This document shows, one piece after another, positions 1 to 64,000 of a stretch of 64,000 bases of DNA (within the stretch, counting starts at the first letter, position 1; the number at the start of each line of letters is the position of its first letter). A model generated the notes under the pieces. That model was not told where the DNA came from. It saw only the letters and a program-made list of their open reading frames with translations, and ran no database searches. This DNA comes from Lachnospiraceae bacterium 28-4. GTDB lineage: Bacteria > Bacillota > Clostridia > Lachnospirales > Lachnospiraceae. The stretch lies in contig KE159599.1 of assembly GCA_000403275.2 (NCBI GenBank), positions 1,287,396-1,351,395 on the forward strand, given 5' to 3'. Position numbers and translations under genes: made by a program.

Positions 1-40
1 TAGGGATAGAGAAACGCCGCGTCTGCGTCGTATTCAGTTT

Positions 41-943
41 TCATTTATTCTTTCTCAATGCTGTGTGCTGGTGGCTGGGCTTGCAGGGTTCCGGGCGGCA
101 TATCAAGGCTCTTTCCCTCAAAAGTAGTAAATTGGTAGTAAATTCAGCTTGAAATCCTGCTTGTATGCCCGTAAAACAAGGCTTTTTTGAGATAATCAAC
201 CATTTTATTCTAAAATTAATAGACGGATCCCCATTTTCGTACAGCTTTCGCAGGGACTGGATCCAACTGCTATACGGCACGCCAGAGAGTAGTTCAACCA
301 AAGCGCAATCATTTCTGTTATTTTCATTCCAGCAACTGATTATAGCTGCAATTAGAATAGGATCGATTTCACTTGTAGCGGTAGCGTACCAATTTTGATT
401 CCATCTTAGGGATAAAGGCGTTCCGCAAACCTCTTTTAAATGATCTCGATCCTGTTGCATCATCACATAATTTTTGCTTCCCCGTCGCATAAACGCTTGT
501 CCTATAAAAACACCCAATTTAGTCGGTGAAGATTTGGAAATAAAGGTCTCCTTCACTTCATAAATCCACTCGCGGTTCATATCGGCATCCATAAGTACAT
601 ATCCAAACGTTCGCCCCTGATATGTTACAGTTCCTACAGTAACATGCGGCCGTGGCGTAATCCGGTCAAAAACCGTTTGATATGTTGCATCATCAAACTT
701 TTCAGTCGTATTTGCTAAAAAAGAATCAATTCCTATTAAATGACATGGAGTACTATCAGAAACACCAAAGATAATTGCTTTATTGCATCCAATTCCTTCC
801 TCAGAATTAAGCATTGCAATAACATCTTTAATCAAATCATGATAATGATCTTTTAGATAAGGAATCTCTTTATAATCTAAGTAAGCGCACTCGCTTGGAA
901 GCTTAATTAGTGTTTCAGTGATGAAGTCATCAGCGTACCGCAT
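41..943 (-). CDS. AlbA_2/Schlafen-type putative DNA-binding protein, probably altered at its C-terminus
   Basis: 300 residues. The first ~130 residues resemble the AlbA_2 (Schlafen-like) domain found in transcriptional regulators of mobile and defence regions. A polar start with LPSECAYLDYKE is followed by a VIAMLNSEEG segment and the strand IIFGVSD. The start is supported by an AGAGGTG ribosome-binding site five bases upstream. The last ~45 residues (from about KKPCFTG) are Cys/Leu-rich and do not look like a continuation of a regulatory domain, so the 3' end may be a recombination junction or frameshift. It lies at the edge of an accessory island next to recombinase remnants. The domain call is by family resemblance, and the target is unknown. 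Confidence 0.55.
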   Translation of the reverse strand: MRYADDFITETLIKLPSECAYLDYKEIPYLKDHYHDLIKDVIAMLNSEEGIGCNKAIIFGVSDSTPCHLIGIDSFLANTTEKFDDATYQTVFDRITPRPHVTVGTVTYQGRTFGYVLMDADMNREWIYEVKETFISKSSPTKLGVFIGQAFMRRGSKNYVMMQQDRDHLKEVCGTPLSLRWNQNWYATATSEIDPILIAAIISCWNENNRNDCALVELLSGVPYSSWIQSLRKLYENGDPSINFRIKWLIISKKPCFTGIQAGFQAEFTTNLLLLRERALICRPEPCKPSHQHTALRKNK

Positions 944-1026
944 ACGTTCACCTCTTGCATCTGTAGCCTTAAACTGCCAAGGTTATAATTATCAAAGATT
1001 TCCGTCCGTTTTCCAATATTCGCAAT

Positions 1027-1446
1027 TCAAGGACAACCCCATTTTACCACAATTTTTCCGGCACCGTCTACTACAACCTTATCAATACAGTCCACAATTT
1101 CGCTGAGCGAAACATCTCTACTGCTGGCAAACAGGAGCTTGCGGAATTTGACATATTGCTTTTCATAGGCGGTCTTACATTCTGTCGCCTGAATAAAGGC
1201 TGCTTTTACCTGATTGGCAACGTCTTATACTGCGCGAAATTCTCCCTTGCTGATCTCTCCCTACACATATTTCTCATAGTACTTCATTGCATTGATCTAG
1301 TCCGTTGCCTTGCGCTGTGTAAAATCAGCAATTTAGCTTGTGAACTTTTGAATCTTCTGCTCATATGTTGATTTATCTCTGTTGATCATACTATCGGTGG
1401 TATCAAACTGATCGTTAATCGATACAAATCGGATATTTTTACTTGG
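1027..1446 (-). pseudogene. Remnant of a large serine recombinase, C-terminal part
   Basis: Translation of the minus strand gives broken pieces typical of clostridial large serine recombinases. These are an upstream stretch reading IRFVSINDQFDTTDS, a KYYEKYV segment followed by a stop, GEISKGEF followed by a second stop, and a final stretch reading VSLSEIVDCIDKVVVDG that ends at 1027. The pieces are not all in one frame and contain at least two in-frame stops, so the gene is dead. The catalytic N-terminal domain is not present. It marks an old integrated element. Confidence 0.55.
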
Positions 1447-1678
1447 AAAAAACATCAATATGATGTTGAACTACTACGCACACACGATACCGAATAACGC
1501 AATGGCTGAAATAAAATGCCTGATTGCATAGTAGTAAATCGAGGTTTTACTACTCTACCTACTACTTTTGAACAGGAAAGCAGGAGGGAAAATAAGAATT
1601 TCTAAGAACTTCTAAAAAAATAATCAATTTTTCTATATAGATTTACGTATACATAATTGCACACCGTTTATGTCTATT

Positions 1679-1873
1679 TCAACTTTCTCTTTCTTTATAA
1701 TATCTTGTCTTTAATATTTCTACTACTACATTGCTGTTATCCGAAACAATTATACGTTCAATATATGTATCATCAATATTTTTGTACACTGAATCATCGG
1801 TAATCCTTTGGATGATAACGGAATCATCTGAATGGCGAGAAAATAAATCGTTCCCTGCACTCTTCTCTTTCCC
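1679..1873 (-). pseudogene. Second recombinase-like C-terminal fragment
   Basis: A minus-strand open stretch of about 65 codons ends at a TGA at 1679. It contains VIIQRITDDSVYKNIDDTY followed by IERIIVSDNSNVVVEI. The pattern of an acidic helix leading into a beta-strand resembles the C-terminal end of recombinase-family proteins. There is no plausible start codon and a stop lies upstream in the same frame. The interval between this and the previous remnant (about 1447-1678) shows only AT-rich sequence and a short inverted repeat (AGTAGTAAA/TTTACTACT). The family call is weak. Confidence 0.25.
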
Positions 1874-2045
1874 TGTTTTGACAGCTTATCGTCACCTATT
1901 CCTCTTGTCTTTCATTTTGGTTTATTACAACTTTTAAATATCTTATTTGTTTTTTACTATGAAACACAACCTTCCGGGTAGCCCAAAAAGCGCAGACTGC
2001 CCCTGTCAAACTCAAAAAAGCTGATTTTAAACTTAACTGACAGGT

Positions 2046-3281
2046 TTATGCGGCAACTACTGGAGCTTCCCAACCAAGCGCTTTTAACTTTTTAAGGTAT
2101 GCATTGATCTTGCGTTCCTTGTTGAACTGGTTGTAATAATCAGCTCCCAGATCCTTGAAAACAACACCATCCTTGAGGATGTGGTATATCGCAATGAGCA
2201 TGGAATGGGCAACGGCCACATAGGCACGCCTTGTCCCTCGGTGGGCACTTATCCGCATAAACTGAGCATGGAAGTAAGACTTCTTGTTTTTTACAGCTGC
2301 ATGCGCACAGGTGATCAATGTTGTCCGTAGTAGAGAGTTCCCTTTTCTGGTCTTTCCAGATTTTCTCTTTTTGGCGCTTTCATTGTCTCCAGGACACAAC
2401 CCTGCCCAGGATGAAATGTGTTTATCCGTTGGAAAACGCTCCATATCCGTACCAATGACAGAAATGATGGCCTGGGCACTGGTATTGCCTATGCCAGTCA
2501 CGTCCTGGATTGCCTGGGAAGCTTGCTTTTCCTCCGGTTTCATGAAGTTGTCAATCTCATCATCCAGATTTCTGATGTGAATATTCAGTTCGTCCAAATG
2601 GATGAGAAGTTCCTTCATCATCCGGCGCTGGAGAGATGACATGACACCATTGAGATCATCAATGATCTGCTCCCTGGTGGCTTTGAGATTATGGGCAATG
2701 ACCTTCTGATTATACATCTCATCGTATTTTGCCTCATCGATGGGCTCCCCGGTAAGGAGATACTCCAGGATGCTGCGGGCGCTTTTGCCATTGATGTCAG
2801 ATACGGTCCCGGACAACTTGATGTTGGCTCCTTCCAGCATCTTCTGGAGCCTGTTCAATTCTCTGGTACGTTCACCTACAAGGCTTTTGCGATAACGGAC
2901 TAATTCCCTCAGTTCCCGCTGGTCTTTGTCGGGAATGTAACTGGGCTGAAGCAGACCGTGCTGTAAAAGGTCAGCGATCCATTCCGCATCTTTTACGTCT
3001 GTTTTTCGACCTGGAACAGCTTTCATATGGCGGGCATTGACCACCATGGCATTCAAGTCAGAAGATTCAAGGATGTTGTACAGAGGCTTCCAATAAGAGG
3101 CTGTACTCTCCATAGCGACCATTTCACAGCCGCCTTCTTTGAGCCAGTCAGCCAATGAGAGGAGTTCTCTGGTTGTTGCGCCAAACTCACGCACGTCCTG
3201 CTTTTTGCCGCATCGGAAGCAGGCAACGATAAGTTTTTTGTGAACATCAATACCACAACAATTGTCGTAAATTCTATCCAT
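2046..3281 (-). CDS. IS110-family transposase (recombinase), apparently intact
   Basis: 411 residues, full length for the family. The N-terminal RuvC-like DEDD domain shows CGIDVHKK, ESTASYW and TDVKDAEWIADLL, supplying the acidic residues. The C-terminal Transposase_20 domain shows VTGIGNTSAQAI, SSWAGLCPGDNES and the RKGNSLLR motif with the expected catalytic serine. A GGAGG lies upstream of the ATG. IS110 recombinases are guided by a bridge RNA encoded in the element's non-coding end, and a candidate leader lies immediately upstream. The frame is uninterrupted, so the element may still be active. Confidence 0.93.
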   Translation of the reverse strand: MDRIYDNCCGIDVHKKLIVACFRCGKKQDVREFGATTRELLSLADWLKEGGCEMVAMESTASYWKPLYNILESSDLNAMVVNARHMKAVPGRKTDVKDAEWIADLLQHGLLQPSYIPDKDQRELRELVRYRKSLVGERTRELNRLQKMLEGANIKLSGTVSDINGKSARSILEYLLTGEPIDEAKYDEMYNQKVIAHNLKATREQIIDDLNGVMSSLQRRMMKELLIHLDELNIHIRNLDDEIDNFMKPEEKQASQAIQDVTGIGNTSAQAIISVIGTDMERFPTDKHISSWAGLCPGDNESAKKRKSGKTRKGNSLLRTTLITCAHAAVKNKKSYFHAQFMRISAHRGTRRAYVAVAHSMLIAIYHILKDGVVFKDLGADYYNQFNKERKINAYLKKLKALGWEAPVVAA

Positions 3282-3289
3282 ACTGGCAC

Positions 3290-3461
3290 CTCCTGGTGGA
3301 ATTTACGGCACGGTACTCTGTCTCTTATCATTTTACTATACGTCCTTTTGCCGTGAACCGGGGTTCTTAAATGGCTGGACAGGTGGTGGTGCAAATGAGA
3401 GTACCTGAAATCAGTTTAGAAAACGGGCTTCCAGCCCAAAATAAACACGATTTTTGCCGTT
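3290..3461 (-). ncRNA. Candidate bridge RNA of the IS110 element
   Basis: Established knowledge: IS110-group elements express a bridge RNA from the non-coding end preceding the recombinase gene. Here the leader has a good promoter (see 3468-3496) and then about 170 nt before the start codon with no open frame of note. A short hairpin, GGGCT-GGA-AGCCC, lies at 3425-3437. The RNA ends and the target- and donor-binding loops are inferred, not seen. Confidence 0.45.
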
Positions 3462-3467
3462 GCCATA

Positions 3468-3496
3468 AGTATAAATAACGGCACAAACAAAATCAA
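3468..3496 (-). promoter_or_regulatory. Promoter for the IS110 leader/transposase
   Basis: On the minus strand, TTGATT (3491-3496) and TATACT (3468-3473) are separated by exactly 17 bases. This is a good sigma-A-type promoter directing transcription through the leader toward the transposase. Confidence 0.55.
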
Positions 3497-3560
3497 GAAC
3501 CTATCGTCTGCACAGTTTCATTTATGGTGGTGCCAAGTGTGCGGGCATGGAGGTTTAGAA

Positions 3561-4067
3561 ACTATTCGCGAATTAGTTTGTATCAAATTTAATCTCTCTT
3601 CGCTTGCTTCAGTGTACAAAGGATTACAATAAAAATGGACTGCCAACCTACAACTTCTACCGCTCTTCCAAAGAGCGGTATTTCATTTTTCTGAAATGTA
3701 ATGATTATATGCTCCAGTTTCGAGCCAAGTTGGCCCGAAGGTCGATAAGCTGAATATGACACTGACGTATTTGAATTACCAACCAAATATTCTTTTCCAG
3801 CTGGTAAAAATGATTAAAAAGGGAGTATGGATGTTACGATTTGGCCGTATAGAAGCCGTTTAGTTTCAAGCATTATCTGCTCTGTTTCCAAAGGCTGAGT
3901 ACTTTTATACCTTTGCCCCTTGTTTTATGGAATATTTCGTAACACTAAGGTATCAAAATTTAAACTAAGCCGGTATAACATATTTTCAAAATGGAAAAAT
4001 ATATTTTCATCTTGAACATATTCCATGATATAATTACCCAAACAGACTATCGGAACGAGGGAAATGT
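3561..4067. other. Non-coding interval upstream of the DUF1016 gene
   Basis: No convincing gene. A 65-codon minus-strand open frame at 3589-3786 has no ribosome-binding site and no recognisable features. The interval holds the hairpin at 3658-3680 and an AT-rich stretch before 4068 that probably contains the promoter of the next gene. Confidence 0.5.
3658..3685 (+). terminator. Hairpin resembling an intrinsic terminator
   Basis: A 10-bp perfect stem (TACCGCTCTT/AAGAGCGGTA) with a CCA loop is followed on the plus strand by a T-rich run. No plus-strand gene immediately precedes it, so it may be a leftover from a lost gene. Confidence 0.5.
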
Positions 4068-5075
4068 ATGGACGATTTAGCATTAAACTATCAAAGTGAT
4101 TTTAATGCCATTCTGCAAATGATAGCAGATGCCCGCCGGAAAGCTGCCTATCAAGTGAATGCCACAATGATTGACCTTTATTGGGGAATTGGAGAATTTG
4201 TTTCCAATAAGGCCGTGCAGGATGGCTGGGGACGTTCTACCGTAAAAGCACTTTCTGAATACATTCTGACGCAGGAACCAGGGATTAGAGGCTATTCCCC
4301 ACAGAATATCTGGCGCATGAAGCAGTTCTTTGAAACTTATTGTGACAAGCCAGAGTTAGGAACTCTGCTAAGAGAAAATACATGGTCAAATAATCTGCAT
4401 ATCATGTCAAAGACAAAATCGGATGCAGAGAGATTATTCTATTTGAAGCTGGCCTCTCGGGAAAAGTATAAAGCAAAAGAACTGGAACGGCAGATTGACA
4501 GCGGATATTATGAGCGTTTAATGCTATCAGACGGTAAAGCGCCTTCCGCCATATCCCATGCTACGCCTACGAACATAATCAGGGACATGTATATGTTGGA
4601 GTTTTTAGATCTGCCCGAGCCTTATAGGGAATATGATTTGAAAAAGGCCATTTTGAAGAACATGAAAAAGTTTTTACTGGAAATTGGCAGGGATTTTATT
4701 TTTATGGGAGAAGAATATCATCTTCAAGTAGGAAAGAACGACTATTATACGGATCTAATCTTTTTTCATAGGGAGTTACAATGCCTTGTTGCAATTGAGT
4801 TGAAAATTGATGATTTCAAACCGGAATACTTGGGAAAAATGCAGTTTTATCTTGAAGCGTTAGACCGGGATGTAAAGAAGCCCCACGAAAATCCCAGCGT
4901 TGGCATTATTCTTTGCAAGAGTAAGGACGAGGACGTTGTTGAATATGCCCTGAGCCGGAACATGAGTCCAACCATGATTTCCGAATATAGGACGAAACTA
5001 ATCAGCAAGGAAATCTTACAAAAGAAACTTGAGGAATTAACGGAAATGGTGGATGAGGATAAAAACTCTCAATGA
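4068..5075 (+). CDS. DUF1016 / YhcG-type PD-(D/E)XK nuclease-domain protein
   Basis: 335 residues. The N-terminal half matches the DUF1016 N domain (MIDLYWGIGEFVSNK, GWGRSTVKALSEY, GYSPQNIWRMKQF). The C-terminal half is the YhcG nuclease-like domain, with NDYYTDLIFFH followed by CLVAIELKIDDFKPEYLGK, giving the D...ExK pattern of PD-(D/E)XK enzymes. YhcG-type proteins are scattered among genomic islands, often near restriction or toxin genes; their cellular role is not settled. The gene stands alone, and its stop codon sits in the loop of a terminator hairpin. It appears intact. Confidence 0.85.
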   Translation: MDDLALNYQSDFNAILQMIADARRKAAYQVNATMIDLYWGIGEFVSNKAVQDGWGRSTVKALSEYILTQEPGIRGYSPQNIWRMKQFFETYCDKPELGTLLRENTWSNNLHIMSKTKSDAERLFYLKLASREKYKAKELERQIDSGYYERLMLSDGKAPSAISHATPTNIIRDMYMLEFLDLPEPYREYDLKKAILKNMKKFLLEIGRDFIFMGEEYHLQVGKNDYYTDLIFFHRELQCLVAIELKIDDFKPEYLGKMQFYLEALDRDVKKPHENPSVGIILCKSKDEDVVEYALSRNMSPTMISEYRTKLISKEILQKKLEELTEMVDEDKNSQ

Positions 5076-5089
5076 CGTTGAGAGTTTTT
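5061..5089 (+). terminator. Intrinsic terminator overlapping the DUF1016 stop codon
   Basis: A 12-bp perfect stem (AAAAACTCTCAA/TTGAGAGTTTTT) has a TGACG loop that contains the TGA stop codon at 5073-5075. The A-rich and T-rich flanks make it potentially bidirectional. Confidence 0.8.
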
Positions 5090-5201
5090 CAAAAAATCAA
5101 TTTATTATGTTAGTACAAAAATAGCAACTGTGGCTACAGTTGCCCTGCTTGTCATTTAGCGGAACCCCGAAAAGAGTAGAAAAAACGGAGGTCTTGCTTT
5201 C

Positions 5202-5385
5202 TTACATATCCTCCGTTTCCTTGGTGGCCAGCATCGCTTGGATGGTGGCCTCCACAATCTTTAATTCCTTTTCGTCCAGCAAGTTCAGCATTGCGTCAAG
5301 CCGCTTGCTTTTCGTCTCTTTTTAATTTCTTTGCCTATATCGTGAAAATCAAACCGTCGTTTGTCCTATTCTATCTTCATAACAT
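5202..5385 (-). pseudogene. Relic of a small HTH regulator of mobile elements
   Basis: The minus strand encodes RRFDFHDIGKEIKK and then, in a shifted context, RLDAMLNLLDEKELKIVEAT ending at a TAA at 5202. The first piece resembles the start of conjugative-element helix-turn-helix regulators and the second their C-terminal helix. The HTH core is missing, with an intervening stop, so this is a deletion remnant. The rest of 5090-5508 shows nothing else I can support. Confidence 0.35.
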
Positions 5386-5497
5386 CACCTAATGTAATTT
5401 TACATTTCATCTGATATTATGGAACGATTTTAATTTTCTTATTACCGACTATTTAACTTCATATATAAATCATTGAAATTATTCGTGATTGATTTGT

Positions 5498-5511
5498 GGA
5501 GGTAGGATATA
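5498..5511 (+). promoter_or_regulatory. Ribosome-binding site pointing to an ATA start codon
   Basis: GGAGG at 5498-5502 is followed six bases later by ATA at 5509-5511, exactly where a start codon is expected. The frame from this ATA is open and encodes a recognisable HTH domain. ATA would be a very rare start, so a G-to-A change of an original ATG is the simplest reading. Confidence 0.5.
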
Positions 5512-6249
5512 GATTTTATTTCGGTACAAGAATCTACAAAAAACTGGGGAATTTCAGAACGTCGCATACAGAAATTATGCGAAGAAAATCGTATAGAGGG
5601 TGTCATAAAGTTTAGTAAGTTGTGGATGATACCTCGAAATGCTCAAAAGCCCTCTGATCGCCGTCGTAAAGAATTGCCCAAAATTGAAAATATCATTGAA
5701 AGTTATGGGCAATATGTTTACAATTTGGCATTAAAGCTATCAGCTAACCCTGAATATGCAGATGACCTAACGCAAGAAACTTTTATTAAAGCATGGCTCC
5801 ATATAAAGGAGCTTAGAAGTAAAGAAGCAATTAAGGAAGAAGCTCTTAAATTAAGCAGCTCCTATTCCCTCGAAGAATATATCCCAATAGCTTCGGAATT
5901 GTATTGCTCAGAATATTTTCAAATTCAAGAAATCGGTGTGTTCTTATATGGCTATGCAAGCGCAATGCGCCCGACTGCATTAGAGTTTTTGCGCGAAACT
6001 GTAAGTACGCATCTGAGTTGGAAAGTCCAAGAAGTTTTGGCTATGGCTTTCGATATATATTGTTCTACAAACGGATATAAAGACTCTTTACCAACTATTG
6101 AAGAATGGTTGCAAAATAGTCGTCCTAATGTCCGCCGAGCTGTTTCGGAGGGACTTCGTATATGGACAAACCGCGATTATTTTAGGGAAAATCCTCAAAT
6201 TGCAATTTCCCTCCTATCCAATATAGCACCATCTGAAGCTTTTCCCTAA
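5509..6249 (+). pseudogene. Chimeric gene: HTH domain, sigma-70 region 2 piece and truncated AlkD-like repeat protein
   Basis: One open frame joins three unrelated pieces. Residues ~1-55 are an AlpA/MerR-like HTH (ISVQESTKNWGISERRIQKL, ending WMIPRNAQKP). Residues ~60-105 are the start of a sigma-70 region 2 (ESYGQYVYNLALKL, YADDLTQETFIKAW). The rest resembles the HEAT-like DNA alkylation repair (AlkD) family (YIPIASELYCSEYFQIQE, RPNVRRAVSEGLRIW) but stops abruptly where the family would continue. The only well-placed start is ATA at 5509; downstream TTG 5620 or ATG 5626 would lose the HTH and lack a ribosome-binding site. It probably arose by deletions and is likely non-functional or poorly expressed. 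The 3' end abuts the repeat at 6252. Confidence 0.5.
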
Positions 6250-6251
6250 TA

Positions 6252-6325
6252 TTTCCCCCCTATACCCCATAGTAGATGCCATTGTAACATGGAGTTCGGG
6301 GAAATATTGCAGAATTATTACATCT
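6252..6325. repeat. Dispersed repeat, copy A
   Basis: The sequence contains CCCCCCTATACCCC, then ATTGTAACATGG, GGGG and TTGCAGAATTATTAC. It aligns over about 75 bases with copy B at 8134-8224. Each copy begins directly at or after the stop codon of a minus-strand immunity-like gene. Confidence 0.55.
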
Positions 6326-6716
6326 TTGAAACTTCTATTGTTGGTTCCCATTCAGTAACAATATCAATATTGTAATTCCGAGTAATTACAATATAATGTT
6401 TTAAATTTAAAGCTTCTCCATAGCCATCAGAAATTTGATTTATTTGTTCTGCAAATTCACCATCTTGCACTTCATAAATTATATTCTGAAAATCATTATC
6501 TTTATATTTCTGTATTTCATTGTCCGAGCAAAGGTTGCTTTGCACAATTCCTTCATCTAACATACGTACTGCTTGAACCATACCAAAATTAATCATTACG
6601 CATGTGTGACTACTTGATAGTTCTATAGTTAGTCCTTGTTTCTCACCATTTATTAACTGTATTTGATAAACTGCTTTTGGAATTGTATCAGCAAATACTT
6701 CCTTCCATCTTTCCAT
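6318..6716 (-). CDS. Small hypothetical protein, possible immunity protein
   Basis: 132 residues, soluble and acidic, with no signal peptide or membrane segment. I do not recognise the family. Size, low GC and position behind a truncated ADP-ribosylglycohydrolase and an ADP-ribosyltransferase-like toxin remnant fit an immunity-type gene of a polymorphic toxin cassette. The frame starts MERWKEVFADTIPK and closes at TAA just inside repeat copy A. Function is inferred from context only. Confidence 0.5.
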   Translation of the reverse strand: MERWKEVFADTIPKAVYQIQLINGEKQGLTIELSSSHTCVMINFGMVQAVRMLDEGIVQSNLCSDNEIQKYKDNDFQNIIYEVQDGEFAEQINQISDGYGEALNLKHYIVITRNYNIDIVTEWEPTIEVSKM

Positions 6717-6743
6717 ATCTTCAATCTCTCCTAATATCGAATA

Positions 6744-7115
6744 TTATGTTTGAATTTCTTTAATCGGGTTCTTTTCTCTTTCTTCCCTCGTTGAAAACTC
6801 AACTGGAACTCCTAATGCATTTCCAACACAAAAGCCAACTAACCCACCGTATATTTTATTTTCTTTATCGCTTTGTATCTTCAGGTTCATCGGACTATTA
6901 TTATGATATGCAGGACATTCCTTTTTAGGAAATAATACGTATTTAGGTTTTCTCTCACTATTATAGCAGTTACAATGTAACGCATTTCCTTTTATATAAT
7001 TGGTACATGTTTCGCATTGGGGAACTGATGTCAATATTTTGGCACCACTTCTATATGATTTGACATCTACTTCCCAACGTTCAATTAATGAATTTGCTTT
7101 ATTATTTTCATGCAT
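6744..7115 (-). pseudogene. Truncated ADP-ribosylglycohydrolase with an N-terminal Cys-rich segment
   Basis: 123 residues. An N-terminal cysteine cluster (CETCTNYIKGNALHCNC, then KKECPAY) suggests a small zinc site. It is followed by IYGGLVGFCVGNALGVPVEF and STREERE, the start of the ADP-ribosylglycohydrolase (DraG/ARH) fold. The enzyme should continue for about 250 more residues, including the metal-binding Asp motifs, but a stop follows KEIQT. It begins 14 bases after the stop of an ADP-ribosyltransferase-like fragment, the usual toxin-antidote arrangement. Enzymatically it must be dead. Confidence 0.6.
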
Positions 7116-7129
7116 TCTTTTTGCCGCCT

Positions 7130-7339
7130 TTACTCTATAATTACAGTTATGTATAATATTTCATTCTTTACTTCTGCCGATGTAATCAACATTTTTTGTC
7201 CTGTATTAAATAACACCTCTGCCTCTGTAATATACTGACTAATTGACGAAATATCCAATGCCTGTGCTCCTTTAAAAGCCTCTATTTGCTCGTTGCTTAA
7301 CTCACTTACATTGTGGATTACTCCTGAACCACCCTTGAC
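7130..7339 (-). pseudogene. 3' fragment of an ADP-ribosyltransferase-like toxin domain
   Basis: The minus strand reads in one frame for about 70 codons to TAA at 7130. It contains GAQALDISSISQYITEAEVL followed by FNTGQKMLITSAEVKN and ILYITVIIE. The EAEVLF-x-x-GQ pattern matches the ExE end of ADP-ribosyltransferase folds seen in phage and toxin C-termini. There is no start codon and an in-frame stop lies upstream, so only the 3' end remains. Confidence 0.4.
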
Positions 7340-7596
7340 ATTGAGTCTGACTGCTTATGTTTTTCCAAGCAGTTCCATTCCCTTTGAAAAAAATCACCAC
7401 TCTCCAAAACAATGGTTTTCACTGCCTAAAATTTTACCATCTTTTCTCTGTATTTACTACAAAAAATTGTCTTCAGTCCCAGTTTTCCTGAATCTTTGGC
7501 ATCCGATACTCTGTCTTGTTTTTCAGCATTACATAAATACATGATTTCTTAAGATACTGCCAAAATGAACAGGGGCGAAAATAGTGCAGGTTAAAG

Positions 7597-7624
7597 GAGT
7601 GGTGCCAAAAACACGGCACCACTC
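7597..7624. repeat. Inverted repeat, 10-bp arms
   Basis: GAGTGGTGCC (7597-7606) and GGCACCACTC (7615-7624) flank an 8-base A-rich loop. No T-run follows. Confidence 0.55.
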
Positions 7625-7663
7625 AATGAAACGCCCATCGGCAGGACCGTTGGGGCTATCCGT

Positions 7664-7717
7664 TATGGCATAACTTTTCCCTAAGTCCGGGAATTTTTAT
7701 GCCATAGACATTTTTTT
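7664..7717 (+). terminator. Nested hairpin followed by a T-run
   Basis: TATGGCATA (7664-7672) pairs with TATGCCATA (7699-7707). Inside, TTCCC pairs with GGGAA. A run of seven T follows at 7711. It is shaped like a terminator or attenuator about 100 bases before the next plus-strand gene. Confidence 0.5.
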
Positions 7718-7820
7718 GTCTATTCTGCTTTATTTTCCCTGCGGATTTTCATTGGATTCTGTGAATGGATGGATTCCGATTTCTACAGTATCGTGTGTTG
7801 GCAGAAAGGAGGGTTTACTT

Positions 7821-8051
7821 ATGGTAAACATGGATATTTTTCAATTGTTCTTCAATTATCTGGAAGCTGCGACGAAAGAAACCGAACTCGGCCAGCAATT
7901 CAAAGAATTGGATTTATCGGATGAACAGAGAAAAATAATAATGCAGTGGACCGATGCCATCCAAGCACAAGAATCTGCTTACACAGCAGTTGTTTTCCGG
8001 ATGGGTATGCAATGCTGTTTTTCCCTGTTGATGCAACTTGCAGACACATAA
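7821..8051 (+). CDS. Small conserved-looking hypothetical protein
   Basis: 76 residues from the ATG at 7821, chosen because AAAGGAGGG precedes it at good distance. The protein is predominantly helical (DIFQLFFNYLEAATKETE, LSDEQRKIIMQWTDAIQAQE) and ends MLQLADT-like with MQLADT. No known motif is visible. It looks like the short cytosolic proteins common in clostridial mobile elements, but I do not recognise a function. Confidence 0.55.
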   Translation: MVNMDIFQLFFNYLEAATKETELGQQFKELDLSDEQRKIIMQWTDAIQAQESAYTAVVFRMGMQCCFSLLMQLADT

Positions 8052-8133
8052 AAGCAAACAGAAAATCAGCGGTATTTCATGACTTATTAAGGTCTTAGAA
8101 ATGCCGCTGACACTGTGTTTTTACTTAAACTCT

Positions 8134-8224
8134 TTCTTCCCCCTTATACCCCCCTGGTGTGTGCCGTTGTAACATGGGGTTTAGGGGAGTGTCAAGAAAA
8201 ATGTTGCAAAATTGTTACGCTTGC
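8134..8224. repeat. Dispersed repeat, copy B
   Basis: CCCCCTTATACCCCC, TGCCGTTGTAACATGG, GGTTTAGGGG and TTGCAAAATTGTTAC follow the same order and spacing as copy A (6252-6325). The facing CCCC and GGGG blocks can pair. It lies directly downstream of the stop codon of the split gene at 8224/10270. Confidence 0.55.
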
Positions 8225-8300
8225 TAAACAAATATGGGTTGAGCCCAAACGGCTTTTAATTCGCTTGTATTATCTATAACCGCAATCATATTATTAATAA
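8224..8300 (-). pseudogene. 3' end of the small gene split by the IS4-family element
   Basis: When the IS and one target duplication are removed, the frame from 10270 runs on through KVINNMIAVIDNTSELKAVW to a TAG at 8224. This adds about 23 codons to the 5' part at 9892-10270. The perfect in-frame rejoin is strong evidence that the two pieces were one gene. Confidence 0.75.
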
Positions 8301-9884
8301 CTCAAACTTCCCACACCAGTTGGTGTGCTGAACCTTGAAAAATCAATACTGTAGCCCATAAAAAAGGCACAAACCTGCACTTGATGGTATAATTGAATTG
8401 CGAATAACAATCGTACAGCAAGGAGATTTATACCATGTCAAGTATACCACAAAATGCTGAAAACGGAAATGAGATTTCTAACTCTGTCATAAATTTTATG
8501 ACCCAATTCCAAATCGGGAAACTTCTTTTCAAATGTAATGCCGGTAAAGCAAAAGGGATTCCGGTAATCGAAGTGTTTCGATATCTGTTCTGTCTCATTT
8601 TCTCGGATCGAAGCATGTATATGCAGTGGAAAACAGGCATATTGGATGGTTCATTCTGCAAGAACACCGTTTATCGCTTCCTCAATAATGCGAAGATTAA
8701 CTGGTCTCGGTTCACAACCTTGCTTTCAAGCCGGATCATTAACGATTTCATGAAGCCGCTTACGGATGAGAGCCGCAAAGATGTCTTCATTATTGATGAC
8801 AGCCTGTTTGACCGTTCCCGTTCAAATAAAACGGAACTTCTGGCGAAAGTCTTCGACCACTGCTCTATGAAGTACAAGAGAGGTTACCGTATGTTGACAC
8901 TTGGATGGTCCGATGGCAACTCCTTTGTTCCGATCAGCCATCGTCTTCTGTCGGCAGCCGATGATAAAAATCTGCTCTGCAAAGCTGCGAACTTCGATGG
9001 ACGTTCTCTTGCCGGGAAAAGGCGGAAAGAATCCAGACGAAAAGCAACGGAAGTCTTGATTGACCTGATCAGAGCAGCACAATCATCCGGAGTTTCTGCA
9101 AAATATGTGCTGTTCGACAGCTGGTTTTCATCCCCCAAGACCATCACCGCCTTAAAGACAAACTGCGAATTGGACACAATCGCAATGGTTAAGAAAAGCA
9201 GTAAAATCAAATATGGCTATCAGGGTGGCAGATACAGCATCAAAGAAATCCATAAACAGTGCAAAAAGCGCAGAGGCCGCTCCAAGTACCTGCTTTCGGT
9301 TGATGTAACCGTTGGTGATGAAGCAATTCCGGCAAAAATCGTCTGTGTCCGGAACAAAGGCAAGAGAAAAGACTGGCTTGCCATCATCAGCACGGACACA
9401 GCTATCTCAGCGGAAGAAATCATCCGTATTTATGGGAAACGCTGGGATATAGAGGTGTTTTTCAAAACCTGTAAATCCTATCTGCATCTGGTAAAGGAGT
9501 GCCGGAGTCTGTCCTATGATGCTTTGACTGCGCATGTATCCATTGTTTTTGCGCGATATATGATGCTTGCAGTTACACAGCGGTGCAATACCGATGACAA
9601 AACGATTTGTGAACTATTTTTCCGTCTCATGGATGAACTGGATGACATCACTTTCAGTCAGTCAATGAGGATTATCATAGATGCACTAATGGGTGTCGTT
9701 ATGGAATATTTCCACATCACAGAACAACAGCTGGAGAAATTGACCGCCAGCTTTGTTCAGAGACTGCCAAAGTACATGCAAAAAGCATTGGAGTATGGTT
9801 CAGCGGCTGCTTGATTGCTATTTTATGATCTATAGTATTGATTTTTCAAGGAGCAAATCCCATTTTTAATGTGGGAAGTTTGAG
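8301..9884 (+). mobile_element. Complete IS4-family insertion sequence, 1584 bp, with 7-bp target duplication
   Basis: The ends are CTCAAACTTCCCACA (8301-8315) and its exact complement (9870-9884). A second inner pair, CCTTGAAAAATCAATACT at 8333-8350 and its complement at 9834-9851, is also perfect. The element is flanked by direct repeats TTAATAA at 8294-8300 and 9885-9891. The transposase is intact. A 7-bp duplication fits some IS4 subgroups. It inserted into the small gene of 8224/10270. Confidence 0.93.
8435..9814 (+). CDS. IS4-family DDE transposase
   Basis: 459 residues, full length. Catalytic acids are visible as IIDDSLFDRSRS (first D), VLFDSWFSS (second D) and the Y-(2)-R-(3)-E-(6)-K type motif GKRWDIEVFFKTCKSYL (E). 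The ATG follows AAGGAG by about nine bases. The gene fills the element between its inverted repeats. No frameshift or stop is seen, so the copy may be functional. Confidence 0.93.
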   Translation: MSSIPQNAENGNEISNSVINFMTQFQIGKLLFKCNAGKAKGIPVIEVFRYLFCLIFSDRSMYMQWKTGILDGSFCKNTVYRFLNNAKINWSRFTTLLSSRIINDFMKPLTDESRKDVFIIDDSLFDRSRSNKTELLAKVFDHCSMKYKRGYRMLTLGWSDGNSFVPISHRLLSAADDKNLLCKAANFDGRSLAGKRRKESRRKATEVLIDLIRAAQSSGVSAKYVLFDSWFSSPKTITALKTNCELDTIAMVKKSSKIKYGYQGGRYSIKEIHKQCKKRRGRSKYLLSVDVTVGDEAIPAKIVCVRNKGKRKDWLAIISTDTAISAEEIIRIYGKRWDIEVFFKTCKSYLHLVKECRSLSYDALTAHVSIVFARYMMLAVTQRCNTDDKTICELFFRLMDELDDITFSQSMRIIIDALMGVVMEYFHITEQQLEKLTASFVQRLPKYMQKALEYGSAAA

Positions 9885-9891
9885 TTAATAA

Positions 9892-10270
9892 CTTTCACCA
9901 CTGTATCTTCATCGTCTAACATTGAATTTCCAATACAATACCAACCGGATTCTTTATCGAAATATGATTCCCACATCTTATTTTTATCAATTCTCCAAGT
10001 CAAACCAGCCTCGTATTCTCCGATTAATCTCAATTCTCCTTCTATTGCAGATGGAGCACATAAATCGACTTCTTTCCAACTTTCTTTAGGACTAAATCCC
10101 CAAAGACATTTGACGCACATATCTTCTGAATCTATACCTAAATTTAAGTATGCTATCGCTACATTTATATCCACATTTGCGGATGGATTGCAATCAAAAG
10201 ACCTCTCATTTATAAAATATTGTTCCTCTGTATTTCCAATCTTACTGCCTGTAATTATTTCAAATTTCAT
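9892..10270 (-). pseudogene. 5' part of a small hypothetical gene interrupted by the IS4-family element
   Basis: The reading frame begins MKFEIITGSKIGNTEEQYF and encodes about 126 residues before meeting the IS end, where it picks up a few foreign codons (SNFPH) and stops. The original product would have been about 150 residues, completed by 8224-8300. It is soluble with Trp-rich acidic segments (CVKCLWGFSPKESWKEVD). The family is not recognised. Size and neighbourhood suggest another immunity-like gene. The short truncated product could still be made. Confidence 0.6.
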
Positions 10271-10446
10271 CTTTTTCCTCTACTATTGTGCAACAAAATT
10301 AAAGTGAACTACAGTATTTGTACTCGTGTCTACTACTAATTCCAAGTGCCTGTTGAACCTCTAAAGGTTCCTGAAACATCCCATCTAAGACCCGATTACA
10401 AAATTACATCTGGAACAGGATCTGCTGATTACATAATTTCATTTAA

Positions 10447-10506
10447 TAAAAGCACTTCAGCTTAGGCCGATTGCCCCTGATGAAGCCAATCTGACACCTA
10501 AGCTGA
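10447..10506 (-). terminator. Hairpin downstream of the flavin reductase-rubredoxin gene
   Basis: TCAGCTTAGG (10457-10466) pairs with CCTAAGCTGA (10497-10506), with an inner CCGATTG/CAATCTG stem. On the minus strand it is followed by GTGCTTTTATT. It probably terminates the gene ending at 10561. The rest of 10271-10560 shows nothing else. Confidence 0.5.
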
Positions 10507-10560
10507 GAAAATATAGCCGAACACTCTTCTTCCGTTTTATCTTGCCGCAATCGCTGCAAA

Positions 10561-11226
10561 TTAATTATTAGCCTCCACAAATTTATCCGCTCCAACCCCG
10601 CAGATCGGACACTTATACCCTTCCGGCAGCCCCTCAGCTTCCAGTTCAAATCCGCATACCTGGCAGACATATTTTTTCTTTTTGCCTCCCGCTTCCGGCT
10701 TTCCTTCCGCCGCCTCGCTCTTCTCCTCCTGCAAATAAGTAGGCGCATTCTTCGGGCTTTTTCCTTTTACCACCTTATGGTAATAAGCATACGTCATAGC
10801 CTCTCCCATCCCGTCATAAGCCTTGGCATCGATCACTTCCCCCAGAAAAACGGTATGCGTATCGGTTTCCATCTTATTGATCACCTTGCAAACCACATAT
10901 CCGCACGTATACTTCACCGCCGGAACGCCTTGCACCATCTCATAATCCACATGCTGGAACTTATCCACATCCTTCCCGGAGCGAAAACCAAAGTTCCCGA
11001 TCAGCCCGGTATCGGAATCTTCCGCCAGGATGGAATAAGAAAACTTCCCTGTCTTTTCTATACAACCGTTCGTATAGTTATCATGGTTTATGCTGACCGC
11101 CACCGTAGCCGGTGAAGACGTGATCTGCATAATGCTGTTGGCGATACAGCCCGTGGGCCTTTCTCCGTCCATCGTTGAAACAATGTACACCCCGTAAGAC
11201 ATTTTTGTAAAAATATTTGTATCCAT
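10561..11226 (-). CDS. hrb: Flavin reductase-rubredoxin fusion (high-molecular-weight rubredoxin, Hrb-like)
   Basis: 221 residues. The N-terminal ~155 form an FMN-binding flavin reductase domain (KMSYGVYIVSTMDGERPTGC, IGNFGFRSGKDVDKF). A charged linker leads to a C-terminal rubredoxin domain with CQVCG and CPICG. In Moorella, Hrb is an NADH:rubredoxin oxidoreductase that feeds electrons to the flavodiiron protein FprA for NO and O2 reduction; an FprA gene lies at 42068. Cytosolic. A putative terminator follows. The Hrb function is from family knowledge; a general flavin reductase role is possible. Confidence 0.8.
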   Translation of the reverse strand: MDTNIFTKMSYGVYIVSTMDGERPTGCIANSIMQITSSPATVAVSINHDNYTNGCIEKTGKFSYSILAEDSDTGLIGNFGFRSGKDVDKFQHVDYEMVQGVPAVKYTCGYVVCKVINKMETDTHTVFLGEVIDAKAYDGMGEAMTYAYYHKVVKGKSPKNAPTYLQEEKSEAAEGKPEAGGKKKKYVCQVCGFELEAEGLPEGYKCPICGVGADKFVEANN

Positions 11227-11268
11227 TTTTTACCTCCTTTTTTAATGTTTCTATTGAACAAATCCTCC

Positions 11269-12276
11269 CTACAGAAAACTCTTATAATCCTCATAGTTTT
11301 TCCCAAGAAGAGCCGGAGTATCCAAGCCATAAGGGCATTTTTCCCTGCACTTCCCGCAGTGGAGGCATTCTTCCACCTTCTTCATCTTTTCCTGCCATTC
11401 CTCGCTCAAATAGCCTTCCTTCGGCGCGCGCCGCAGCAGCAGGCTCATCCGCGCACAATTATTGATCTCGATTCCTACAGGGCAAGGCATGCAATAACTG
11501 CAGCCCCTGCAGAAATCCCCTGCCAGCTCTTCCTTCTCCTTCTCTATTTTCGCCTTTCTCTCCTCCGTCATTTCCGGCGGGCAATCCTGGTAAGAAAGGA
11601 ACTCATCCAGCTCTGTTTCCCTCTGGATTCCCCAGATCGGCTCCACATGCCCGAACCCGGATAAATATGCATAAGCCAACGCCGAATCGGTGATCAATCC
11701 GCCGGATAACGCTTTCATGGCAATAAACCCTATATTTTTCTCCCTGCACATATCTACAATTTTCATTTCCATCCCGCCCGATAAATAGGAAAACGGAAAC
11801 TGTATTGTTTCATATAAATCCGACCTGGCCGCCTCTTCGGCTACCCAATATCTATGGTTCGTAATTCCAATATGGCGTATCTTCCCTTGCTCCTTCGCCT
11901 GGAGCATCGCTTCATACAGTCCCGAACCGTCCCCCGGCTTCGGGCAAAACGAAGGATTATGGAACTGGTAAATGTCGATATAATCCGTTTGCAGGTTCCT
12001 CAGGCTTTCCTCCAGATCCTTCCAAAAGCCCTCCGCATCTTCCGCCCCTGTTTTCGTGCTGATCACAATCCGTTCCCTGATGTGGGCAAAAGCCGCCCCC
12101 ATTTTTTCTTCGCTGTCCGTATACATTCTGGCCGTGTCAAAATAATTTATTCCATGATAAAAAGCTTTCTGGAGCAAATAAACAGCTTCCTTTTTCGTTA
12201 CTCTCTGCACCGGCAATGCACCGAACCCGTTTTTATTCACTTCCAGCCCCGTTTTTCCTAAAACTATTTTCTGCAT
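11269..12276 (-). CDS. Aldo/keto reductase with C-terminal 4Fe-4S ferredoxin domain
   Basis: 335 residues from the ATG at 12276, preferred over an upstream ATG because GGAGGAG precedes it. The (beta/alpha)8 domain shows NYFDTARMYTDSEEKMG (catalytic Asp/Tyr) and the downstream ISTKTGA lysine. Residues ~250-335 carry CRGCSYCMPCPVGI and CLHCGKCREKCPYG, two 4Fe-4S motifs. Such AKRs are common in clostridia and probably couple carbonyl reduction to ferredoxin. It lies 42 bases before the Hrb-like gene, so the two may be cotranscribed. The substrate is unknown. Confidence 0.85.
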   Translation of the reverse strand: MQKIVLGKTGLEVNKNGFGALPVQRVTKKEAVYLLQKAFYHGINYFDTARMYTDSEEKMGAAFAHIRERIVISTKTGAEDAEGFWKDLEESLRNLQTDYIDIYQFHNPSFCPKPGDGSGLYEAMLQAKEQGKIRHIGITNHRYWVAEEAARSDLYETIQFPFSYLSGGMEMKIVDMCREKNIGFIAMKALSGGLITDSALAYAYLSGFGHVEPIWGIQRETELDEFLSYQDCPPEMTEERKAKIEKEKEELAGDFCRGCSYCMPCPVGIEINNCARMSLLLRRAPKEGYLSEEWQEKMKKVEECLHCGKCREKCPYGLDTPALLGKNYEDYKSFL

Positions 12277-12487
12277 ATTCCGTCTCCTCCAGCCATCCTT
12301 TGATTCCATTGTCAATAATTCATTCTACCACAAGAAAACCCACAATTCCATTCTATATTGCCCCAATTCATTTATAACAAGCCATTCATAAGCAAAGCTG
12401 CCGTAAAACAGACATTTTCCTCCTGTTTTACAGCAGCCCTGCGCTGCATTGCCGCCGCCCTTTTCAGCCGCAATACTATATAAAAGC

Positions 12488-14674
12488 TCAAACCCTCACA
12501 AAATAAAGTTGGTATGACTGATATTCGCCGATTCTCCTTGGAAGCAGGTACCCTCCATGCATCAAGGTACTTCCCTGATAAATCTTTCCGGTATCCGTTT
12601 CCATGTAACGGCTTTCCGGTTCCAAGCCCCTGAACCGTACAATATAATCCGGGGCATTGGCCCTGGCGCTGGTCATAACTGCATTTACCAGACTCTTTCC
12701 CCGATCCTTGGAGACAAACTGCCATGTAGCAAAATCCTCTTCCGGTTTTGTCAAACGGTAGTAATCCCCATCCTGAATCAGCTCAAAATATTTCTTATAA
12801 TCTTCGATTTGTACTTTGATCTCTTCCTTGTCTTGGGCGGACATCTTGCTGATGTCCAGCTCGTAACCAAAAGTTCCGGCCATAGCCACCACTCCCCGCG
12901 TATGCAAAGGCGTTATGCGGCCGTTCTGATGGTTCGGACAAGTAGAGACATGGGAACCCACCGTGCTGACCGGATAGCAGAACGAAGTGCCGTATTGGAT
13001 TTTCAGCCGTTCGATCGCATCCGTATCATCGCTGCACCATATTTGAGGGGAATAATAGAGCATTCCGGCGTCAAACCGTCCGCCTCCCCCGCTACAGCCC
13101 TCTAACAGCACATTCGGATACCTGGAAGTAATTTTTTCCAGAAGATTATATAACCCGAGGATATATCTGTGTCCCGCTTCTCCCTGTTGTTCCGGCGGCA
13201 GTTCCGGGTTGTACACGTCACAAATACTTCTGTTCATATCCCATTTTACATAAGAAATATCTCCCGTATCCAATATCCTGCAAATCGCCTGGTAAAGATA
13301 GTCCCTCACGCATTCTCTTCCCAGATCCAGCACGAGCTGGCATCTGCCTCTGCCCGGCGTTCTTCCCGGCAGGGCAAAAGCCCAGTCGGGATGCTCCCGG
13401 TATAGTATGCTGTCCTCGCTCACCATTTCCGGTTCTATCCATATGCCGAAAGCCAGCCCTTTTTCTTTGATTTTCCCGATCAATTCATGCAGGCTCATCC
13501 CCAATTTTTCTTCATTGGGAATCCAGTCTCCCAAGCCGGACTCATCCAGATTTCTTTTGCCAAACCAGCCGTCGTCCATAACAAGCATTTCTATCCCTAG
13601 TTTTGCCGCTTCTTCGGCTATGGAAATCAATTTTTCCCCCGTAAAATCAAAATAAGTCGCTTCCCAGTTGTTGATCAGCACCGGCCTCCTGCTATTCTTA
13701 TATTTTCCCCGGCATAGATAATTCCTGATGGCCCGGTGGAATTGAATGGAAAGTCTGCCAAGGCCGCTTCCTGAATAACTCATGATCACTTCCGGCATGG
13801 TAAATACCCTGCCCTTTTCCAGCAAAATCCGAAACCGGGACGGATGGATCCCCATCGTAAATCTCAGCCTGTCTAACTGGCTGATTTCCGCTTCCGCCAG
13901 AAAATTGCCGCTGTAAACGTAAGAAAAGCCATAGCATTCCCCATGCTCTTCCTCCGTATCCGGTCTGCACAAGATCACAAAAGGATTGTGCTGGTGGCTG
14001 GAAGTCCCTCTTACGGAGCCTACGGAAGCGACTCCTCTCCCAAGCCTTCTCCTCTCCACTTCCCGCTCCATTTCATGTCTGCCGTTAAAAGTATAAATAT
14101 CCATATCCGCCGTCAGGAAATCCATGCTCATAGAAACCGCCTTGTCCATCACAGCGGTCTCTTCTTCTCTGTTTTCAATCAGGCATGCCCTTGTAATAAT
14201 ATCCAGTTCTTCATAAATGCCGTATAACAGCGTGACAAAAAATTCTTTTGTCCTGTCCTTCAGCACCACTCTCAGCGTCTCCGCTGTTTCATTGCCTCCA
14301 TACATCGCCGGAAGCCCTTCCAGTCCATACTTTCCTTTCACGATTTCATGGGAAACATATCTCAGATCCAAAGCATAACTGCCATCGCCATGCTGCACTC
14401 TGATCCCCTCCACCCTGTAATCGCCCACATTAAAGGAAGGCATTTCCTGCGGCATCGTGTCCAAAGATACCGTTCGGTCCATTCCCGCGTCCCCCATCGC
14501 CGTAGAAAAACCGATATCCGAATATCGGAACAAATATGACATATCTTCGCCGGAAATCCTTTTTCCATAATAGGTATGCAGTAGCACTCCATAAGGGCCA
14601 ATCTTCATCTGATAAGTCGTATGCTCCGTATCTATTGAAATCGTTTTAGCATTTTCGTCATAAAAAATTGCCAT
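12488..14674 (-). CDS. GH36 alpha-galactosidase
   Basis: 728 residues, the usual size for GH36 bacterial alpha-galactosidases. It hydrolyses terminal alpha-1,6-galactose from raffinose-type sugars and melibiose. Motifs are NNWEATYFDF, MDDGWFG, YVKWDMNR (catalytic nucleophile Asp), LEGCSGGGGRFDAGML, and SDDTDAIERL (general acid Asp). There is no signal peptide, so it acts in the cytosol on imported sugar. It is the last gene of a minus-strand cluster with a CUT1 ABC transporter and a divergent AraC regulator, which supports raffinose/stachyose/melibiose use. Confidence 0.93.
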   Translation of the reverse strand: MAIFYDENAKTISIDTEHTTYQMKIGPYGVLLHTYYGKRISGEDMSYLFRYSDIGFSTAMGDAGMDRTVSLDTMPQEMPSFNVGDYRVEGIRVQHGDGSYALDLRYVSHEIVKGKYGLEGLPAMYGGNETAETLRVVLKDRTKEFFVTLLYGIYEELDIITRACLIENREEETAVMDKAVSMSMDFLTADMDIYTFNGRHEMEREVERRRLGRGVASVGSVRGTSSHQHNPFVILCRPDTEEEHGECYGFSYVYSGNFLAEAEISQLDRLRFTMGIHPSRFRILLEKGRVFTMPEVIMSYSGSGLGRLSIQFHRAIRNYLCRGKYKNSRRPVLINNWEATYFDFTGEKLISIAEEAAKLGIEMLVMDDGWFGKRNLDESGLGDWIPNEEKLGMSLHELIGKIKEKGLAFGIWIEPEMVSEDSILYREHPDWAFALPGRTPGRGRCQLVLDLGRECVRDYLYQAICRILDTGDISYVKWDMNRSICDVYNPELPPEQQGEAGHRYILGLYNLLEKITSRYPNVLLEGCSGGGGRFDAGMLYYSPQIWCSDDTDAIERLKIQYGTSFCYPVSTVGSHVSTCPNHQNGRITPLHTRGVVAMAGTFGYELDISKMSAQDKEEIKVQIEDYKKYFELIQDGDYYRLTKPEEDFATWQFVSKDRGKSLVNAVMTSARANAPDYIVRFRGLEPESRYMETDTGKIYQGSTLMHGGYLLPRRIGEYQSYQLYFVRV

Positions 14675-14749
14675 ATCCTATCCTCCTGGCGCGGAAGCCG
14701 CCTTGTTTTTCCATACAGGCAGCGCCCCAGCCTTTTTCCTTCTTATGAC

Positions 14750-14778
14750 ACGGACTGCCGCTATGACCGGCAGTCCGT
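14750..14778. repeat. Intercistronic hairpin in the alpha-galactoside operon
   Basis: ACGGACTGCCG (14750-14760) pairs perfectly with CGGCAGTCCGT (14768-14778). No T-run follows on either strand, so it more likely protects the transporter mRNA or tunes expression than terminates it. Confidence 0.55.
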
Positions 14779-14871
14779 ATCCCATAACCATATTACTATC
14801 TATTTTAATCTTAAACGCGTACTAAAAAATATTTTTCTGTTTCCGATTTCTCCCGGTATCGCATCACCTTT

Positions 14872-15717
14872 TTATTTTACCGCTCCGTTTACAACACCGT
14901 TCAAAATCTGTTTCTGGCAGATGATATAGAAAATCAGGATCGGTATCAAAGCAAGCAGATAAGATGCAAATGCCAGATTATAATTCGTACCGAACTGCGA
15001 CTGGAAGTTCAACTGTGCCAAAGGCAGCGTATTCTGCCCTGATCCTGCCATGATAACAAGAGGTGTCATGACGTCATTCCATACGGACAATGCCGTCAGG
15101 ACAGCAACCGTCGCGTGCATGGGGCGCATAATCGGGAAAATGATCTTCCAGTAAGTTCTCCATGTGGAGGCTCCGTCCACTTTTGCCGCTTCTTCCAACG
15201 CCATCGGTATATTTACCAGATAGCCCGAATACAGCAGGACATTCATCGGCATATAGAATACAACATACAACAGGATAACACCGAACCAGTTTGCCAGCCC
15301 CATCTCCGCCGTCTGTTTTGCCAAAGGCATCATCAGAATAGCAAAAGGCACGAACATACCGCTGACAATAAACAAATATACAAAACTATAAAATTTACTT
15401 TTTGCCTTATTTCTTCCAAGCGCATAGCCCATCAGGGAATGTACTACAATGGATAAACATACAGCCGCCAGAGTAATCAGCAAACTGTTGCTCAGGGAAC
15501 GCCAGAAATCCGTTACTTCCATCGCTTCCCTGAAATTGCTCAGGCTCCATGAACTCGGCAAAGATAAAATACCGCTGATGCTGTTTGTCATTTCGGAAGG
15601 CTGTTTAAATGCGATTACAATCGTCAGGTACAACGGGAAGATGATCGTAGAAAGCCCAAGAGTCAATAAGACCATTGCCACCTTGTTTGTATGCGTATTT
15701 GCATTATTCTTTGTCAT
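14872..15717 (-). CDS. Sugar ABC transporter permease, CUT1 family (MalG/MsmG type)
   Basis: 281 residues with about six membrane segments and the EAA loop EEAAKVDGASTWRTYWKI ending IIFPIMRP, which contacts the ATPase. Its start overlaps the stop of the preceding permease gene by four bases (ATGA), indicating translational coupling. With the partner permease and lipoprotein it forms an oligosaccharide importer. No ATPase gene is present here; CUT1 systems often share a housekeeping MsmK/MalK-type ATPase. Confidence 0.92.
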   Translation of the reverse strand: MTKNNANTHTNKVAMVLLTLGLSTIIFPLYLTIVIAFKQPSEMTNSISGILSLPSSWSLSNFREAMEVTDFWRSLSNSLLITLAAVCLSIVVHSLMGYALGRNKAKSKFYSFVYLFIVSGMFVPFAILMMPLAKQTAEMGLANWFGVILLYVVFYMPMNVLLYSGYLVNIPMALEEAAKVDGASTWRTYWKIIFPIMRPMHATVAVLTALSVWNDVMTPLVIMAGSGQNTLPLAQLNFQSQFGTNYNLAFASYLLALIPILIFYIICQKQILNGVVNGAVK

Positions 15718-16592
15718 AGCTGTTCCTCCTTACTGCTGGAAAATTTCATCTGTGCCACAGAAACAATTACAATTACTATAAAGAATACAACTGCATTGGC
15801 GCTCTGGAACCCGAACTGTCCGCCGGACATACCATTGTTATAAATCAGGTAAGAAATGGATTCCGTACTCTGTGCCGGGCCTCCTTTTGTCAAAGCCATG
15901 ATCTGATCGAATACCATCAGGAAGTTCTTTACGCAAAGAACCATGTTGATCGAAAAGAACGGTATAATCAACGGGAAAGTCAAATGCCGGAACTGCTTCC
16001 AACCGGTAGCTCCGTCCAGCCCGCCGGCTTCATATACATCCTCAGGCACCGTCTGCAGCCCGGAGATATAAATGATCGTATTCATCGCGATCGCCTGCCA
16101 TGCGCATACTACCATGATGCCAATCCATGCAGCGCCGGGATTTGACAGGATGCTCGTACTCAATCCCTTCACTCCGATCATCTGTGCTACTGCCGGAAGT
16201 ATGTAGGTGAAAAAGTAATTAAAAATGTAACCGACTACCAGCGCGCCCAATATATTCGGCAGGAAATAAGCCCCGCGGAAAAAGCTTTTTGCCCTTATCT
16301 TGCTGTTCAGGCCAAGAGCCAGGATCAGGCTGATTACATTGGTGACAACTGTTGACACGACCGCCAGCTTAAAAGTAAACCAATAAGATTTACCGACACG
16401 GCCGTCCGTGAACAAATCGATGTAATTCTGGAAGCCAACCCAATTATATTTTCCAAATCCTTTAAAGTTCGTAAAGCTGTAGATCACGCCGCGAATCAGC
16501 GGAATGGTATTAAAGCAGACAAACAATGCCAAAATCGGAATCGTGATCAATAAAAAAGTTCTTTTTCTTTCATTTTTCATCACTTCTTTCAT
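15714..16592 (-). CDS. Sugar ABC transporter permease, CUT1 family (MalF/MsmF type)
   Basis: 292 residues, about six membrane helices. The first follows the short charged N-terminus (MKNERKRTFLLITIPIL). The EAA loop reads VYEAGGLDGATGWKQFRHL and then TFPLIIP. It lies 15 bases downstream of the binding-protein gene and overlaps the next permease. The second ATG (MKNERKR) could also serve as the start. Confidence 0.92.
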   Translation of the reverse strand: MKEVMKNERKRTFLLITIPILALFVCFNTIPLIRGVIYSFTNFKGFGKYNWVGFQNYIDLFTDGRVGKSYWFTFKLAVVSTVVTNVISLILALGLNSKIRAKSFFRGAYFLPNILGALVVGYIFNYFFTYILPAVAQMIGVKGLSTSILSNPGAAWIGIMVVCAWQAIAMNTIIYISGLQTVPEDVYEAGGLDGATGWKQFRHLTFPLIIPFFSINMVLCVKNFLMVFDQIMALTKGGPAQSTESISYLIYNNGMSGGQFGFQSANAVVFFIVIVIVSVAQMKFSSSKEEQL

Positions 16593-16607
16593 AGCTCTTC
16601 TCCTTTC

Positions 16608-17894
16608 CTAATTCGCGTTCCCATGTTGTTTTTCATATTCCTGTACCAGACGGATAATATCCCTGTTATACCTCGGCCAGTCGTTATCGAATTTTGCCAG
16701 GAAGGCATCCACATCTTTATTCAGCAGGAAAGTCTGTATCTGTGCATCCACCGCCATTTCGGACGGATAATAATGATCCTGGTAATCCTTCATATTTCCG
16801 CTCGTTATGTATTCGCTCATGCCGTCCAAAATAGAAGGCAGTTCGAACTCGCCGTTCTTGCACGGAATCGCCGTCTGCGCGTCGATGTATTTCTGGATAT
16901 TCTCATCGGCAAAAAGGAAATCCAGCACTTCGTAAGCAGCTTCTTTATTTTGGCAGTTAGCCATTACGCAAAACTGGAGGTCGACGCCGGAGTTCAGCGT
17001 ATTGCCGTCTTTGGAATCATTTGCCGGCATAACGAAAGAGTCCAAGTTCAAATCCGGGTTTACGGATAATATCTGGGGAGCCGCATAGCTTCCGATCGGA
17101 TACATCGCCGATTCCCCTCTTGCAAAAGCGGTACATGCATCGTTATACGCATATGCGAACGGATCTTCCGGCCCATATTTTAAGAGTTCCAAGTATTTTT
17201 CGGCTACTTCCCTGTATTCCTTGGAAAATGTTGTCTGCCCTTTGTTTACCTGCTTCGTCGTATCCGCCGGCGAAAGGTCTACTGCCATAGAGTTCCAGGG
17301 CGCCAGACAAGTCCATGTATCCTTAAAGCCAAAATAGAACGGAAGAACCCCCTCTGCCTGAATCGCATCGCATAAAGCTATCAATTCTTCCCAGTTCTCC
17401 GGTATCTCCCATCCATGTTCCGCAAACATATCGCGGTTGTACAGGATTCCGGCCGCATTCGCAACATAAGGCACTGCGAATGTTCCTTCCGTCGGAACCA
17501 GTTCCAGCGCCTCGCCAATATCCAGATACCCCTGATTAATATTCTGAAGTCCGCTGTAATCTGAAACATCTGCTAAAATTTCCGCATCCACAAAATAGGA
17601 ATAATTAATGTCGCCGCCAATTCCTATGATGTCCGGATAATCCTCTCTGATAAATCTCGTCTTTAAAATCGTCATTGCATCGTTAGGGGAACTGATTTTT
17701 AAATGTATATTGTCGTGCGTTGCATTGAATTCATCTTCCACCGTTTTAAAGTAATTTGCCGCTTCCGGCTTATACTGGACGATTTCAATTTCAATTTTTC
17801 CGTCGTTGGCAGAAGCCCCGCATCCGCTGGCAAACAATGATGCCGCCATACAGCATATTGCAAGTCCCAAGCATTTTATCCTTTTCCCTTTCAT
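16608..17894 (-). CDS. Extracellular sugar-binding lipoprotein of the ABC transporter
   Basis: 428 residues. A lipoprotein signal peptide ends at the lipobox LFASGC, so the mature protein is lipid-anchored on the cell surface. The remainder has the SBP_bac_1 fold (IVQYKPEAANYFKTVEDEFN, GGDINYSYFVDAEILADVSD, PYVANAAGILYNRDMF). It is the first gene of the binding protein-permease-permease-alpha-galactosidase cluster. The likely ligand is an alpha-galactoside, judged from the neighbouring GH36 enzyme rather than from the binding residues. Confidence 0.92.
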   Translation of the reverse strand: MKGKRIKCLGLAICCMAASLFASGCGASANDGKIEIEIVQYKPEAANYFKTVEDEFNATHDNIHLKISSPNDAMTILKTRFIREDYPDIIGIGGDINYSYFVDAEILADVSDYSGLQNINQGYLDIGEALELVPTEGTFAVPYVANAAGILYNRDMFAEHGWEIPENWEELIALCDAIQAEGVLPFYFGFKDTWTCLAPWNSMAVDLSPADTTKQVNKGQTTFSKEYREVAEKYLELLKYGPEDPFAYAYNDACTAFARGESAMYPIGSYAAPQILSVNPDLNLDSFVMPANDSKDGNTLNSGVDLQFCVMANCQNKEAAYEVLDFLFADENIQKYIDAQTAIPCKNGEFELPSILDGMSEYITSGNMKDYQDHYYPSEMAVDAQIQTFLLNKDVDAFLAKFDNDWPRYNRDIIRLVQEYEKQHGNAN

Positions 17895-17931
17895 AGCATT
17901 TCTCCTTCCCTATTTTGATAGTTGTATTTTA

Positions 17932-18036
17932 ACATACCAATATGCTACTAATAAATACCATGGTTTTGCATATTATATACCTTTATGCTATTTTTAGGCT
18001 ATTTATTTGAAATCAACTAGCATTTTGGTATATAAT
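17932..18036. promoter_or_regulatory. Divergent control region between the transporter operon and araC-type gene
   Basis: CATTTTGGTATAT at 18021-18033 and an inverted near-copy, CATATTGGTATGT on the minus strand (17932-17944), lie symmetrically in the intergenic region. They are candidate operators for the AraC-type regulator. A TATAAT at 18031-18036 is a likely -10 for the regulator. Function is inferred. Confidence 0.45.
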
Positions 18037-18063
18037 AAAGTATACGAACTTAAGGAGCCGCTT

Positions 18064-18933
18064 ATGAGTGAAGTAATTTTTTCCGTTTTTCCGAGTGAAA
18101 ATTTTATAGATTTAGGATTATACCAGTTTGGCTGGGAGCAGTGCGATCCCTCCCATTCCTTCGGTCCCGCCGCCAGAAACCATTACCTCTTCCACCTGTG
18201 CCTTTCCGGCACAGGTACGTTAATTGCGGAAAACAGCCAGGGGATTTCCGTCACCTACCAGATCAAAAGCGGACAGGGGTTCATGTTATTTCCCCATCAG
18301 ATCTCTACTTATATCGCAGACCATGAGATTCCCTGGGAATACGCCTGGATGGAATTCGACGGACTTCGCGCCAAAGAAGCGATCGACCTGGCCGGCATCA
18401 GCCGCGACCAGCCGATCTATAAAGCGCGTTATAAAGATATTGCGGAGACGATGAAATCCGAAATGCTATATATCGTCAACCATAAAGAGGAATCGTCCTT
18501 TCACTTGATAGGACATCTCCACCTCTTCATCGACAGCTTTATCCGCTCCTCCACTTCCATTCCAAACCGCCAGGGCAACAGTCTGCGGGATTTTTATGTC
18601 AAAGAAGCGATATCCTATATCGAACAGAACTTCCAAAACAATATCTCTGTAGAAGATATCGCCGCTTCCTGCGGCTTAAACCGCAGTTATTTCGGAAAAA
18701 TATTCCATGAAAATATGGGAAAATCCCCCCAGGAGTTCCTCATTTCTTACCGCATGTCCAAAGCGGCCGAACTCTTGAAGCTGACAAAACTGTCCATCGC
18801 GGACATAGGAAATGCAGTCGGCTATCCAAACCAACTGCATTTTTCGAGAGCTTTTAAAAATGTATACAGTATTTCGCCGAGGCAATGGCGGAATGAAAAC
18901 GGCGTCGGCGTTCTGCCTGACTTCAACCGTTAA
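18064..18933 (+). CDS. AraC-family transcriptional regulator of the alpha-galactoside operon
   Basis: 289 residues from the ATG at 18064, chosen for the upstream AAGGAG. The N-terminal cupin-like AraC ligand domain spans ~1-160. The C-terminal double HTH spans ~190-285: ISVEDIAASCGLNRSYFGKI, then LSIADIGNAVGYPNQLHFSR and AFKNVYSISPRQWR. It is divergent from the transporter operon and very likely activates it in response to the imported sugar, as for MsmR/RafR. The 3' end overlaps the convergent LytTR gene by four bases. Confidence 0.9.
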   Translation: MSEVIFSVFPSENFIDLGLYQFGWEQCDPSHSFGPAARNHYLFHLCLSGTGTLIAENSQGISVTYQIKSGQGFMLFPHQISTYIADHEIPWEYAWMEFDGLRAKEAIDLAGISRDQPIYKARYKDIAETMKSEMLYIVNHKEESSFHLIGHLHLFIDSFIRSSTSIPNRQGNSLRDFYVKEAISYIEQNFQNNISVEDIAASCGLNRSYFGKIFHENMGKSPQEFLISYRMSKAAELLKLTKLSIADIGNAVGYPNQLHFSRAFKNVYSISPRQWRNENGVGVLPDFNR

Positions 18934-19670
18934 AAGTTAAAGCTGGAATTCCTTTCCTCTTTCAAAAGCATATCGTAAATAAAGCTAAAATTTTTCTTCC
19001 GCTCTCCGCTGATCGGAAGCTTCGTTCCGTTGCATAAAGTAACCTCCGTCTTTGATCTTGCCCTGATCCAGTAGTAATTGACAAGATAAGACTGGTGAAT
19101 CCTTAAAAAAGGGATTTTTCCGTTTCCCAGCCTTTCCGCCACATCGGACAGCTTTCCCACAAATATTTCCGCGTCCCCATTCATCAAGTTCACCCGGATC
19201 TTTTTTCCCGCGCTTTCAAAATATAAAATTTCCTTACAGGGAAGCTTATATTCCTCGCCTTTATAACGAAACATAAAGTAAAAATTATTCTTACAGACCC
19301 TTCGATTTGCCTCCAGAAATAATTCGCCAAAAGTTTGAGAATCCACAGGTCTTTTAATAAACGCAAAAACGTCAAAGCGAAATAGTTCTATCATATGTTT
19401 ATCGCATTCCGATATATAGAGAATCAGCACATTTTCATCGAGCTTCCTGATCTTCCCTGCCGTTATAACCCCTTTTTGATTTTCCATTAAAAAGTTTAAA
19501 TACAGCAGATCATACCTTGTCCCTCTTTCTATTTCCTGCTTCAAAGTATGTTCGTCATAAAAAACCTCCGTTTCTGCCGGAATTCCTTTTGTTTTACATA
19601 AATCAAATACCAACTTCTCTATTTCCCCGGCAGCTGTTACCTTATCGCTGCATATTGCAACTTTTATCAT
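18930..19670 (-). CDS. LytTR-family response regulator with a changed phosphoacceptor
   Basis: 246 residues from the ATG at 19670 (GAGG upstream). Residues 1-~120 are a receiver domain and ~140-240 a LytTR DNA-binding domain (LYFESAGKKIRVNL, FLRIHQSYLVNYYWI). The receiver keeps an acidic residue in VAICSD and the conserved lysine (FIKRPVD), but the usual phosphoaccepting Asp is replaced by Asn in LLYLNFLMENQKG. It may therefore act without phosphorylation. No histidine kinase is adjacent. It is divergent from the blaI-type gene and could share its control region. Confidence 0.82.
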   Translation of the reverse strand: MIKVAICSDKVTAAGEIEKLVFDLCKTKGIPAETEVFYDEHTLKQEIERGTRYDLLYLNFLMENQKGVITAGKIRKLDENVLILYISECDKHMIELFRFDVFAFIKRPVDSQTFGELFLEANRRVCKNNFYFMFRYKGEEYKLPCKEILYFESAGKKIRVNLMNGDAEIFVGKLSDVAERLGNGKIPFLRIHQSYLVNYYWIRARSKTEVTLCNGTKLPISGERKKNFSFIYDMLLKEERNSSFNF

Positions 19671-19758
19671 ATTTATCCTCATTTCCGCATTCTTTTTCAA
19701 AATAATATCTTTAATTTTATATCTAATATATTTCTTTCATTATATACATTATTTATAA

Positions 19759-19769
19759 ATACAATGTAT
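19759..19769. promoter_or_regulatory. BlaI-type operator candidate, distal
   Basis: ATACAATGTAT is a perfect TACA-N-TGTA dyad, the core of BlaI/MecI operators. It sits between the divergent LytTR and blaI-like genes. Confidence 0.5.
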
Positions 19770-19824
19770 ATTCACAAATTTATCAGTTTGTATATAAAAT
19801 GTCAATATTTAATTCTAATTATTA

Positions 19825-19854
19825 TTGACAAAGAAACAGAATACACTGTATTAT
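19825..19854 (+). promoter_or_regulatory. Promoter with embedded BlaI-type operator for the blaI-like operon
   Basis: TTGACA (19825-19830) and TATTAT (19849-19854) are 18 bases apart. AATACACTGTATT (19840-19852), a perfect TACA/TGTA dyad, overlaps the -10. This is the classic layout of a BlaI-autorepressed promoter. Confidence 0.65.
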
Positions 19855-19897
19855 TATAAGATATATAACTCACTAGTCAGTTTTATGGGGGGCATTC

Positions 19898-20281
19898 ATG
19901 AAATTTGTACATCTCACTTCAAAAGAATTTGAAATAATGAAGATTTTCTGGCAATATGATAAGCCTCTTACCGCTGCCGAAATCATTGATCTTTCCAAAG
20001 AAAAAACGTGGTCCTTCAATTCGCTTTATCCGTTATTAAATAAATTATTAAAAAAACAATTTATAAAAGTGGTTGGCAACATCCGCACCGTGAAAGCACC
20101 CAGCCGGATATTTACAGCCAATATTTCCCTGCTGGAATATTCCAACATGCAGTTCCAGTCCATTTTTACAGACTCAGATAAAAAAATGAATATCGGAAAT
20201 ATGCTGTCTTATTTTTGTAACCATTCCAAAAATTCAGACGCTTTGATTAAAGAAATAGAAGAGTGGATAGAAGAACATTAA
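19898..20281 (+). CDS. blaI: BlaI/MecI-family transcriptional repressor
   Basis: 127 residues. The winged HTH is in the first ~75 (LTSKEFEIMKIFWQYDKPLT, AAEIIDL, NSLYPLLNKLLKK). The C-terminal dimerisation helices follow. BlaI-type repressors bind TACA/TGTA dyads, and two lie upstream. The gene precedes an M56 peptidase that would cleave it when triggered. The pair need not concern beta-lactams, since no beta-lactamase gene is nearby. Confidence 0.88.
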   Translation: MKFVHLTSKEFEIMKIFWQYDKPLTAAEIIDLSKEKTWSFNSLYPLLNKLLKKQFIKVVGNIRTVKAPSRIFTANISLLEYSNMQFQSIFTDSDKKMNIGNMLSYFCNHSKNSDALIKEIEEWIEEH

Positions 20282-20314
20282 TATAGTTTCCGGAGGATAT
20301 TAAGGTGGCTTCTC

Positions 20315-21454
20315 ATGTTCGATATTAATGTTTATTCTGTAATTAACAGCATTATCGGAGCATGCATTCTAATGATCCTTTGTTTCCTTTTGGAAAAACT
20401 TGTAATCAGGGGAACAATAACAAGTACCGTTTATTTTTTGACGTTTCCCTTAATTTTATTAAGATTGCTGTTACCGGTTGAGATTGTGGATAAAACAACT
20501 TTGATTCAGATCAATAAGATTCTTCCCTCCGTGATACGGCTGTTCAGAGCAGAAATATTTCCTATGTCGCTTCCTGTTGCCGGCCTGAATATTTCCATTA
20601 ATACGATCACCTTGGTTGCATCCTGTCTTTCCTTGGTATCAATGATAAAATGCCTGAAAATAATCAGTGCATATTATAACTTATATATCCGTTTAAAATA
20701 TATTTCGTCAACCCAGGATGAAAAAATATTAAGAATGCTGATATACATAAAAGAAAAAAATAATTTTAAGTTTAATGTGAAAATCATACAAAACAGATTA
20801 ATTGACAGCCCGTTTGAGTTCGGCTTTTTCAAACAGACAATATGTCTGCCCTCCGCCAATTATTCGGAGGAAGAACTTTACTTTATACTGTCGCACGAAC
20901 TATATCATTTTAAAAACAGATCAAACTGGTTAAAACTTTTCAATAATATTTTAGCCGCTGTTTTTTGGTGGAATCCGTTGATTTCATTTTATCATACGTC
21001 CCTCTTATCCATGATTGAGATCAACTGCGATGAGCTTGCTACAGCCGGTTTCAACGATCACTTAAAAGCCAGATATTTAGCTTGCCTTCTCAGCGAGTCC
21101 CACCAGCAGCAAAGAAACAGGGAAAGCCAGACGATTCATTTTTTAAGTTCTGATAAAAGTTCGCTTTCCAAACGTTTCAGGTTTATTACTGAAAAACATA
21201 AGAAGTCAAAAATTCTATGTTGCTTATCAGCTTTTATAATGGTAAAAATATTTTTTGCTTCTTATTTTTTTATGGTTTTGCCGTACTTCGATGTTCCTGT
21301 TACAGAAGTAAAAAGGCCTGAGTTTACAAAAGAAAACTCTTATATTTTAAGAAAGGGGGATCGTTATATTATCTATTTCGAAGATGAACCTTATATTTTT
21401 TTAGATTCTATCAGCGAATCATTTTGGGACTTACCAATCGTTATTGAAGATTAA
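20315..21454 (+). CDS. blaR1: BlaR1-like M56 membrane metallopeptidase without a penicillin-sensor domain
   Basis: 379 residues. Three N-terminal membrane segments lie within the first ~120. The zinc-peptidase domain follows with LSHELYHFKNRSNW (HExxH) and IEINCDELAT (third ligand region). A last membrane helix sits near residue 310, followed by a ~60-residue external tail (KENSYILRKGDRYIIYFEDE). Classical BlaR1 has a ~250-residue penicillin-binding domain here, so this one must sense something else. It should relieve repression by cleaving the upstream BlaI-like protein. A small secreted peptide gene follows at 21476. Confidence 0.87.
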   Translation: MFDINVYSVINSIIGACILMILCFLLEKLVIRGTITSTVYFLTFPLILLRLLLPVEIVDKTTLIQINKILPSVIRLFRAEIFPMSLPVAGLNISINTITLVASCLSLVSMIKCLKIISAYYNLYIRLKYISSTQDEKILRMLIYIKEKNNFKFNVKIIQNRLIDSPFEFGFFKQTICLPSANYSEEELYFILSHELYHFKNRSNWLKLFNNILAAVFWWNPLISFYHTSLLSMIEINCDELATAGFNDHLKARYLACLLSESHQQQRNRESQTIHFLSSDKSSLSKRFRFITEKHKKSKILCCLSAFIMVKIFFASYFFMVLPYFDVPVTEVKRPEFTKENSYILRKGDRYIIYFEDEPYIFLDSISESFWDLPIVIED

Positions 21455-21475
21455 TTTTAAAAAGAAAGGAATACT

Positions 21476-21727
21476 ATGAAGAAGAAAAATTTATTATTTA
21501 CTTTAGGCTTTGTTGCACAGATTGCACTATCTTTCCATATTGCTTATGCAAATCCTTCCTACCCTGGCACTCAGATTGTAGTCAATTCCGTAAACGCCGG
21601 CGATGAAATAACGCCCAGGGCTAATGTTACCGGATACCAGTACATGGAAATTGATGGTATCCTGTACAAACGTTTATGGTCCTATACTTACGGAAGATGG
21701 GAAGATCCCTATTGGTATCCGGCATAA
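21476..21727 (+). CDS. Small secreted peptide of the blaI-blaR1 operon
   Basis: 83 residues, 21 bases after the M56 peptidase gene and preceded by AAAGGA. A signal peptide (MKKKNLLFTLGFVAQIAL to AYA/NP) is followed by a mature ~57-residue chain with an aromatic, charged C-terminus (GYQYMEIDGILYKRLW, RWEDPYWYPA). No enzyme motif and no cysteine. It could be the signal, product or cell-surface effector of the BlaI/BlaR1 pair. The family is not recognised with confidence, and the function is inferred from operon position. Confidence 0.65.
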   Translation: MKKKNLLFTLGFVAQIALSFHIAYANPSYPGTQIVVNSVNAGDEITPRANVTGYQYMEIDGILYKRLWSYTYGRWEDPYWYPA

Positions 21728-21761
21728 GCCGTACCATACTTCCAAACTAAAATCGATACTT

Positions 21762-21803
21762 AATCGCCGCCACCCATAAAATAATGAGTGGCGGCGATTT
21801 TGA
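21762..21803. terminator. Bidirectional terminator between convergent genes
   Basis: AATCGCCGCCAC (21762-21773) pairs with GTGGCGGCGATT (21788-21799), followed by TTTG on the plus strand. It separates the secreted-peptide gene from the convergent GH13 gene. Confidence 0.75.
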
Positions 21804-21861
21804 CACCTGGATTCATGTTTTCCAATACTATATTGCCATCCTGGCAATCGTTCTTCATCCT

Positions 21862-23988
21862 TTACTGAAAATGCAAAAACTTCTTCTCTCCCTCCGCCCG
21901 ATGCTTCAACACAATCGCCGAAGTCGGCGGCATCGTTACTTTGACTCTTCCCGATACAATAGGGTACTCTGCCTCTTCCGTCGTATATCCCTCCCAAGTA
22001 GTCAAGATCAGGCGTTTCATTGTCCCTGTCTTCGGTGTTCCGAGATACCATACCGACAATTCCTTTGTAATCTCATAGTCGTTATTATTGATCAAAATAG
22101 CGGACTGCTCCTCCTTATTAAACCTTCCATATCCGATTACGTTATGCTCGCCCTCCATATATTTTAAAGATCCGGTTAAAAACTCCCTGTTCTTTTTATG
22201 GATGGCGATCATATCCTTATGGAAACGGATCAGCTCCTTGTCTTCTCTGCCCCACGGATAAGTCCGCCTGTTATCGGGATCGGTAAATCCCGTAACGCCG
22301 GCCTCGTCGCCATAATAAACCGTAGGCGCTCCTGGCCATGTCATCTGGATAACAACAGCTTCTCTTAAAACAGCCTTGTTCACATTATTATTAGCTGCCT
22401 CGGGCCCATGGGAATTCGTTCTTCCGACAAAATGATTCGTTCTTGTCAAAAAGCGGGAATGATCGTGGTTGGAAAGCTCGTTCATCGCCATATAAAGGGA
22501 AGGCATTGCCATATTCGCTCCGTTATAATGCATGGAATCCCAAAAGCTGTCAGCATTCCCCAACATATCCTCCCTGAAATCATCGCTATGTTTCTGCATT
22601 CCTGTCAAAAACCATGTGACCGGCTCCATAAAAGCATCGTAATTCATAATAGAGTCCCATTCTTTCCCGTTCAGCCACTCCCTGGGATTTCCATAATGCT
22701 CCGCCAGCACCACGGCATTCGGATTTGCCTGTTTTACCGTCTTATAAAATTCTTTCCAAAAATAATGGTTATACTCCGGCGAATGCCCCAGATCCGCCGC
22801 CACATCCAGTCTCCACCCGTCTACATTATAAGGCGGAGACACCCATTTACGGGCAATGTGCATAATATATTCGAACAGATCCTTAGATCCTTCATAGTTC
22901 AGCTTTGGCAGCGTATCATGCCCCCACCACCCGTCATAATTATGGTTATAAGGCCAGGCCGCCTGGTGATGAAAGGCAAAATAATTATGATAAGGGCTGC
23001 TTTCTTCCACATAAGCTCCCTTCTCATATCCCTCCGCATTTTCATAGATCCGTTCCCGGTCCATCCATTTATTAAAGGAACCGCAGTGGTTGAACACTCC
23101 GTCCAAAATAACCTTGATTCCCCTCCTGTGAGCCTCTTTTACCACTTCCGCGAACAGTTCATTGCTCGCCTCCAGATTCGCCTTATTGCTGACCCGGTTA
23201 ATATATCTGGTGGCAAAACGGTTTTCCTGCCCAGGCTGCAGCAATTCCCCCTCATCCATTACGATCTTTCCAAAATGGGGGTCTATATAATCATAATCCT
23301 GAATATCATATTTATGATTCGACGGCGACACGAAGAGCGGGTTAAAATAAATCACATCGATACCCAAATCCTGCAAGTAATCCATTTTATCCAGAACTCC
23401 CTGCAAATCCCCTCCGTAAAATTCACGAACTCCCATGGCGTCAGGATATTTGTTCCAATCCTCTACCTTCACCGTATTAGCGCCAATATATCTGTATTCA
23501 TCCGTCAGCACATCGTTTTTGGGATCTCCATTATAAAAACGGTCTACGTATATTTGGTACATCACGGCTCCCTTTGCCCATTCCGGCGTTTTGTAACCCG
23601 GTATCAGCCGGAAATCGCATTCCCTGACCGCTTCCTTTTGTACACCGCGGTAATTGAAATAGCAACTCATCTTTCCCGCATATATTTCAAAATAATAATG
23701 GATCTCCCTGCCCTCCAGCTGTATCTGCTGGCTATAATAATCAAAAAAACTATCCGTCTCCGTTTTTAACATCAAATATTTCTCATTGCCGCATACCAAA
23801 TATACTTTATCCACATTGTTTTTCTTCGTGCGGAATTTTATCGTCACTTCATCGTATGCACTCGGCTCCGGGGGATCCAGATAATCTCCCGTCATATCGC
23901 TGAACAGCGCTTTCTTATCCAACAGAGGTTTCATTGTAGCAATATACATCTGGTCATACCTAACTTCCAGAAACTTGTTTGTATCCAT
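21862..23988 (-). CDS. GH13 alpha-amylase-family enzyme, neopullulanase-like
   Basis: 708 residues, no signal peptide, so probably cytosolic. An N-terminal beta domain (about 40-130) resembles CBM34 of the GH13_20 neopullulanase/cyclomaltodextrinase group. The catalytic barrel has DGVFNHCGSFNKW, DGWRLDVAAD (nucleophile), VVLAEHYGNP (acid) and LSNHDHSRF (third acid). It likely acts on maltodextrins or pullulan-type oligosaccharides. Single-gene unit with its own promoter and a terminator on each side. Confidence 0.9.
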   Translation of the reverse strand: MDTNKFLEVRYDQMYIATMKPLLDKKALFSDMTGDYLDPPEPSAYDEVTIKFRTKKNNVDKVYLVCGNEKYLMLKTETDSFFDYYSQQIQLEGREIHYYFEIYAGKMSCYFNYRGVQKEAVRECDFRLIPGYKTPEWAKGAVMYQIYVDRFYNGDPKNDVLTDEYRYIGANTVKVEDWNKYPDAMGVREFYGGDLQGVLDKMDYLQDLGIDVIYFNPLFVSPSNHKYDIQDYDYIDPHFGKIVMDEGELLQPGQENRFATRYINRVSNKANLEASNELFAEVVKEAHRRGIKVILDGVFNHCGSFNKWMDRERIYENAEGYEKGAYVEESSPYHNYFAFHHQAAWPYNHNYDGWWGHDTLPKLNYEGSKDLFEYIMHIARKWVSPPYNVDGWRLDVAADLGHSPEYNHYFWKEFYKTVKQANPNAVVLAEHYGNPREWLNGKEWDSIMNYDAFMEPVTWFLTGMQKHSDDFREDMLGNADSFWDSMHYNGANMAMPSLYMAMNELSNHDHSRFLTRTNHFVGRTNSHGPEAANNNVNKAVLREAVVIQMTWPGAPTVYYGDEAGVTGFTDPDNRRTYPWGREDKELIRFHKDMIAIHKKNREFLTGSLKYMEGEHNVIGYGRFNKEEQSAILINNNDYEITKELSVWYLGTPKTGTMKRLILTTWEGYTTEEAEYPIVSGRVKVTMPPTSAIVLKHRAEGEKKFLHFQ

Positions 23989-24027
23989 CCGTTATTCTCC
24001 TGCGAACTTTTTCACTCTTTGTGAACT

Positions 24028-24072
24028 ATTTTATACTATATGCTATTATTATTCAAGCAGTTCTGTCAAGGC
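24028..24072 (-). promoter_or_regulatory. Possible promoter of the GH13 gene
   Basis: TTGACA is found on the minus strand just downstream of the 24075-24110 hairpin, with TAGCAT about 18 bases on. The -10 match is only moderate. Confidence 0.35.
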
Positions 24073-24074
24073 AG

Positions 24075-24110
24075 TAAAAAAGACAGCCAAACGATCTGCT
24101 GTCTTTTTTA
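24075..24110 (-). terminator. Intrinsic terminator downstream of ftsH
   Basis: TAAAAAAGACAGC and GCTGTCTTTTTTA form a 13-bp perfect stem with A- and T-runs on both sides, about 160 bases after the ftsH stop. Confidence 0.75.
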
Positions 24111-24268
24111 GAGAAGGTATTTCTTTCTTATGGGGTATAGCAAAAAACTATATAATGTATTGGGGGGTTACAAGTAGTATAATAGCATAACCTGTTATTT
24201 GCGTAAATACCAAGGATTCACAAATATCACAAAAACCAATTCCATTTTTTGTATATTTTGCACAACCT

Positions 24269-26116
24269 CTATGATTTTTTAAAAAAGTCTTCCGGTTCGT
24301 AAGGCTTATCCTCCATCAGCGCTTCGAATTCTTCTCTCGTTATTTTTTCTTTTTCCAGCAATAATTCCGCACATTTATGAAGAACGTCTTCGCGATCCGT
24401 AATAATAGCCTTTGCTTTTGCATAGCAGCCGTCGATAATTTCTTTTACTTCCCTGTCGATCTCTCCCGACACCAGTTCGCTATGGCTCTTTGCATGAGCC
24501 AGATCGCGCCCGATAAATACTTCGTCGTCGTCATCATCGTAATTGATCACGCCGATGTTATCGGACATACCGTATCTCGTCACCATCCGCCTCGCCACCT
24601 TCGTAGCCTTTTTGATGTCGCTGGATGCCCCGGTCGTAATATCATCAAAAATAATTTCCTCCGCAATACGTCCGCCAAGGGAAACCATGATTTCCTGAAG
24701 CATTTTTCCCTTTGTCATGAACATTTCATCCTTTTCCGGCAAAGGCATGGTATAACCGGCAGCCCCCAGCCCCGTAGGAATAATGGAAACCGTATACACC
24801 GGCCCGACATCGGGAAGCACATGGAACAAAATCGCATGGCCGGCTTCGTGGTACGCCGTAATCTTTTTCTCTTTGTCGGAAATAATGCGGCTCTTTTTCT
24901 CCGTACCGATTCCAACCTTAATAAAAGATTTCTTAATATCTTCCTGCTTCACAAACGCCCGGTCACTCATAGCCGCATGAATCGCAGCTTCATTCATCAG
25001 ATTTTCCAGATCAGCACCGGTAAATCCCGCAGTCGTCTGAGCGATCTGCTCCAGATTAACGTCTTCGGCCAGCGGTTTATTCTTGGAATGTACGGTAAGA
25101 ATTTCCTTCCTGCCCCTCACATCCGGCGGGCTCACCGTTATCTTTCTGTCAAACCGGCCGGGACGCAGGATCGCCGGATCCAAGATATCCACACGGTTAG
25201 TAGCCGCCAGCACAATAATTCCTTCATTAACGCCAAATCCATCCATTTCCACCAGCAGCTGGTTCAACGTCTGCTCCCTTTCGTCATGTCCGCCTCCCAT
25301 ACCGGTACCTCGCCGCCTTGCCACCGCATCGATTTCATCGATAAATACAATACAGGGCGAATGCTTCTTGGCATCCGCGAACAGATCCCTTACTCTGGAA
25401 GCGCCCACGCCTACGAACATCTCTACAAAATCAGAACCCGAAATACTGAAAAACGGCACATTCGCTTCTCCTGCAATGGCTTTTGCCAAAAGCGTTTTTC
25501 CAGTACCCGGAGCGCCTTCCAGCAAGACGCCCTTTGGTATTCTGGCTCCTACTTTCGTGAATTTTCCCGGCGATTTCAAAAAGCTGATAATTTCATCCAG
25601 CTCTTCCTTTTCTTCCTGCAAACCAGCCACATCGTTTAAAGTCATTTTATTGTCCAGAGACAGCTTCGCCCGGCTTTTACCAAAATTCATCATCTTGCCG
25701 CTGCTGCCGCCGCCCGCATTCTGGGAATTCATCATTACAAAAAAGAAAACCCCTATCACCAGCACCAAAAGCATCGGAAACACGCTTGTCATAAACCAGT
25801 TTTCCCTTGGGATATCCCTGATTTCCGGATCAATGCCAAAAGATGCAAACTCCGCTTCCACTTCCTTCACATCCGTTACGTATAAGATCCTTTCTTCCCC
25901 ATTGCTCAGAGCCACCCTTACCGCTCCGGTAGGCGTTTCCTTATTCGGCTGGATAACAGCCTCCAGCACCTTTCCTGATTCCAAGGCTTCCCTTAATTCA
26001 CCCTTCGTATAATCCGTCTCCTGACCGTTCAGATTCCGAAACATCCATGCTGCCAGAAAAAGCAGCACGAAAATCACTACAAAATATGTGTTCAAATTCT
26101 TTCTATTATTATTCAA
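24269..26116 (-). CDS. ftsH: ATP-dependent membrane zinc metalloprotease FtsH
   Basis: 615 residues. Two N-terminal membrane segments (about 10-27 and 108-128) flank an external domain. The AAA+ ATPase has GAPGTGKT (Walker A), IVFIDEID (Walker B) and a second-region-of-homology arginine near LRPGRFDRK. The M41 protease domain has HEAGH with a downstream Asp ligand. FtsH degrades membrane and regulatory proteins. It closes the conserved tilS-hpt-ftsH run, 57 bases after hpt. Confidence 0.97.
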
Positions 26117-26173
26117 CTCTAACCTCCGGTTCGCATCTGTCCAATTCCCGCGAACATTAATTGTATCAATCCT

Positions 26174-26698
26174 TTAATCCAGTTCTACCACGCCAATATA
26201 AGGTAAATTTCTGTATTTCTGATCATAATCGAGACCATATCCCACGACAAATTCATCCGGGATCTGGAATCCTGTATAATCCACATGGACATCCACCACT
26301 CTTCTCTCCGGCTTATCCAACAGTGTACACAGCCTCAAACTCCTGGGGCCTCTGTCCCTCAGCATTTCCAGCAGATAACTCAGCGTCCTTCCTGAATCCA
26401 CGATATCTTCCACAACCAGCACGTCCTTATCCTTCAACGGTTCATCCAAATCCTTCACGATTTTGACAACTCCGCTGGACTTTGTCTCGCTGCCATAACT
26501 GGATACCGACATAAAATCAAGGGACACCGGTACGTCGATCCTTTTGGCAAGCTCACACATAAAAAAGCTGCCCCCCTTTAGCACGCATACTAGATGCACC
26601 TGCTTTCCTTCATAATCCTTGCTGATCTGATCTCCGATCTCCTTAATCCGCTTATCCACTTCTTCTTCGGAAAGCATAACTCTTACTCTCTCTGACAT
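26174..26698 (-). CDS. hpt: Hypoxanthine phosphoribosyltransferase
   Basis: 174 residues. The PRPP loop LVVEDIVDSGRTL, the early LVCVLKGGSFF segment and DFMSVSSYGS are characteristic. It salvages hypoxanthine and guanine to IMP and GMP. The start codon directly abuts the TGA of tilS, so the two are translated in tandem, as in many Firmicutes. Confidence 0.96.
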   Translation of the reverse strand: MSERVRVMLSEEEVDKRIKEIGDQISKDYEGKQVHLVCVLKGGSFFMCELAKRIDVPVSLDFMSVSSYGSETKSSGVVKIVKDLDEPLKDKDVLVVEDIVDSGRTLSYLLEMLRDRGPRSLRLCTLLDKPERRVVDVHVDYTGFQIPDEFVVGYGLDYDQKYRNLPYIGVVELD

Positions 26699-28168
26699 TC
26701 AAAGACCTCCTCTTAACTGTACTCTTAAAATATGCTTTGTCTCCCCGGTAATTTTATAATATTCGCTGATACGGTGGCCCGGCACCCAGATAATATGGCT
26801 TCCATCCGCTAAAATATAAAGATTTCCTCTGTCGCTCTTCGGAATTTTCCTTTCGATCATATAATCTTTCAGCTTCTTTTTGGACAACTCTTTATTGATA
26901 GTAAGATAATCGCCGGTTTCCCTCGTACGAAATACTAACGACTTAGTTATTCTATCATAATCCAACCATTTCGTATATGTCTTTTCGGGAATAATTTCCG
27001 ATTTATTATAAAAAAAGGAAATTTCTTCCTTGTGAAAAACAGCAAATTCCACCCTTCCCAAACAAGGAATGTCAAATTCCTGCGATTGCCCCGGCAAATC
27101 CCTCCATTTGATCCGAATTTCCGGAAGAGGAACACCCCCTCCACCCCCATTCGGTTTTCCCTCGCGGTACAACGCCAAATGCCCGCATTCCTTTTTTGCC
27201 CTGAGCCCACAAGGCATAAAGACCTGCTTGCTTTCCTTTTTTCCCAGCAGATCTTCCAGGCTTTCCATATGCGAAGAAGTAATATCCCGTCTTCCCTCCG
27301 CAAGCCTCTCCAGACATTGAAGAAATACCTGTTTTCTTATAAAAGGCTCTTCTTTCCCGAGTTTTTCCGTATCCAGTACGATCTCTTCCCCGCCCTCCCG
27401 GACGATACAGCTTCTGCACGCCTTCTCCGCCTGTCCGCGGATATAGGCATCCGCCTCCAGAAACAGGTCGCCCGCACGGCACATATGGTCGATGGCACCC
27501 GCGCATATCTCCTTTTCCGCAAAAGGAAGAATATGGTTGCGGATGCGGTTTCTTGTATAAGTATCCTCTAAGTTTGTGCGGTCTATACAGAAAAATACCC
27601 CTTTTTTTCCAAGATATTCTTCAATCTCCTCCCGCCGCAAACATAAAAGCGGCCGCACAATATGCCCCCTTACCGCCCGGATACCGCCCGCTCCGGTCAA
27701 TCCGGTTCCCCGGAAAAGATGGAACAACATCGTTTCCGCCCTGTCATTGGCATTATGGGCGACTGCAATCCTTCCCTGCCCTTCTTTTTCTCCGGAGCAA
27801 GAACCGTATTTGCCCAACGCCTCCTCAAAAGCCTGGTATCTCACTTCGCGTCCGGCCTCTTCTTCCGATAAATGTTTTTCCCTGGCATATTCTTTTACAT
27901 CCTTTTCCTCCAGTATGAAAGGAATGTTCCTGCTTTTGCAAAGTTCTTCCACATAAGCGGCATCCGCCGCTGCCTCCGGCCTTATCTTATGATTTACATG
28001 TACCACGGCCAAATGGAAATCTATCTCTTCCGCCAATTCGCAAAGCATCAAAAAAAGACATACGGAATCAGCGCCTCCCGATACCCCTGCCACAACGGTA
28101 TCTCCCGGCGCTATCATACGATGTTTATCCGCATATCTTTTTACTTTTTCAAATATCTTATCGTCCAT
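26699..28168 (-). CDS. tilS: tRNA(Ile)-lysidine synthase
   Basis: 489 residues. The N-terminal PP-loop ATPase motif is VVAGVSGGADSVCLF. Further motifs are VVHVNHKIRPEAAADA and AVAHNANDRAETML. The C-terminal TilS domain includes TRETGDYLTI and KKLKDYMIERKIPKSDR. It converts C34 of the tRNA(Ile) CAU anticodon to lysidine and is essential. It sits between spoIIE and hpt in the conserved order. Confidence 0.95.
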   Translation of the reverse strand: MDDKIFEKVKRYADKHRMIAPGDTVVAGVSGGADSVCLFLMLCELAEEIDFHLAVVHVNHKIRPEAAADAAYVEELCKSRNIPFILEEKDVKEYAREKHLSEEEAGREVRYQAFEEALGKYGSCSGEKEGQGRIAVAHNANDRAETMLFHLFRGTGLTGAGGIRAVRGHIVRPLLCLRREEIEEYLGKKGVFFCIDRTNLEDTYTRNRIRNHILPFAEKEICAGAIDHMCRAGDLFLEADAYIRGQAEKACRSCIVREGGEEIVLDTEKLGKEEPFIRKQVFLQCLERLAEGRRDITSSHMESLEDLLGKKESKQVFMPCGLRAKKECGHLALYREGKPNGGGGGVPLPEIRIKWRDLPGQSQEFDIPCLGRVEFAVFHKEEISFFYNKSEIIPEKTYTKWLDYDRITKSLVFRTRETGDYLTINKELSKKKLKDYMIERKIPKSDRGNLYILADGSHIIWVPGHRISEYYKITGETKHILRVQLRGGL

Positions 28169-28238
28169 TCTGCCCTTATCTCATTTTATCTTATAACCGT
28201 TAGCCCATCTTACTCTAATTCATAAGAAAAGTCAAATA

Positions 28239-29432
28239 TTACAGGTTTTCCCATATTCCTGTCACCATAACCGTCATATCGTCCCTTACTCTTCCTTTGC
28301 TCTGGTGCAGGCAAAAATTAAGAATATGGTTCGCTATTTCCGCCGGATTTTTCAATGCAATCTTCCCCAGCATTTCCGGGAGCATCTCCTCCCCGATTCC
28401 TTGCGACAAAGCATCCAATATCCCATCGGACAGCATAATAACATAATCCCCGTCTACCAGACGCCTTTTTACCGTTTCCATATCTATTTCATAAAACACT
28501 CCCAGAGGAAGGTTTCTTGCGGATATCTGCTCCACCAGATTTTCTCTTTTTATATAAGAAGGCGCGGAACCGATCTTAATAAACTCGCATACCCCGGTAT
28601 ACAAATCCATCTGGCACAGATCCAGCGTGGACATATTCTGCGATTCCCCGCCGGCGATAAGCGCGCCGTTTATCATTTGTACCGCTGTCTCCTTTCCAAA
28701 ACCTGCTTCCAAAAATTTTTCCATAAAATCTATAACAAATTCGCTGTCTTTACATGCCTTTTCTCCTGAACCCATACCATCGGACAACACTGCTGTCAGC
28801 GTACCCTCCCTGACTTCCAGAAAGGAGTAATTATCCCCCGACATACGTTCCGTCTCTTTTACCGCCTTCGCCACTCCCGTCAGAACATGAAATCCCGGTT
28901 CCTCGATATATTGATAGTTTCCCCATTCCTTTCCTACGAATATGGATGAAGACTTCGACGGCACCAACCTTAAATTTAAAAGCACGGAAAGGAGATTTCC
29001 AACCTCGTCCACAGCCGGGCTTGTCCCTTTCCCGGATCGCATAATCAAATAGATTTCTTTATGGCCGTTTTCCTTTTCCAGCAAATATACCTCTTTTAAC
29101 AGGACATCTTCTTCTTTCAGCGCATGGGCCAGCTGTTTTACCTTCCGTTCGCTCATATGTATAAACCGGTAAGCTTCCTCCGCTACCTTCGTCATGATCT
29201 GTGCCATCTCGTTTAAATGATCCGCCATCAAATCCCTGTTTTCCACCAGCCTTCTTTTCCACAAATATTCCTGCCTGTCGCCCACTGGCTGGGCCTCTTC
29301 CTCCTTTTGTATATCCAGGAACGTATTCGCCAGATCCCTGAATGAATCCGCATACATCAATAATTTTTTTCTTCCATACTCCGGCAATACTCTGTCAAAA
29401 TCCGTATCGCCTCCCATAAGCTGCTTTTTCAT
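28239..29432 (-). CDS. spoIIE: SpoIIE-type PP2C phosphatase lacking the membrane domain
   Basis: 397 residues from the ATG at 29432 (GGAGGG upstream). The N-terminal helical regulatory part (to ~180) is followed by a PP2C/SpoIIE phosphatase domain with VLSDGMGSGEKACKDSE, MLSDGILDAL and VRDDMTVMV carrying the metal-binding acids. It would dephosphorylate the SpoIIAA anti-anti-sigma factor to activate sigma-F in the forespore. Bacillus SpoIIE is about 827 residues with ten N-terminal membrane helices; these are absent here. Position between divIC and tilS supports the identity. The promoter has a Spo0A box. Confidence 0.88.
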   Translation of the reverse strand: MKKQLMGGDTDFDRVLPEYGRKKLLMYADSFRDLANTFLDIQKEEEAQPVGDRQEYLWKRRLVENRDLMADHLNEMAQIMTKVAEEAYRFIHMSERKVKQLAHALKEEDVLLKEVYLLEKENGHKEIYLIMRSGKGTSPAVDEVGNLLSVLLNLRLVPSKSSSIFVGKEWGNYQYIEEPGFHVLTGVAKAVKETERMSGDNYSFLEVREGTLTAVLSDGMGSGEKACKDSEFVIDFMEKFLEAGFGKETAVQMINGALIAGGESQNMSTLDLCQMDLYTGVCEFIKIGSAPSYIKRENLVEQISARNLPLGVFYEIDMETVKRRLVDGDYVIMLSDGILDALSQGIGEEMLPEMLGKIALKNPAEIANHILNFCLHQSKGRVRDDMTVMVTGIWENL

Positions 29433-29479
29433 CGCATATCCCTCCATTCCCGCTCTTACGTTGATTCCTGTAAGGGAAC

Positions 29480-29513
29480 ATTATACAAGACAAGCCTCGT
29501 CTTATTTGTCAAA
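29480..29513 (-). promoter_or_regulatory. spoIIE promoter with 21-bp spacer and Spo0A box
   Basis: On the minus strand TTGACA (29507-29512) and TATAAT (29480-29485) are 21 bases apart, and TTTGTCAAA (plus strand 29505-29513) matches the Spo0A consensus TTTGTCRAA while overlapping the -35. Sigma-A promoters with this wide spacing that need Spo0A are known at B. subtilis spoIIE and spoIIG. Confidence 0.72.
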
Positions 29514-29543
29514 ATAAGTATGGAAAAAATATTTTTTATGCGA

Positions 29544-29579
29544 CAAAAAATGCAGACACCGGACTTTCCGCTATCTGCA
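29544..29579 (-). terminator. Terminator between divIC and spoIIE
   Basis: TGCAGA...TCTGCA with an inner CGGA/TCCG stem is followed on the minus strand by TTTTTT. It separates the divIC transcript from spoIIE. Confidence 0.75.
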
Positions 29580-29580
29580 C

Positions 29581-29886
29581 TTAATTTCCTTCTTTAAAAA
29601 TGATCTCACCTTCATGTACCAGGCCGAGTTTATCCTTTGCTACCTCTTCTATATATTTTTTTGTCTGTGTATATTTTTCATATTCTTCAATTTCTTTCGT
29701 GCGTTCCTGTTCCGCCTCAATCTGTTCCTGCAGCAGCAGCTCCTTTGCCTGATAGGTTTCCAGCTTCTGCTGAAGTTCGATACTCTTAATAGCTACTACA
29801 ACAAGCATCATAACGACTACCGTGGTAACAAGAAACATGCCAAATCTATTATGTCTTTTTTTACGGTAAGCCGCCCGTCTCGCCAT
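29581..29886 (-). CDS. divIC: Septum formation initiator DivIC/FtsB family
   Basis: 101 residues: a basic N-terminus (RRAAYRKKRHNRFG), one membrane helix (MFLVTTVVVMMLVVVAI) and an external coiled coil (ELQQKLETYQAKELLLQEQI). The C-terminal EEVAKDKLGLVHEGEIIF is typical of the family. It forms part of the division complex with FtsL and DivIB. It lies in the usual place between yabQ and spoIIE. Confidence 0.9.
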   Translation of the reverse strand: MARRAAYRKKRHNRFGMFLVTTVVVMMLVVVAIKSIELQQKLETYQAKELLLQEQIEAEQERTKEIEEYEKYTQTKKYIEEVAKDKLGLVHEGEIIFKEGN

Positions 29887-29927
29887 AATATCTCACCCCG
29901 ATCTTTTCAAAAAATCCCCCAATTTTA

Positions 29928-30416
29928 CTAATTTTTATATACTAGTATTTTAAACACTTTCTGAAACCACGTCAACTTCTTTTTCATATATCTTCCTGTT
30001 TTTTTTGCTCTTCCGCCTAAAAAACGGCAGAACCCCATTGCCTTCTTTACCAGCCATCCCAATGGCCTGAAAATAAATCCAAGGATCTTGCTTATAATAT
30101 GTATTTCCTTTTGTATGAGAACGGATATCAACTTCACAAAACGGACTCCGATTATTTTTTTATAAAGCAGCATCCCCAAAGCCGCTCCGAAAACTGCAAA
30201 CCATCTCAAAATCCCATTGTTCTCTTTATACAGCATATAAAATACTGCCACCGCACAAGCTGCCCAAAATAAAAAATCTTCCAGCGAAATAAAAAACAAG
30301 TTATGCCTTATGATCTTTCTTCCTATTAATATAAAATCATAAACAAAGGTGATCGCAATTCCCATTATCACCGAATAAGCCAGAAAATATACTTCATTTA
30401 CAATGTCCTGACTCAT
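29928..30416 (-). CDS. yabQ: Spore cortex biosynthesis protein YabQ
   Basis: 162 residues from the ATG at 30416, preferred because a GGTGG site precedes it and the product then starts directly with MSQDIVNEVYFLAYSVIMG. Several membrane helices occupy the first ~100 residues and a basic tail follows. YabQ is a sporulation membrane protein needed for cortex formation. It follows yabP with a 7-base gap. Confidence 0.87.
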   Translation of the reverse strand: MSQDIVNEVYFLAYSVIMGIAITFVYDFILIGRKIIRHNLFFISLEDFLFWAACAVAVFYMLYKENNGILRWFAVFGAALGMLLYKKIIGVRFVKLISVLIQKEIHIISKILGFIFRPLGWLVKKAMGFCRFLGGRAKKTGRYMKKKLTWFQKVFKILVYKN

Positions 30417-30423
30417 CTGCCAC

Positions 30424-30714
30424 CTACTTAAAAAGCCTGGAAAGCAGGGATTCCCCTTTATTCCCATATCCGGTCACTTCGGAATAAGTGAAGCTGTCTA
30501 TCTTTCCATCCACATCCACTTCCCCTTTGTCCAAAGTCAGCCGGCTCACGTGAAGATCCTCGCCTTTGATCATAAGCATCCCCTGATCCGTCTCCAGAAG
30601 CACCTCTTTTACATCGAAAGAAAGCACATCGCACACTCCACTGATAGTACATGTCCTTCTGTTAGTAAGCAGCAATTTATGTGTGCGCTGTTTCGCGGCA
30701 TTCAAATCCTCCAT
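30424..30714 (-). CDS. yabP: Sporulation protein YabP (YabP/YqfC family)
   Basis: 96 residues. The beta-rich family pattern is visible as RTCTISGVCDVLSFDVKEVL, TDQGMLMIKGEDLHVSRL and LDKGEVDVDGKID. It is produced in the mother cell during sporulation. It is cotranscribed with yabQ immediately downstream. Confidence 0.9.
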   Translation of the reverse strand: MEDLNAAKQRTHKLLLTNRRTCTISGVCDVLSFDVKEVLLETDQGMLMIKGEDLHVSRLTLDKGEVDVDGKIDSFTYSEVTGYGNKGESLLSRLFK

Positions 30715-30766
30715 ATAAATCCCCCATTCTCGTTCGGCTTATAAGAGATTATATGATTTTCCTGCT

Positions 30767-31006
30767 TTAAATATACCGGAAAAGATCTTTTGCCGCTTCC
30801 TTTTTTACCGTCTCCTGTACATCCAGCACCTCTACTTTTACTTCTTTATTGCCGAACTGGATTGTAATAATGTCCCCCTGCTTTACATTCGCGGAAGCCT
30901 TTGCCGGCTTGTCATTGATCATTACCCTCCCAGCATCGCACGCCTCATTGGCAACCGTGCGCCTTTTAATAAGACGCGACACCTTTAAATATTTATCCAA
31001 TCTCAT
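30767..31006 (-). CDS. rqcP: S4-domain RNA-binding protein RqcP (YabO)
   Basis: 79 residues, essentially one S4 domain: MRLDKYLKVSRLIKRRTVAN followed by GRVMINDKPAKASANVKQGD. RqcP acts with RqcH in bacterial ribosome-associated quality control, supporting alanine tailing of stalled chains. It lies between hup and yabP, the standard Firmicute arrangement. Confidence 0.93.
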   Translation of the reverse strand: MRLDKYLKVSRLIKRRTVANEACDAGRVMINDKPAKASANVKQGDIITIQFGNKEVKVEVLDVQETVKKEAAKDLFRYI

Positions 31007-31139
31007 AATTTCTTACTCCTTCTTATCATACGGCATATTTCCCCTTTGCACGGAGTGCCATCCTCAGAAAAATTTTCCTATGATATTATATGACAAAAAA
31101 GAGAACCCGGCGAAAGGTTCTCTTTAGCTTCATGACCAA

Positions 31140-31415
31140 CTATGCGTTTACAATATCCTTTAAAGCCTTGCCTGCCTTGAATTTAGGAGCCTTGGAAGCT
31201 GCAATCTCCATAACCTTGCCGCTTTGAGGATTTCTTCCCACTCTGGCTGCCCTTTTGGAAACTTCAAATGTGCCAAAGCCCACTAACTGTACCTTGCCAT
31301 CTTTCTTCAATTCATCTGCAACAACGTCTGTGAAAGCTTTTAATGCTTTCTCTGCGTCTTTTTTCGATAAACCAGCCTGTTCTGCCATAGCTGCAACCAA
31401 TTCTGTTTTGTTCAT
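31140..31415 (-). CDS. hup: HU-family DNA-binding protein
   Basis: 91 residues from the ATG at 31415 (GGAGGAG upstream). Family motifs are MNKTELVAAMAEQAGLSKKD, VGFGTFEVSKRAARVGRNP and FKAGKALKDIVN. It is a histone-like nucleoid protein. A strong promoter lies upstream. Confidence 0.97.
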   Translation of the reverse strand: MNKTELVAAMAEQAGLSKKDAEKALKAFTDVVADELKKDGKVQLVGFGTFEVSKRAARVGRNPQSGKVMEIAASKAPKFKAGKALKDIVNA

Positions 31416-31488
31416 TTGAACTCCTCCTATTATACTACCTTTTCTGTTATTTTCTAGAAGTCTCCTATTTTCGAAACGTCTATACATA

Positions 31489-31517
31489 TTTATAGACGCT
31501 TTCCACATATTTGTCAA
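31489..31517 (-). promoter_or_regulatory. Promoter of hup
   Basis: TTGACA (31512-31517, minus strand) and TATAAA (31489-31494) are separated by 17 bases, with the AT-rich leader expected for a highly expressed gene. Confidence 0.75.
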
Positions 31518-31537
31518 GGAAAATCTGCCTTTTCCGG

Positions 31538-32263
31538 CTATTTATCAGGGTTTTTGACCGGTTCATACCTCTCGATCACATCCTCCACCCTGTCTGTCAG
31601 AATTTGTTCCTGGTGAATTTTACATGACCCGGCAATATCCGACAAACTGATCAGGATATCTCCCATGATTTCCTCCAGCTTTTCTCTCTCCCGCTCCGGC
31701 TCCACTTCTTCCAGCTTTTTTGCCGCTTCTTCCAGACGGAGTACATTTTCCTTATAACCGCTGCCCGCCTTATAAAGCTTGTCCGCTTTTTTCAGCACTT
31801 TAGCAGCCCGTGTAAGGGCGGGGAGCTCCTTCGGAATCTCTCTTAAAGGAGATTCTATCCACTCTTTCCCCTCCTTTTCCCTCCGTTTTATCTCCTCCCA
31901 ATCCGCAGAAATATCCTCCTCTTTTTTCTCTCCGGCCTTTTCGCCGAATATCCGCGGATGCCTTCGTATCATCTTTTCGCTGATTCCGCAGATCACATCT
32001 TCCAAAGTAAAAATCCCTTCCTCTTCCGCGATGCAGGAATGCAGCATCACATGAAGAAGAATATCTCCCAGTTCTTCCCTCATATTCTCTGCATTTCCCG
32101 TATTATCATAAATGCGGATGGAGGACACCAGCTCCGCTGCCTCCTCCATCATATAAGGTTTCAGGCTTTTATGCGTCTGCCTTCTGTCCCAGGGGCAGCC
32201 GTTTTCACTCCTTAAAACCTTCACAATATTCATCAAATCTTCAACAGAACATTTGTTATCCAT
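31538..32263 (-). CDS. mazG: MazG-type nucleoside triphosphate pyrophosphohydrolase
   Basis: 241 residues from the ATG at 32263, which has GGAGAAG upstream. The MazG signature is LRSENGCPWDRRQTHKSLK followed by MMEEAAELVSSI; the EExxE-type helix and a later EELGDILLHV supply metal ligands. It hydrolyses non-canonical or excess NTPs. It lies just upstream of hup as in many Clostridia. Confidence 0.9.
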   Translation of the reverse strand: MDNKCSVEDLMNIVKVLRSENGCPWDRRQTHKSLKPYMMEEAAELVSSIRIYDNTGNAENMREELGDILLHVMLHSCIAEEEGIFTLEDVICGISEKMIRRHPRIFGEKAGEKKEEDISADWEEIKRREKEGKEWIESPLREIPKELPALTRAAKVLKKADKLYKAGSGYKENVLRLEEAAKKLEEVEPEREREKLEEIMGDILISLSDIAGSCKIHQEQILTDRVEDVIERYEPVKNPDK

Positions 32264-32294
32264 TGTCTTCTCCGTTTTGTTTCCGGCATTCTTC

Positions 32295-33722
32295 CTAATT
32301 GCCGCTGACCGAACTGTTTTCACTCACCGTCTGGTTCTTATTCACCGTATTGCCGCTGATCGTGCTATTATTCTTTTCTTCTTTTACCAGGTCGGTAAAG
32401 GAATAAGTAACGTCTTTTTCCTCATCGTCGATCTGGATCGTATAACTTTTCGTCACATACCCCGGTTTGCGCAGCGTTATCGTATGAGTACCCGGGTCTT
32501 TCTTAAAGTTTACCGGAGACATTCCTATATAAATGCCGTCCAGATATACTTCCACATCGGAAGGAGAATCAATATATACCTTATAATTGCTGGCCGCACT
32601 GTTATATTCATTCGCCGATACGCTGGAAGGATTTGTGTAATCCGCCGGATAATCTTCCTCCTCTTCCAACGATTTCTCCAATGTAACGCTGATGCTCGCC
32701 AAATCCTGGCTCACTTTAATATATTGGGAAATAGTATCATAGCCTTCCGCTTCCACGCTCATCCGGTGAATGCCATATTCGATCTCCACCGGCCCGCTGA
32801 TATCCACTTCCTTCCCGTCAATACTTACCGTTGCGTTGCCAGGCGTCACCGCGAACAGTATACGGCCCGATTTAGGCTCTTCTATTTCCACATCGCCGAC
32901 ATCCAGCGTTGTTTCCTGATTTCTGTATACCGTAACTTTTCTCGTCTCATCAATGCCGGACGCTGTCAAATGCACGTCATAAGTCCCCTCGGGAACTACC
33001 AGAAGCATATCCTCGGTGACCTGCTGTATCACCGACTGCCCCACTTCGATCCATCCGCCTCTCAAATATTCGTCGTTGCTCAGTTTCAAATATCCGTGGC
33101 CTTCTTCCACAACAACGCTGTAAATGCTGTTTCCTATTCCGCTGACGGAAACCACATCCCCCCGCACAATATCCTCCAGTTGGGAATCCGCCCCTTCCGA
33201 AAAAACTACCAGATTATTTCTAAGGCTGTAAGTGCCGCCGCCGACCTCCGCATTCTTGCCAAGAACATCGAAGCTGTATTTTTCCACTTTTTCCAAAATC
33301 CAGGCATTCTCCGAAAGCTTTATACTTGCCAGCTTCTTTTTATTTCTTAAAAAAGCCACATCCACTATATCCCCTTCGTGAATCTGCGCCATTGCCATTC
33401 CGCTTCCATACTTATCCTGAATCACAGTAGTCCCGTCATAATCCAAGGTATAGTATCTTCCTGTTTCCACATTCATAAAAGTAATTCTGCTCTTATCCAC
33501 ATCCATTTCTTTCACCACGGCCGTATCCACGGAGTCGTAGCTGCCCGGCTGGGCAATGACAAATCCCGAGTCATGTTTTTCGTATGTGGATTCACGCGCA
33601 AGTCCTATACTGTCGCTGGCCGACAATAATCCGGCTGCCACAAGCCCTGCCGTCAATATGGAAAGTATAGCCACCGCCAAAACTATCGGTTTATTTTTCC
33701 TCTCTCTACCGCTTCTATGCAT
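32295..33722 (-). CDS. Membrane-anchored PEGA-domain protein
   Basis: 475 residues from the ATG at 33722 (GAGGAGG upstream). A short basic cytoplasmic tail and one membrane helix (IVLAVAILSILTAGLVAAG) precede a large external part. At least two PEGA-like repeats are seen: VTPGNATVSIDGKEVDISGP with GIHRMSVEAEGYD, and SPSDVEVYLDGIYIGMSPV with GTHTITLRKPGYV. The end is Ser/Asn-rich with repeated SGN motifs. PEGA domains are surface modules of unknown ligand. It lies between mazG and cotS. The function is unknown. Confidence 0.8.
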   Translation of the reverse strand: MHRSGRERKNKPIVLAVAILSILTAGLVAAGLLSASDSIGLARESTYEKHDSGFVIAQPGSYDSVDTAVVKEMDVDKSRITFMNVETGRYYTLDYDGTTVIQDKYGSGMAMAQIHEGDIVDVAFLRNKKKLASIKLSENAWILEKVEKYSFDVLGKNAEVGGGTYSLRNNLVVFSEGADSQLEDIVRGDVVSVSGIGNSIYSVVVEEGHGYLKLSNDEYLRGGWIEVGQSVIQQVTEDMLLVVPEGTYDVHLTASGIDETRKVTVYRNQETTLDVGDVEIEEPKSGRILFAVTPGNATVSIDGKEVDISGPVEIEYGIHRMSVEAEGYDTISQYIKVSQDLASISVTLEKSLEEEEDYPADYTNPSSVSANEYNSAASNYKVYIDSPSDVEVYLDGIYIGMSPVNFKKDPGTHTITLRKPGYVTKSYTIQIDDEEKDVTYSFTDLVKEEKNNSTISGNTVNKNQTVSENSSVSGN

Positions 33723-33766
33723 GGATGTTCCTCCTCTTTCGAATGGGTCTACCTGGTTATTATATA

Positions 33767-34813
33767 CTAATGCGCCGAAAAAGAAAACCACCCATTAGTA
33801 CTTTTATAATTTTCCAGAAATCCCGTTTTTTGCTCCTCCTGCCCCAACAGTCTTTCCAGTTTTTCCAGATTTCGCCCGGGTATCCACGCCTTTCCTGAAT
33901 TATAGTAAAAATTTACAATTTTCCAGAATTTCTCAGGATAGCGGAAGCGGTAATACAGCTGTACACGATCCTCCTCCGACATTTCCCGTTCCCCATGATA
34001 AGCATTCAGCAAAAGATTTCCTAATTCTATCGGCCAATTTCCTTTTTCCAGAAGCTTTCTCATAAAAAGATAAAGATCTCTGACAGGATTATCCCGGATA
34101 CATTTTTCAAAATTAATGATTGCCATCCCGTCCCGCTCTTCTGCGTTCCCCTTTGTCACGAGAATATTATGGTACTGGTAATCTCCATGGCAGACGATGC
34201 CGGCCTTTTCCTCACTCTTAGCCCTTTCTCCATTCTCCCGCAGATAACATCCGACTTCTTCCGCAACCTGAAGCGCCAAATCCAAAAAATAATCATAATG
34301 TTTTAAAAGAAAAATTTCAAAGTTGGTTTTCTGACTCTTTTCTTTTAAAAATTTTCTTACCTTTTTTAATTCCCTGTTATGCTTTTCATATTCCTTATCA
34401 ATCCGGCATTCCGGCCTCTGCCCTGCCCCCGGAAAAACGCCCGACGTATCGATAAACGACGCCTTATGGAGCCGGGCCAATGTCTTCACCGCCTGGATAC
34501 ATTCCTTTGTATCCCGCACATTGCATTCTCTGCCTTCAAAATAAGTCTTTAATATGTAAGGAGTCCTATCCTGGTCATATACGATAAGTTCCCCTTCTTT
34601 CGTCTTTAAAATGCTTTCTACCGAAGGAAATCCCTGCTCGCTGATCGATTTAAGCAGTGCGTCCTGAAAAATAATCTTATCTTTCGGCCCCGTATATTCC
34701 TTCAAAATCAACAAACCTTTATCGGACTCACACAGCATAGCGCCCCGTCCTTTCCAGGTACGAAGCACCTCTATCTCATAATTTTCCAGTACGCTGACTG
34801 CCCTGTCATTCAC
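33767..34813 (-). CDS. CotS-family spore coat protein (kinase-like fold)
   Basis: 348 residues if started at the GTG at 34813, which has GGGAGGA six bases upstream; an upstream start at 34840 has no good site. The product begins VNDRAVSVLENYEIEV, typical of CotS. Kinase-like (APH-type) features are KGLLILKEYTG and GIVCHGDYQYHNILVTKG with the catalytic-loop HGD. CotS proteins are spore coat components; whether they phosphorylate anything is unclear. Confidence 0.85.
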   Translation of the reverse strand: MNDRAVSVLENYEIEVLRTWKGRGAMLCESDKGLLILKEYTGPKDKIIFQDALLKSISEQGFPSVESILKTKEGELIVYDQDRTPYILKTYFEGRECNVRDTKECIQAVKTLARLHKASFIDTSGVFPGAGQRPECRIDKEYEKHNRELKKVRKFLKEKSQKTNFEIFLLKHYDYFLDLALQVAEEVGCYLRENGERAKSEEKAGIVCHGDYQYHNILVTKGNAEERDGMAIINFEKCIRDNPVRDLYLFMRKLLEKGNWPIELGNLLLNAYHGEREMSEEDRVQLYYRFRYPEKFWKIVNFYYNSGKAWIPGRNLEKLERLLGQEEQKTGFLENYKSTNGWFSFSAH

Positions 34814-34892
34814 ATAAATTCCTCCCATATCACGCTTCACAAGCTTAGTCTATCCTATCTTATGAAGCGATATGGCAAAGTATTCATGCGAA

Positions 34893-36224
34893 CTATGAAG
34901 TCATTCCTTTCACATATTCCATCAATTTTTCCCTGCTGTTCTCTTCTGGATCTTCCAGCACGATTTGCAGGAGTTTCTCCAGCGTCCGCCCGATTTCCTT
35001 TCCCGGTTCCATTCCCGCCTCTATCAGGTCTTTCCCTGTAACGGCAAGCGTGCGCAAAGACACGCACTGCCTGTCCTCCAATATTTTCTCGTATATCCTG
35101 CGGATCTCTTCCAGCGCCTCCAGCTTCTCCGCCCTGCCATATTCGCTTTGCGCCCCGATATCCGCCCTTTTCACATCGAACAGGCAGGGGAAAATATCCT
35201 CCCCAATCTTATTCATAGCCCTGCGGACGCTCCTTGCCGACGCTTCCACGGAATAGTCATGGTACAATACCAGCCGGGCCGCCTTATCCCTTGTGGCGTT
35301 GTCAAACCGCAGCCTTTTCATCACCCGCCGGGTTATGTCTTCCCCCGCCTGGGCATGCCCGTGGAAATGATCGATGCCCTTTTCGTCCGTAAACTTCGTT
35401 TCCGGCTTTCCGATATCGTGAAAAAGCATGGCAAGGCGCAGCGCTTTGTCCGCTTTCACCCCGTTCAGGGAATGCAGAATATGTTCGCCCACCGTATAAC
35501 AATGATGGGGGTTCTCCTGCTCCGTCTCCATGCATCTGTCAAACTCCGGCAGAATGACCCGCGTAATCCCTGTCTCATAGCAAATCCTCAGGTCTTCGGG
35601 GCGCGGGGATGTCAGCAGTTTTACGAGTTCCGTTTGTATCCTTTCCGCACTGATATTTCTGAGGTTTTCCGCCATTTCCTTTACGGCGGCTTTCGTTCCT
35701 TCCTCCATCCCATACCCAAGCTGCGCGGAAAACCGCACGGCCCTCATCATACGCAAAGCATCCTCTCCAAAACGTTCCCTTGGATTCCCCACACAGCGAA
35801 CCAGCCGGGCTTTCATATCTTTGATCCCCCCGAAAGCATCCACCAGCCCTTCCCTGTCGTTATAAGCCATAGCGTTGATCGTAAAGTCCCGGCGTTTCAA
35901 GTCTTCCGTGAGATTGGATGTAAATGTCACTTCCTTCGGATGTCTGCTGTCCTCATATTCTCCGTCAATACGGTAAGTGGTTACTTCAAACCCCTCCCGC
36001 TCCATGATGACCGTCACTGTTCCGTGCTGAATCCCCGTATCGACTGTACGGCGGAAAAGGTTTTTGATTTCCTGCGGGCTGGCGGAGGTGGTAATATCCC
36101 AGTCGTCAGGCACCCGCCCAAGAATGGAATCCCTTACGCACCCGCCCACCGCATAAGCTTCATATCCGCCGGACTCGATCGTCTCTATAATCTTTTTCAC
36201 TTTATCCGGTAGATGAATATGCAT
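34893..36224 (-). CDS. cca: CCA tRNA nucleotidyltransferase
   Basis: 443 residues from the ATG at 36224 (AAGGAGGG upstream). The polymerase head has YAVGGCVRDSILGRVPDDWD with the two catalytic Asp, followed by RRDFTINAMAYN and RFGEDALRMMRAVRF. An HD domain follows (LAMLFHDIGKPETKF). The enzyme adds or repairs the 3' CCA of tRNAs. Monocistronic or cotranscribed with ackA upstream (22 bases away). Confidence 0.95.
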   Translation of the reverse strand: MHIHLPDKVKKIIETIESGGYEAYAVGGCVRDSILGRVPDDWDITTSASPQEIKNLFRRTVDTGIQHGTVTVIMEREGFEVTTYRIDGEYEDSRHPKEVTFTSNLTEDLKRRDFTINAMAYNDREGLVDAFGGIKDMKARLVRCVGNPRERFGEDALRMMRAVRFSAQLGYGMEEGTKAAVKEMAENLRNISAERIQTELVKLLTSPRPEDLRICYETGITRVILPEFDRCMETEQENPHHCYTVGEHILHSLNGVKADKALRLAMLFHDIGKPETKFTDEKGIDHFHGHAQAGEDITRRVMKRLRFDNATRDKAARLVLYHDYSVEASARSVRRAMNKIGEDIFPCLFDVKRADIGAQSEYGRAEKLEALEEIRRIYEKILEDRQCVSLRTLAVTGKDLIEAGMEPGKEIGRTLEKLLQIVLEDPEENSREKLMEYVKGMTS

Positions 36225-36246
36225 AATCCCTCCTTGCTTTCCGCCT

Positions 36247-37443
36247 TTAGACAACCAGCCTCACCGTCTCTCTTGCAATAGCGAGTTCCTCATTAGTGGG
36301 AATCAGCATTACCGTCACCTTTGCTCCTTCATCGGACAGAATGACTTCCTCCCCGCGGACTTTGTTCTTTTCTTTATTGATATTTGCCCCTAAAAATCCA
36401 ATATATTCGCCGATTCTTTCCCGCACTTCCGCATTATTTTCGCCGATTCCCGCCGTAAACACAATGGCGTCCACCCCGTTCATAGCCGCCGCATAAGCAC
36501 CGATATATTTACCTACCCGGTATGCGTAAGTATCCAACGCGTCTTCAGCTTTTTCATTTCCTTGCTCCGCAGCCTGCACCAAATCCCTGAAATCGCTGGA
36601 AAGGCCGTCCGACAACCCGAGGACGCCCGACTTTTTATTGCATATATTAACGACTTCTTCCGCAGTAAGCTTCTCCTTTTCCGCTAAAAAAGCAACGATC
36701 GCAGGATCCATATCCCCGCTCCTCGTTCCCATGATCAGCCCTTCCAGCGGCGTCAGCCCCATGGAAGTATCTACGGATTCCCCATTCTTTACCGCCGATA
36801 CGCTGGCTCCGTTTCCCAAATGGCAGACAATGATTTTCAGTTCCTTCTTATCCTTTCCCAATAGCTCAGCCGCCCTCTTCGATACGAAATCATGGCTCGT
36901 CCCATGGAACCCATAACGCCTTACCTTATACTTCTCATAATACTCATAAGGCAGCCCGTACATATATGCTTTTTTCGGCATCGTCTGATGGAAAGCCGTA
37001 TCGAATACGCCCACCATCGGCACGTCCGGCATTACTTCCTTGCAGGAACGGATGCCCACCAGATTCGCCGGATTATGCAAAGGCGCCAGATCATTGCATT
37101 CCTCCACCTGCCGCAGTACTTCGTCGGTAATAACGACAGAAGAAGCGAATTTTTCCCCGCCATGCACGATACGATGCCCCACCGCGCCGATCTCATCCAA
37201 AGAACCGATCACCCCTGCTTCTTTATCCGTCAGCTTTTCGATCACCAGCTTGACAGCCACCGTATGATCCGGCATGTCGATCTGCTCCGTCCTCTTCTCC
37301 CCGCCATCCGGCTGATGGGTGATCGCGCTGTTATCTATCCCAATCCGTTCACAAAGCCCCTTTGCCAGTACTTTTTCGCTTTCGCTGTCTATTAACTGGT
37401 ATTTTAAGGAAGAACTGCCGCAGTTTATTACTAAAATGTTCAT
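36247..37443 (-). CDS. ackA: Acetate kinase
   Basis: 398 residues from the ATG at 37443 (CGGAGG upstream); the open frame continues upstream into a GC-rich repeat but that extension is not coding. Motifs are [45 protein letters not shown] and [12 protein letters not shown]. It makes ATP from acetyl phosphate in fermentation. No pta gene adjoins it, although pta-ackA is the common pair. A PFOR gene stands divergently beyond the repeat region. Confidence 0.97.
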
Positions 37444-37549
37444 AAGAATACCTCCGTTTTTTATATATTTTGTTATATTGCATTTTACAACACATGGGGG
37501 AAGATTTCCAGATGTAATTGTTCGATTGGGGAGAGGAGGAAAGGAGATG

Positions 37550-38004
37550 AGTCCATTTTTGCGAGGGGGAAAGGCGGGGCGGAAGGGGAGCGGGGCAGTG
37601 GGATGGCGGGGGAAGCGATGGGCAGCCAGCCGGGCAACAGGGAGTGGGGCAGCCGGGAAGCCGAAGCCGGCGGGGCGGGGATGTTTTGGCTGGAGCTTCC
37701 AATCGGATTTCACTAATGAAATGGGGATATATTGTCAAACCGATCGGGGCGGAAACAACGGGCATCCTGCCCTGTGTTTCCTGAAATTGCCATCCGTGGC
37801 AATTTCCTCCTGGGTATTCGACCATTTCATAAGTGAAATGGCCGATCGGAAGCAACAGCGCAAAAATCCCCGTCCCCGCCCCACCGGCTCCGGCTTCCCG
37901 GCTGCCCCACTCCCTGTTGCCCGGCTGGCTGCCCATCGCTTCCCCCGCCATCCCACTGCCCCGCTCCCCTTCCGCCCCGCCTTTCCCCCTCGCAAAAATG
38001 GACT
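37550..38004. repeat. Long GC-rich inverted repeat with structured spacer
   Basis: Arms 37550-37681 and 37873-38004 are each 132 bases and complementary except for two positions. The left arm is strikingly G/A-rich on the plus strand. The 191-base spacer carries a further imperfect pair (37696-37724 with 37822-37852), a hairpin GGAAACA/TGTTTCC enclosing GGGCA/TGCCC (37751-37781), and GAAATTGCCA/TGGCAATTTC (37783-37806). Base composition is far from that of the neighbours. Confidence 0.9.
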
Positions 38005-38153
38005 CCTTCGCCTCTTGAAGAAAAATCTTTCCATTTTAAATATCAAAAAAGAATAAAAACCCGGAAACCTACAAAAAATCTAACTAGTCAATCAGATTAA
38101 GCTATCAATACTAATCCGGCGGTCGGTTATTGGGGAAGGCGATTGTTTTGGCG

Positions 38154-38310
38154 GAATATTCTGATCCTGTCTTCTATAAAAATCTTTTTTGTGCCATGGA
38201 GCCAAGACCAGAAAAACAGGAGGACCCTTGTCCGAGTGTTTTTGCTTTACTGGTCCTGGCGGAATGTCCGGCACAATTAGATTTTTATAGAAGACAGGAT
38301 CAGAATATTC
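38154..38310. repeat. Second long hairpin element with 31-bp perfect arms
   Basis: GAATATTCTGATCCTGTC onward (38154-38184) is exactly complementary to 38280-38310. Inside, TTGTGCC/GGCACAA, GCCA/TGGC, GACCAG/CTGGTC, AAAAACA/TGTTTTT and GGAC/GTCC pair in nested order, giving one long interrupted hairpin. It ends 64 bases before the PFOR start codon. Confidence 0.88.
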
Positions 38311-38374
38311 TCACAATACCTCCCCCTCCCCCTAATCACCCCGCCAGCACCAACATAGCAAGGAGGAACCCTTT

Positions 38375-41300
38375 ATGATGAAACGGGAACAAAAAACAAT
38401 AGACGGAAACCAGGCCGCTGCCCATGTGGCTTATGCTTATAGCGATGTGGCGGCGGTGTATCCTATTACGCCTTCTTCTACCATGGCCGAATATGTGGAT
38501 GAATGGGCGGCGGAAGGGAGGAAGAATATATTCGGGCAGACTGTCAATGTCGCGGAAATGCAGTCGGAAGCAGGGGCCGCAGGGGCCGTGCATGGTTCGC
38601 TTGCGGTCGGGGCGCTTGCCTCTACTTTTACGGCTTCCCAGGGGCTGCTCCTTATGATTCCTAATTTGTATAAAATGGCGGGGGAGTTGCTGCCCGGGGT
38701 GTTCCATGTGGCGGCAAGGACGGTCGCCACTCATGCCCTGTCCATCTTCGGCGATCATTCGGACATTTATGCCTGTAGGCAGACCGGGGCGGCTATCCTG
38801 GCAAGCGGCAGTGTACAGGAGGCGATGGATCTTGCTCCTATCGCCCATCTGGCGGCTATTAAAGGAAAACTTCCTTTCCTGCATTTTTTTGACGGTTTCC
38901 GCACCTCCCACGAAATGCAGAAAATCGATATATGGTCTTATGATGATTTGCAGGAAATGACCGACTTTGAGGCAATCCGGGAGTTTCGGGAACATGCCCT
39001 GAACCCCCGCCGGGCAAAACTGATGGGATCCGCCCAGAACCCGGATATTTTCTTCCAGGCGAGGGAGGCTGCCAACGGTTATTATAATGCCATGCCTTCT
39101 TTGGTGGAGTCTTATATGGAAATGATTAATCGGAAAATCGGGACCGATTACTGGCTTTTCCGCTATTATGGAGCCAATGATGCGGATCATGTCATCATCG
39201 CTATGGGTTCCGTTTGTGAAACGGTAAAAGAAACGATTGATTATCTTATGGACGGAAAAGGCAGTGGAGATGTGAGGCCGGGATTGGTGGAAGTGCATCT
39301 TTACCGGCCTTTCAGCGCCGCCCATCTGCTCTCCGTCCTCCCGGAGTCCGTCCGGCAGATTACCGTCCTGGACCGGACAAAAGAACCGGGCGCAGCGGGA
39401 GAGCCTCTTTATCTGGATGTGGCCGCCGCTTTAAGGAATTCCAGGTTCCGCAGCGTTCCCGTTTTTTCCGGCAGATACGGGCTGAGTTCCAAAGATACCG
39501 ATCCCAGCCAGATTTATGCCGTTTTCCGCAACAGGGCGCCGGCGGGCAAACAGGTTTTTACTTTGGGGATTACGGACGATGTCACCCATTTGTCCCTGGA
39601 TATCAGGGAATTTATAAATGCTGGTTCTTCTTCCGCTATTTGTTGTAAATTCTGGGGGTTGGGAGGGGACGGTACTGTCAGCGCCAATAAAAATTCCGTC
39701 AAGATCATAGGAAACCATACGGATAAATACGTACAGGCATACTTTGATTATGACTCCAAAAAGTCCCGCGGCCTCACCGTATCCCATCTTCGGTTCAGCG
39801 ACTCGCCGATCCGGTCCCCTTATCTGGTTCGCCAGGCGGATTTTGTGGCGTGCCATAATCCTGCCTATCTTCATAAATATAATATGGTGCAGGAGGTAAA
39901 GGATGGGGGCATTTTTCTGTTAAATTGTTATTATAAGGAAGAAGAACTGGAACAATACCTGCCGGGCCAGGTCAAACGCTATATCGCGCAGCATAAGATT
40001 AAGCTGTATGTGATCGACGCTATCCGCATAGGAAAAGAAATCGGATTAAATAATAAAATCAGTACGATCCTGCAGGCCGCTTTTTTCCGTCTCGCCAATA
40101 TCATTCCGATCAAAGACGCGAGGCGCTTTATGAAGGAGGCCGCCGCCGTCAGCTATCGGAAAAAAGGGGATAAGGTGGTACAAATGAACTGGGACGCCAT
40201 CGACAGAGGCATCGAGGATATTCTGGAAATCCCGGTTCCGCCGCAATGGAAACAGTCGGAGGATGAGCCGCTGGATGCCCGGCTTCTTCCCGACCGCCCC
40301 CAGGTTCTTGCCTATGTGGAAAATATACAAAAACCTGTCACCTTGCAGCAGGGCAATTCCCTCCCGGTCTCCGCCTTTCTCCCTTACGCGGACGGCTCCT
40401 TCCCTTCCGGAAGCTCCGCCCATGAGAGGCGCAATGTAGCTACGGAAGTCCCGGAATGGAAGCCGGAAAACTGCATCCAGTGCTGCCGTTGTTCTTTCGT
40501 CTGCCCGCATGCGGTCATCCGTCCCGCAGCTATGGATGAGGAAGAACAACGCAATGCCCCGGAAGGCATGAAAACGCTCGCTATGGTCGGTATGCCCGGC
40601 TACTCTTTTTCCATTACCGTTTCCGAGACGGACTGTACCGGGTGCGGCTCCTGTGCCGGCGTATGCCCGGGAAAGCAGGGAGAAAAAGCTCTTGTCATGC
40701 AGCCGGTCAAAGAACATGATGAGCGGCAGCAATACTTTGATTACGGAAAGTCCCTGCCCGTAAAAACGGATGTTGTGGAAAGATTTCATGAAAATACCGT
40801 GAAAGGCAGCCAGTTCAAGCAGCCCATGCTGGAATTCCACGGGGCCTGTGCCGGATGCGGGGAAACGCCTTACGCTATTTTAGTCACCCGCCTTTTCGGA
40901 GAGCGGATGTATATTGCCAATGCCACGGGATGCTCCTCCATCTGGCCCAATTCATCCCCCACCACCGCTTATACCGCAAACTCCCTCGGCCGCGGCCCCG
41001 CATGGTCCAACTCCCTCTTTGAAGATGCCGCGGAATTCGGCTATGGTATGGTTTTGGCGCAGAATTCCATTCGAAAGCGTTTAAAAGAGACCGCGGAGAA
41101 TCTGTTGGAAGCATTAGGGAAGACCGATACCAATTCCTCCGAAAGTATTTTGCGCTCTGCCCTGGAGCTATGGCTGGATACTTTTACCGACGGCCGCAGG
41201 AACACAGACGCCTCCGACGCCTTGATTGCCGCCCTGCAAGGCTATATGTCCCATGCCGGTCAGGAAAATAACGATTTATGCGGGCAATTATGGCGTGCAA

Positions 41301-41983
41301 AAGATTTTCTTTCCAAAAAATCCCAATGGATTTTCGGCGGCGACGGTTGGGCTTACGATATCGGCTTCGGAGGTTTGGATCATGTACTCGCCAGCGGCGA
41401 GGATATTAACATCCTCGTTTTCGATACGGAAGTATACTCCAATACGGGAGGCCAGGCTTCCAAGGCAACTCCTGTAGGTTCCACCGCCAAATTCGCCTCA
41501 GGAGGCAAAACCAAAAAGAAAAAAGACCTGGCTTCCATGGCTATGACCTATGGCGATGTCTATGTGGCCCAGATCGCTATGGGAGCGGATTACCTTCAGA
41601 CAATAAAAGCCATTACCGAAGCGGAGGCTTATCCCGGCCCTTCCCTCATTATTGCCTATTCCCCCTGCATCAGCCATGGCATCCGCTCCGGCATGGGAAG
41701 CGCCCAGCATGAAGAAGCCAAAGCGGTGTCCGCCGGTTACTGGCATCTTTTCCGCTTCGATCCTTCCCTGAAAGAGCAGGGAAAGAACCCTTTCCAGCTG
41801 GACAGCAGACAGCCTTCCATGGATTATGAAGAATTCCTGTCCGGCGAAAACCGCTATAATGTCCTTCAAAGGATGCATCCTGAAGCCGCCAAAACATTAT
41901 TCGCCCAGGCAGCGGAATGCGCGGAAAAAAGATTTCAATATTTCAATAAACTTATCGACCTGTACGGGGAAAATCTGTTATAA
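38375..41983 (+). CDS. nifJ: Pyruvate:ferredoxin (flavodoxin) oxidoreductase, single-chain
   Basis: 1202 residues, full length for the homodimeric clostridial enzyme. AAGGAGG precedes the ATG. Domain order is as expected: the N-terminal pyrimidine-binding part (YAYSDVAAVYPITPSSTMAE), the gamma-type domain, two 4Fe-4S motifs CIQCCRCSFVCPHAV and CTGCGSCAGVCPG, and the TPP domain with CAGCGETPYAI, TGCSSIWP and GGDGWAYDIGFGGLDHV. It oxidises pyruvate to acetyl-CoA and CO2 with reduction of ferredoxin. It faces ackA, the acetyl-phosphate end of the same fermentation route, across the repeat region. Confidence 0.96.
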   Translation: MMKREQKTIDGNQAAAHVAYAYSDVAAVYPITPSSTMAEYVDEWAAEGRKNIFGQTVNVAEMQSEAGAAGAVHGSLAVGALASTFTASQGLLLMIPNLYKMAGELLPGVFHVAARTVATHALSIFGDHSDIYACRQTGAAILASGSVQEAMDLAPIAHLAAIKGKLPFLHFFDGFRTSHEMQKIDIWSYDDLQEMTDFEAIREFREHALNPRRAKLMGSAQNPDIFFQAREAANGYYNAMPSLVESYMEMINRKIGTDYWLFRYYGANDADHVIIAMGSVCETVKETIDYLMDGKGSGDVRPGLVEVHLYRPFSAAHLLSVLPESVRQITVLDRTKEPGAAGEPLYLDVAAALRNSRFRSVPVFSGRYGLSSKDTDPSQIYAVFRNRAPAGKQVFTLGITDDVTHLSLDIREFINAGSSSAICCKFWGLGGDGTVSANKNSVKIIGNHTDKYVQAYFDYDSKKSRGLTVSHLRFSDSPIRSPYLVRQADFVACHNPAYLHKYNMVQEVKDGGIFLLNCYYKEEELEQYLPGQVKRYIAQHKIKLYVIDAIRIGKEIGLNNKISTILQAAFFRLANIIPIKDARRFMKEAAAVSYRKKGDKVVQMNWDAIDRGIEDILEIPVPPQWKQSEDEPLDARLLPDRPQVLAYVENIQKPVTLQQGNSLPVSAFLPYADGSFPSGSSAHERRNVATEVPEWKPENCIQCCRCSFVCPHAVIRPAAMDEEEQRNAPEGMKTLAMVGMPGYSFSITVSETDCTGCGSCAGVCPGKQGEKALVMQPVKEHDERQQYFDYGKSLPVKTDVVERFHENTVKGSQFKQPMLEFHGACAGCGETPYAILVTRLFGERMYIANATGCSSIWPNSSPTTAYTANSLGRGPAWSNSLFEDAAEFGYGMVLAQNSIRKRLKETAENLLEALGKTDTNSSESILRSALELWLDTFTDGRRNTDASDALIAALQGYMSHAGQENNDLCGQLWRAKDFLSKKSQWIFGGDGWAYDIGFGGLDHVLASGEDINILVFDTEVYSNTGGQASKATPVGSTAKFASGGKTKKKKDLASMAMTYGDVYVAQIAMGADYLQTIKAITEAEAYPGPSLIIAYSPCISHGIRSGMGSAQHEEAKAVSAGYWHLFRFDPSLKEQGKNPFQLDSRQPSMDYEEFLSGENRYNVLQRMHPEAAKTLFAQAAECAEKRFQYFNKLIDLYGENLL

Positions 41984-42067
41984 TGGTCTATGTGCCGGCA
42001 CGCATGGGAGCAACAAAACTTATGCGGACCGGCGCAACATCAGAAAAAAGAAAAGAGGTATCTATGT

Positions 42068-43234
42068 ATGAAAGCAACAAAACTAAAAGAGGGCATTTAC
42101 TGGGTTGGTGCTGTTGACTGGAACATCCGTAATTTCCATGGTTATAGCACGGAACAGGGAACCTCTTACGGAGCTTACCTGATCGTAGACGAAAAAGTTA
42201 CTTTGATCGATACGGTAAAGGCACCCTTTGCGGAAGAAATGATTTCCCGCATCAGCGATATCCTTCCACCAGAAAATATTGATATTATCATATCAAACCA
42301 TGTGGAAATGGATCATTCCGGCGCTTTACCCGCCATTAGGAAGCACTGCCCCAACGCGTCCATTTATACGAGCAGCCCGGCGGGTGCAAAAGGACTTGCC
42401 GCTCATTATGGCGACTATGGATATCTGTCTGTAAAAACCGGCGATTCCCTTTCGATCGGAAAGAGAACCCTTTCTTTTGTATCCACGCCTATGCTCCACT
42501 GGCCGGATAACATGGTGACATACTGCCCAGAAGAAAAAATTCTCTTTTCCAACGATGCTTTTGGACAGCATTATGCTTCTACCGGACACTTCGACGACGA
42601 AGTGGATCTCCCTATTCTTTTGGAAGAAGCCAAAAAATATTATGGCAATATTCTCATGTGCTTTGGCCGGCAAATACAAAACACGGGAAATGTTCTGGCC
42701 GGCATGGATATCGATATGATTGCTCCCAGCCACGGCATTATATGGCGCAGCCATATCGAAGATATTCTCAAAGCCTACCATTCCTGGAGCGCTAACGAAC
42801 CCTCCACAGGAGCGGTCGTTGTCTACGACAGTATGTGGAATTCCACGGAAAAAATAGCAAAAACAATCTGCGAAGCCTTTGCGGATAAAGATATACCGGC
42901 AAAACTCTATGATTTGAAGACCAATCATATTTCCAATATTGTGCCGGAAATATTGACCAGCAAATATATTGCGGTGGGTTCCCCCACGCTGAATAACCAA
43001 ATGATGCCTTCCGTTGCCGCATTCCTTTCTTATCTGAAAGGGCTTTCTCCTAAGAACCGGGAAGCTTTCGCCTTCGGTTCCTACGGCTGGAGCGGGCAAA
43101 GCATTGAATTAGTTGAGAAAGAACTGGAAGCCTGCGGATTCCATATATGTATGGACAGAACACGCATCAATTATATTCCATCACAGGAATCTTTACGCGA
43201 AATATATAATAACGTTCAGGAAATGTCAAAATAA
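42068..43234 (+). CDS. fprA: Flavodiiron protein (A-type flavoprotein FprA)
   Basis: 388 residues from the ATG at 42068 (AGAGGT upstream). The metallo-beta-lactamase-like diiron domain has SNHVEMDHSG, STPMLHWPDN, FSNDAFGQH and APSHGIIW, all expected ligands. The C-terminal flavodoxin domain has VVVYDSMWNSTEKIA. FprA reduces O2 to water and/or NO to N2O using electrons from rubredoxin or Hrb; both partners occur in this window (60243 and 10561). It follows the PFOR gene by 84 bases. Confidence 0.93.
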   Translation: MKATKLKEGIYWVGAVDWNIRNFHGYSTEQGTSYGAYLIVDEKVTLIDTVKAPFAEEMISRISDILPPENIDIIISNHVEMDHSGALPAIRKHCPNASIYTSSPAGAKGLAAHYGDYGYLSVKTGDSLSIGKRTLSFVSTPMLHWPDNMVTYCPEEKILFSNDAFGQHYASTGHFDDEVDLPILLEEAKKYYGNILMCFGRQIQNTGNVLAGMDIDMIAPSHGIIWRSHIEDILKAYHSWSANEPSTGAVVVYDSMWNSTEKIAKTICEAFADKDIPAKLYDLKTNHISNIVPEILTSKYIAVGSPTLNNQMMPSVAAFLSYLKGLSPKNREAFAFGSYGWSGQSIELVEKELEACGFHICMDRTRINYIPSQESLREIYNNVQEMSK

Positions 43235-43264
43235 AAAATATTTCGAAAAAGGAGTGATAGAAAC

Positions 43265-45292
43265 ATGGCTTGGAAAAAAACGGGCTCCCACAGCCGGAAA
43301 ATCAGAAAAAGCCTTAATAGACGGATATTGAAAAGCACCACCTTCAATATCCTGATTCTTGTTATTGTATGCTGCGTATTCATGGCGCTGGCCATGCAAT
43401 CGCTGGCCAACAACATTCTGCTGGATAGTCTGCAGCCCATGGCCCGCCAATCGGCCAAAACCGTAGAAGCTAATATCCACATGCTGGCAGACCGGATGAT
43501 GACCCTTGCAAACGACCCCCGGATGAACTTATCCATTAATGCCGAAACACAGGAAGTCTCTTCCGACGCAGCGGCGGTTCGGGAAAGCCAGAATTCAATC
43601 CTGCTGGAAGCCGCTGAAACTTATGAGCTATATACGATTGCCCTGTATGATTTGGAGGGGCAGCTGATACAGGAAATCGGCGATTCGCCGGAAGAACTGG
43701 ATCATGACTTTTTTGCGCTCCTCCGAGAAACGGACAATTTAACCACCTGTTCTTCCACTCTTTTTCAGGGGAAGCCAGGCATTACCATGGGTATGCCCGT
43801 AAAAAGAAACGAAGAAACCATTCTCTACCTTGTAGGGATTTACAAATACGACACCCTCAGCGATGTCATCAGCAATATTAACATAGGAAAACATGGAACA
43901 GCCTACATAACTAACCGGGAAGGGCTGATTGTCGGCCATCCCGACCAGTCTTTGATCACGTCGGGCTATACGATGACCCAGCTCAACGGCGATAACGAAG
44001 AAACCTTTAGCCGTGTCACTACCGGTGAAACCGGGGCGATTGAATTTCCCGTAAATGGCGAAACTATGCTGGTAGCCTTTTCTCCTGTCCGCGGTACTCA
44101 ATGGTCTCTGGTCATTCAGATTCCAAAATCGGACTACAGCCATTTTATTAATACGGCAATGCTGTTGGCGGTATTAGCTACTCTGGCAGTATTAGTGATT
44201 TCGATCCTTCTGGTTCTCCGCCTTTCCAGATCCATTTCCCGTCCGGTGAAAAACGTCACCGAGCGAATCATTACCCTATCGGACGGTGACCTCCACACGG
44301 AAGTAGCCTCCGTCCGGTCCGGAGATGAACTGGAAGTGCTGACCAGAACCTTAGGGGATACCATAGAGAGCGTCAACTGCTATATATCGGATATTCAGCA
44401 AGTATTGACTCATGTCGCGGACGGCAACCTCTCCGTGGAACCCCAGGTAGATTATAAAGGAGATTTTTCCCTTATCCGGGCAAGTTTGGGTACCATTCTT
44501 CAATCCATGAACGAAACAATTTCCGGATTCCGCTCAGCGGCCACCCGGCTTGCCGACATGTCCGAGGAATTGAATGCGCAGTCCGGCCAGCTGCACCAGG
44601 CTTCCATGGAACAGAACCAATCCACCGAGGCCTTGGTTCATGAAGTATCCAATGTGAAAGAACGGCTGGCCAGCGTTACGGAAAGCACCGGCCAGACCCG
44701 TGCCAAATCAGAAGAAATAGCCCAACGCGTCCAGGAAGCAAATGCGAGAATGACCTCTCTTTCCGATGCAATGGATAATATCAGCTCCAATGCCCAGGAA
44801 ATTACGAAAATTGCCAAGGCGATTGAAGATATTGCTTTCCAGACCAGCATTTTAGCCCTCAACGCTTCCGTAGAAGCGGCCCGGGCCGGCGAAGCCGGAA
44901 AAGGATTCGCTGTCGTGGCTGAGGAAGTCCAGCAGCTTGCTGCCAAAACCTCCGCCGCCGCACAAAGCGCTACGGAAATGGTAAGCAATACGAGGACAAT
45001 TATCCACACCGGCGTGGCATTGACTGCGGACACTGCAGAAGCTCTCCGCGATATTTCCTCTGTTTCCGACCAGATCAGTTCCATTTCCGATAAATTAGTG
45101 GCAGCGGTACGGGACCAGGAAAGCGCGCTTAGCAGCATGGAAGAACGGATCGAAACCATTTCCTCCATCGCCGACCAGAATCTGCAAAATGCGGAAGGAA
45201 CGGAACAGTCCAGCGGATCCTTGGCAAAAGAAGCCGAAATCCTTCAGACCCATGTGGAAAAATTTATTTTAAAGGAGGGACGCGACAGATGA
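43265..45292 (+). CDS. Methyl-accepting chemotaxis protein with extracellular Cache-type domain
   Basis: 675 residues. TM1 is at ~23-43 ([18 protein letters not shown]), then an external dCache-like sensor (~45-295), TM2 (~296-320), HAMP ([18 protein letters not shown]) and the long signalling coiled coil with the hairpin [20 protein letters not shown] and [18 protein letters not shown]. Thirty bases after fprA and overlapping the next gene by ATGA. The attractant is unknown; context suggests a redox-related cue. Confidence 0.92.
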
Positions 45293-45732
45293 AACGGATA
45301 AAGATATGCATCCTCTCTTTTCTGCTCATGGCCGCTTTTTTAACAGGCTGCGGAGATCAGACGGGCCTCCAGGATGGTTATTATACGGCCCAGGCCGCCG
45401 ATTTCAGCCACGGATGGAAAGAATATATCACCATCATGGTAAAAGGAGGAAGCATTGTCTCCGTAGAATACAATGCGGAAAATCCCAGCGGTTTTATCAA
45501 AAGCTGGGACAATGCTTACATGCAGACAATGCTCCATTCCAACGGCACCTATCCCAATGAATATACCCGCTATTATGCCAGCCAGCTTCTGGAAGACCAG
45601 GGAGCCGACAGCATAGATGCCATCAACGGAGCTTCTTCCTCCCATGCTTCCTTCCAAATATTAGCTGCGGCCGTATTGGAACAGGCCCGCCAGGGAGACT
45701 CCAGCATTATAGTCGTTGATACATCCCATTAG
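45289..45732 (+). CDS. FMN-binding-domain lipoprotein
   Basis: 147 residues. The signal peptide ends at lipobox FLTGC, giving a surface lipoprotein. The mature part fits the FMN_bind domain ([36 protein letters not shown]). [13 protein letters not shown] is in the position of the flavinylation motif where ApbE attaches FMN to Thr/Ser. The start overlaps the stop of the chemoreceptor gene, implying coupled synthesis. It may carry electrons or serve as a partner of the receptor; both are inference. Confidence 0.78.
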
Positions 45733-45751
45733 ATGCGAGTCAGCTTATGTA

Positions 45752-45792
45752 AAATCGGGCAGGGAAAATTTCTTCCCTGCCCGATTTGCTTT
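45752..45792. terminator. Strong terminator between convergent genes
   Basis: AAATCGGGCAGGGAA and TTCCCTGCCCGATTT form a perfect 15-bp stem with a short loop. It lies between the FMN lipoprotein gene and convergent proS. Confidence 0.8.
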
Positions 45793-45818
45793 GCCTCATT
45801 CTTTGCTGCCTTCGTATA

Positions 45819-47249
45819 TTAATAAGCCTTTCCCCAATAAACCATCTTTTTCGCCGGTTTTCCACAGTATACGCATGTGTCCGACAAACATTCCTGTTCG
45901 TAGGGCATACAGCGGCTCGTTACGCTCATATCCTCCTTGATCTTCTCCTCGCATTCCTGCTCTCCGCACCACATCGCTTTCACAAATCCCGATTTTTCCG
46001 CAAACAATTTTACGAATTCGTCCTTTGCCTTCGCCACATAAATATGGGATTCCAGATGCGTCTTTGCTTTTCGGAAAAGATTCGACTGAATATCTTCCAA
46101 TATCTCCGCTACCGCATGTTCCAGTTCATCCAGCGCCGCTTCCACTTTTTCTCCATTATCCCGGCGGCAGATCACGCATTTCCCTGCTTCAATATCTTTT
46201 GGCCCGATCTCTACGCGGATCGGAATTCCCCTCATTTCCTGTTCGGAGAACTTCCAGCCCGGACTCTTATCGGAATCGTCCACCTTCACGCGGAAATTAC
46301 TGAGCCTGTCTTTTAATTCATAAGCCTTCTCCAGCACCCCTTCCTTTTTCTGCTGGATCGGAATAATCATTACCTGCGTAGGAGCCACTTTCGGCGGCAG
46401 CACCAGGCCGGAATTATCCCCATGCACCATAATAATCGCGCCGATGATTCTCGTAGACATTCCCCAGGAGGTTTGATGCACATATTTCAGCTTATTGTCT
46501 TTATCCGTAAACTGGATGTCGAACGCCTTTGCAAAACCATCCCCGAAATTATGGCTCGTTCCTGACTGCAGCGCCTTGCCGTCATGCATCAAAGCCTCTA
46601 TCGTATAGGTCGCTTCAGCCCCTGCAAATTTCTCTTTCTCCGTCTTGCGTCCTTTTACCACCGGGATCGCCAGCACTTTTTCACAGAATTCCGCATAGAT
46701 ATCCAGCATCTGCTCCGTTCTTTCCTGCGCTTCTTCCGCCGTCGCATGGGCCGTATGCCCCTCTTGCCATAAGAATTCCCTGGAACGGAGGAACGGCCTC
46801 GTTTCCTTTTCCCACCGGACTACGCTGCACCATTGGTTATAAACCCTCGGCAGATCCCGGTAAGACTGGATGTCCCCTTTATAAAAATCGCAGAACAATG
46901 TTTCGGAAGTGGGCCTTACGCACATCCTCTCCTGTAATGGGTTCAAGCCGCCGTGCGTCACCCAGGCCACCTCAGGGGCAAACCCCTCCACATGGTCTTT
47001 TTCTTTTTGCAGCAATCCTTCCGGTATAAACATCGGCATATATACATTTTCCACGCCGGCCGCTTTAAACATATCGTCCAGCTGCCTCTGGATCAATTCC
47101 CATATCGCATATCCTGCCGGTTTGATTACCATGCATCCTTTTACGTTAGAATAATCGATCAGTTCCGCCTTCTTCACCACATCCGTATACCATTGGGCAA
47201 AGTCCTCGTCCATCGATGTAATTGCTTCTACTAACTTCTTATCAGCCAT
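45819..47249 (-). CDS. proS: Prolyl-tRNA synthetase, archaeal/eukaryotic type
   Basis: 476 residues from the ATG at 47249, with AAAGGAGAG upstream. Short form without the bacterial editing insertion. Class II motifs include [31 protein letters not shown] and the C-terminal zinc-like cluster [17 protein letters not shown]. The archaeal-type ProS is widespread in Clostridia. It starts 22 bases after the EAL-domain gene. Confidence 0.95.
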
Positions 47250-47271
47250 TTTTTCTCTCCTTTTCTCTATC

Positions 47272-49026
47272 TTAAGCCCCCGCCGCATGCTGTTCTTTTA
47301 AAAGAGTAAAAAATTCCTCCTCCGGCATCGGTTTGGCATAATAATATCCCTGCACCTGGTCGCACCCTATATTTTCCAACAGGTCAATCTGTTCCTTTGT
47401 CTCAACGCCTTCCGCCAGAAGTCCGAGCTCCAGCTTGTCCGCCATCAGAACCACTTGTTCCAGTATCAGTTTCCCTTTGTTGGACACCATCATATTTTCC
47501 ATGAACTTCTTGTCCAGTTTTATCACATCAAACGGAGTTTCCAGCAAAATATTCAGGGAAGAATAACCGCTCCCAAAGTCATCCATCAGCAGCGTAAAAC
47601 CGGCTTCTTTTAACAGAAGCGCCTTCATGGAAATCTGCTGGTCGTCTGCCGATTCCGTGATTTCCAATTCCAACAGCTCTTTGGAAATATGGTTATCGTC
47701 TATCATTTCGGAAAGCATCCGTATACATTCGTTATCCTGCAGGTGGACTCTTGATACATTAACGGAAACCGGGCAGGATCTGATTCCCGCTTCCTCACAT
47801 CTCCTGATAAACCGGCAGGCCTCTCCCCATATATAATAATCCACTTCTTTGATAAAACCGTTCTCTTCAATAATCGGAATAAACTGATTGGGATAGATCA
47901 TACCCCTCTCAGGATGACGCCACCTCACCAAAGCCTCCGCTCCGATAATCTCATTCTTCGCAATGCTGTACTTTGGCTGGAGATACATCATAAACTGTCT
48001 CTCCGCAATGGCGGACTGCATATTTTCCTCTATAAATTTCCTGTTATACAAAGATACTTTAAACTGTTCTTTATAAAATACAACGTTTGTCAGAATATTA
48101 TTTTTAGCGGCTTTCCGCGCCATGGCAGACCGGTCTTCCATTTGCCGCAGCTCCATCGTTTTATCTTCCACAGTGTATATGCCATAAGATAATTGAAGCT
48201 TTACATTTTTAAAATTGGTGATCCTCTCATCCAAATGCTTTACCAGTTCCGTCAGTTCTTCCTCATTGCCATACTCCGTCACGATCATAAACACATCGCT
48301 GCGCAGATTGATAAAAAACTGTTCCTCGTGGCAATATTCCCCCAGCCGCTTTATAATAAAGTTTAAGATCTCGTCTCCAAACTTTTCCCCATACAGATCG
48401 TTAATCAGTTTAAACTTGCGGATATCGAACTGGATAAATGCAATATTTTTTGACGAAGAAAAGATAAGGTTATACACATTCCTTCTAAAATGACGGACAG
48501 CGCTGATATTTTTGATCATGCTCTGCATCTCGTCCATTCTTGCGATGTCTTCCAGTTCAATGCTGCTCTCTACCGTATTTTTAAAATATTCCTCCAGCAT
48601 CTTTTCCAATATCTCAATGCTTACATTAAGAGCTCTTGGGCATCGCTTTAAAATCAGCCCCTCCTGGCGGATCACCGCCATCTCTTCCGGCTTCGAAATA
48701 TCGTTTCCAAGGATGTCCCTGCAGTTGATCGCTCCATCCATTCTTTCCGTAAAAAGTTTTATAAATTCATCCGTCTTCTTATTTCCATATATCTCCAATT
48801 CCCTGTCCTGGGAATCATAAAAACCGAGAGCGATTCCCAATACCATCAAGGACGCCGTGATACAGCCGCAGACCCCTCCCTGGCGCATTCCTCCTCCAAA
48901 ACATGTACTCAATTTGAGCGCCATTTTCAGATCCATCCCAAACTCCTCCGCAAACGCCCCGAATAACGCCTGCGAACAATGATACTGCTGGTGCAGCAGC
49001 TGTTCCGCCTTTTCCCGATGTGTCAT
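47272..49026 (-). CDS. c-di-GMP phosphodiesterase (EAL) with degenerate GGDEF and N-terminal C_GCAxxG_C_C redox domain
   Basis: 584 residues from the ATG at 49026. Residues ~1-115 match the C_GCAxxG_C_C putative redox-active family: [38 protein letters not shown] and [11 protein letters not shown], supplying conserved cysteines. A GGDEF fold follows (~165-310) with the signature degraded to RSDVF, so it is not a cyclase. The EAL domain (~330-580) keeps [47 protein letters not shown] and QGYYYAKPM, so it should hydrolyse c-di-GMP. No membrane segment. The combination suggests redox-controlled c-di-GMP turnover (inference). Confidence 0.85.
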
Positions 49027-49194
49027 ACAATCCCCCATTCTTTTCCGGCAACGCCAAAACCCATTTCCTGATTTCGATTTGCGTTCCTATATAACTTGAA
49101 AAATACCTATGCTGTTATTTTAACAAATTCAGCGGAGATTGTGAAGCAAAGAATATCTTATTAACCGGAATTTGGTCATAATTCCAATATTTTC

Positions 49195-49539
49195 TTAAAA
49201 ATTAGTCCCATTCCACCCCCATTTTTCCACTTCTTCATATTTAATGTAGATCCTGTTTTGTTTTATTTTCAACTCCTTTTCATATATCCCGCTTATAATC
49301 TCTGTCATTTTTCCGGCGGCAATATCCTTGATTTCCCCGAATACTTTCACCTCTATAAACGCCGTCGGCAGTTTTTCATCGCCCCGGAAATACAGATCGC
49401 AGTTATCCGCTATTTCTACCATCAGCCAGTCCTCCGTCTTTCCCGGAATTATGGATATATTTTCCCCCAGCTTCTTCCTGATCGTTTCCTTCTGTTCTTT
49501 TGTCATGGCAATATTCACCTTCGAACTAATAAATGGCAT
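49195..49539 (-). CDS. MIF/tautomerase-superfamily protein
   Basis: 114 residues beginning MPFISSKVN, with the N-terminal proline that is the catalytic base in the tautomerase superfamily. The length and the pattern with KLPTAFIEVKVFG and an end of EKWGWNGTNF fit the MIF-like group. Possible phenylpyruvate tautomerase-like activity; the physiological role in anaerobes is unknown. Single gene. Confidence 0.75.
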   Translation of the reverse strand: MPFISSKVNIAMTKEQKETIRKKLGENISIIPGKTEDWLMVEIADNCDLYFRGDEKLPTAFIEVKVFGEIKDIAAGKMTEIISGIYEKELKIKQNRIYIKYEEVEKWGWNGTNF

Positions 49540-49711
49540 ATTTGTTCCTCCTCAACTTAATATTCATTATATATTTACTATTTTTTCTATATTCATTTTA
49601 TCACAATCTTTTTTCTTTCCATGCTTTCAGCACATATGGCGCTTTTTATGGCACTATTTGCCATAACCTCATTTCCGTCCGGCTTTTGCTTAGTTTGAAA
49701 ATTTCCCATTT

Positions 49712-51388
49712 TCAAGCTCTGCCTTCCCTTGCAAGCGCTTCCCCCATTCCAAGCATCAGAAAAATAAAAGGAGTACTCAATATCTGCTGAAAACTTACAA
49801 TATTATGTATTGTATACGCAAACGCACTTAAACCAAATATATACAAATATTTTCTTCTGCCGTCCAGCGCCTTTTCCGCAAGGCGCACATACCGGACAAC
49901 CGCGCTGCAAAATATACCTCCATAACAAAGAAGTCCGAACATCCCCTGGTTCACTAAGACTGTCAGCCATTCGTTGTGGGCGTTCGTCAGCCTGGCCCCA
50001 TCAAACTGTTTGATTACCGACTTGGCCAGATCCGGCAGTGTATACAAATACATAGCAAAGCAATCCGGCCCTACCCCTGTCAGTTTCCTCCATCCGTGCA
50101 TATTCCTGTAAATCTCCATACCGGCGGACCATGTCGCCCCTCTCGCGCTGCCCCATTGCTCGCTGAATACCAACACTGGCAGTCTGCCCATAAACCGGAT
50201 GCCGCCTTCAATCCTCGTATTCAGCACCAGCAGAAAAATATACACGCCAATTACGACCACCGCTCCCAATAAAATGATCTGCCGTACAACCCGGAAGCTC
50301 TTCATATCCGCTTTTTTTCTCTTGCTCATCAGACAAAACAGCAGGTAAACGATGCAAAGCGGAGCCAGTAAGAATAAAGTGATTCTCGAAAGAGTGATCC
50401 AATCGCTCCATGTACCGCTATAATAATCAAAGGCGTCCGGCCGCCATACCCTCCACAGCCTCAATCCCTGACAAACGGCGCAAAATAAAATGGCCAGCTC
50501 CAGAAAACGCTTCATCCGCCCTGCATTTCTAAAAGAAAGGCAAAATACAAAAATGTACAGCCCGGCAAATACAAGAAACGCGCTGTTGCTCCCCTGGCTG
50601 ACTCCGGTCGCAATCCCCACCAGAGTATATAAAAATCCGCACAAACGCTGCCACATTTCCTCCCCGAACCAGTAAAGAATAAATCCCACAGGGAAAAGCA
50701 CCGACCAAAAACCACAATACCAGTTAATATTCCCCAGCGTAGACAAAAAACTGCTGTTTGCCCCCTGTATCTCCACCGGAAAGATCGAAAAACGGTTCAA
50801 CAGTCCAAGAGAAAAAACTACCGCCGCTGCCGCCATAAACGCCAGCAGCAATTTTTCTTCATATTCCCAAAAATGAGCCACCAAAAAATAAGACAACACA
50901 AAAGCAAGCTGTGTCACGAGCCCCATATTCCAACCTTTTTCCCCCCAGAGAGCCATCTCCTTAAACTCAGAACATATGTATGAAATCACTACGCTGACTC
51001 CATAAGCCGCTACCGCCCAGTCCGTTGCCGACAAACGGATTCCACTAAATATCCTGCCGGCTCCCCCTTCTTTCCCAATATTTTCTTTTACCCTGAACGA
51101 AACACATGCCAAAACGAGCGGAAGAATCAAAGAAAAACCGCCGATCGTCATCACCTTATAAAAATTAAATTTTTCCTTCCCCACATCCGTATATCCGTCT
51201 TTCAAATAAAAAGGATACAAGCAGAAAACAATAAACAAATATGCCGTCAGAAGCAAGGGAAGCGCTTCTTCACAAAACCCACGGAAAGAAAATCCTTCCT
51301 CATTTTCCTCTATATCCTCCGATATTCCATCCGGCCCTGCGTCTTCCGTTTCCCTGTCATATTCCTCTTTTTTCCGTACTTCCGTCAT
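49712..51388 (-). CDS. O-antigen ligase/polymerase-like membrane protein (Wzy_C family)
   Basis: 558 residues, acidic cytoplasmic N-terminus and about twelve membrane segments. The ligase-type loop is TGVGPDCFAMYLYTLPDLAK followed by LTNAHNEWLTVLVNQG, typical of the O-antigen ligase family. In Gram-positive bacteria such proteins act in polysaccharide or teichoic acid-like glycan assembly, but no other glycan gene is nearby. The 5' end overlaps the upstream permease gene by 32 bases. Confidence 0.78.
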   Translation of the reverse strand: MTEVRKKEEYDRETEDAGPDGISEDIEENEEGFSFRGFCEEALPLLLTAYLFIVFCLYPFYLKDGYTDVGKEKFNFYKVMTIGGFSLILPLVLACVSFRVKENIGKEGGAGRIFSGIRLSATDWAVAAYGVSVVISYICSEFKEMALWGEKGWNMGLVTQLAFVLSYFLVAHFWEYEEKLLLAFMAAAAVVFSLGLLNRFSIFPVEIQGANSSFLSTLGNINWYCGFWSVLFPVGFILYWFGEEMWQRLCGFLYTLVGIATGVSQGSNSAFLVFAGLYIFVFCLSFRNAGRMKRFLELAILFCAVCQGLRLWRVWRPDAFDYYSGTWSDWITLSRITLFLLAPLCIVYLLFCLMSKRKKADMKSFRVVRQIILLGAVVVIGVYIFLLVLNTRIEGGIRFMGRLPVLVFSEQWGSARGATWSAGMEIYRNMHGWRKLTGVGPDCFAMYLYTLPDLAKSVIKQFDGARLTNAHNEWLTVLVNQGMFGLLCYGGIFCSAVVRYVRLAEKALDGRRKYLYIFGLSAFAYTIHNIVSFQQILSTPFIFLMLGMGEALAREGRA

Positions 51389-52448
51389 TCCCGTCCACTC
51401 CTGTCCTGTCTTTCATAAAACGATAGATTTCATAAACCGTAATTAGCGCCAACGGCCCTTTTATTATGCCGGATACCCCGAACAATTTTACTCCCGCATA
51501 CACGGAAAATAAAATTGCCACCGGAAAGATCCCCATTCTTTCCCCGATCAGCTTCGGTTCCAGGAATTCTCTCATCAGGGCGCAAACTACATATAGAATA
51601 ACACATATTACCGCCTTTGCATAATATCCGTTTAAAATCTGCCAAAAAGCAAGAGGCATCAGAACCAGTCCCGTTCCGATAAACGGCAGCATATCCATAA
51701 ATCCCGTAAACAAACCGATCACGATACCGTCTTCAAATCCTCCCAGAAATAAAGCAACCGCGCATAGCAGACTGATAATCAGCAAAATAATAAACTGCGC
51801 CTTTATAAAAGTGCCGATATGAAAAAATACCCTTTTTCCTATCTTTATCATATCCCTCAATTCCTTTTTCCCGCGTACCTTTTTCATGATCTCGTTATAA
51901 TCTTTTGCCAGCAGCACGGCCGCAATGATCATGATTGCAAGAAAACTGACAAGCCCCGCAATATTCTTTACATAGCCTACCGACTCATTCATAATCTTCG
52001 GCACTACCTGCACCTGGAAATTTTCAATAAATACATCCACTCTTTCCATAATAAAGTTTTCAATCTTCGCCCCGTCCATGCCGAACTTTTTTTCCATTCC
52101 ATCGCAGCAGCTTCCGACAAATATAAAAAACTTCTCTTCAAACAAATCGATCTGCGCAAACAAATCCCCCAGTTTCTGTATCATAAAAATGACCAGGCAC
52201 CATATCCCCATTCCCGCCGTCACACAGAAAAGCAGCAAAATGCTGGCGGCTAATATCCCCTTTTTTATATGATATTTATTCTGCACTTTTTCCAGCATGG
52301 GATGCAGAAGCGCAACAAAGGCAAAGGCAAAAAGAAAAGGGGAGGCCAACGGGCTTAAAAACCGGAACCCTATGTATACCCCTGTAATTATCGCAGCAAA
52401 TGTTGCATATTCTTTTAACTTTGCAGCCGTTTTTCCTTCCATAACCAT
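51357..52448 (-). CDS. AI-2E family transporter / YtvI-type permease
   Basis: About 363 residues; the start at 52448 follows AAGGACGGG, but ATG 52442 or 52472 are possible. Seven to eight membrane helices with the family's central external region and the GLFTGFMDMLPFIGTGLVL and MREFLEPKLIGERMGI motifs. Members range from Na+/H+ antiporters to sporulation protein YtvI; the substrate cannot be assigned. Confidence 0.82.
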   Translation of the reverse strand: MVMEGKTAAKLKEYATFAAIITGVYIGFRFLSPLASPFLFAFAFVALLHPMLEKVQNKYHIKKGILAASILLLFCVTAGMGIWCLVIFMIQKLGDLFAQIDLFEEKFFIFVGSCCDGMEKKFGMDGAKIENFIMERVDVFIENFQVQVVPKIMNESVGYVKNIAGLVSFLAIMIIAAVLLAKDYNEIMKKVRGKKELRDMIKIGKRVFFHIGTFIKAQFIILLIISLLCAVALFLGGFEDGIVIGLFTGFMDMLPFIGTGLVLMPLAFWQILNGYYAKAVICVILYVVCALMREFLEPKLIGERMGIFPVAILFSVYAGVKLFGVSGIIKGPLALITVYEIYRFMKDRTGVDGNDGSTEKRGI

Positions 52449-52525
52449 CCCGTCCTTATACCTTCTTTCCATACTTTAGTATAAGTCATTTTCGGGAAAT
52501 TATTGCTTCCGTGCCTTTCTGTTTC

Positions 52526-53233
52526 TTAGGTATTAACTGGCAAAAACGGTAAAAAAACAGCCTCCGAAGGCATAATATCGAACCTCATTTTCTTTCCCGT
52601 GCCGGGATGGCCAAACTCCAGCCCATAAGCGCACAAGGCCGTATTTCTTACCCGTTCTCTGCGGCTATATTCTTTGGATCTTTCACTTCCATACTTCACA
52701 TCCCCCAACAGCGGCATCCCCGCATTCGCCATCTGCACTCTGATTTGATGATGCCGCCCTGTCTTCAGCCATATACGAGCCAGCGCAGTTTCCGGTTCCC
52801 CTTCCTCCGCCTTCCTTTTCTTTAGGATTTCATAAGAAAGTTCCGCATATTTTCCATTTCCTTCCCCTGTGACTTTCGAAATATTTGTTTTCCCATCCCT
52901 TTCCAAGTAATCTGCCAACGTATTTTTTCCCTCCGGCGCTTCTTCTCCCTCGAATAAAACCACGGCATAATATTGCTTGTTCATCGCCTGTTCCCTGCTC
53001 TGCCTATTGAGATCCGCCGCCGCCTTTTTTGTTCTGGCAAAAACCAGGACGCCCTCCACCGGCTGATCCAAGCGATGCACAGCCGTCATATAAGGCGCCC
53101 TGAAATATTTTTTTAGTTCCGTTTCCATATCCGGTTCTCCCAGACGAGCCGTCTGGACTGCGATCCCGGCTCTTTTACGGCATACGACAATTTCTTTATC
53201 TTCATATAAAATATCTTCGCTTCTGATTCTCAT
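52526..53233 (-). CDS. RluA-family pseudouridine synthase
   Basis: 235 residues, a catalytic domain without an S4 domain. The active-site motif is TAVHRLDQPVEGVLVFART with the conserved Asp. Later motifs are WLKTGRHHQIRVQMANAG and PLLGDVKYG. The RNA target is unknown. Its start overlaps the stop of the Panacea-type gene by four bases, so it is cotranslated with it. Confidence 0.88.
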   Translation of the reverse strand: MRIRSEDILYEDKEIVVCRKRAGIAVQTARLGEPDMETELKKYFRAPYMTAVHRLDQPVEGVLVFARTKKAAADLNRQSREQAMNKQYYAVVLFEGEEAPEGKNTLADYLERDGKTNISKVTGEGNGKYAELSYEILKKRKAEEGEPETALARIWLKTGRHHQIRVQMANAGMPLLGDVKYGSERSKEYSRRERVRNTALCAYGLEFGHPGTGKKMRFDIMPSEAVFLPFLPVNT

Positions 53234-53982
53234 CCCCGCCTATCCCTTTCCTCCAGCTTTGCCTCAATATAACGGTTCAGCCCCTTTACCGAATCAATTC
53301 CGTACTCCCGGGCAACCTCTCCAAAATATTCCTTCATATTTTTCTTTGCAATCACCCTATGGGATGGTTCCTCGCTTCCGCACCCCATTCTTGCATCCGT
53401 CCATGGCTTTTCATTGTGAGTAATGGCTTCCAACGCTTTTCCGCCATATTGTCCAAAACTATCAATCACCAGATCGGCGGCCATCCGTTCCTCTTCCGAC
53501 AACCCGCCCTCTTTCCCTGCAAACGGTATCAGTCTTGCATCTTCGATCGGATTATACTTAAAATCGCGGAAAAGAAAATATACTTTCTCATATACCGGCC
53601 CATGCTGCCATGCACAGCAGTCCTCCGGAAAAAACTCCCGGTCAAAAAGCGCCATATAAATTCCCTGGATATAATAAAGAAGCTTCTGTAAAGCCAAAGG
53701 CGTTACTTCCTGCTTCTTCTCCAGTATATAAGCTATGCCGGCCTGCATCTTACCGGATATTTTACAGCAGCTCCCGTAATACTGTTCTTCCCTTTCCCTG
53801 ATATTGGCGTCTATGAGACCCGGTATATGCATCTTTTCCCCGCATTCTTTACATATAGCTTCCGTCAGCACAAATTCATATTCCCTATCCCGGATCGTCT
53901 CTTTATATATTCCCTTTTGAATCTCATATTCCGTATTTTTTCTGCATCCTATGCAAAAATCCACTTTTCTTTTCTCTGCCAC
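53230..53982 (-). CDS. Zinc-ribbon plus Panacea (DUF4065/SocA-like) protein, candidate antitoxin
   Basis: 250 residues. The N-terminal ~70 carry CIGCRKN and CKECGEKMHIPG, a four-cysteine zinc ribbon like that of MqsA. The rest is a Panacea/DUF4065 domain (LQKLLYYIQGIYMALFDREF, CCAWQHGPVYEKVYFLF, EAITHNEKPW). Panacea proteins are antitoxins in hyperpromiscuous toxin-antitoxin pairs. It lies 30 bases downstream of an MqsR-like gene, matching the toxin-first order of mqsRA. Antitoxin role is inferred. Confidence 0.7.
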   Translation of the reverse strand: MAEKRKVDFCIGCRKNTEYEIQKGIYKETIRDREYEFVLTEAICKECGEKMHIPGLIDANIREREEQYYGSCCKISGKMQAGIAYILEKKQEVTPLALQKLLYYIQGIYMALFDREFFPEDCCAWQHGPVYEKVYFLFRDFKYNPIEDARLIPFAGKEGGLSEEERMAADLVIDSFGQYGGKALEAITHNEKPWTDARMGCGSEEPSHRVIAKKNMKEYFGEVAREYGIDSVKGLNRYIEAKLEERDRRG

Positions 53983-54012
53983 GACCAGCCCTCCCGTTCC
54001 ATGCCCTGTTCT

Positions 54013-54399
54013 CTATTTAAAAGCATAAGTCACCGGACGGATCTGTTTATGAAAAGAAACTACAATAACAAACCGGCTGTCCAATCGATTAAACTTGATA
54101 TATAAAGAAACTTTTTCCTCTTCCGTTCCAAATCTCTGCCATAATTTTACGTCTTTTCCGAATATATATAATATTTCCTGCTCAAATCCCATATGCTTAT
54201 TCTTTACGGCTTCACAAAAATCATCCGCCGTAAGATTCATTAAAATATCTTTGCTTCCCGTTTCGCCGATGACGTAGTCCTTATACAGATCCAGATTTGC
54301 CTGTCGTTTCCTGCTTACGTCTATCCTATATCTACCGGCTCTTACTGACGCTTTCACCCCCGCAATATATTTTTCTATTTCCTCATAGCTTTTGTGCAA
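54013..54399 (-). CDS. MqsR-like toxin candidate (RelE-fold type II toxin)
   Basis: 128 residues, started at TTG 54399 with GGGAGAAG upstream. The pattern KYIAGVKASVRAGRYRID, then LTADDFCEAVKNKHMGFEQE and LYIKFNRLDSRFVIVVSFHK, resembles MqsR, which has a similar LxxxDFYKSM segment and a closing strand with VSFK. MqsR is an mRNA interferase. It sits 12 bases after the response-regulator gene and 30 bases before the zinc/Panacea gene. The family call rests on pattern and context. Confidence 0.55.
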   Translation of the reverse strand: MHKSYEEIEKYIAGVKASVRAGRYRIDVSRKRQANLDLYKDYVIGETGSKDILMNLTADDFCEAVKNKHMGFEQEILYIFGKDVKLWQRFGTEEEKVSLYIKFNRLDSRFVIVVSFHKQIRPVTYAFK

Positions 54400-54411
54400 C
54401 CGATCTTCTCC

Positions 54412-55101
54412 CTATACTTTAAACCGGTATCCAACTCCCCATATCGTTTCGATATATTGTGGTTTGGCGGTATCAAATTCTATTTTCTCGCGTATTTTCT
54501 TAATATGAACCGTTACCGTAGCGATATCCCCGATGGAATCCATATCCCAAATTTCCCTGAACAGCTCTTCCTTTGTAAATACATGATTCGGATTTTCTGC
54601 CAGAAAAGTCAGCAAGTCAAACTCTTTTGTGGTAAATGTCTTTTCTTCCCCATCCACATATACCCGCCGGGCAGTCTTATCGATTCGTATCCCCCGTATT
54701 TCCACAATATCATTCGTTTTCTGCGTAGAACCGACCAGCCTGTCATATCTCGCCATATGAGCCTTTACCCTGGCAACAAGTTCGCTGGGACTGAAAGGCT
54801 TTGTCATATAATCGTCCGCCCCTAATCCCAAGCCTCTGATCTTATCGATATCGTCTTTTTTAGCCGATACCATAAGAATCGGAATATTTTTCTCTTCCCT
54901 TATTTTTTTACATACTTCAAAACCGTCCATTCCCGGAAGCATCAGATCGAGAATAATCAAATCGAAGTCTTCCTTCAAAGCTTTTTGCAGACCTTCATCA
55001 CCTGTATGCTCGATCTCCACTTCAAAATCGCTTAATTCCAGGTAATCCTTTTCCAGATCCGCAATCGCTTCCTCATCTTCAATAATCAATATCCTGCTCA
55101 T
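54412..55101 (-). CDS. OmpR-family response regulator
   Basis: 229 residues from the ATG at 55101. The receiver has IIEDEEAIADLEK, LIILDLMLPGMDGFEV (phosphoacceptor Asp) and MVSAKKDD with TKPFSPSELVARV. The winged HTH contains TTKEFDLLTFLAENPNHVFT and VTVHIKKIREKIE, ending VGYRFKV. It follows its histidine kinase by 51 bases and leads directly into the toxin-like gene. Confidence 0.94.
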   Translation of the reverse strand: MSRILIIEDEEAIADLEKDYLELSDFEVEIEHTGDEGLQKALKEDFDLIILDLMLPGMDGFEVCKKIREEKNIPILMVSAKKDDIDKIRGLGLGADDYMTKPFSPSELVARVKAHMARYDRLVGSTQKTNDIVEIRGIRIDKTARRVYVDGEEKTFTTKEFDLLTFLAENPNHVFTKEELFREIWDMDSIGDIATVTVHIKKIREKIEFDTAKPQYIETIWGVGYRFKV

Positions 55102-55152
55102 ATCCACCAGCCCTTTCTGACTTTAATATTTATTATACCTTCTCATTCCCCT

Positions 55153-56628
55153 TTATTCCGCAACCTCCCGATATTTCCTGAAAACGAAGTGAAGACATGT
55201 GCCTTCTCCTTCCTTACTGGTAGCCCATATATAACCCCCGTGGTCTTCCACGATCTTCTTTACAATGGACAACCCGATCCCGCTTCCGCCTTTTGAAGAA
55301 TTGCGGGAGGCGTCCGTCCGGTAAAAGCGTTCGAATATATTGGGCAAATCTCTGGCGGCAATTCCCTTTCCGTTATCTTCTATTTCCACCCGGATAGAAT
55401 CCACCTCATCCAATATCCGAATATCGATCACTCCTTTTTCCCGTTCCAGATATTTCACGCTGTTCCCTATAATATTATTAATCACCCTTTTCAGCTGCTC
55501 CGGATCCGCTATGATCATGGCATCCGGTGAAACCAGGTTGGAATAATTCAACTCAATATTTTTTGATTCCAGATCCAGTCCGACTTCTTCCACACAGTCC
55601 CCAAAATAATCCGCCACGTTCAGACGATGGAAATGATAGGGAATTCTGTTGGAATCGATGCCCGAATAAATCGTCAGTTCGTTGATCAGACGATCCATAT
55701 CGTTCGCCTTATTATATATGGTTTTAATGTACTTATCCATTTTTTCCGGCGTATCGGCCACGCCGTCCATAATCCCTTCCACATACCCTTTGATCGCCGT
55801 GATCGGTGTTTTCAAATCGTGGGAAATATTGCTGATCAATTCCCGGTTCTGCTTTTCATGCTCAAACTTTTCGTCTGTAGATTCTTTTAAACGGAGGCGC
55901 ATATCTTCATAATTTTTATAAAGTTCCCCGATTTCCCCCTTGCTGTCTGTATTCAACATATATTCCAAATTGCCGTCGGCAATATTTTTCATCGCCGTAT
56001 TCAATTCATTGACCGGCAGGAATACTCCCCTTTGAATCCATTGCGTCAGCATAAGACTTGTAAAAACCAAGATAACTATGATCGCGATCACCATATCGAT
56101 CAGCAGCTGCTTGGAAATCAGGGAATTGATTCTCATAATGATAAAAAAGCTTCCTTCTTCTCCATCCGAAAATCTGAAGTCGAGCTGCTTCACAAGCTTT
56201 GACATGCTGTTATAATAATAACCCGAATCCCCGCCCGCATTGCCATAACCATATCCCGGCAAAAGGTCGAAAATCTTGCTTGCCGCAGCTTCATTCCCCG
56301 TATAATAAATATCATTCCCTTTTCTTACAAGGATGTAGGAAGCCTTATCCTTTATTTCACCGTTTAGCCCGGATAAATACTCTATGTCTTCCATCAATGC
56401 CTCGTCTTCATCGATCTGCCTTTCTACTTCCCTGAAAATCTCCTCCGATATCTTTTCAAAAGCCTGTTCCGGTTCCGACACCATCGTATAATCCATATTG
56501 ACCAGACCGAATTCTCTCTGCGCGTTCATCAGATACCCGCCAATGCTCATAAACGCTATCATGGTCAGCATAAGCGGAAGCAGCACAATCGTAAGAAATG
56601 TAATCAACAGCCTTGTTTTAAATTTCAT
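55153..56628 (-). CDS. Two-component sensor histidine kinase
   Basis: 491 residues from the ATG at 56628 (GAGG upstream). TM1 at ~5-30, an external sensor of about 130 residues, TM2 at ~170-195, HAMP, then the H-box NISHDLKTPITAIKGYVEG, N-box RVINNIIGNSVKYLE, and G boxes DNGKGIAARDLP and GGSGIGLSIVKKIV. It partners the OmpR-type regulator downstream. The signal is unknown. Confidence 0.94.
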   Translation of the reverse strand: MKFKTRLLITFLTIVLLPLMLTMIAFMSIGGYLMNAQREFGLVNMDYTMVSEPEQAFEKISEEIFREVERQIDEDEALMEDIEYLSGLNGEIKDKASYILVRKGNDIYYTGNEAAASKIFDLLPGYGYGNAGGDSGYYYNSMSKLVKQLDFRFSDGEEGSFFIIMRINSLISKQLLIDMVIAIIVILVFTSLMLTQWIQRGVFLPVNELNTAMKNIADGNLEYMLNTDSKGEIGELYKNYEDMRLRLKESTDEKFEHEKQNRELISNISHDLKTPITAIKGYVEGIMDGVADTPEKMDKYIKTIYNKANDMDRLINELTIYSGIDSNRIPYHFHRLNVADYFGDCVEEVGLDLESKNIELNYSNLVSPDAMIIADPEQLKRVINNIIGNSVKYLEREKGVIDIRILDEVDSIRVEIEDNGKGIAARDLPNIFERFYRTDASRNSSKGGSGIGLSIVKKIVEDHGGYIWATSKEGEGTCLHFVFRKYREVAE

Positions 56629-56712
56629 CCGCTTTTCCTCTATAACCCTTATTAACCTGCCAGCATACATCAGCATGCTTCCTTATGACCTGCGCATGCC
56701 TTAACATGCTTC

Positions 56713-56721
56713 ATTATACCA
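56713..56721 (-). promoter_or_regulatory. Extended -10 promoter for the two-component operon
   Basis: On the minus strand TGGTATAAT, an extended -10 element, lies about 85 bases before the kinase start. No clear -35 is seen. Confidence 0.45.
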
Positions 56722-56784
56722 CATGTTGTACCTTTAGATTATAAAAAGAACAAAAGAAACTTATTAAAACTTTGTAAAATGCTA

Positions 56785-56832
56785 TTGACATCGACTTTTT
56801 TTTTGTTATAATAAAATCGATAATGATTACTG
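56785..56832 (+). promoter_or_regulatory. perR promoter with Fur/PerR-type box
   Basis: TTGACA (56785-56790) and TATAAT (56807-56812) are 16 bases apart. GATAATGATTACTGAT directly downstream resembles half of a Fur-type box, and TTATAAT fits the PerR box half-site. Autoregulation is likely. Confidence 0.6.
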
Positions 56833-56853
56833 ATTTTGTATAGGAGGGTTATT

Positions 56854-57246
56854 ATGGCCTTGAAATACAGCCGCCAACGGGAAGTCATCAAAGATTTTCT
56901 CTGTACAAGAAAAGATCATCCTACGGCCGATGTTGTATATATGAATGTCAGGCAGAAATATCCGAATATCAGTCTCGGAACCGTATACCGTAACCTCACC
57001 CTGCTTTCCGAAATAGGGGAGATCAGGCGGCTTCGCGTAGGCGACGGTGTAGATCATTTTGATGCCGATACATCTTTGCACCATCATTTTATTTGTTCGC
57101 ACTGCGGACGTATAATTGACCTAAAAATGGAAAACATTGATTATATCCAGGAAACCGCAGAAAAAGATTTTAATGGACGCATCGATAGTTATTCCGCTTA
57201 CTTTTTCGGTTTATGTGAGAGCTGCTGCAATTTATTGCAGTCATAA
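56854..57246 (+). CDS. perR: Fur-family peroxide/metal regulator, PerR-like
   Basis: 130 residues from the ATG at 56854 (TAGGAGGG upstream). The winged HTH includes HPTADVVYMNVRQKYPNISL and GTVYRNLTLLSE. Metal ligands are in VDHFDADTSLHHHFICSHCG and the structural zinc site CSHCG/CESCC. It is followed 31 bases later by reverse rubrerythrin, a classic PerR target, so the pair is likely peroxide-responsive. Confidence 0.9.
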   Translation: MALKYSRQREVIKDFLCTRKDHPTADVVYMNVRQKYPNISLGTVYRNLTLLSEIGEIRRLRVGDGVDHFDADTSLHHHFICSHCGRIIDLKMENIDYIQETAEKDFNGRIDSYSAYFFGLCESCCNLLQS

Positions 57247-57277
57247 TAAAGTTTAATAAGAAAAGGAGATTTAAATT

Positions 57278-57817
57278 ATGAAATTTGTATGTCAGGTATG
57301 TGGATACGTTCACGAAGGAGATTCTGCACCGGAAAAATGTCCCGTTTGCAATGCACCGGCTGATAAATTCACACAGCAGGGCGAAGACAAAACATGGGCT
57401 GCTGAACACGTAGTAGGCGTAGCTCAGGGCGTAAGCGAAGACATCGTTGCTGACTTAAGAGCAAACTTTAACGGCGAATGCTCCGAAGTTGGTATGTATC
57501 TTGCAATGGCAAGAGTAGCACACAGAGAAGGCTATCCTGAAATCGGCCTTTACTGGGAGAAAGCTGCTTGGGAAGAGGCAGAACATGCTGCAAAATTTGC
57601 TGAGTTGTTGGGCGAAGTAGTAACCGATTCCACAAAGAAAAACCTTGAAATGAGAGTAGAAGCAGAAAACGGCGCTACCGCTGGCAAATTCGATCTCGCA
57701 AAACGTGCAAAAGCAGCTAATCTGGATGCAATCCATGACACCGTTCATGAGATGGCTAGAGACGAGGCTCGTCATGGAAAAGCATTTGAGGGTCTGTTAA
57801 AGAGATACTTCGGTTAA
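57278..57817 (+). CDS. Reverse rubrerythrin
   Basis: 179 residues with the rubredoxin domain at the N-terminus ([22 protein letters not shown]) followed by the ferritin-like diiron domain ([38 protein letters not shown]). This order defines reverse rubrerythrin, which reduces hydrogen peroxide and protects clostridia from oxygen. It probably shares a transcript with perR and has its own terminator. Confidence 0.95.
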
Positions 57818-57855
57818 TCAGAAATGCCGTAAATTCAACATTTTTGAGGATTTAG

Positions 57856-57890
57856 GGGTATGTTAGAGCAATCTGACATACCCTTATTTT
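57856..57890 (+). terminator. Terminator after reverse rubrerythrin
   Basis: GGGTATGT...ACATACCC, extended by pairing of TTAGA with TCTGA, is followed by TTATTTTT. Confidence 0.85.
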
Positions 57891-58031
57891 TGTGCAAGCG
57901 GTTGTGTCTGGGTGTGGGTTTAAAACAGAGAATTGTTTGTAAAATTCTCAAACATATCAATGACTATTTTATTTCCTGTCAAAATAGTATATAATATTTA
58001 TAAACAAGAGAAAGCAGAGGAAAATGGCATA

Positions 58032-58313
58032 TTGAACTTTGAATGGGATGAGGATAAAAATCAACTAAATTTAAAGAAACACGGAATTGATTTTGAGATA
58101 GCAATGTTAGTTTTTAATGATTTGCAACGAATTGAAATATATGATATGGAACACAGCATTAATGAAGACCGTTACAATACTATCGGAATGGTAAATGATA
58201 TTCTGTTTGTCGTTTATACAGAACGGAAAGAAAATATACGTCTAATATCGGCAAGGCTTGCCACCAAAACAGAAAGGAGCATTTATTATGATACGGACAG
58301 TTACTTTGGATAG
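58032..58313 (+). CDS. brnT: BrnT-family toxin
   Basis: 93 residues if started at TTG 58032, which follows AGAGGA and gives the usual BrnT beginning NFEWDEDKNQLNLKKHGIDF. Further family features are EDRYNTIGMVNDILFVVYTE and IRLISARLATKTERSIYY. BrnT is a RelE-fold ribonuclease. The open frame extends upstream to 57933, but that part is not BrnT-like. The 3' end overlaps the antitoxin gene by 26 bases. Confidence 0.87.
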   Translation: MNFEWDEDKNQLNLKKHGIDFEIAMLVFNDLQRIEIYDMEHSINEDRYNTIGMVNDILFVVYTERKENIRLISARLATKTERSIYYDTDSYFG

Positions 58314-58476
58314 AAACCAAAAACCCACAAAGGAACAAATTAAACAAATAGAGGAAGCGGCAAAGAAGAAAATTGTATTTGATGAAGATTCACCCGAACT
58401 TACTCCTGCAATGGAAAAAGCGTTTCGTTTAGCTGCAAAAAATCGCAATACACAAAAAAAAGCAAATATTTCTTAA
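58288..58476 (+). CDS. brnA: BrnA-type antitoxin
   Basis: 62 residues from the ATG at 58288 (AAAGGAG upstream), overlapping brnT in another frame. A short basic, helical protein: VTLDRNQKPTKEQIKQIEEA, then FDEDSPELTPAMEKAFRLAA. The DEDSPELT segment is typical of BrnA-like antitoxins that bind BrnT and repress the operon. Confidence 0.8.
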   Translation: MIRTVTLDRNQKPTKEQIKQIEEAAKKKIVFDEDSPELTPAMEKAFRLAAKNRNTQKKANIS

Positions 58477-58492
58477 TTTTTTACGAATATCA

Positions 58493-58548
58493 AAAACGAT
58501 AGGCAACAACATTGTAACAAATGCCGCTGCCTATCGTTTTATCTCTTT
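58493..58548 (+). terminator. Terminator of the brnTA operon
   Basis: AAAACGATAGGCA (58493-58505) pairs perfectly with TGCCTATCGTTTT (58528-58540), followed by a T-rich stretch. Confidence 0.8.
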
Positions 58549-58592
58549 TTTGCATTTTCTGCTATTCTTGATAAAATGAGGAATGAAAAACA

Positions 58593-59396
58593 ATGAAACC
58601 AATAAAGTCAGCCAATTCACCAATTACATATTTTATAAGCAGAACCGGACAGACCGAATGGATACTCTTTATCCATGCGGCTTTCGTCAATCACAATATG
58701 TTCAAAGCGCAGTTTGAATATTTTGAGAATAAATATGACATTCTGGCTATTGACATCATTGGCCACGGGCAGTCAACCGATACTCAAAAAGGCGATACAA
58801 TAGATAAGATGTCAAAGTGGATCTTTGACATCTTAAAAACTGAAAATATTGATCAAATACATATTGTCGGCATTTCATTGGGTGCAGTTTTAGCACAGGA
58901 TTTTGCGAATCGTTATCCATGCGCAGTAAGTTCATTGGCTTGTTTTGGAGGATATGACATTAATAATTTTGATGCAAAAATGAAAAATGACAATAATGCA
59001 AAACAGAAACTAATGATGTTGAAAGCACTCTTTTCAGTTAAATGGTTTGCCAAAGCAAACAAGAAAATTTCTGCATATACTTCACAGGCTCAAAATGAAT
59101 TTTTTGCTATGAATATACTCTTTCCTAAAAAATCATTTATGTTCCTGGCAACGCTCCATCATATGATAAACAAGTATAAAACCGAGCGAAGAAATTATCC
59201 TTTGTTGATTGGATGCGGAAAATTTGATATTCCAATGGAATTAGAGGCAATAAAAGCATGGAAAAACAATGAACCCGATTGTACGGTAGTCTTTTTTGAA
59301 AATGCGGGGCACTGTGTTAATATGGATGTGCCGCAGGAATTTAATAAAACAATGGAAGAATTTTGGAAAGGCGCAAGTCCCATTTTTTTTCATTAG
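58593..59396 (+). CDS. Alpha/beta hydrolase
   Basis: 267 residues. The nucleophile elbow is GISLGA, the acid lies in GCGKFDIP and the histidine in ENAGHCVNMD. LFIHAAFVNHNMF supplies the oxyanion region and DIIGHGQSTD the usual turn. Cytosolic, substrate unknown. AT-richer than the core genes and beside a TA pair, so possibly acquired. Confidence 0.85.
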   Translation: MKPIKSANSPITYFISRTGQTEWILFIHAAFVNHNMFKAQFEYFENKYDILAIDIIGHGQSTDTQKGDTIDKMSKWIFDILKTENIDQIHIVGISLGAVLAQDFANRYPCAVSSLACFGGYDINNFDAKMKNDNNAKQKLMMLKALFSVKWFAKANKKISAYTSQAQNEFFAMNILFPKKSFMFLATLHHMINKYKTERRNYPLLIGCGKFDIPMELEAIKAWKNNEPDCTVVFFENAGHCVNMDVPQEFNKTMEEFWKGASPIFFH

Positions 59397-59424
59397 CTTT
59401 CTCCAGAAATATCGATTATCCTTT

Positions 59425-60018
59425 TTACTTGATTATTTCTAACATAATCGCAATGTCCTCGGTTGCCATTGTTACTTTTGACTTCTCGATTAAGATATTG
59501 CCTCCTGTCATTATATACGACGGCATTACCCGAATACCCTTATAATAGATTTCGCTGTTCCGCAATTTATAGGTGGAAACGGCAGGAATCACATTTTTCT
59601 TTGTTGACTTTTTCGTAATCATGTTAAAAGCTTTCTTTGCAACATCACCCATGAGCATAATAACCTTTATATCAGGGAATAAGGAAAGTTCTGCTTCCAA
59701 ATAAGGCAAACTGTTTTCCATACTGCTTTTATCAATGGCATAATCTGTCTTTGGGGTTTTTACGGCATTTGTAATATAGATACCCTTTTTTAGTATGTCC
59801 TGTATGGAAACAACCTCTGCCCCCGCACCTTGCAAAAGAGGAATCGTTGTTTTCAGATAATCGGCGTCAGAGCTTCCATAAAAATCCTGCAAAGGGTCGG
59901 AGGGAACGACTTCATTTATCATAACCGCCCGGATCGTAAGCGGATCAATATCAATATTATTTAAATATATACCGTTTGCCATGCCTACTTTCATTTCGAT
60001 TTCTTTTTTAATATTCAT
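59425..60018 (-). CDS. Uracil-DNA glycosylase-superfamily protein
   Basis: 197 residues, GGAGAATAAAGAT before the ATG. The pattern INEVVPSDPLQDFYGSSDAD, GIYITNAVKTPKTDYA and KVIMLMGDVAKKAFNMI resembles the atypical clostridial UDG-superfamily proteins, with the N-terminal loop near the usual catalytic motif and the VIMLMGD strand. Actual glycosylase activity is uncertain, because the classic GxDPY motif is not obvious. Convergent with the hydrolase gene. Confidence 0.6.
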   Translation of the reverse strand: MNIKKEIEMKVGMANGIYLNNIDIDPLTIRAVMINEVVPSDPLQDFYGSSDADYLKTTIPLLQGAGAEVVSIQDILKKGIYITNAVKTPKTDYAIDKSSMENSLPYLEAELSLFPDIKVIMLMGDVAKKAFNMITKKSTKKNVIPAVSTYKLRNSEIYYKGIRVMPSYIMTGGNILIEKSKVTMATEDIAIMLEIIK

Positions 60019-60151
60019 ATCTTTATTCTCCTTTATGATGGTTTCTTGCGGCTTATCGCCTCCACATCCTGATTATATTACATAAATCCTGACAACGTCA
60101 TGTCAAGGTTTCTGAATCATCAATCCGCATACCGGAACTGCATTTCAAATC

Positions 60152-60180
60152 TTGACGCAATCTCTTGAAAATGCTACAAT
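60152..60180 (+). promoter_or_regulatory. Promoter of the rubredoxin gene
   Basis: TTGACG and TACAAT are separated by exactly 17 bases, about 60 bases before the start codon. Confidence 0.65.
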
Positions 60181-60242
60181 AATCAAAGCTTAACCGATAA
60201 TTTGGTTAAGAAATTTTATAACTTTATAAGGAGGACTTGGAA

Positions 60243-60416
60243 ATGAAAAAATATTTTTGTAATCCCTGTGGCTACACATATGATCCGGAAAAAGGCGATC
60301 CCGAACATGGCATTGCACCCGGTACCGCTTTTGAAGATATTCCCGATAGCTGGGTATGCCCTGTTTGCGGCATTGACAAAAGTATGTTCCAGCCTTGCAT
60401 AGATAACTATAACTAA
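60243..60416 (+). CDS. rub: Rubredoxin
   Basis: 57 residues, preceded by AAGGAGG. The two iron-binding motifs are CNPCGYTYD and CPVCGIDKS, with the conserved [19 protein letters not shown] between them. A one-iron electron carrier of the cytosol that can serve the flavodiiron protein, reverse rubrerythrin and other reductases found in this window. Monocistronic with its own promoter and terminator. Confidence 0.96.
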
Positions 60417-60435
60417 AAGCAAATTATCTGCAAAC

Positions 60436-60477
60436 AAAAACTGCTGCCTTTTCAAACATCGGACAGCAGTTTTTTTA
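60436..60477. terminator. Bidirectional terminator after rubredoxin
   Basis: AAAAACTGCTG (60436-60446) pairs with CAGCAGTTTTT (60464-60474), followed by further T. It lies between the convergent rubredoxin gene and the gene ending at 60500. Confidence 0.8.
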
Positions 60478-60499
60478 TTTTCTATCGCCTGATTATCTT

Positions 60500-61339
60500 C
60501 TATTTCTCCACCGTTACAAATCCGTAAGTTGCTCTTCCATTTTCCCATATCCCCAGGACTTCGTACACATAATTGCCGTCGGCGCCTTCTATCACCATTT
60601 GTCCTTCTTTTTCCGATACCGTTACCTTTTCTCCTTCCGGCATTTCCTGTCCCTTCCCCAGCAATGAGGAATCATAACGAACCACTTCTACCTCCAAAGG
60701 TTCCTCCGAAAAGAGAAGCGTCAAATCCAGCGGCTCCGATACCGTAATATCCGCTAACAGCTCTCCCCAGTCCAATACCGGAACACTGTCCGCCACGACT
60801 GCATTGCTCAGCCCGTCCTTATCCATATAAACCCATTCATATCCGCCTCTTTCTATCGCTACAGTGACATCCGCCATGGATGTTACATAGTTCACTTGCA
60901 GCACAGGCGGTTCCGCCGGATCGGGCTCCGTATAAAGTTCATCCACGATCTCCTGATACTGATCCGCATCCGAAGGATTTCCCTCCGATTCCACTTTAAT
61001 TTTTGTCACTCCCGGATACTGCCCCGGATAAGATTCTGCCATGATTCCGTTTCCATAGATCTTAACAATATTTCCCCTCTTCAGATCACGGAGGGAAATT
61101 TTATTTCCATTGATATCCTGTACCTCGTATGCTTCCTCCGGTGCCGTTACCGTGAAAACTCCTCCCTGTTCGCTGGCGAAAATATATCCGTCTTCTCCAT
61201 AAGGCACATACATCGCCGTAATCGCCTCTCCTTCTTCCTCTTTGCCTTTTCCTGCTCCCATTCCATAAATGACCGCCGCCACTATTCCGATTACAACAGC
61301 GCACCCTATTATGATCCACATAAATTTCTTATTTTTCAT
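60500..61339 (-). CDS. Membrane-anchored hypothetical extracellular protein
   Basis: 279 residues. A single N-terminal membrane helix (FMWIIIGCAVVIGIVAAVIY) acts as an uncleaved anchor, and an acidic spacer follows. The exported part has a small beta domain of DUF3221-like appearance (NKISLRDLKRGNIVKIYGNG) and Pro/Glu-rich linkers. No catalytic motif. The function is unknown; the resemblance to DUF3221 is weak. Confidence 0.6.
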   Translation of the reverse strand: MKNKKFMWIIIGCAVVIGIVAAVIYGMGAGKGKEEEGEAITAMYVPYGEDGYIFASEQGGVFTVTAPEEAYEVQDINGNKISLRDLKRGNIVKIYGNGIMAESYPGQYPGVTKIKVESEGNPSDADQYQEIVDELYTEPDPAEPPVLQVNYVTSMADVTVAIERGGYEWVYMDKDGLSNAVVADSVPVLDWGELLADITVSEPLDLTLLFSEEPLEVEVVRYDSSLLGKGQEMPEGEKVTVSEKEGQMVIEGADGNYVYEVLGIWENGRATYGFVTVEK

Positions 61340-61456
61340 TATAATACCCTTTCCTCTTCCATTTGATATCCTTATTATAATTATTATAACTGATTATCCA
61401 TAAAATCATTCAATCCCCAGCAATACCTGCTTTTAAATTATGCCGCACAAATAGTA

Positions 61457-62419
61457 TCAACAACATCCTACTGCATTTCTTTTCTCACCCTTATAAAAAG
61501 CTTCAATATTCTTATACGTTTCCTCCACGACCCTGTTTCTCGCCTCTATGCTCGCCCACGCCAGATGAGGAGTAATAATCAGCTTATTGCTGTCCATCAC
61601 CTTGCTTAAAGGGTTCGTATCCTTCATAGGCTCCGTCCCTGTTACATCCAGCCCTGCTCCCGCGATCATATCTTCCGTCAATGCGGTATACAATGCCCCG
61701 TCATCCACTACCGGCCCTCTCGCTACATTAATTAATATCGACGTTTTTTTCATTTTCTTTAGAGCATCCAAATCGATCAGATTCCTTGTCCTGTCGCTCA
61801 ATGGGCAATGGAGGGAAAGAAAATCCGATTCTTTTAATAAAGTATCCAGATCCACTCTTTCGTACTCTTTACATGTACTCTTTCCGGAAGCTGAGTAAAA
61901 GATAACTTTGCATCCAAACGCCTCCGCAATCTTCGCCACCCTTCTTCCGATATTGCCCATTCCCACGATTCCCCATACTTTTCCTTCCAGTTCCGTAAAG
62001 GGAATATCGAAATTGGAAAATCTGCTCTGGGAAGCGTACTCCCCGGACTTTACATAATGGTCATAATGATGCAGTTTTTCCAGCACATAAAAGCAAAGGG
62101 CAAACGTATGCTGCGCTACCGCAGCGGTAGAATAATCCACCACATTTACTACCCGTATTCCCTTTTCGTCACAATATTCCAGATCCACATTATCATAACC
62201 TGTCGCAAACTCGCAGATCAGCTTTACACAGCCCGCCCCTTTCAGCGTTTCCCTGTTCAGGGGCGCTTTATTGGCGATAATAATCTCCGCATCCCTTATC
62301 CTTTCCTCTACCTCTCCCGCAATCGTATTATGGTATATTTCAAGATCTCCCAGCTCCTTCAGGCGGTCTATGGAAACATCCATGCCCACACTGCCTCTTT
62401 CCAGCACTACTATTTTCAT
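61457..62419 (-). CDS. D-2-hydroxyacid dehydrogenase, NAD-dependent
   Basis: 320 residues from the ATG at 62419; an upstream extension to 62554 is open but not family-like. The Rossmann motif is VWGIVGMGNIGRRVAKIAEA. Catalytic Arg is in INVARGPVVDDGAL, His in ITPHLAWAS. Substrate candidates are hydroxypyruvate, glycerate or a related 2-hydroxy acid. No neighbour decides this. Confidence 0.88.
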   Translation of the reverse strand: MKIVVLERGSVGMDVSIDRLKELGDLEIYHNTIAGEVEERIRDAEIIIANKAPLNRETLKGAGCVKLICEFATGYDNVDLEYCDEKGIRVVNVVDYSTAAVAQHTFALCFYVLEKLHHYDHYVKSGEYASQSRFSNFDIPFTELEGKVWGIVGMGNIGRRVAKIAEAFGCKVIFYSASGKSTCKEYERVDLDTLLKESDFLSLHCPLSDRTRNLIDLDALKKMKKTSILINVARGPVVDDGALYTALTEDMIAGAGLDVTGTEPMKDTNPLSKVMDSNKLIITPHLAWASIEARNRVVEETYKNIEAFYKGEKRNAVGCC

Positions 62420-62570
62420 ATATTCAACCACACCTTTCCCCGGCCCGCAAAACAAACCGGAAATATACTTGATTCCGCCCATTCCGGCGGCTACTGTTCG
62501 GACACGCTCAAACCGCCGGATTTTATTATCTCTCAAATCCGGCGGCCTCCCCATAGGAATGTGTTACTCT

Positions 62571-62831
62571 CTAAATAGCAATATTCATGTTTTCCCTGCA
62601 AATGCAAAACTCAATCTTACTCAGGACTTCTTCCGCCAGCTTTCTGTCATCCGTATGAAGCCGCAGATCCAGCACCCGATGTAATCCGAATCCTAAAATT
62701 CCAAGCATGGATTTCCCGTCTATCACATGCCTTCCACTTCGTAAATCAATATTAAACGGGTAATTTTCAACAGCCAGCACAAATCTCTGGCAGTCTTCCA
62801 TCGACTGAAACAAAACTCTGATTGGTTCCAC
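62571..62831 (-). CDS. HPr-fold protein without the phosphorylated histidine
   Basis: 86 residues from the GTG at 62831 (GGAGAGAAGG upstream), the length of HPr. The second half (FNIDLRSGRHVIDGKSMLGI, then LGFGL) matches HPr around the Ser46 region (KSMLGIL). The first part has SMEDCQRFVLAV where HPr has the His15 loop, so it cannot carry the PTS phosphate there. It may be regulatory, like Crh. It lies near PTS IIB and beta-glucosidase genes. Confidence 0.75.
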   Translation of the reverse strand: MEPIRVLFQSMEDCQRFVLAVENYPFNIDLRSGRHVIDGKSMLGILGFGLHRVLDLRLHTDDRKLAEEVLSKIEFCICRENMNIAI

Positions 62832-63039
62832 TTTACCTTCTCTCCTTTCATGAAAACATTTTCCGTCCATCCATTCCTATAGCCCCGATTAATTATTTGA
62901 CTTATTCTAACATACGCCCTTTTGGAAAGTCAACAAATGAATGGATCAGCCATCCTCCGGCCCGCCACTATCAAAAGGCGGAAGCTATCCGCAGACCGCT
63001 CCCGCCTCTTTCCACTATAGCTATTCTATAAATCCTTTT
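62832..63039. other. Interval between the HPr-like gene and the PTS IIB gene
   Basis: No gene or convincing terminator seen. Probably contains the promoter of the HPr-like gene. Confidence 0.4.
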
Positions 63040-63339
63040 CTACTTTCCGCATATTTTATGCGCCAGCTTCATGACACTCTCTGCGTTGCCCACCGCATAA
63101 TCCAGGGAAGGTACTGCTGCCATAGGAATTTGAATTTCTTTCCTCATATCTTCCATACGGTAGCTGGCCTGTGGTGCCACCAGTACACAATCCCAGCCCT
63201 CCTGCCATCTCTCCTGCGCTTCGCCAGTCCCTACTGCGATAATATGCAATTCTTCTCCATGAGAGGCCGCCCATGTCTGCATTTTTTTCATCAAAATACT
63301 GCTGGATAAGCCGCCAGCACAGCATAACAATACTCTCAT
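63040..63339 (-). CDS. PTS sugar transporter subunit IIB, lactose/cellobiose type
   Basis: 99 residues. The phosphocysteine loop is LLCCAGGLSSSILMKKM, and the later WDCVLVAPQASY fits the family. It relays phosphate from IIA to the incoming sugar. It follows a GH1 beta-glucosidase gene by 34 bases, so the sugar is likely a beta-glucoside; the IIA and IIC parts must lie elsewhere. Confidence 0.9.
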   Translation of the reverse strand: MRVLLCCAGGLSSSILMKKMQTWAASHGEELHIIAVGTGEAQERWQEGWDCVLVAPQASYRMEDMRKEIQIPMAAVPSLDYAVGNAESVMKLAHKICGK

Positions 63340-63373
63340 TCCTTCCTCTCCTTTCTTTCATCCTTATTCGACA

Positions 63374-64000
<627 letters not shown>

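Follow-up and report, generated by a model that had tools for sequence, protein, structure and literature searches.

The window analysed here is a stretch of 64,000 nucleotides from the genome of Lachnospiraceae bacterium 28-4 (G000 below). Within it a putative ackA on the minus strand and a putative pyruvate oxidoreductase gene on the plus strand are arranged divergently, both labels being adopted from a first-pass annotation of this DNA, and between them lies a long palindrome. An inverted-repeat search places its arms at 37549-37681 and 37873-38005, each 133 nt long and 98% complementary, on either side of a 191-nt spacer. The annotation's near-perfect palindrome with 132-base arms is thus confirmed, with coordinates correct to about one base. 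Read on the minus strand, the 5' arm (37873-38005) is purine-rich and the 3' arm (37549-37681) is pyrimidine-rich. Folded as RNA the minus strand of the palindrome reaches -425.5 kcal/mol, compared with a mean of -200.5 kcal/mol for 100 dinucleotide shuffles (z -33.8), none of which attains so low an energy. Open frames run across the palindrome on both strands, and we take them, as the first reading did, to be probable by-products of composition.

The spacer holds the sole Rfam match above its gathering score in the whole window. This is the TwoAYGGAY motif, RF01731, on the minus strand at 37693-37855, found by cmscan at 73.5 bits against a gathering score of 43 and covering positions 1-168 of the 168-position model. 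The first-pass view that the palindrome matches no standard element is therefore wrong for its core. The further hairpins reported in the spacer are present, for example one with 18-nt arms at 37707-37724 and 37822-37839, located in the RF01731 match. The first AYGGAY loop reads ACGGAT (37792-37797, minus strand), while the second, at 37764-37768 on the same strand, reads AGGAT and is degenerate in this copy. Matches to Hsp83 3'UTR, TP53TG1, sX7, MIR1858 and MIR408 over the palindromes were discarded, as they score under their gathering scores. Some 150 bp from this palindrome, at 38154-38310, there is a second, shorter palindromic element with 32-nt perfect ends; a 166-bp query made from it matches 13 places in the genome, itself included, and at least three of these (the one in the window, C1:873856 and C1:946814) have a TwoAYGGAY element no more than about 200 bp away.

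The palindrome is one member of a large repeat family. A search of G000 (4.28 Mb in 7 contigs) with the 455 bp of the palindrome, in which 40 of 96 candidates were scored, returned at least 49 matches, mostly to the core and inner arm, so the single copy without homologue that the first-pass annotation had considered as an outcome did not occur. The RF01731 model gave at least 62 matches in the same genome (150 of 166 candidates scored). After de-duplication by core the family has at least 78 copies, with arms detected in 75, and comprises 56 copies of subfamily B, including the one in the window, and 22 of subfamily A. The total of 78 is a minimum because 20 stretches around terminal-repeat matches revealed more copies. 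Across 70 copies of this genome with arms of at least 60 nt, GC content is 59% in the arms (69% in mid-arm), 46% in the cores and 45% in the flanks, set in a window whose 8-kb blocks range from 39 to 49%, in line with the GC-rich arms originally described. The purine/pyrimidine skew noted at the same time also extends to the family: purines make up over half of the 5' arm, defined relative to the orientation of the core, in 69 of these 70 copies and in 29 of 30 in the relative G004, on either genomic strand.

RF01731 matches were found in 12 of 16 genomes of the genus, at 3 to 58 per genome in that search (16 in the cultured relative G015), and in 45 of 299 genomes of the bacterial family when about 9 candidates were scored in each; copy numbers vary with the number of candidates scored in each search. 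In 15 other genera, each of twenty loci taken from among the top-scoring matches has an outer arm that continues past the model, 20-87 nt long and 0.77-1.00 identical, and the arm pairings of all 20 score higher than any of 60 pairings of random flanks. The mismatches in these arms (29 G-U, 23 A-C and 45 other, from the 18 loci with arms of at least 25 nt) show them to be more worn than the arms in G000. One locus of G000, L158 (C1:1396141-1396923), has perfect-looking ends and arms around another spacer, some 190 bp long, that lacks a full TwoAYGGAY core, and the ends and arms may thus be able to carry other cores.

The family has several marks of a transposable element. Its terminal repeat, CACGGAAATC[AC]ATTTT, has 105 matches in G000 with up to 2 mismatches, compared with 3 for a reversed control. 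Elements anchored by this repeat at both ends, in a set of 55 from five genomes, are approximately 300-450 bp long and contain no transposase gene of their own. In G000 the repeat anchors 36 out of 75 armed copies. The nine bases flanking these 36 match at a mean of 4.5 of 9 positions (2.28 when flanks are paired at random), and 6 or more positions match in 12 of the 36, compared with about 1.5% of random pairings. The tests were initially set for a 9-bp duplication, an assumption we abandoned because the per-position matches concentrate in the inner seven positions (0.47-0.58 compared with 0.23-0.28 at random; the outer two give 0.33 and 0.36). Since these seven carry most of the signal we read the duplication as 7 bp, with 9 bp as the upper limit, positioned one base outside CAC...GTG; among the 55 anchored copies of five genomes, lengths of 5, 7 and 9 were hard to separate. 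In the copy L047 the arrangement in G000 is GTTGAAAAC[element]GTTGAAAAACC, and both G004 and a further relative, G013, have a single GTTGAAAAACC there, an empty site. At L073 there is a decayed remnant in G004 and other sequence in G013, and at L048 a 70% match runs across the joint in G004. The copy in the window falls outside the anchored set: its terminal repeats are degenerate, reading GAGTCCATTTTT at 37994-38005 on the minus strand and, at the opposite end, GAGTCCATTTTT at 37549-37560 on the plus strand, and a target duplication is not recognisable there. The non-autonomous mobile element that had been proposed for this locus is nevertheless backed at the family level by many copies, common ends, target duplications and one empty site.

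An ORF heuristic places 73 of the copies in G000 between divergent genes (25), sense (18) or antisense (23) to neighbours, or between convergent genes (6), with one unclassified; a few ORFs reach the edge of an element, so under this heuristic some copies may interrupt a gene. Among 129 copies, eight of nine pairs of close neighbours (less than 1.2 kb apart) are head-to-head, so insertion beside an existing copy seems to be favoured. No transposase gene with the ends of the family, and so no autonomous parent, was found at the terminal-repeat matches examined among 100 of the 105 in G000. One candidate, L157, at first resembled such a parent, its terminal repeats lying 1.9 kb apart and enclosing a DDE transposase gene; this gene belongs to a separate insertion sequence with its own ends and 6-bp duplications, nested in the loop of a core, and is hence not the parent.

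This insertion sequence encodes a 440-amino acid transposase (Pfam DDE_Tnp_1, E 9e-31; above the NCBIfam cut-off for the IS4 family). The transposase has eight matches in G000, seven of them full-length and identical and one partial, and none in G004. In six of the eight copies (L179, L189, L192, L193, L194 and L195) the element lies inside the first AYGGAY loop, the same loop as that at 37792-37797 in the window, in both orientations, and copies with both sides present have 6-bp duplications; the other two are at CAGGAA and GAGGAA. The IS4-family element has therefore spread recently and shows a marked preference for its target. PMC1525189 describes insertion sequences directed at REP palindromes, such as ISPpu9 and ISPa11, and they resemble the present case in that several copies occupy one site of a palindromic repeat. 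The difference lies in the target, which here is the AYGGAY loop of the TwoAYGGAY core.

The most distinctive property of the family is the relationship between its arms. Among G000 copies with arms of at least 60 nt the median identity of the two arms within a copy is 0.962 for 52 copies of subfamily B and 0.961 for 18 of subfamily A. Between copies, arm identity is 0.54, compared with 0.49 for shuffled arms, and core identity is 0.77 and 0.84. If there were neither arm-to-arm copying nor selection for pairing, the two arms of a copy would be expected to diverge nearly as much as arms of different copies do. Of 579 substitutions in the 40 most similar arm pairs, each pair taken from one genome and one subfamily, 463 are mirrored, that is, present in both arms; these arm pairs have copies in common, so the mirrored changes are not independent events. 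Mismatches between the arms of 113 copies from five genomes comprise 187 G-U, 185 A-C and 131 other, together with 85 gap columns. The arm extension used initially stopped early on some copies, including that in the window, so a looser one was adopted and the mismatch counts differ between the two; stricter extension gives 143 G-U and 120 A-C in 91 copies. By fifths of the arm from the core outward the mismatches number 81, 99, 97, 170 and 134, a trend that is possibly an end effect of alignment. As selection on RNA pairing should favour G-U, arms without a wobble excess fit better with arm-to-arm copying at the level of DNA. The gene conversion that the first-pass annotation had suggested for the identity of the arms is accordingly our preferred reading, drawing on the identities within and between copies, the mirrored changes and the near-equal numbers of G-U and A-C.

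The core was used as a control for the wobble test. With base pairs chosen by RNAalifold the core has 67 G-U to 28 A-C, a choice that favours G-U by construction, whereas a fold made without G-U gives 182 to 168 over all pairs, non-conserved pairs included. At Watson-Crick thresholds of 0.80, 0.85, 0.90 and 0.93 the ratios are 46:36, 46:31, 41:16 and 33:14. We therefore rejected the 67:28 ratio as a firm contrast to the arms or as proof of RNA selection. The G-U excess in the core depends on the choice of pairs, its contrast with the arms is only suggestive, and the shifting counts make the power of the wobble test uncertain; copies also share history, so mismatch counts are not counts of events.

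Comparison of the same sites in relatives gives a view of how the arms change. In G004 an element lies upstream of ackA in the same place and orientation as that in the window, with arms that differ from those in G000 and match each other; both copies have worn ends and arms that are still 93-98% identical. In G013 ackA is close to the oxidoreductase gene with no element between them, and this genome has no RF01731 match. Nine sites are filled in both G000 and G004; eight of them are matched by both flanks and the ninth by a single flank, with flank identities of 77-93%. Two of the nine hold different subfamilies, A in one genome and B in the other (G000:C2:229289 and G004:C36:81937; G000:C4:6747 and G004:C96:4554, the latter matched on one flank only). 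At the remaining seven the cores are 0.72-0.83 identical, and the partner is the closest core in either direction at only two. Arms at the six common sites that were scored are 0.51-0.63 identical between genomes and 0.86-1.00 within each copy. This comparison supports fast change of the arms, and it suggests in addition that copies undergo exchange or re-insertion.

Taken together we consider it likely that the palindrome in the window is an old copy of a short, MITE-like non-autonomous DNA transposon whose arms are kept matched by arm-to-arm copying of DNA. A presumed transposase would insert the element, generating the short direct target duplication seen in the family. From the outside inwards the element consists of the common terminal repeat, two long complementary arms and the conserved TwoAYGGAY core. 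When the DNA is single-stranded, as in replication, the arms could fold back on each other, and a change in one arm would be copied to the other, presumably through template switching or through repair of mismatches in the hairpin, a process that may continue after insertion. Arms copied in this way drift in sequence yet remain complementary. A copy such as that in the window, with a worn terminal repeat, no visible duplication and arms still 98% complementary, is what would be expected if copying persists after insertion. Since cores at common sites are often not mutually closest and two of the nine sites hold different subfamilies, re-insertion or exchange may explain part of the change in the arms.

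Selection on a long double-stranded RNA, with compensatory changes passing through G-U pairs, could also keep the arms complementary and would likewise yield mirrored changes. In its favour, the core is an Rfam RNA motif and the whole element folds far better than its shuffles. Against it, G-U and A-C mismatches in the arms are nearly balanced (187:185, or 143:120 under stricter extension) and copies are sense (18) or antisense (23) to their neighbours about equally often; we consider RNA selection on the arms unlikely. The structured RNA gene proposed in the first-pass annotation may hold for the core, which matches RF01731, but the copies show no bias in orientation and the core wobble test is not firm. 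The related idea that TwoAYGGAY motifs are CsrA-sequestering small RNAs (PMC4333381), with the palindrome merely stabilising them, is compatible with the two GGA-type loops of the core and the single csrA gene of G000. However, csrA and RF01731 show no clear association in the 16 genomes of the genus (nine with both, three with csrA only, three with RF01731 only, of which two are 65% and 83% complete, and one with neither), and a CsrA sponge would leave the ends, duplications and arms unexplained; we regard it as very unlikely.

Alternatively, each transposition could pass through a single-stranded hairpin intermediate that restores the arms, or the elements at a site could be replaced by new insertions, with no copying in place. 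The different subfamilies at two common sites, the partner being the closest core at only two of seven, and the head-to-head arrangement of eight of nine close pairs all agree with this. It is harder to reconcile with the window copy and its G004 counterpart, whose ends are worn while their arms remain at 93-98%, and hairpin copying is not required for a DNA transposon that makes target duplications; we judge it unlikely. Palindromes trouble assembly, and an assembly artefact or a chance local inverted duplication might be suspected on that general ground. The same architecture is found in 75 copies of G000 and in copies from four separate assemblies (G001-G004), and matching outer arms above the 60 random pairings occur at 20 of 20 loci in the 15 other genera, which leaves an artefact barely conceivable. 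The replication or recombination site that had also been suggested has no specific support.

The separate ingredients of the element preferred here are all known. Like bacterial MITEs such as QMITE2, which has direct repeats of 7-9 bp (PMC10969869), it has terminal repeats, short direct repeats and a stem-loop fold, and lacks a transposase gene. MITEs are usually AT-rich according to the same source, a typical rather than defining feature, whereas the arms here are 59% GC in flanks of 45%, unique to each copy and near-perfectly self-complementary, and no parent insertion sequence was found at the G000 matches examined. REP and REPIN sequences (PMC3116915, PMC2817692) are likewise dispersed, extragenic, hairpin-forming, present in high copy number and found as inverted pairs, but REPs are short, at 20-40 bp (PMC3733652), compared with arms of about 95 nt and variable sequence here. 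Template switching that makes and maintains hairpins (PMC8794818) and the concerted evolution of palindrome arms in Nematomorpha mitochondria (PMC6649704) provide parallels for mirrored substitutions and for the upkeep of long near-perfect arms; those systems concern RNA genes and mitochondrial coding genes respectively, whereas the present one is a mobile family in bacteria, represented by many copies in parallel.

For TwoAYGGAY itself, Weinberg et al. (2010; PMC2864571) considered the motif probably an RNA and probably not cis-regulatory, the Rfam entry lists it as cis-regulatory, and Gardner and Eldai (2014; PMC4333381) put it forward as a candidate CsrA-sequestering small RNA. These descriptions mention only a poorly conserved further outer stem, whereas here the motif forms the centre of a dispersed element that also has ends, target duplications and long arms that match each other. 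In the open-licence literature surveyed, we found no published account linking TwoAYGGAY with a mobile element and no report of this combination of ingredients.

A bolder proposal, which we think rather unlikely, is that TwoAYGGAY is the folded heart of a transposon that moves as a single-stranded hairpin and is not primarily a regulatory RNA, one arm being copied from the other at each jump and between jumps, so that the arms are near-perfect and ever-changing. On our preferred reading, RF01731, an Rfam family without an assigned function, can be given an identity that is open to testing, that of a component of a mobile element, and the IS4-family element in its AYGGAY loop adds to the examples of insertion sequences that aim at a repeat. 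This one genome offers dozens of natural replicates, with more in relatives, in which the matching of palindrome arms by cells can be measured. If mirrored changes do arise without a wobble excess, compensatory change in a long stem would not by itself be evidence of RNA selection, a point that bears on the inference of RNA structures from covariation.
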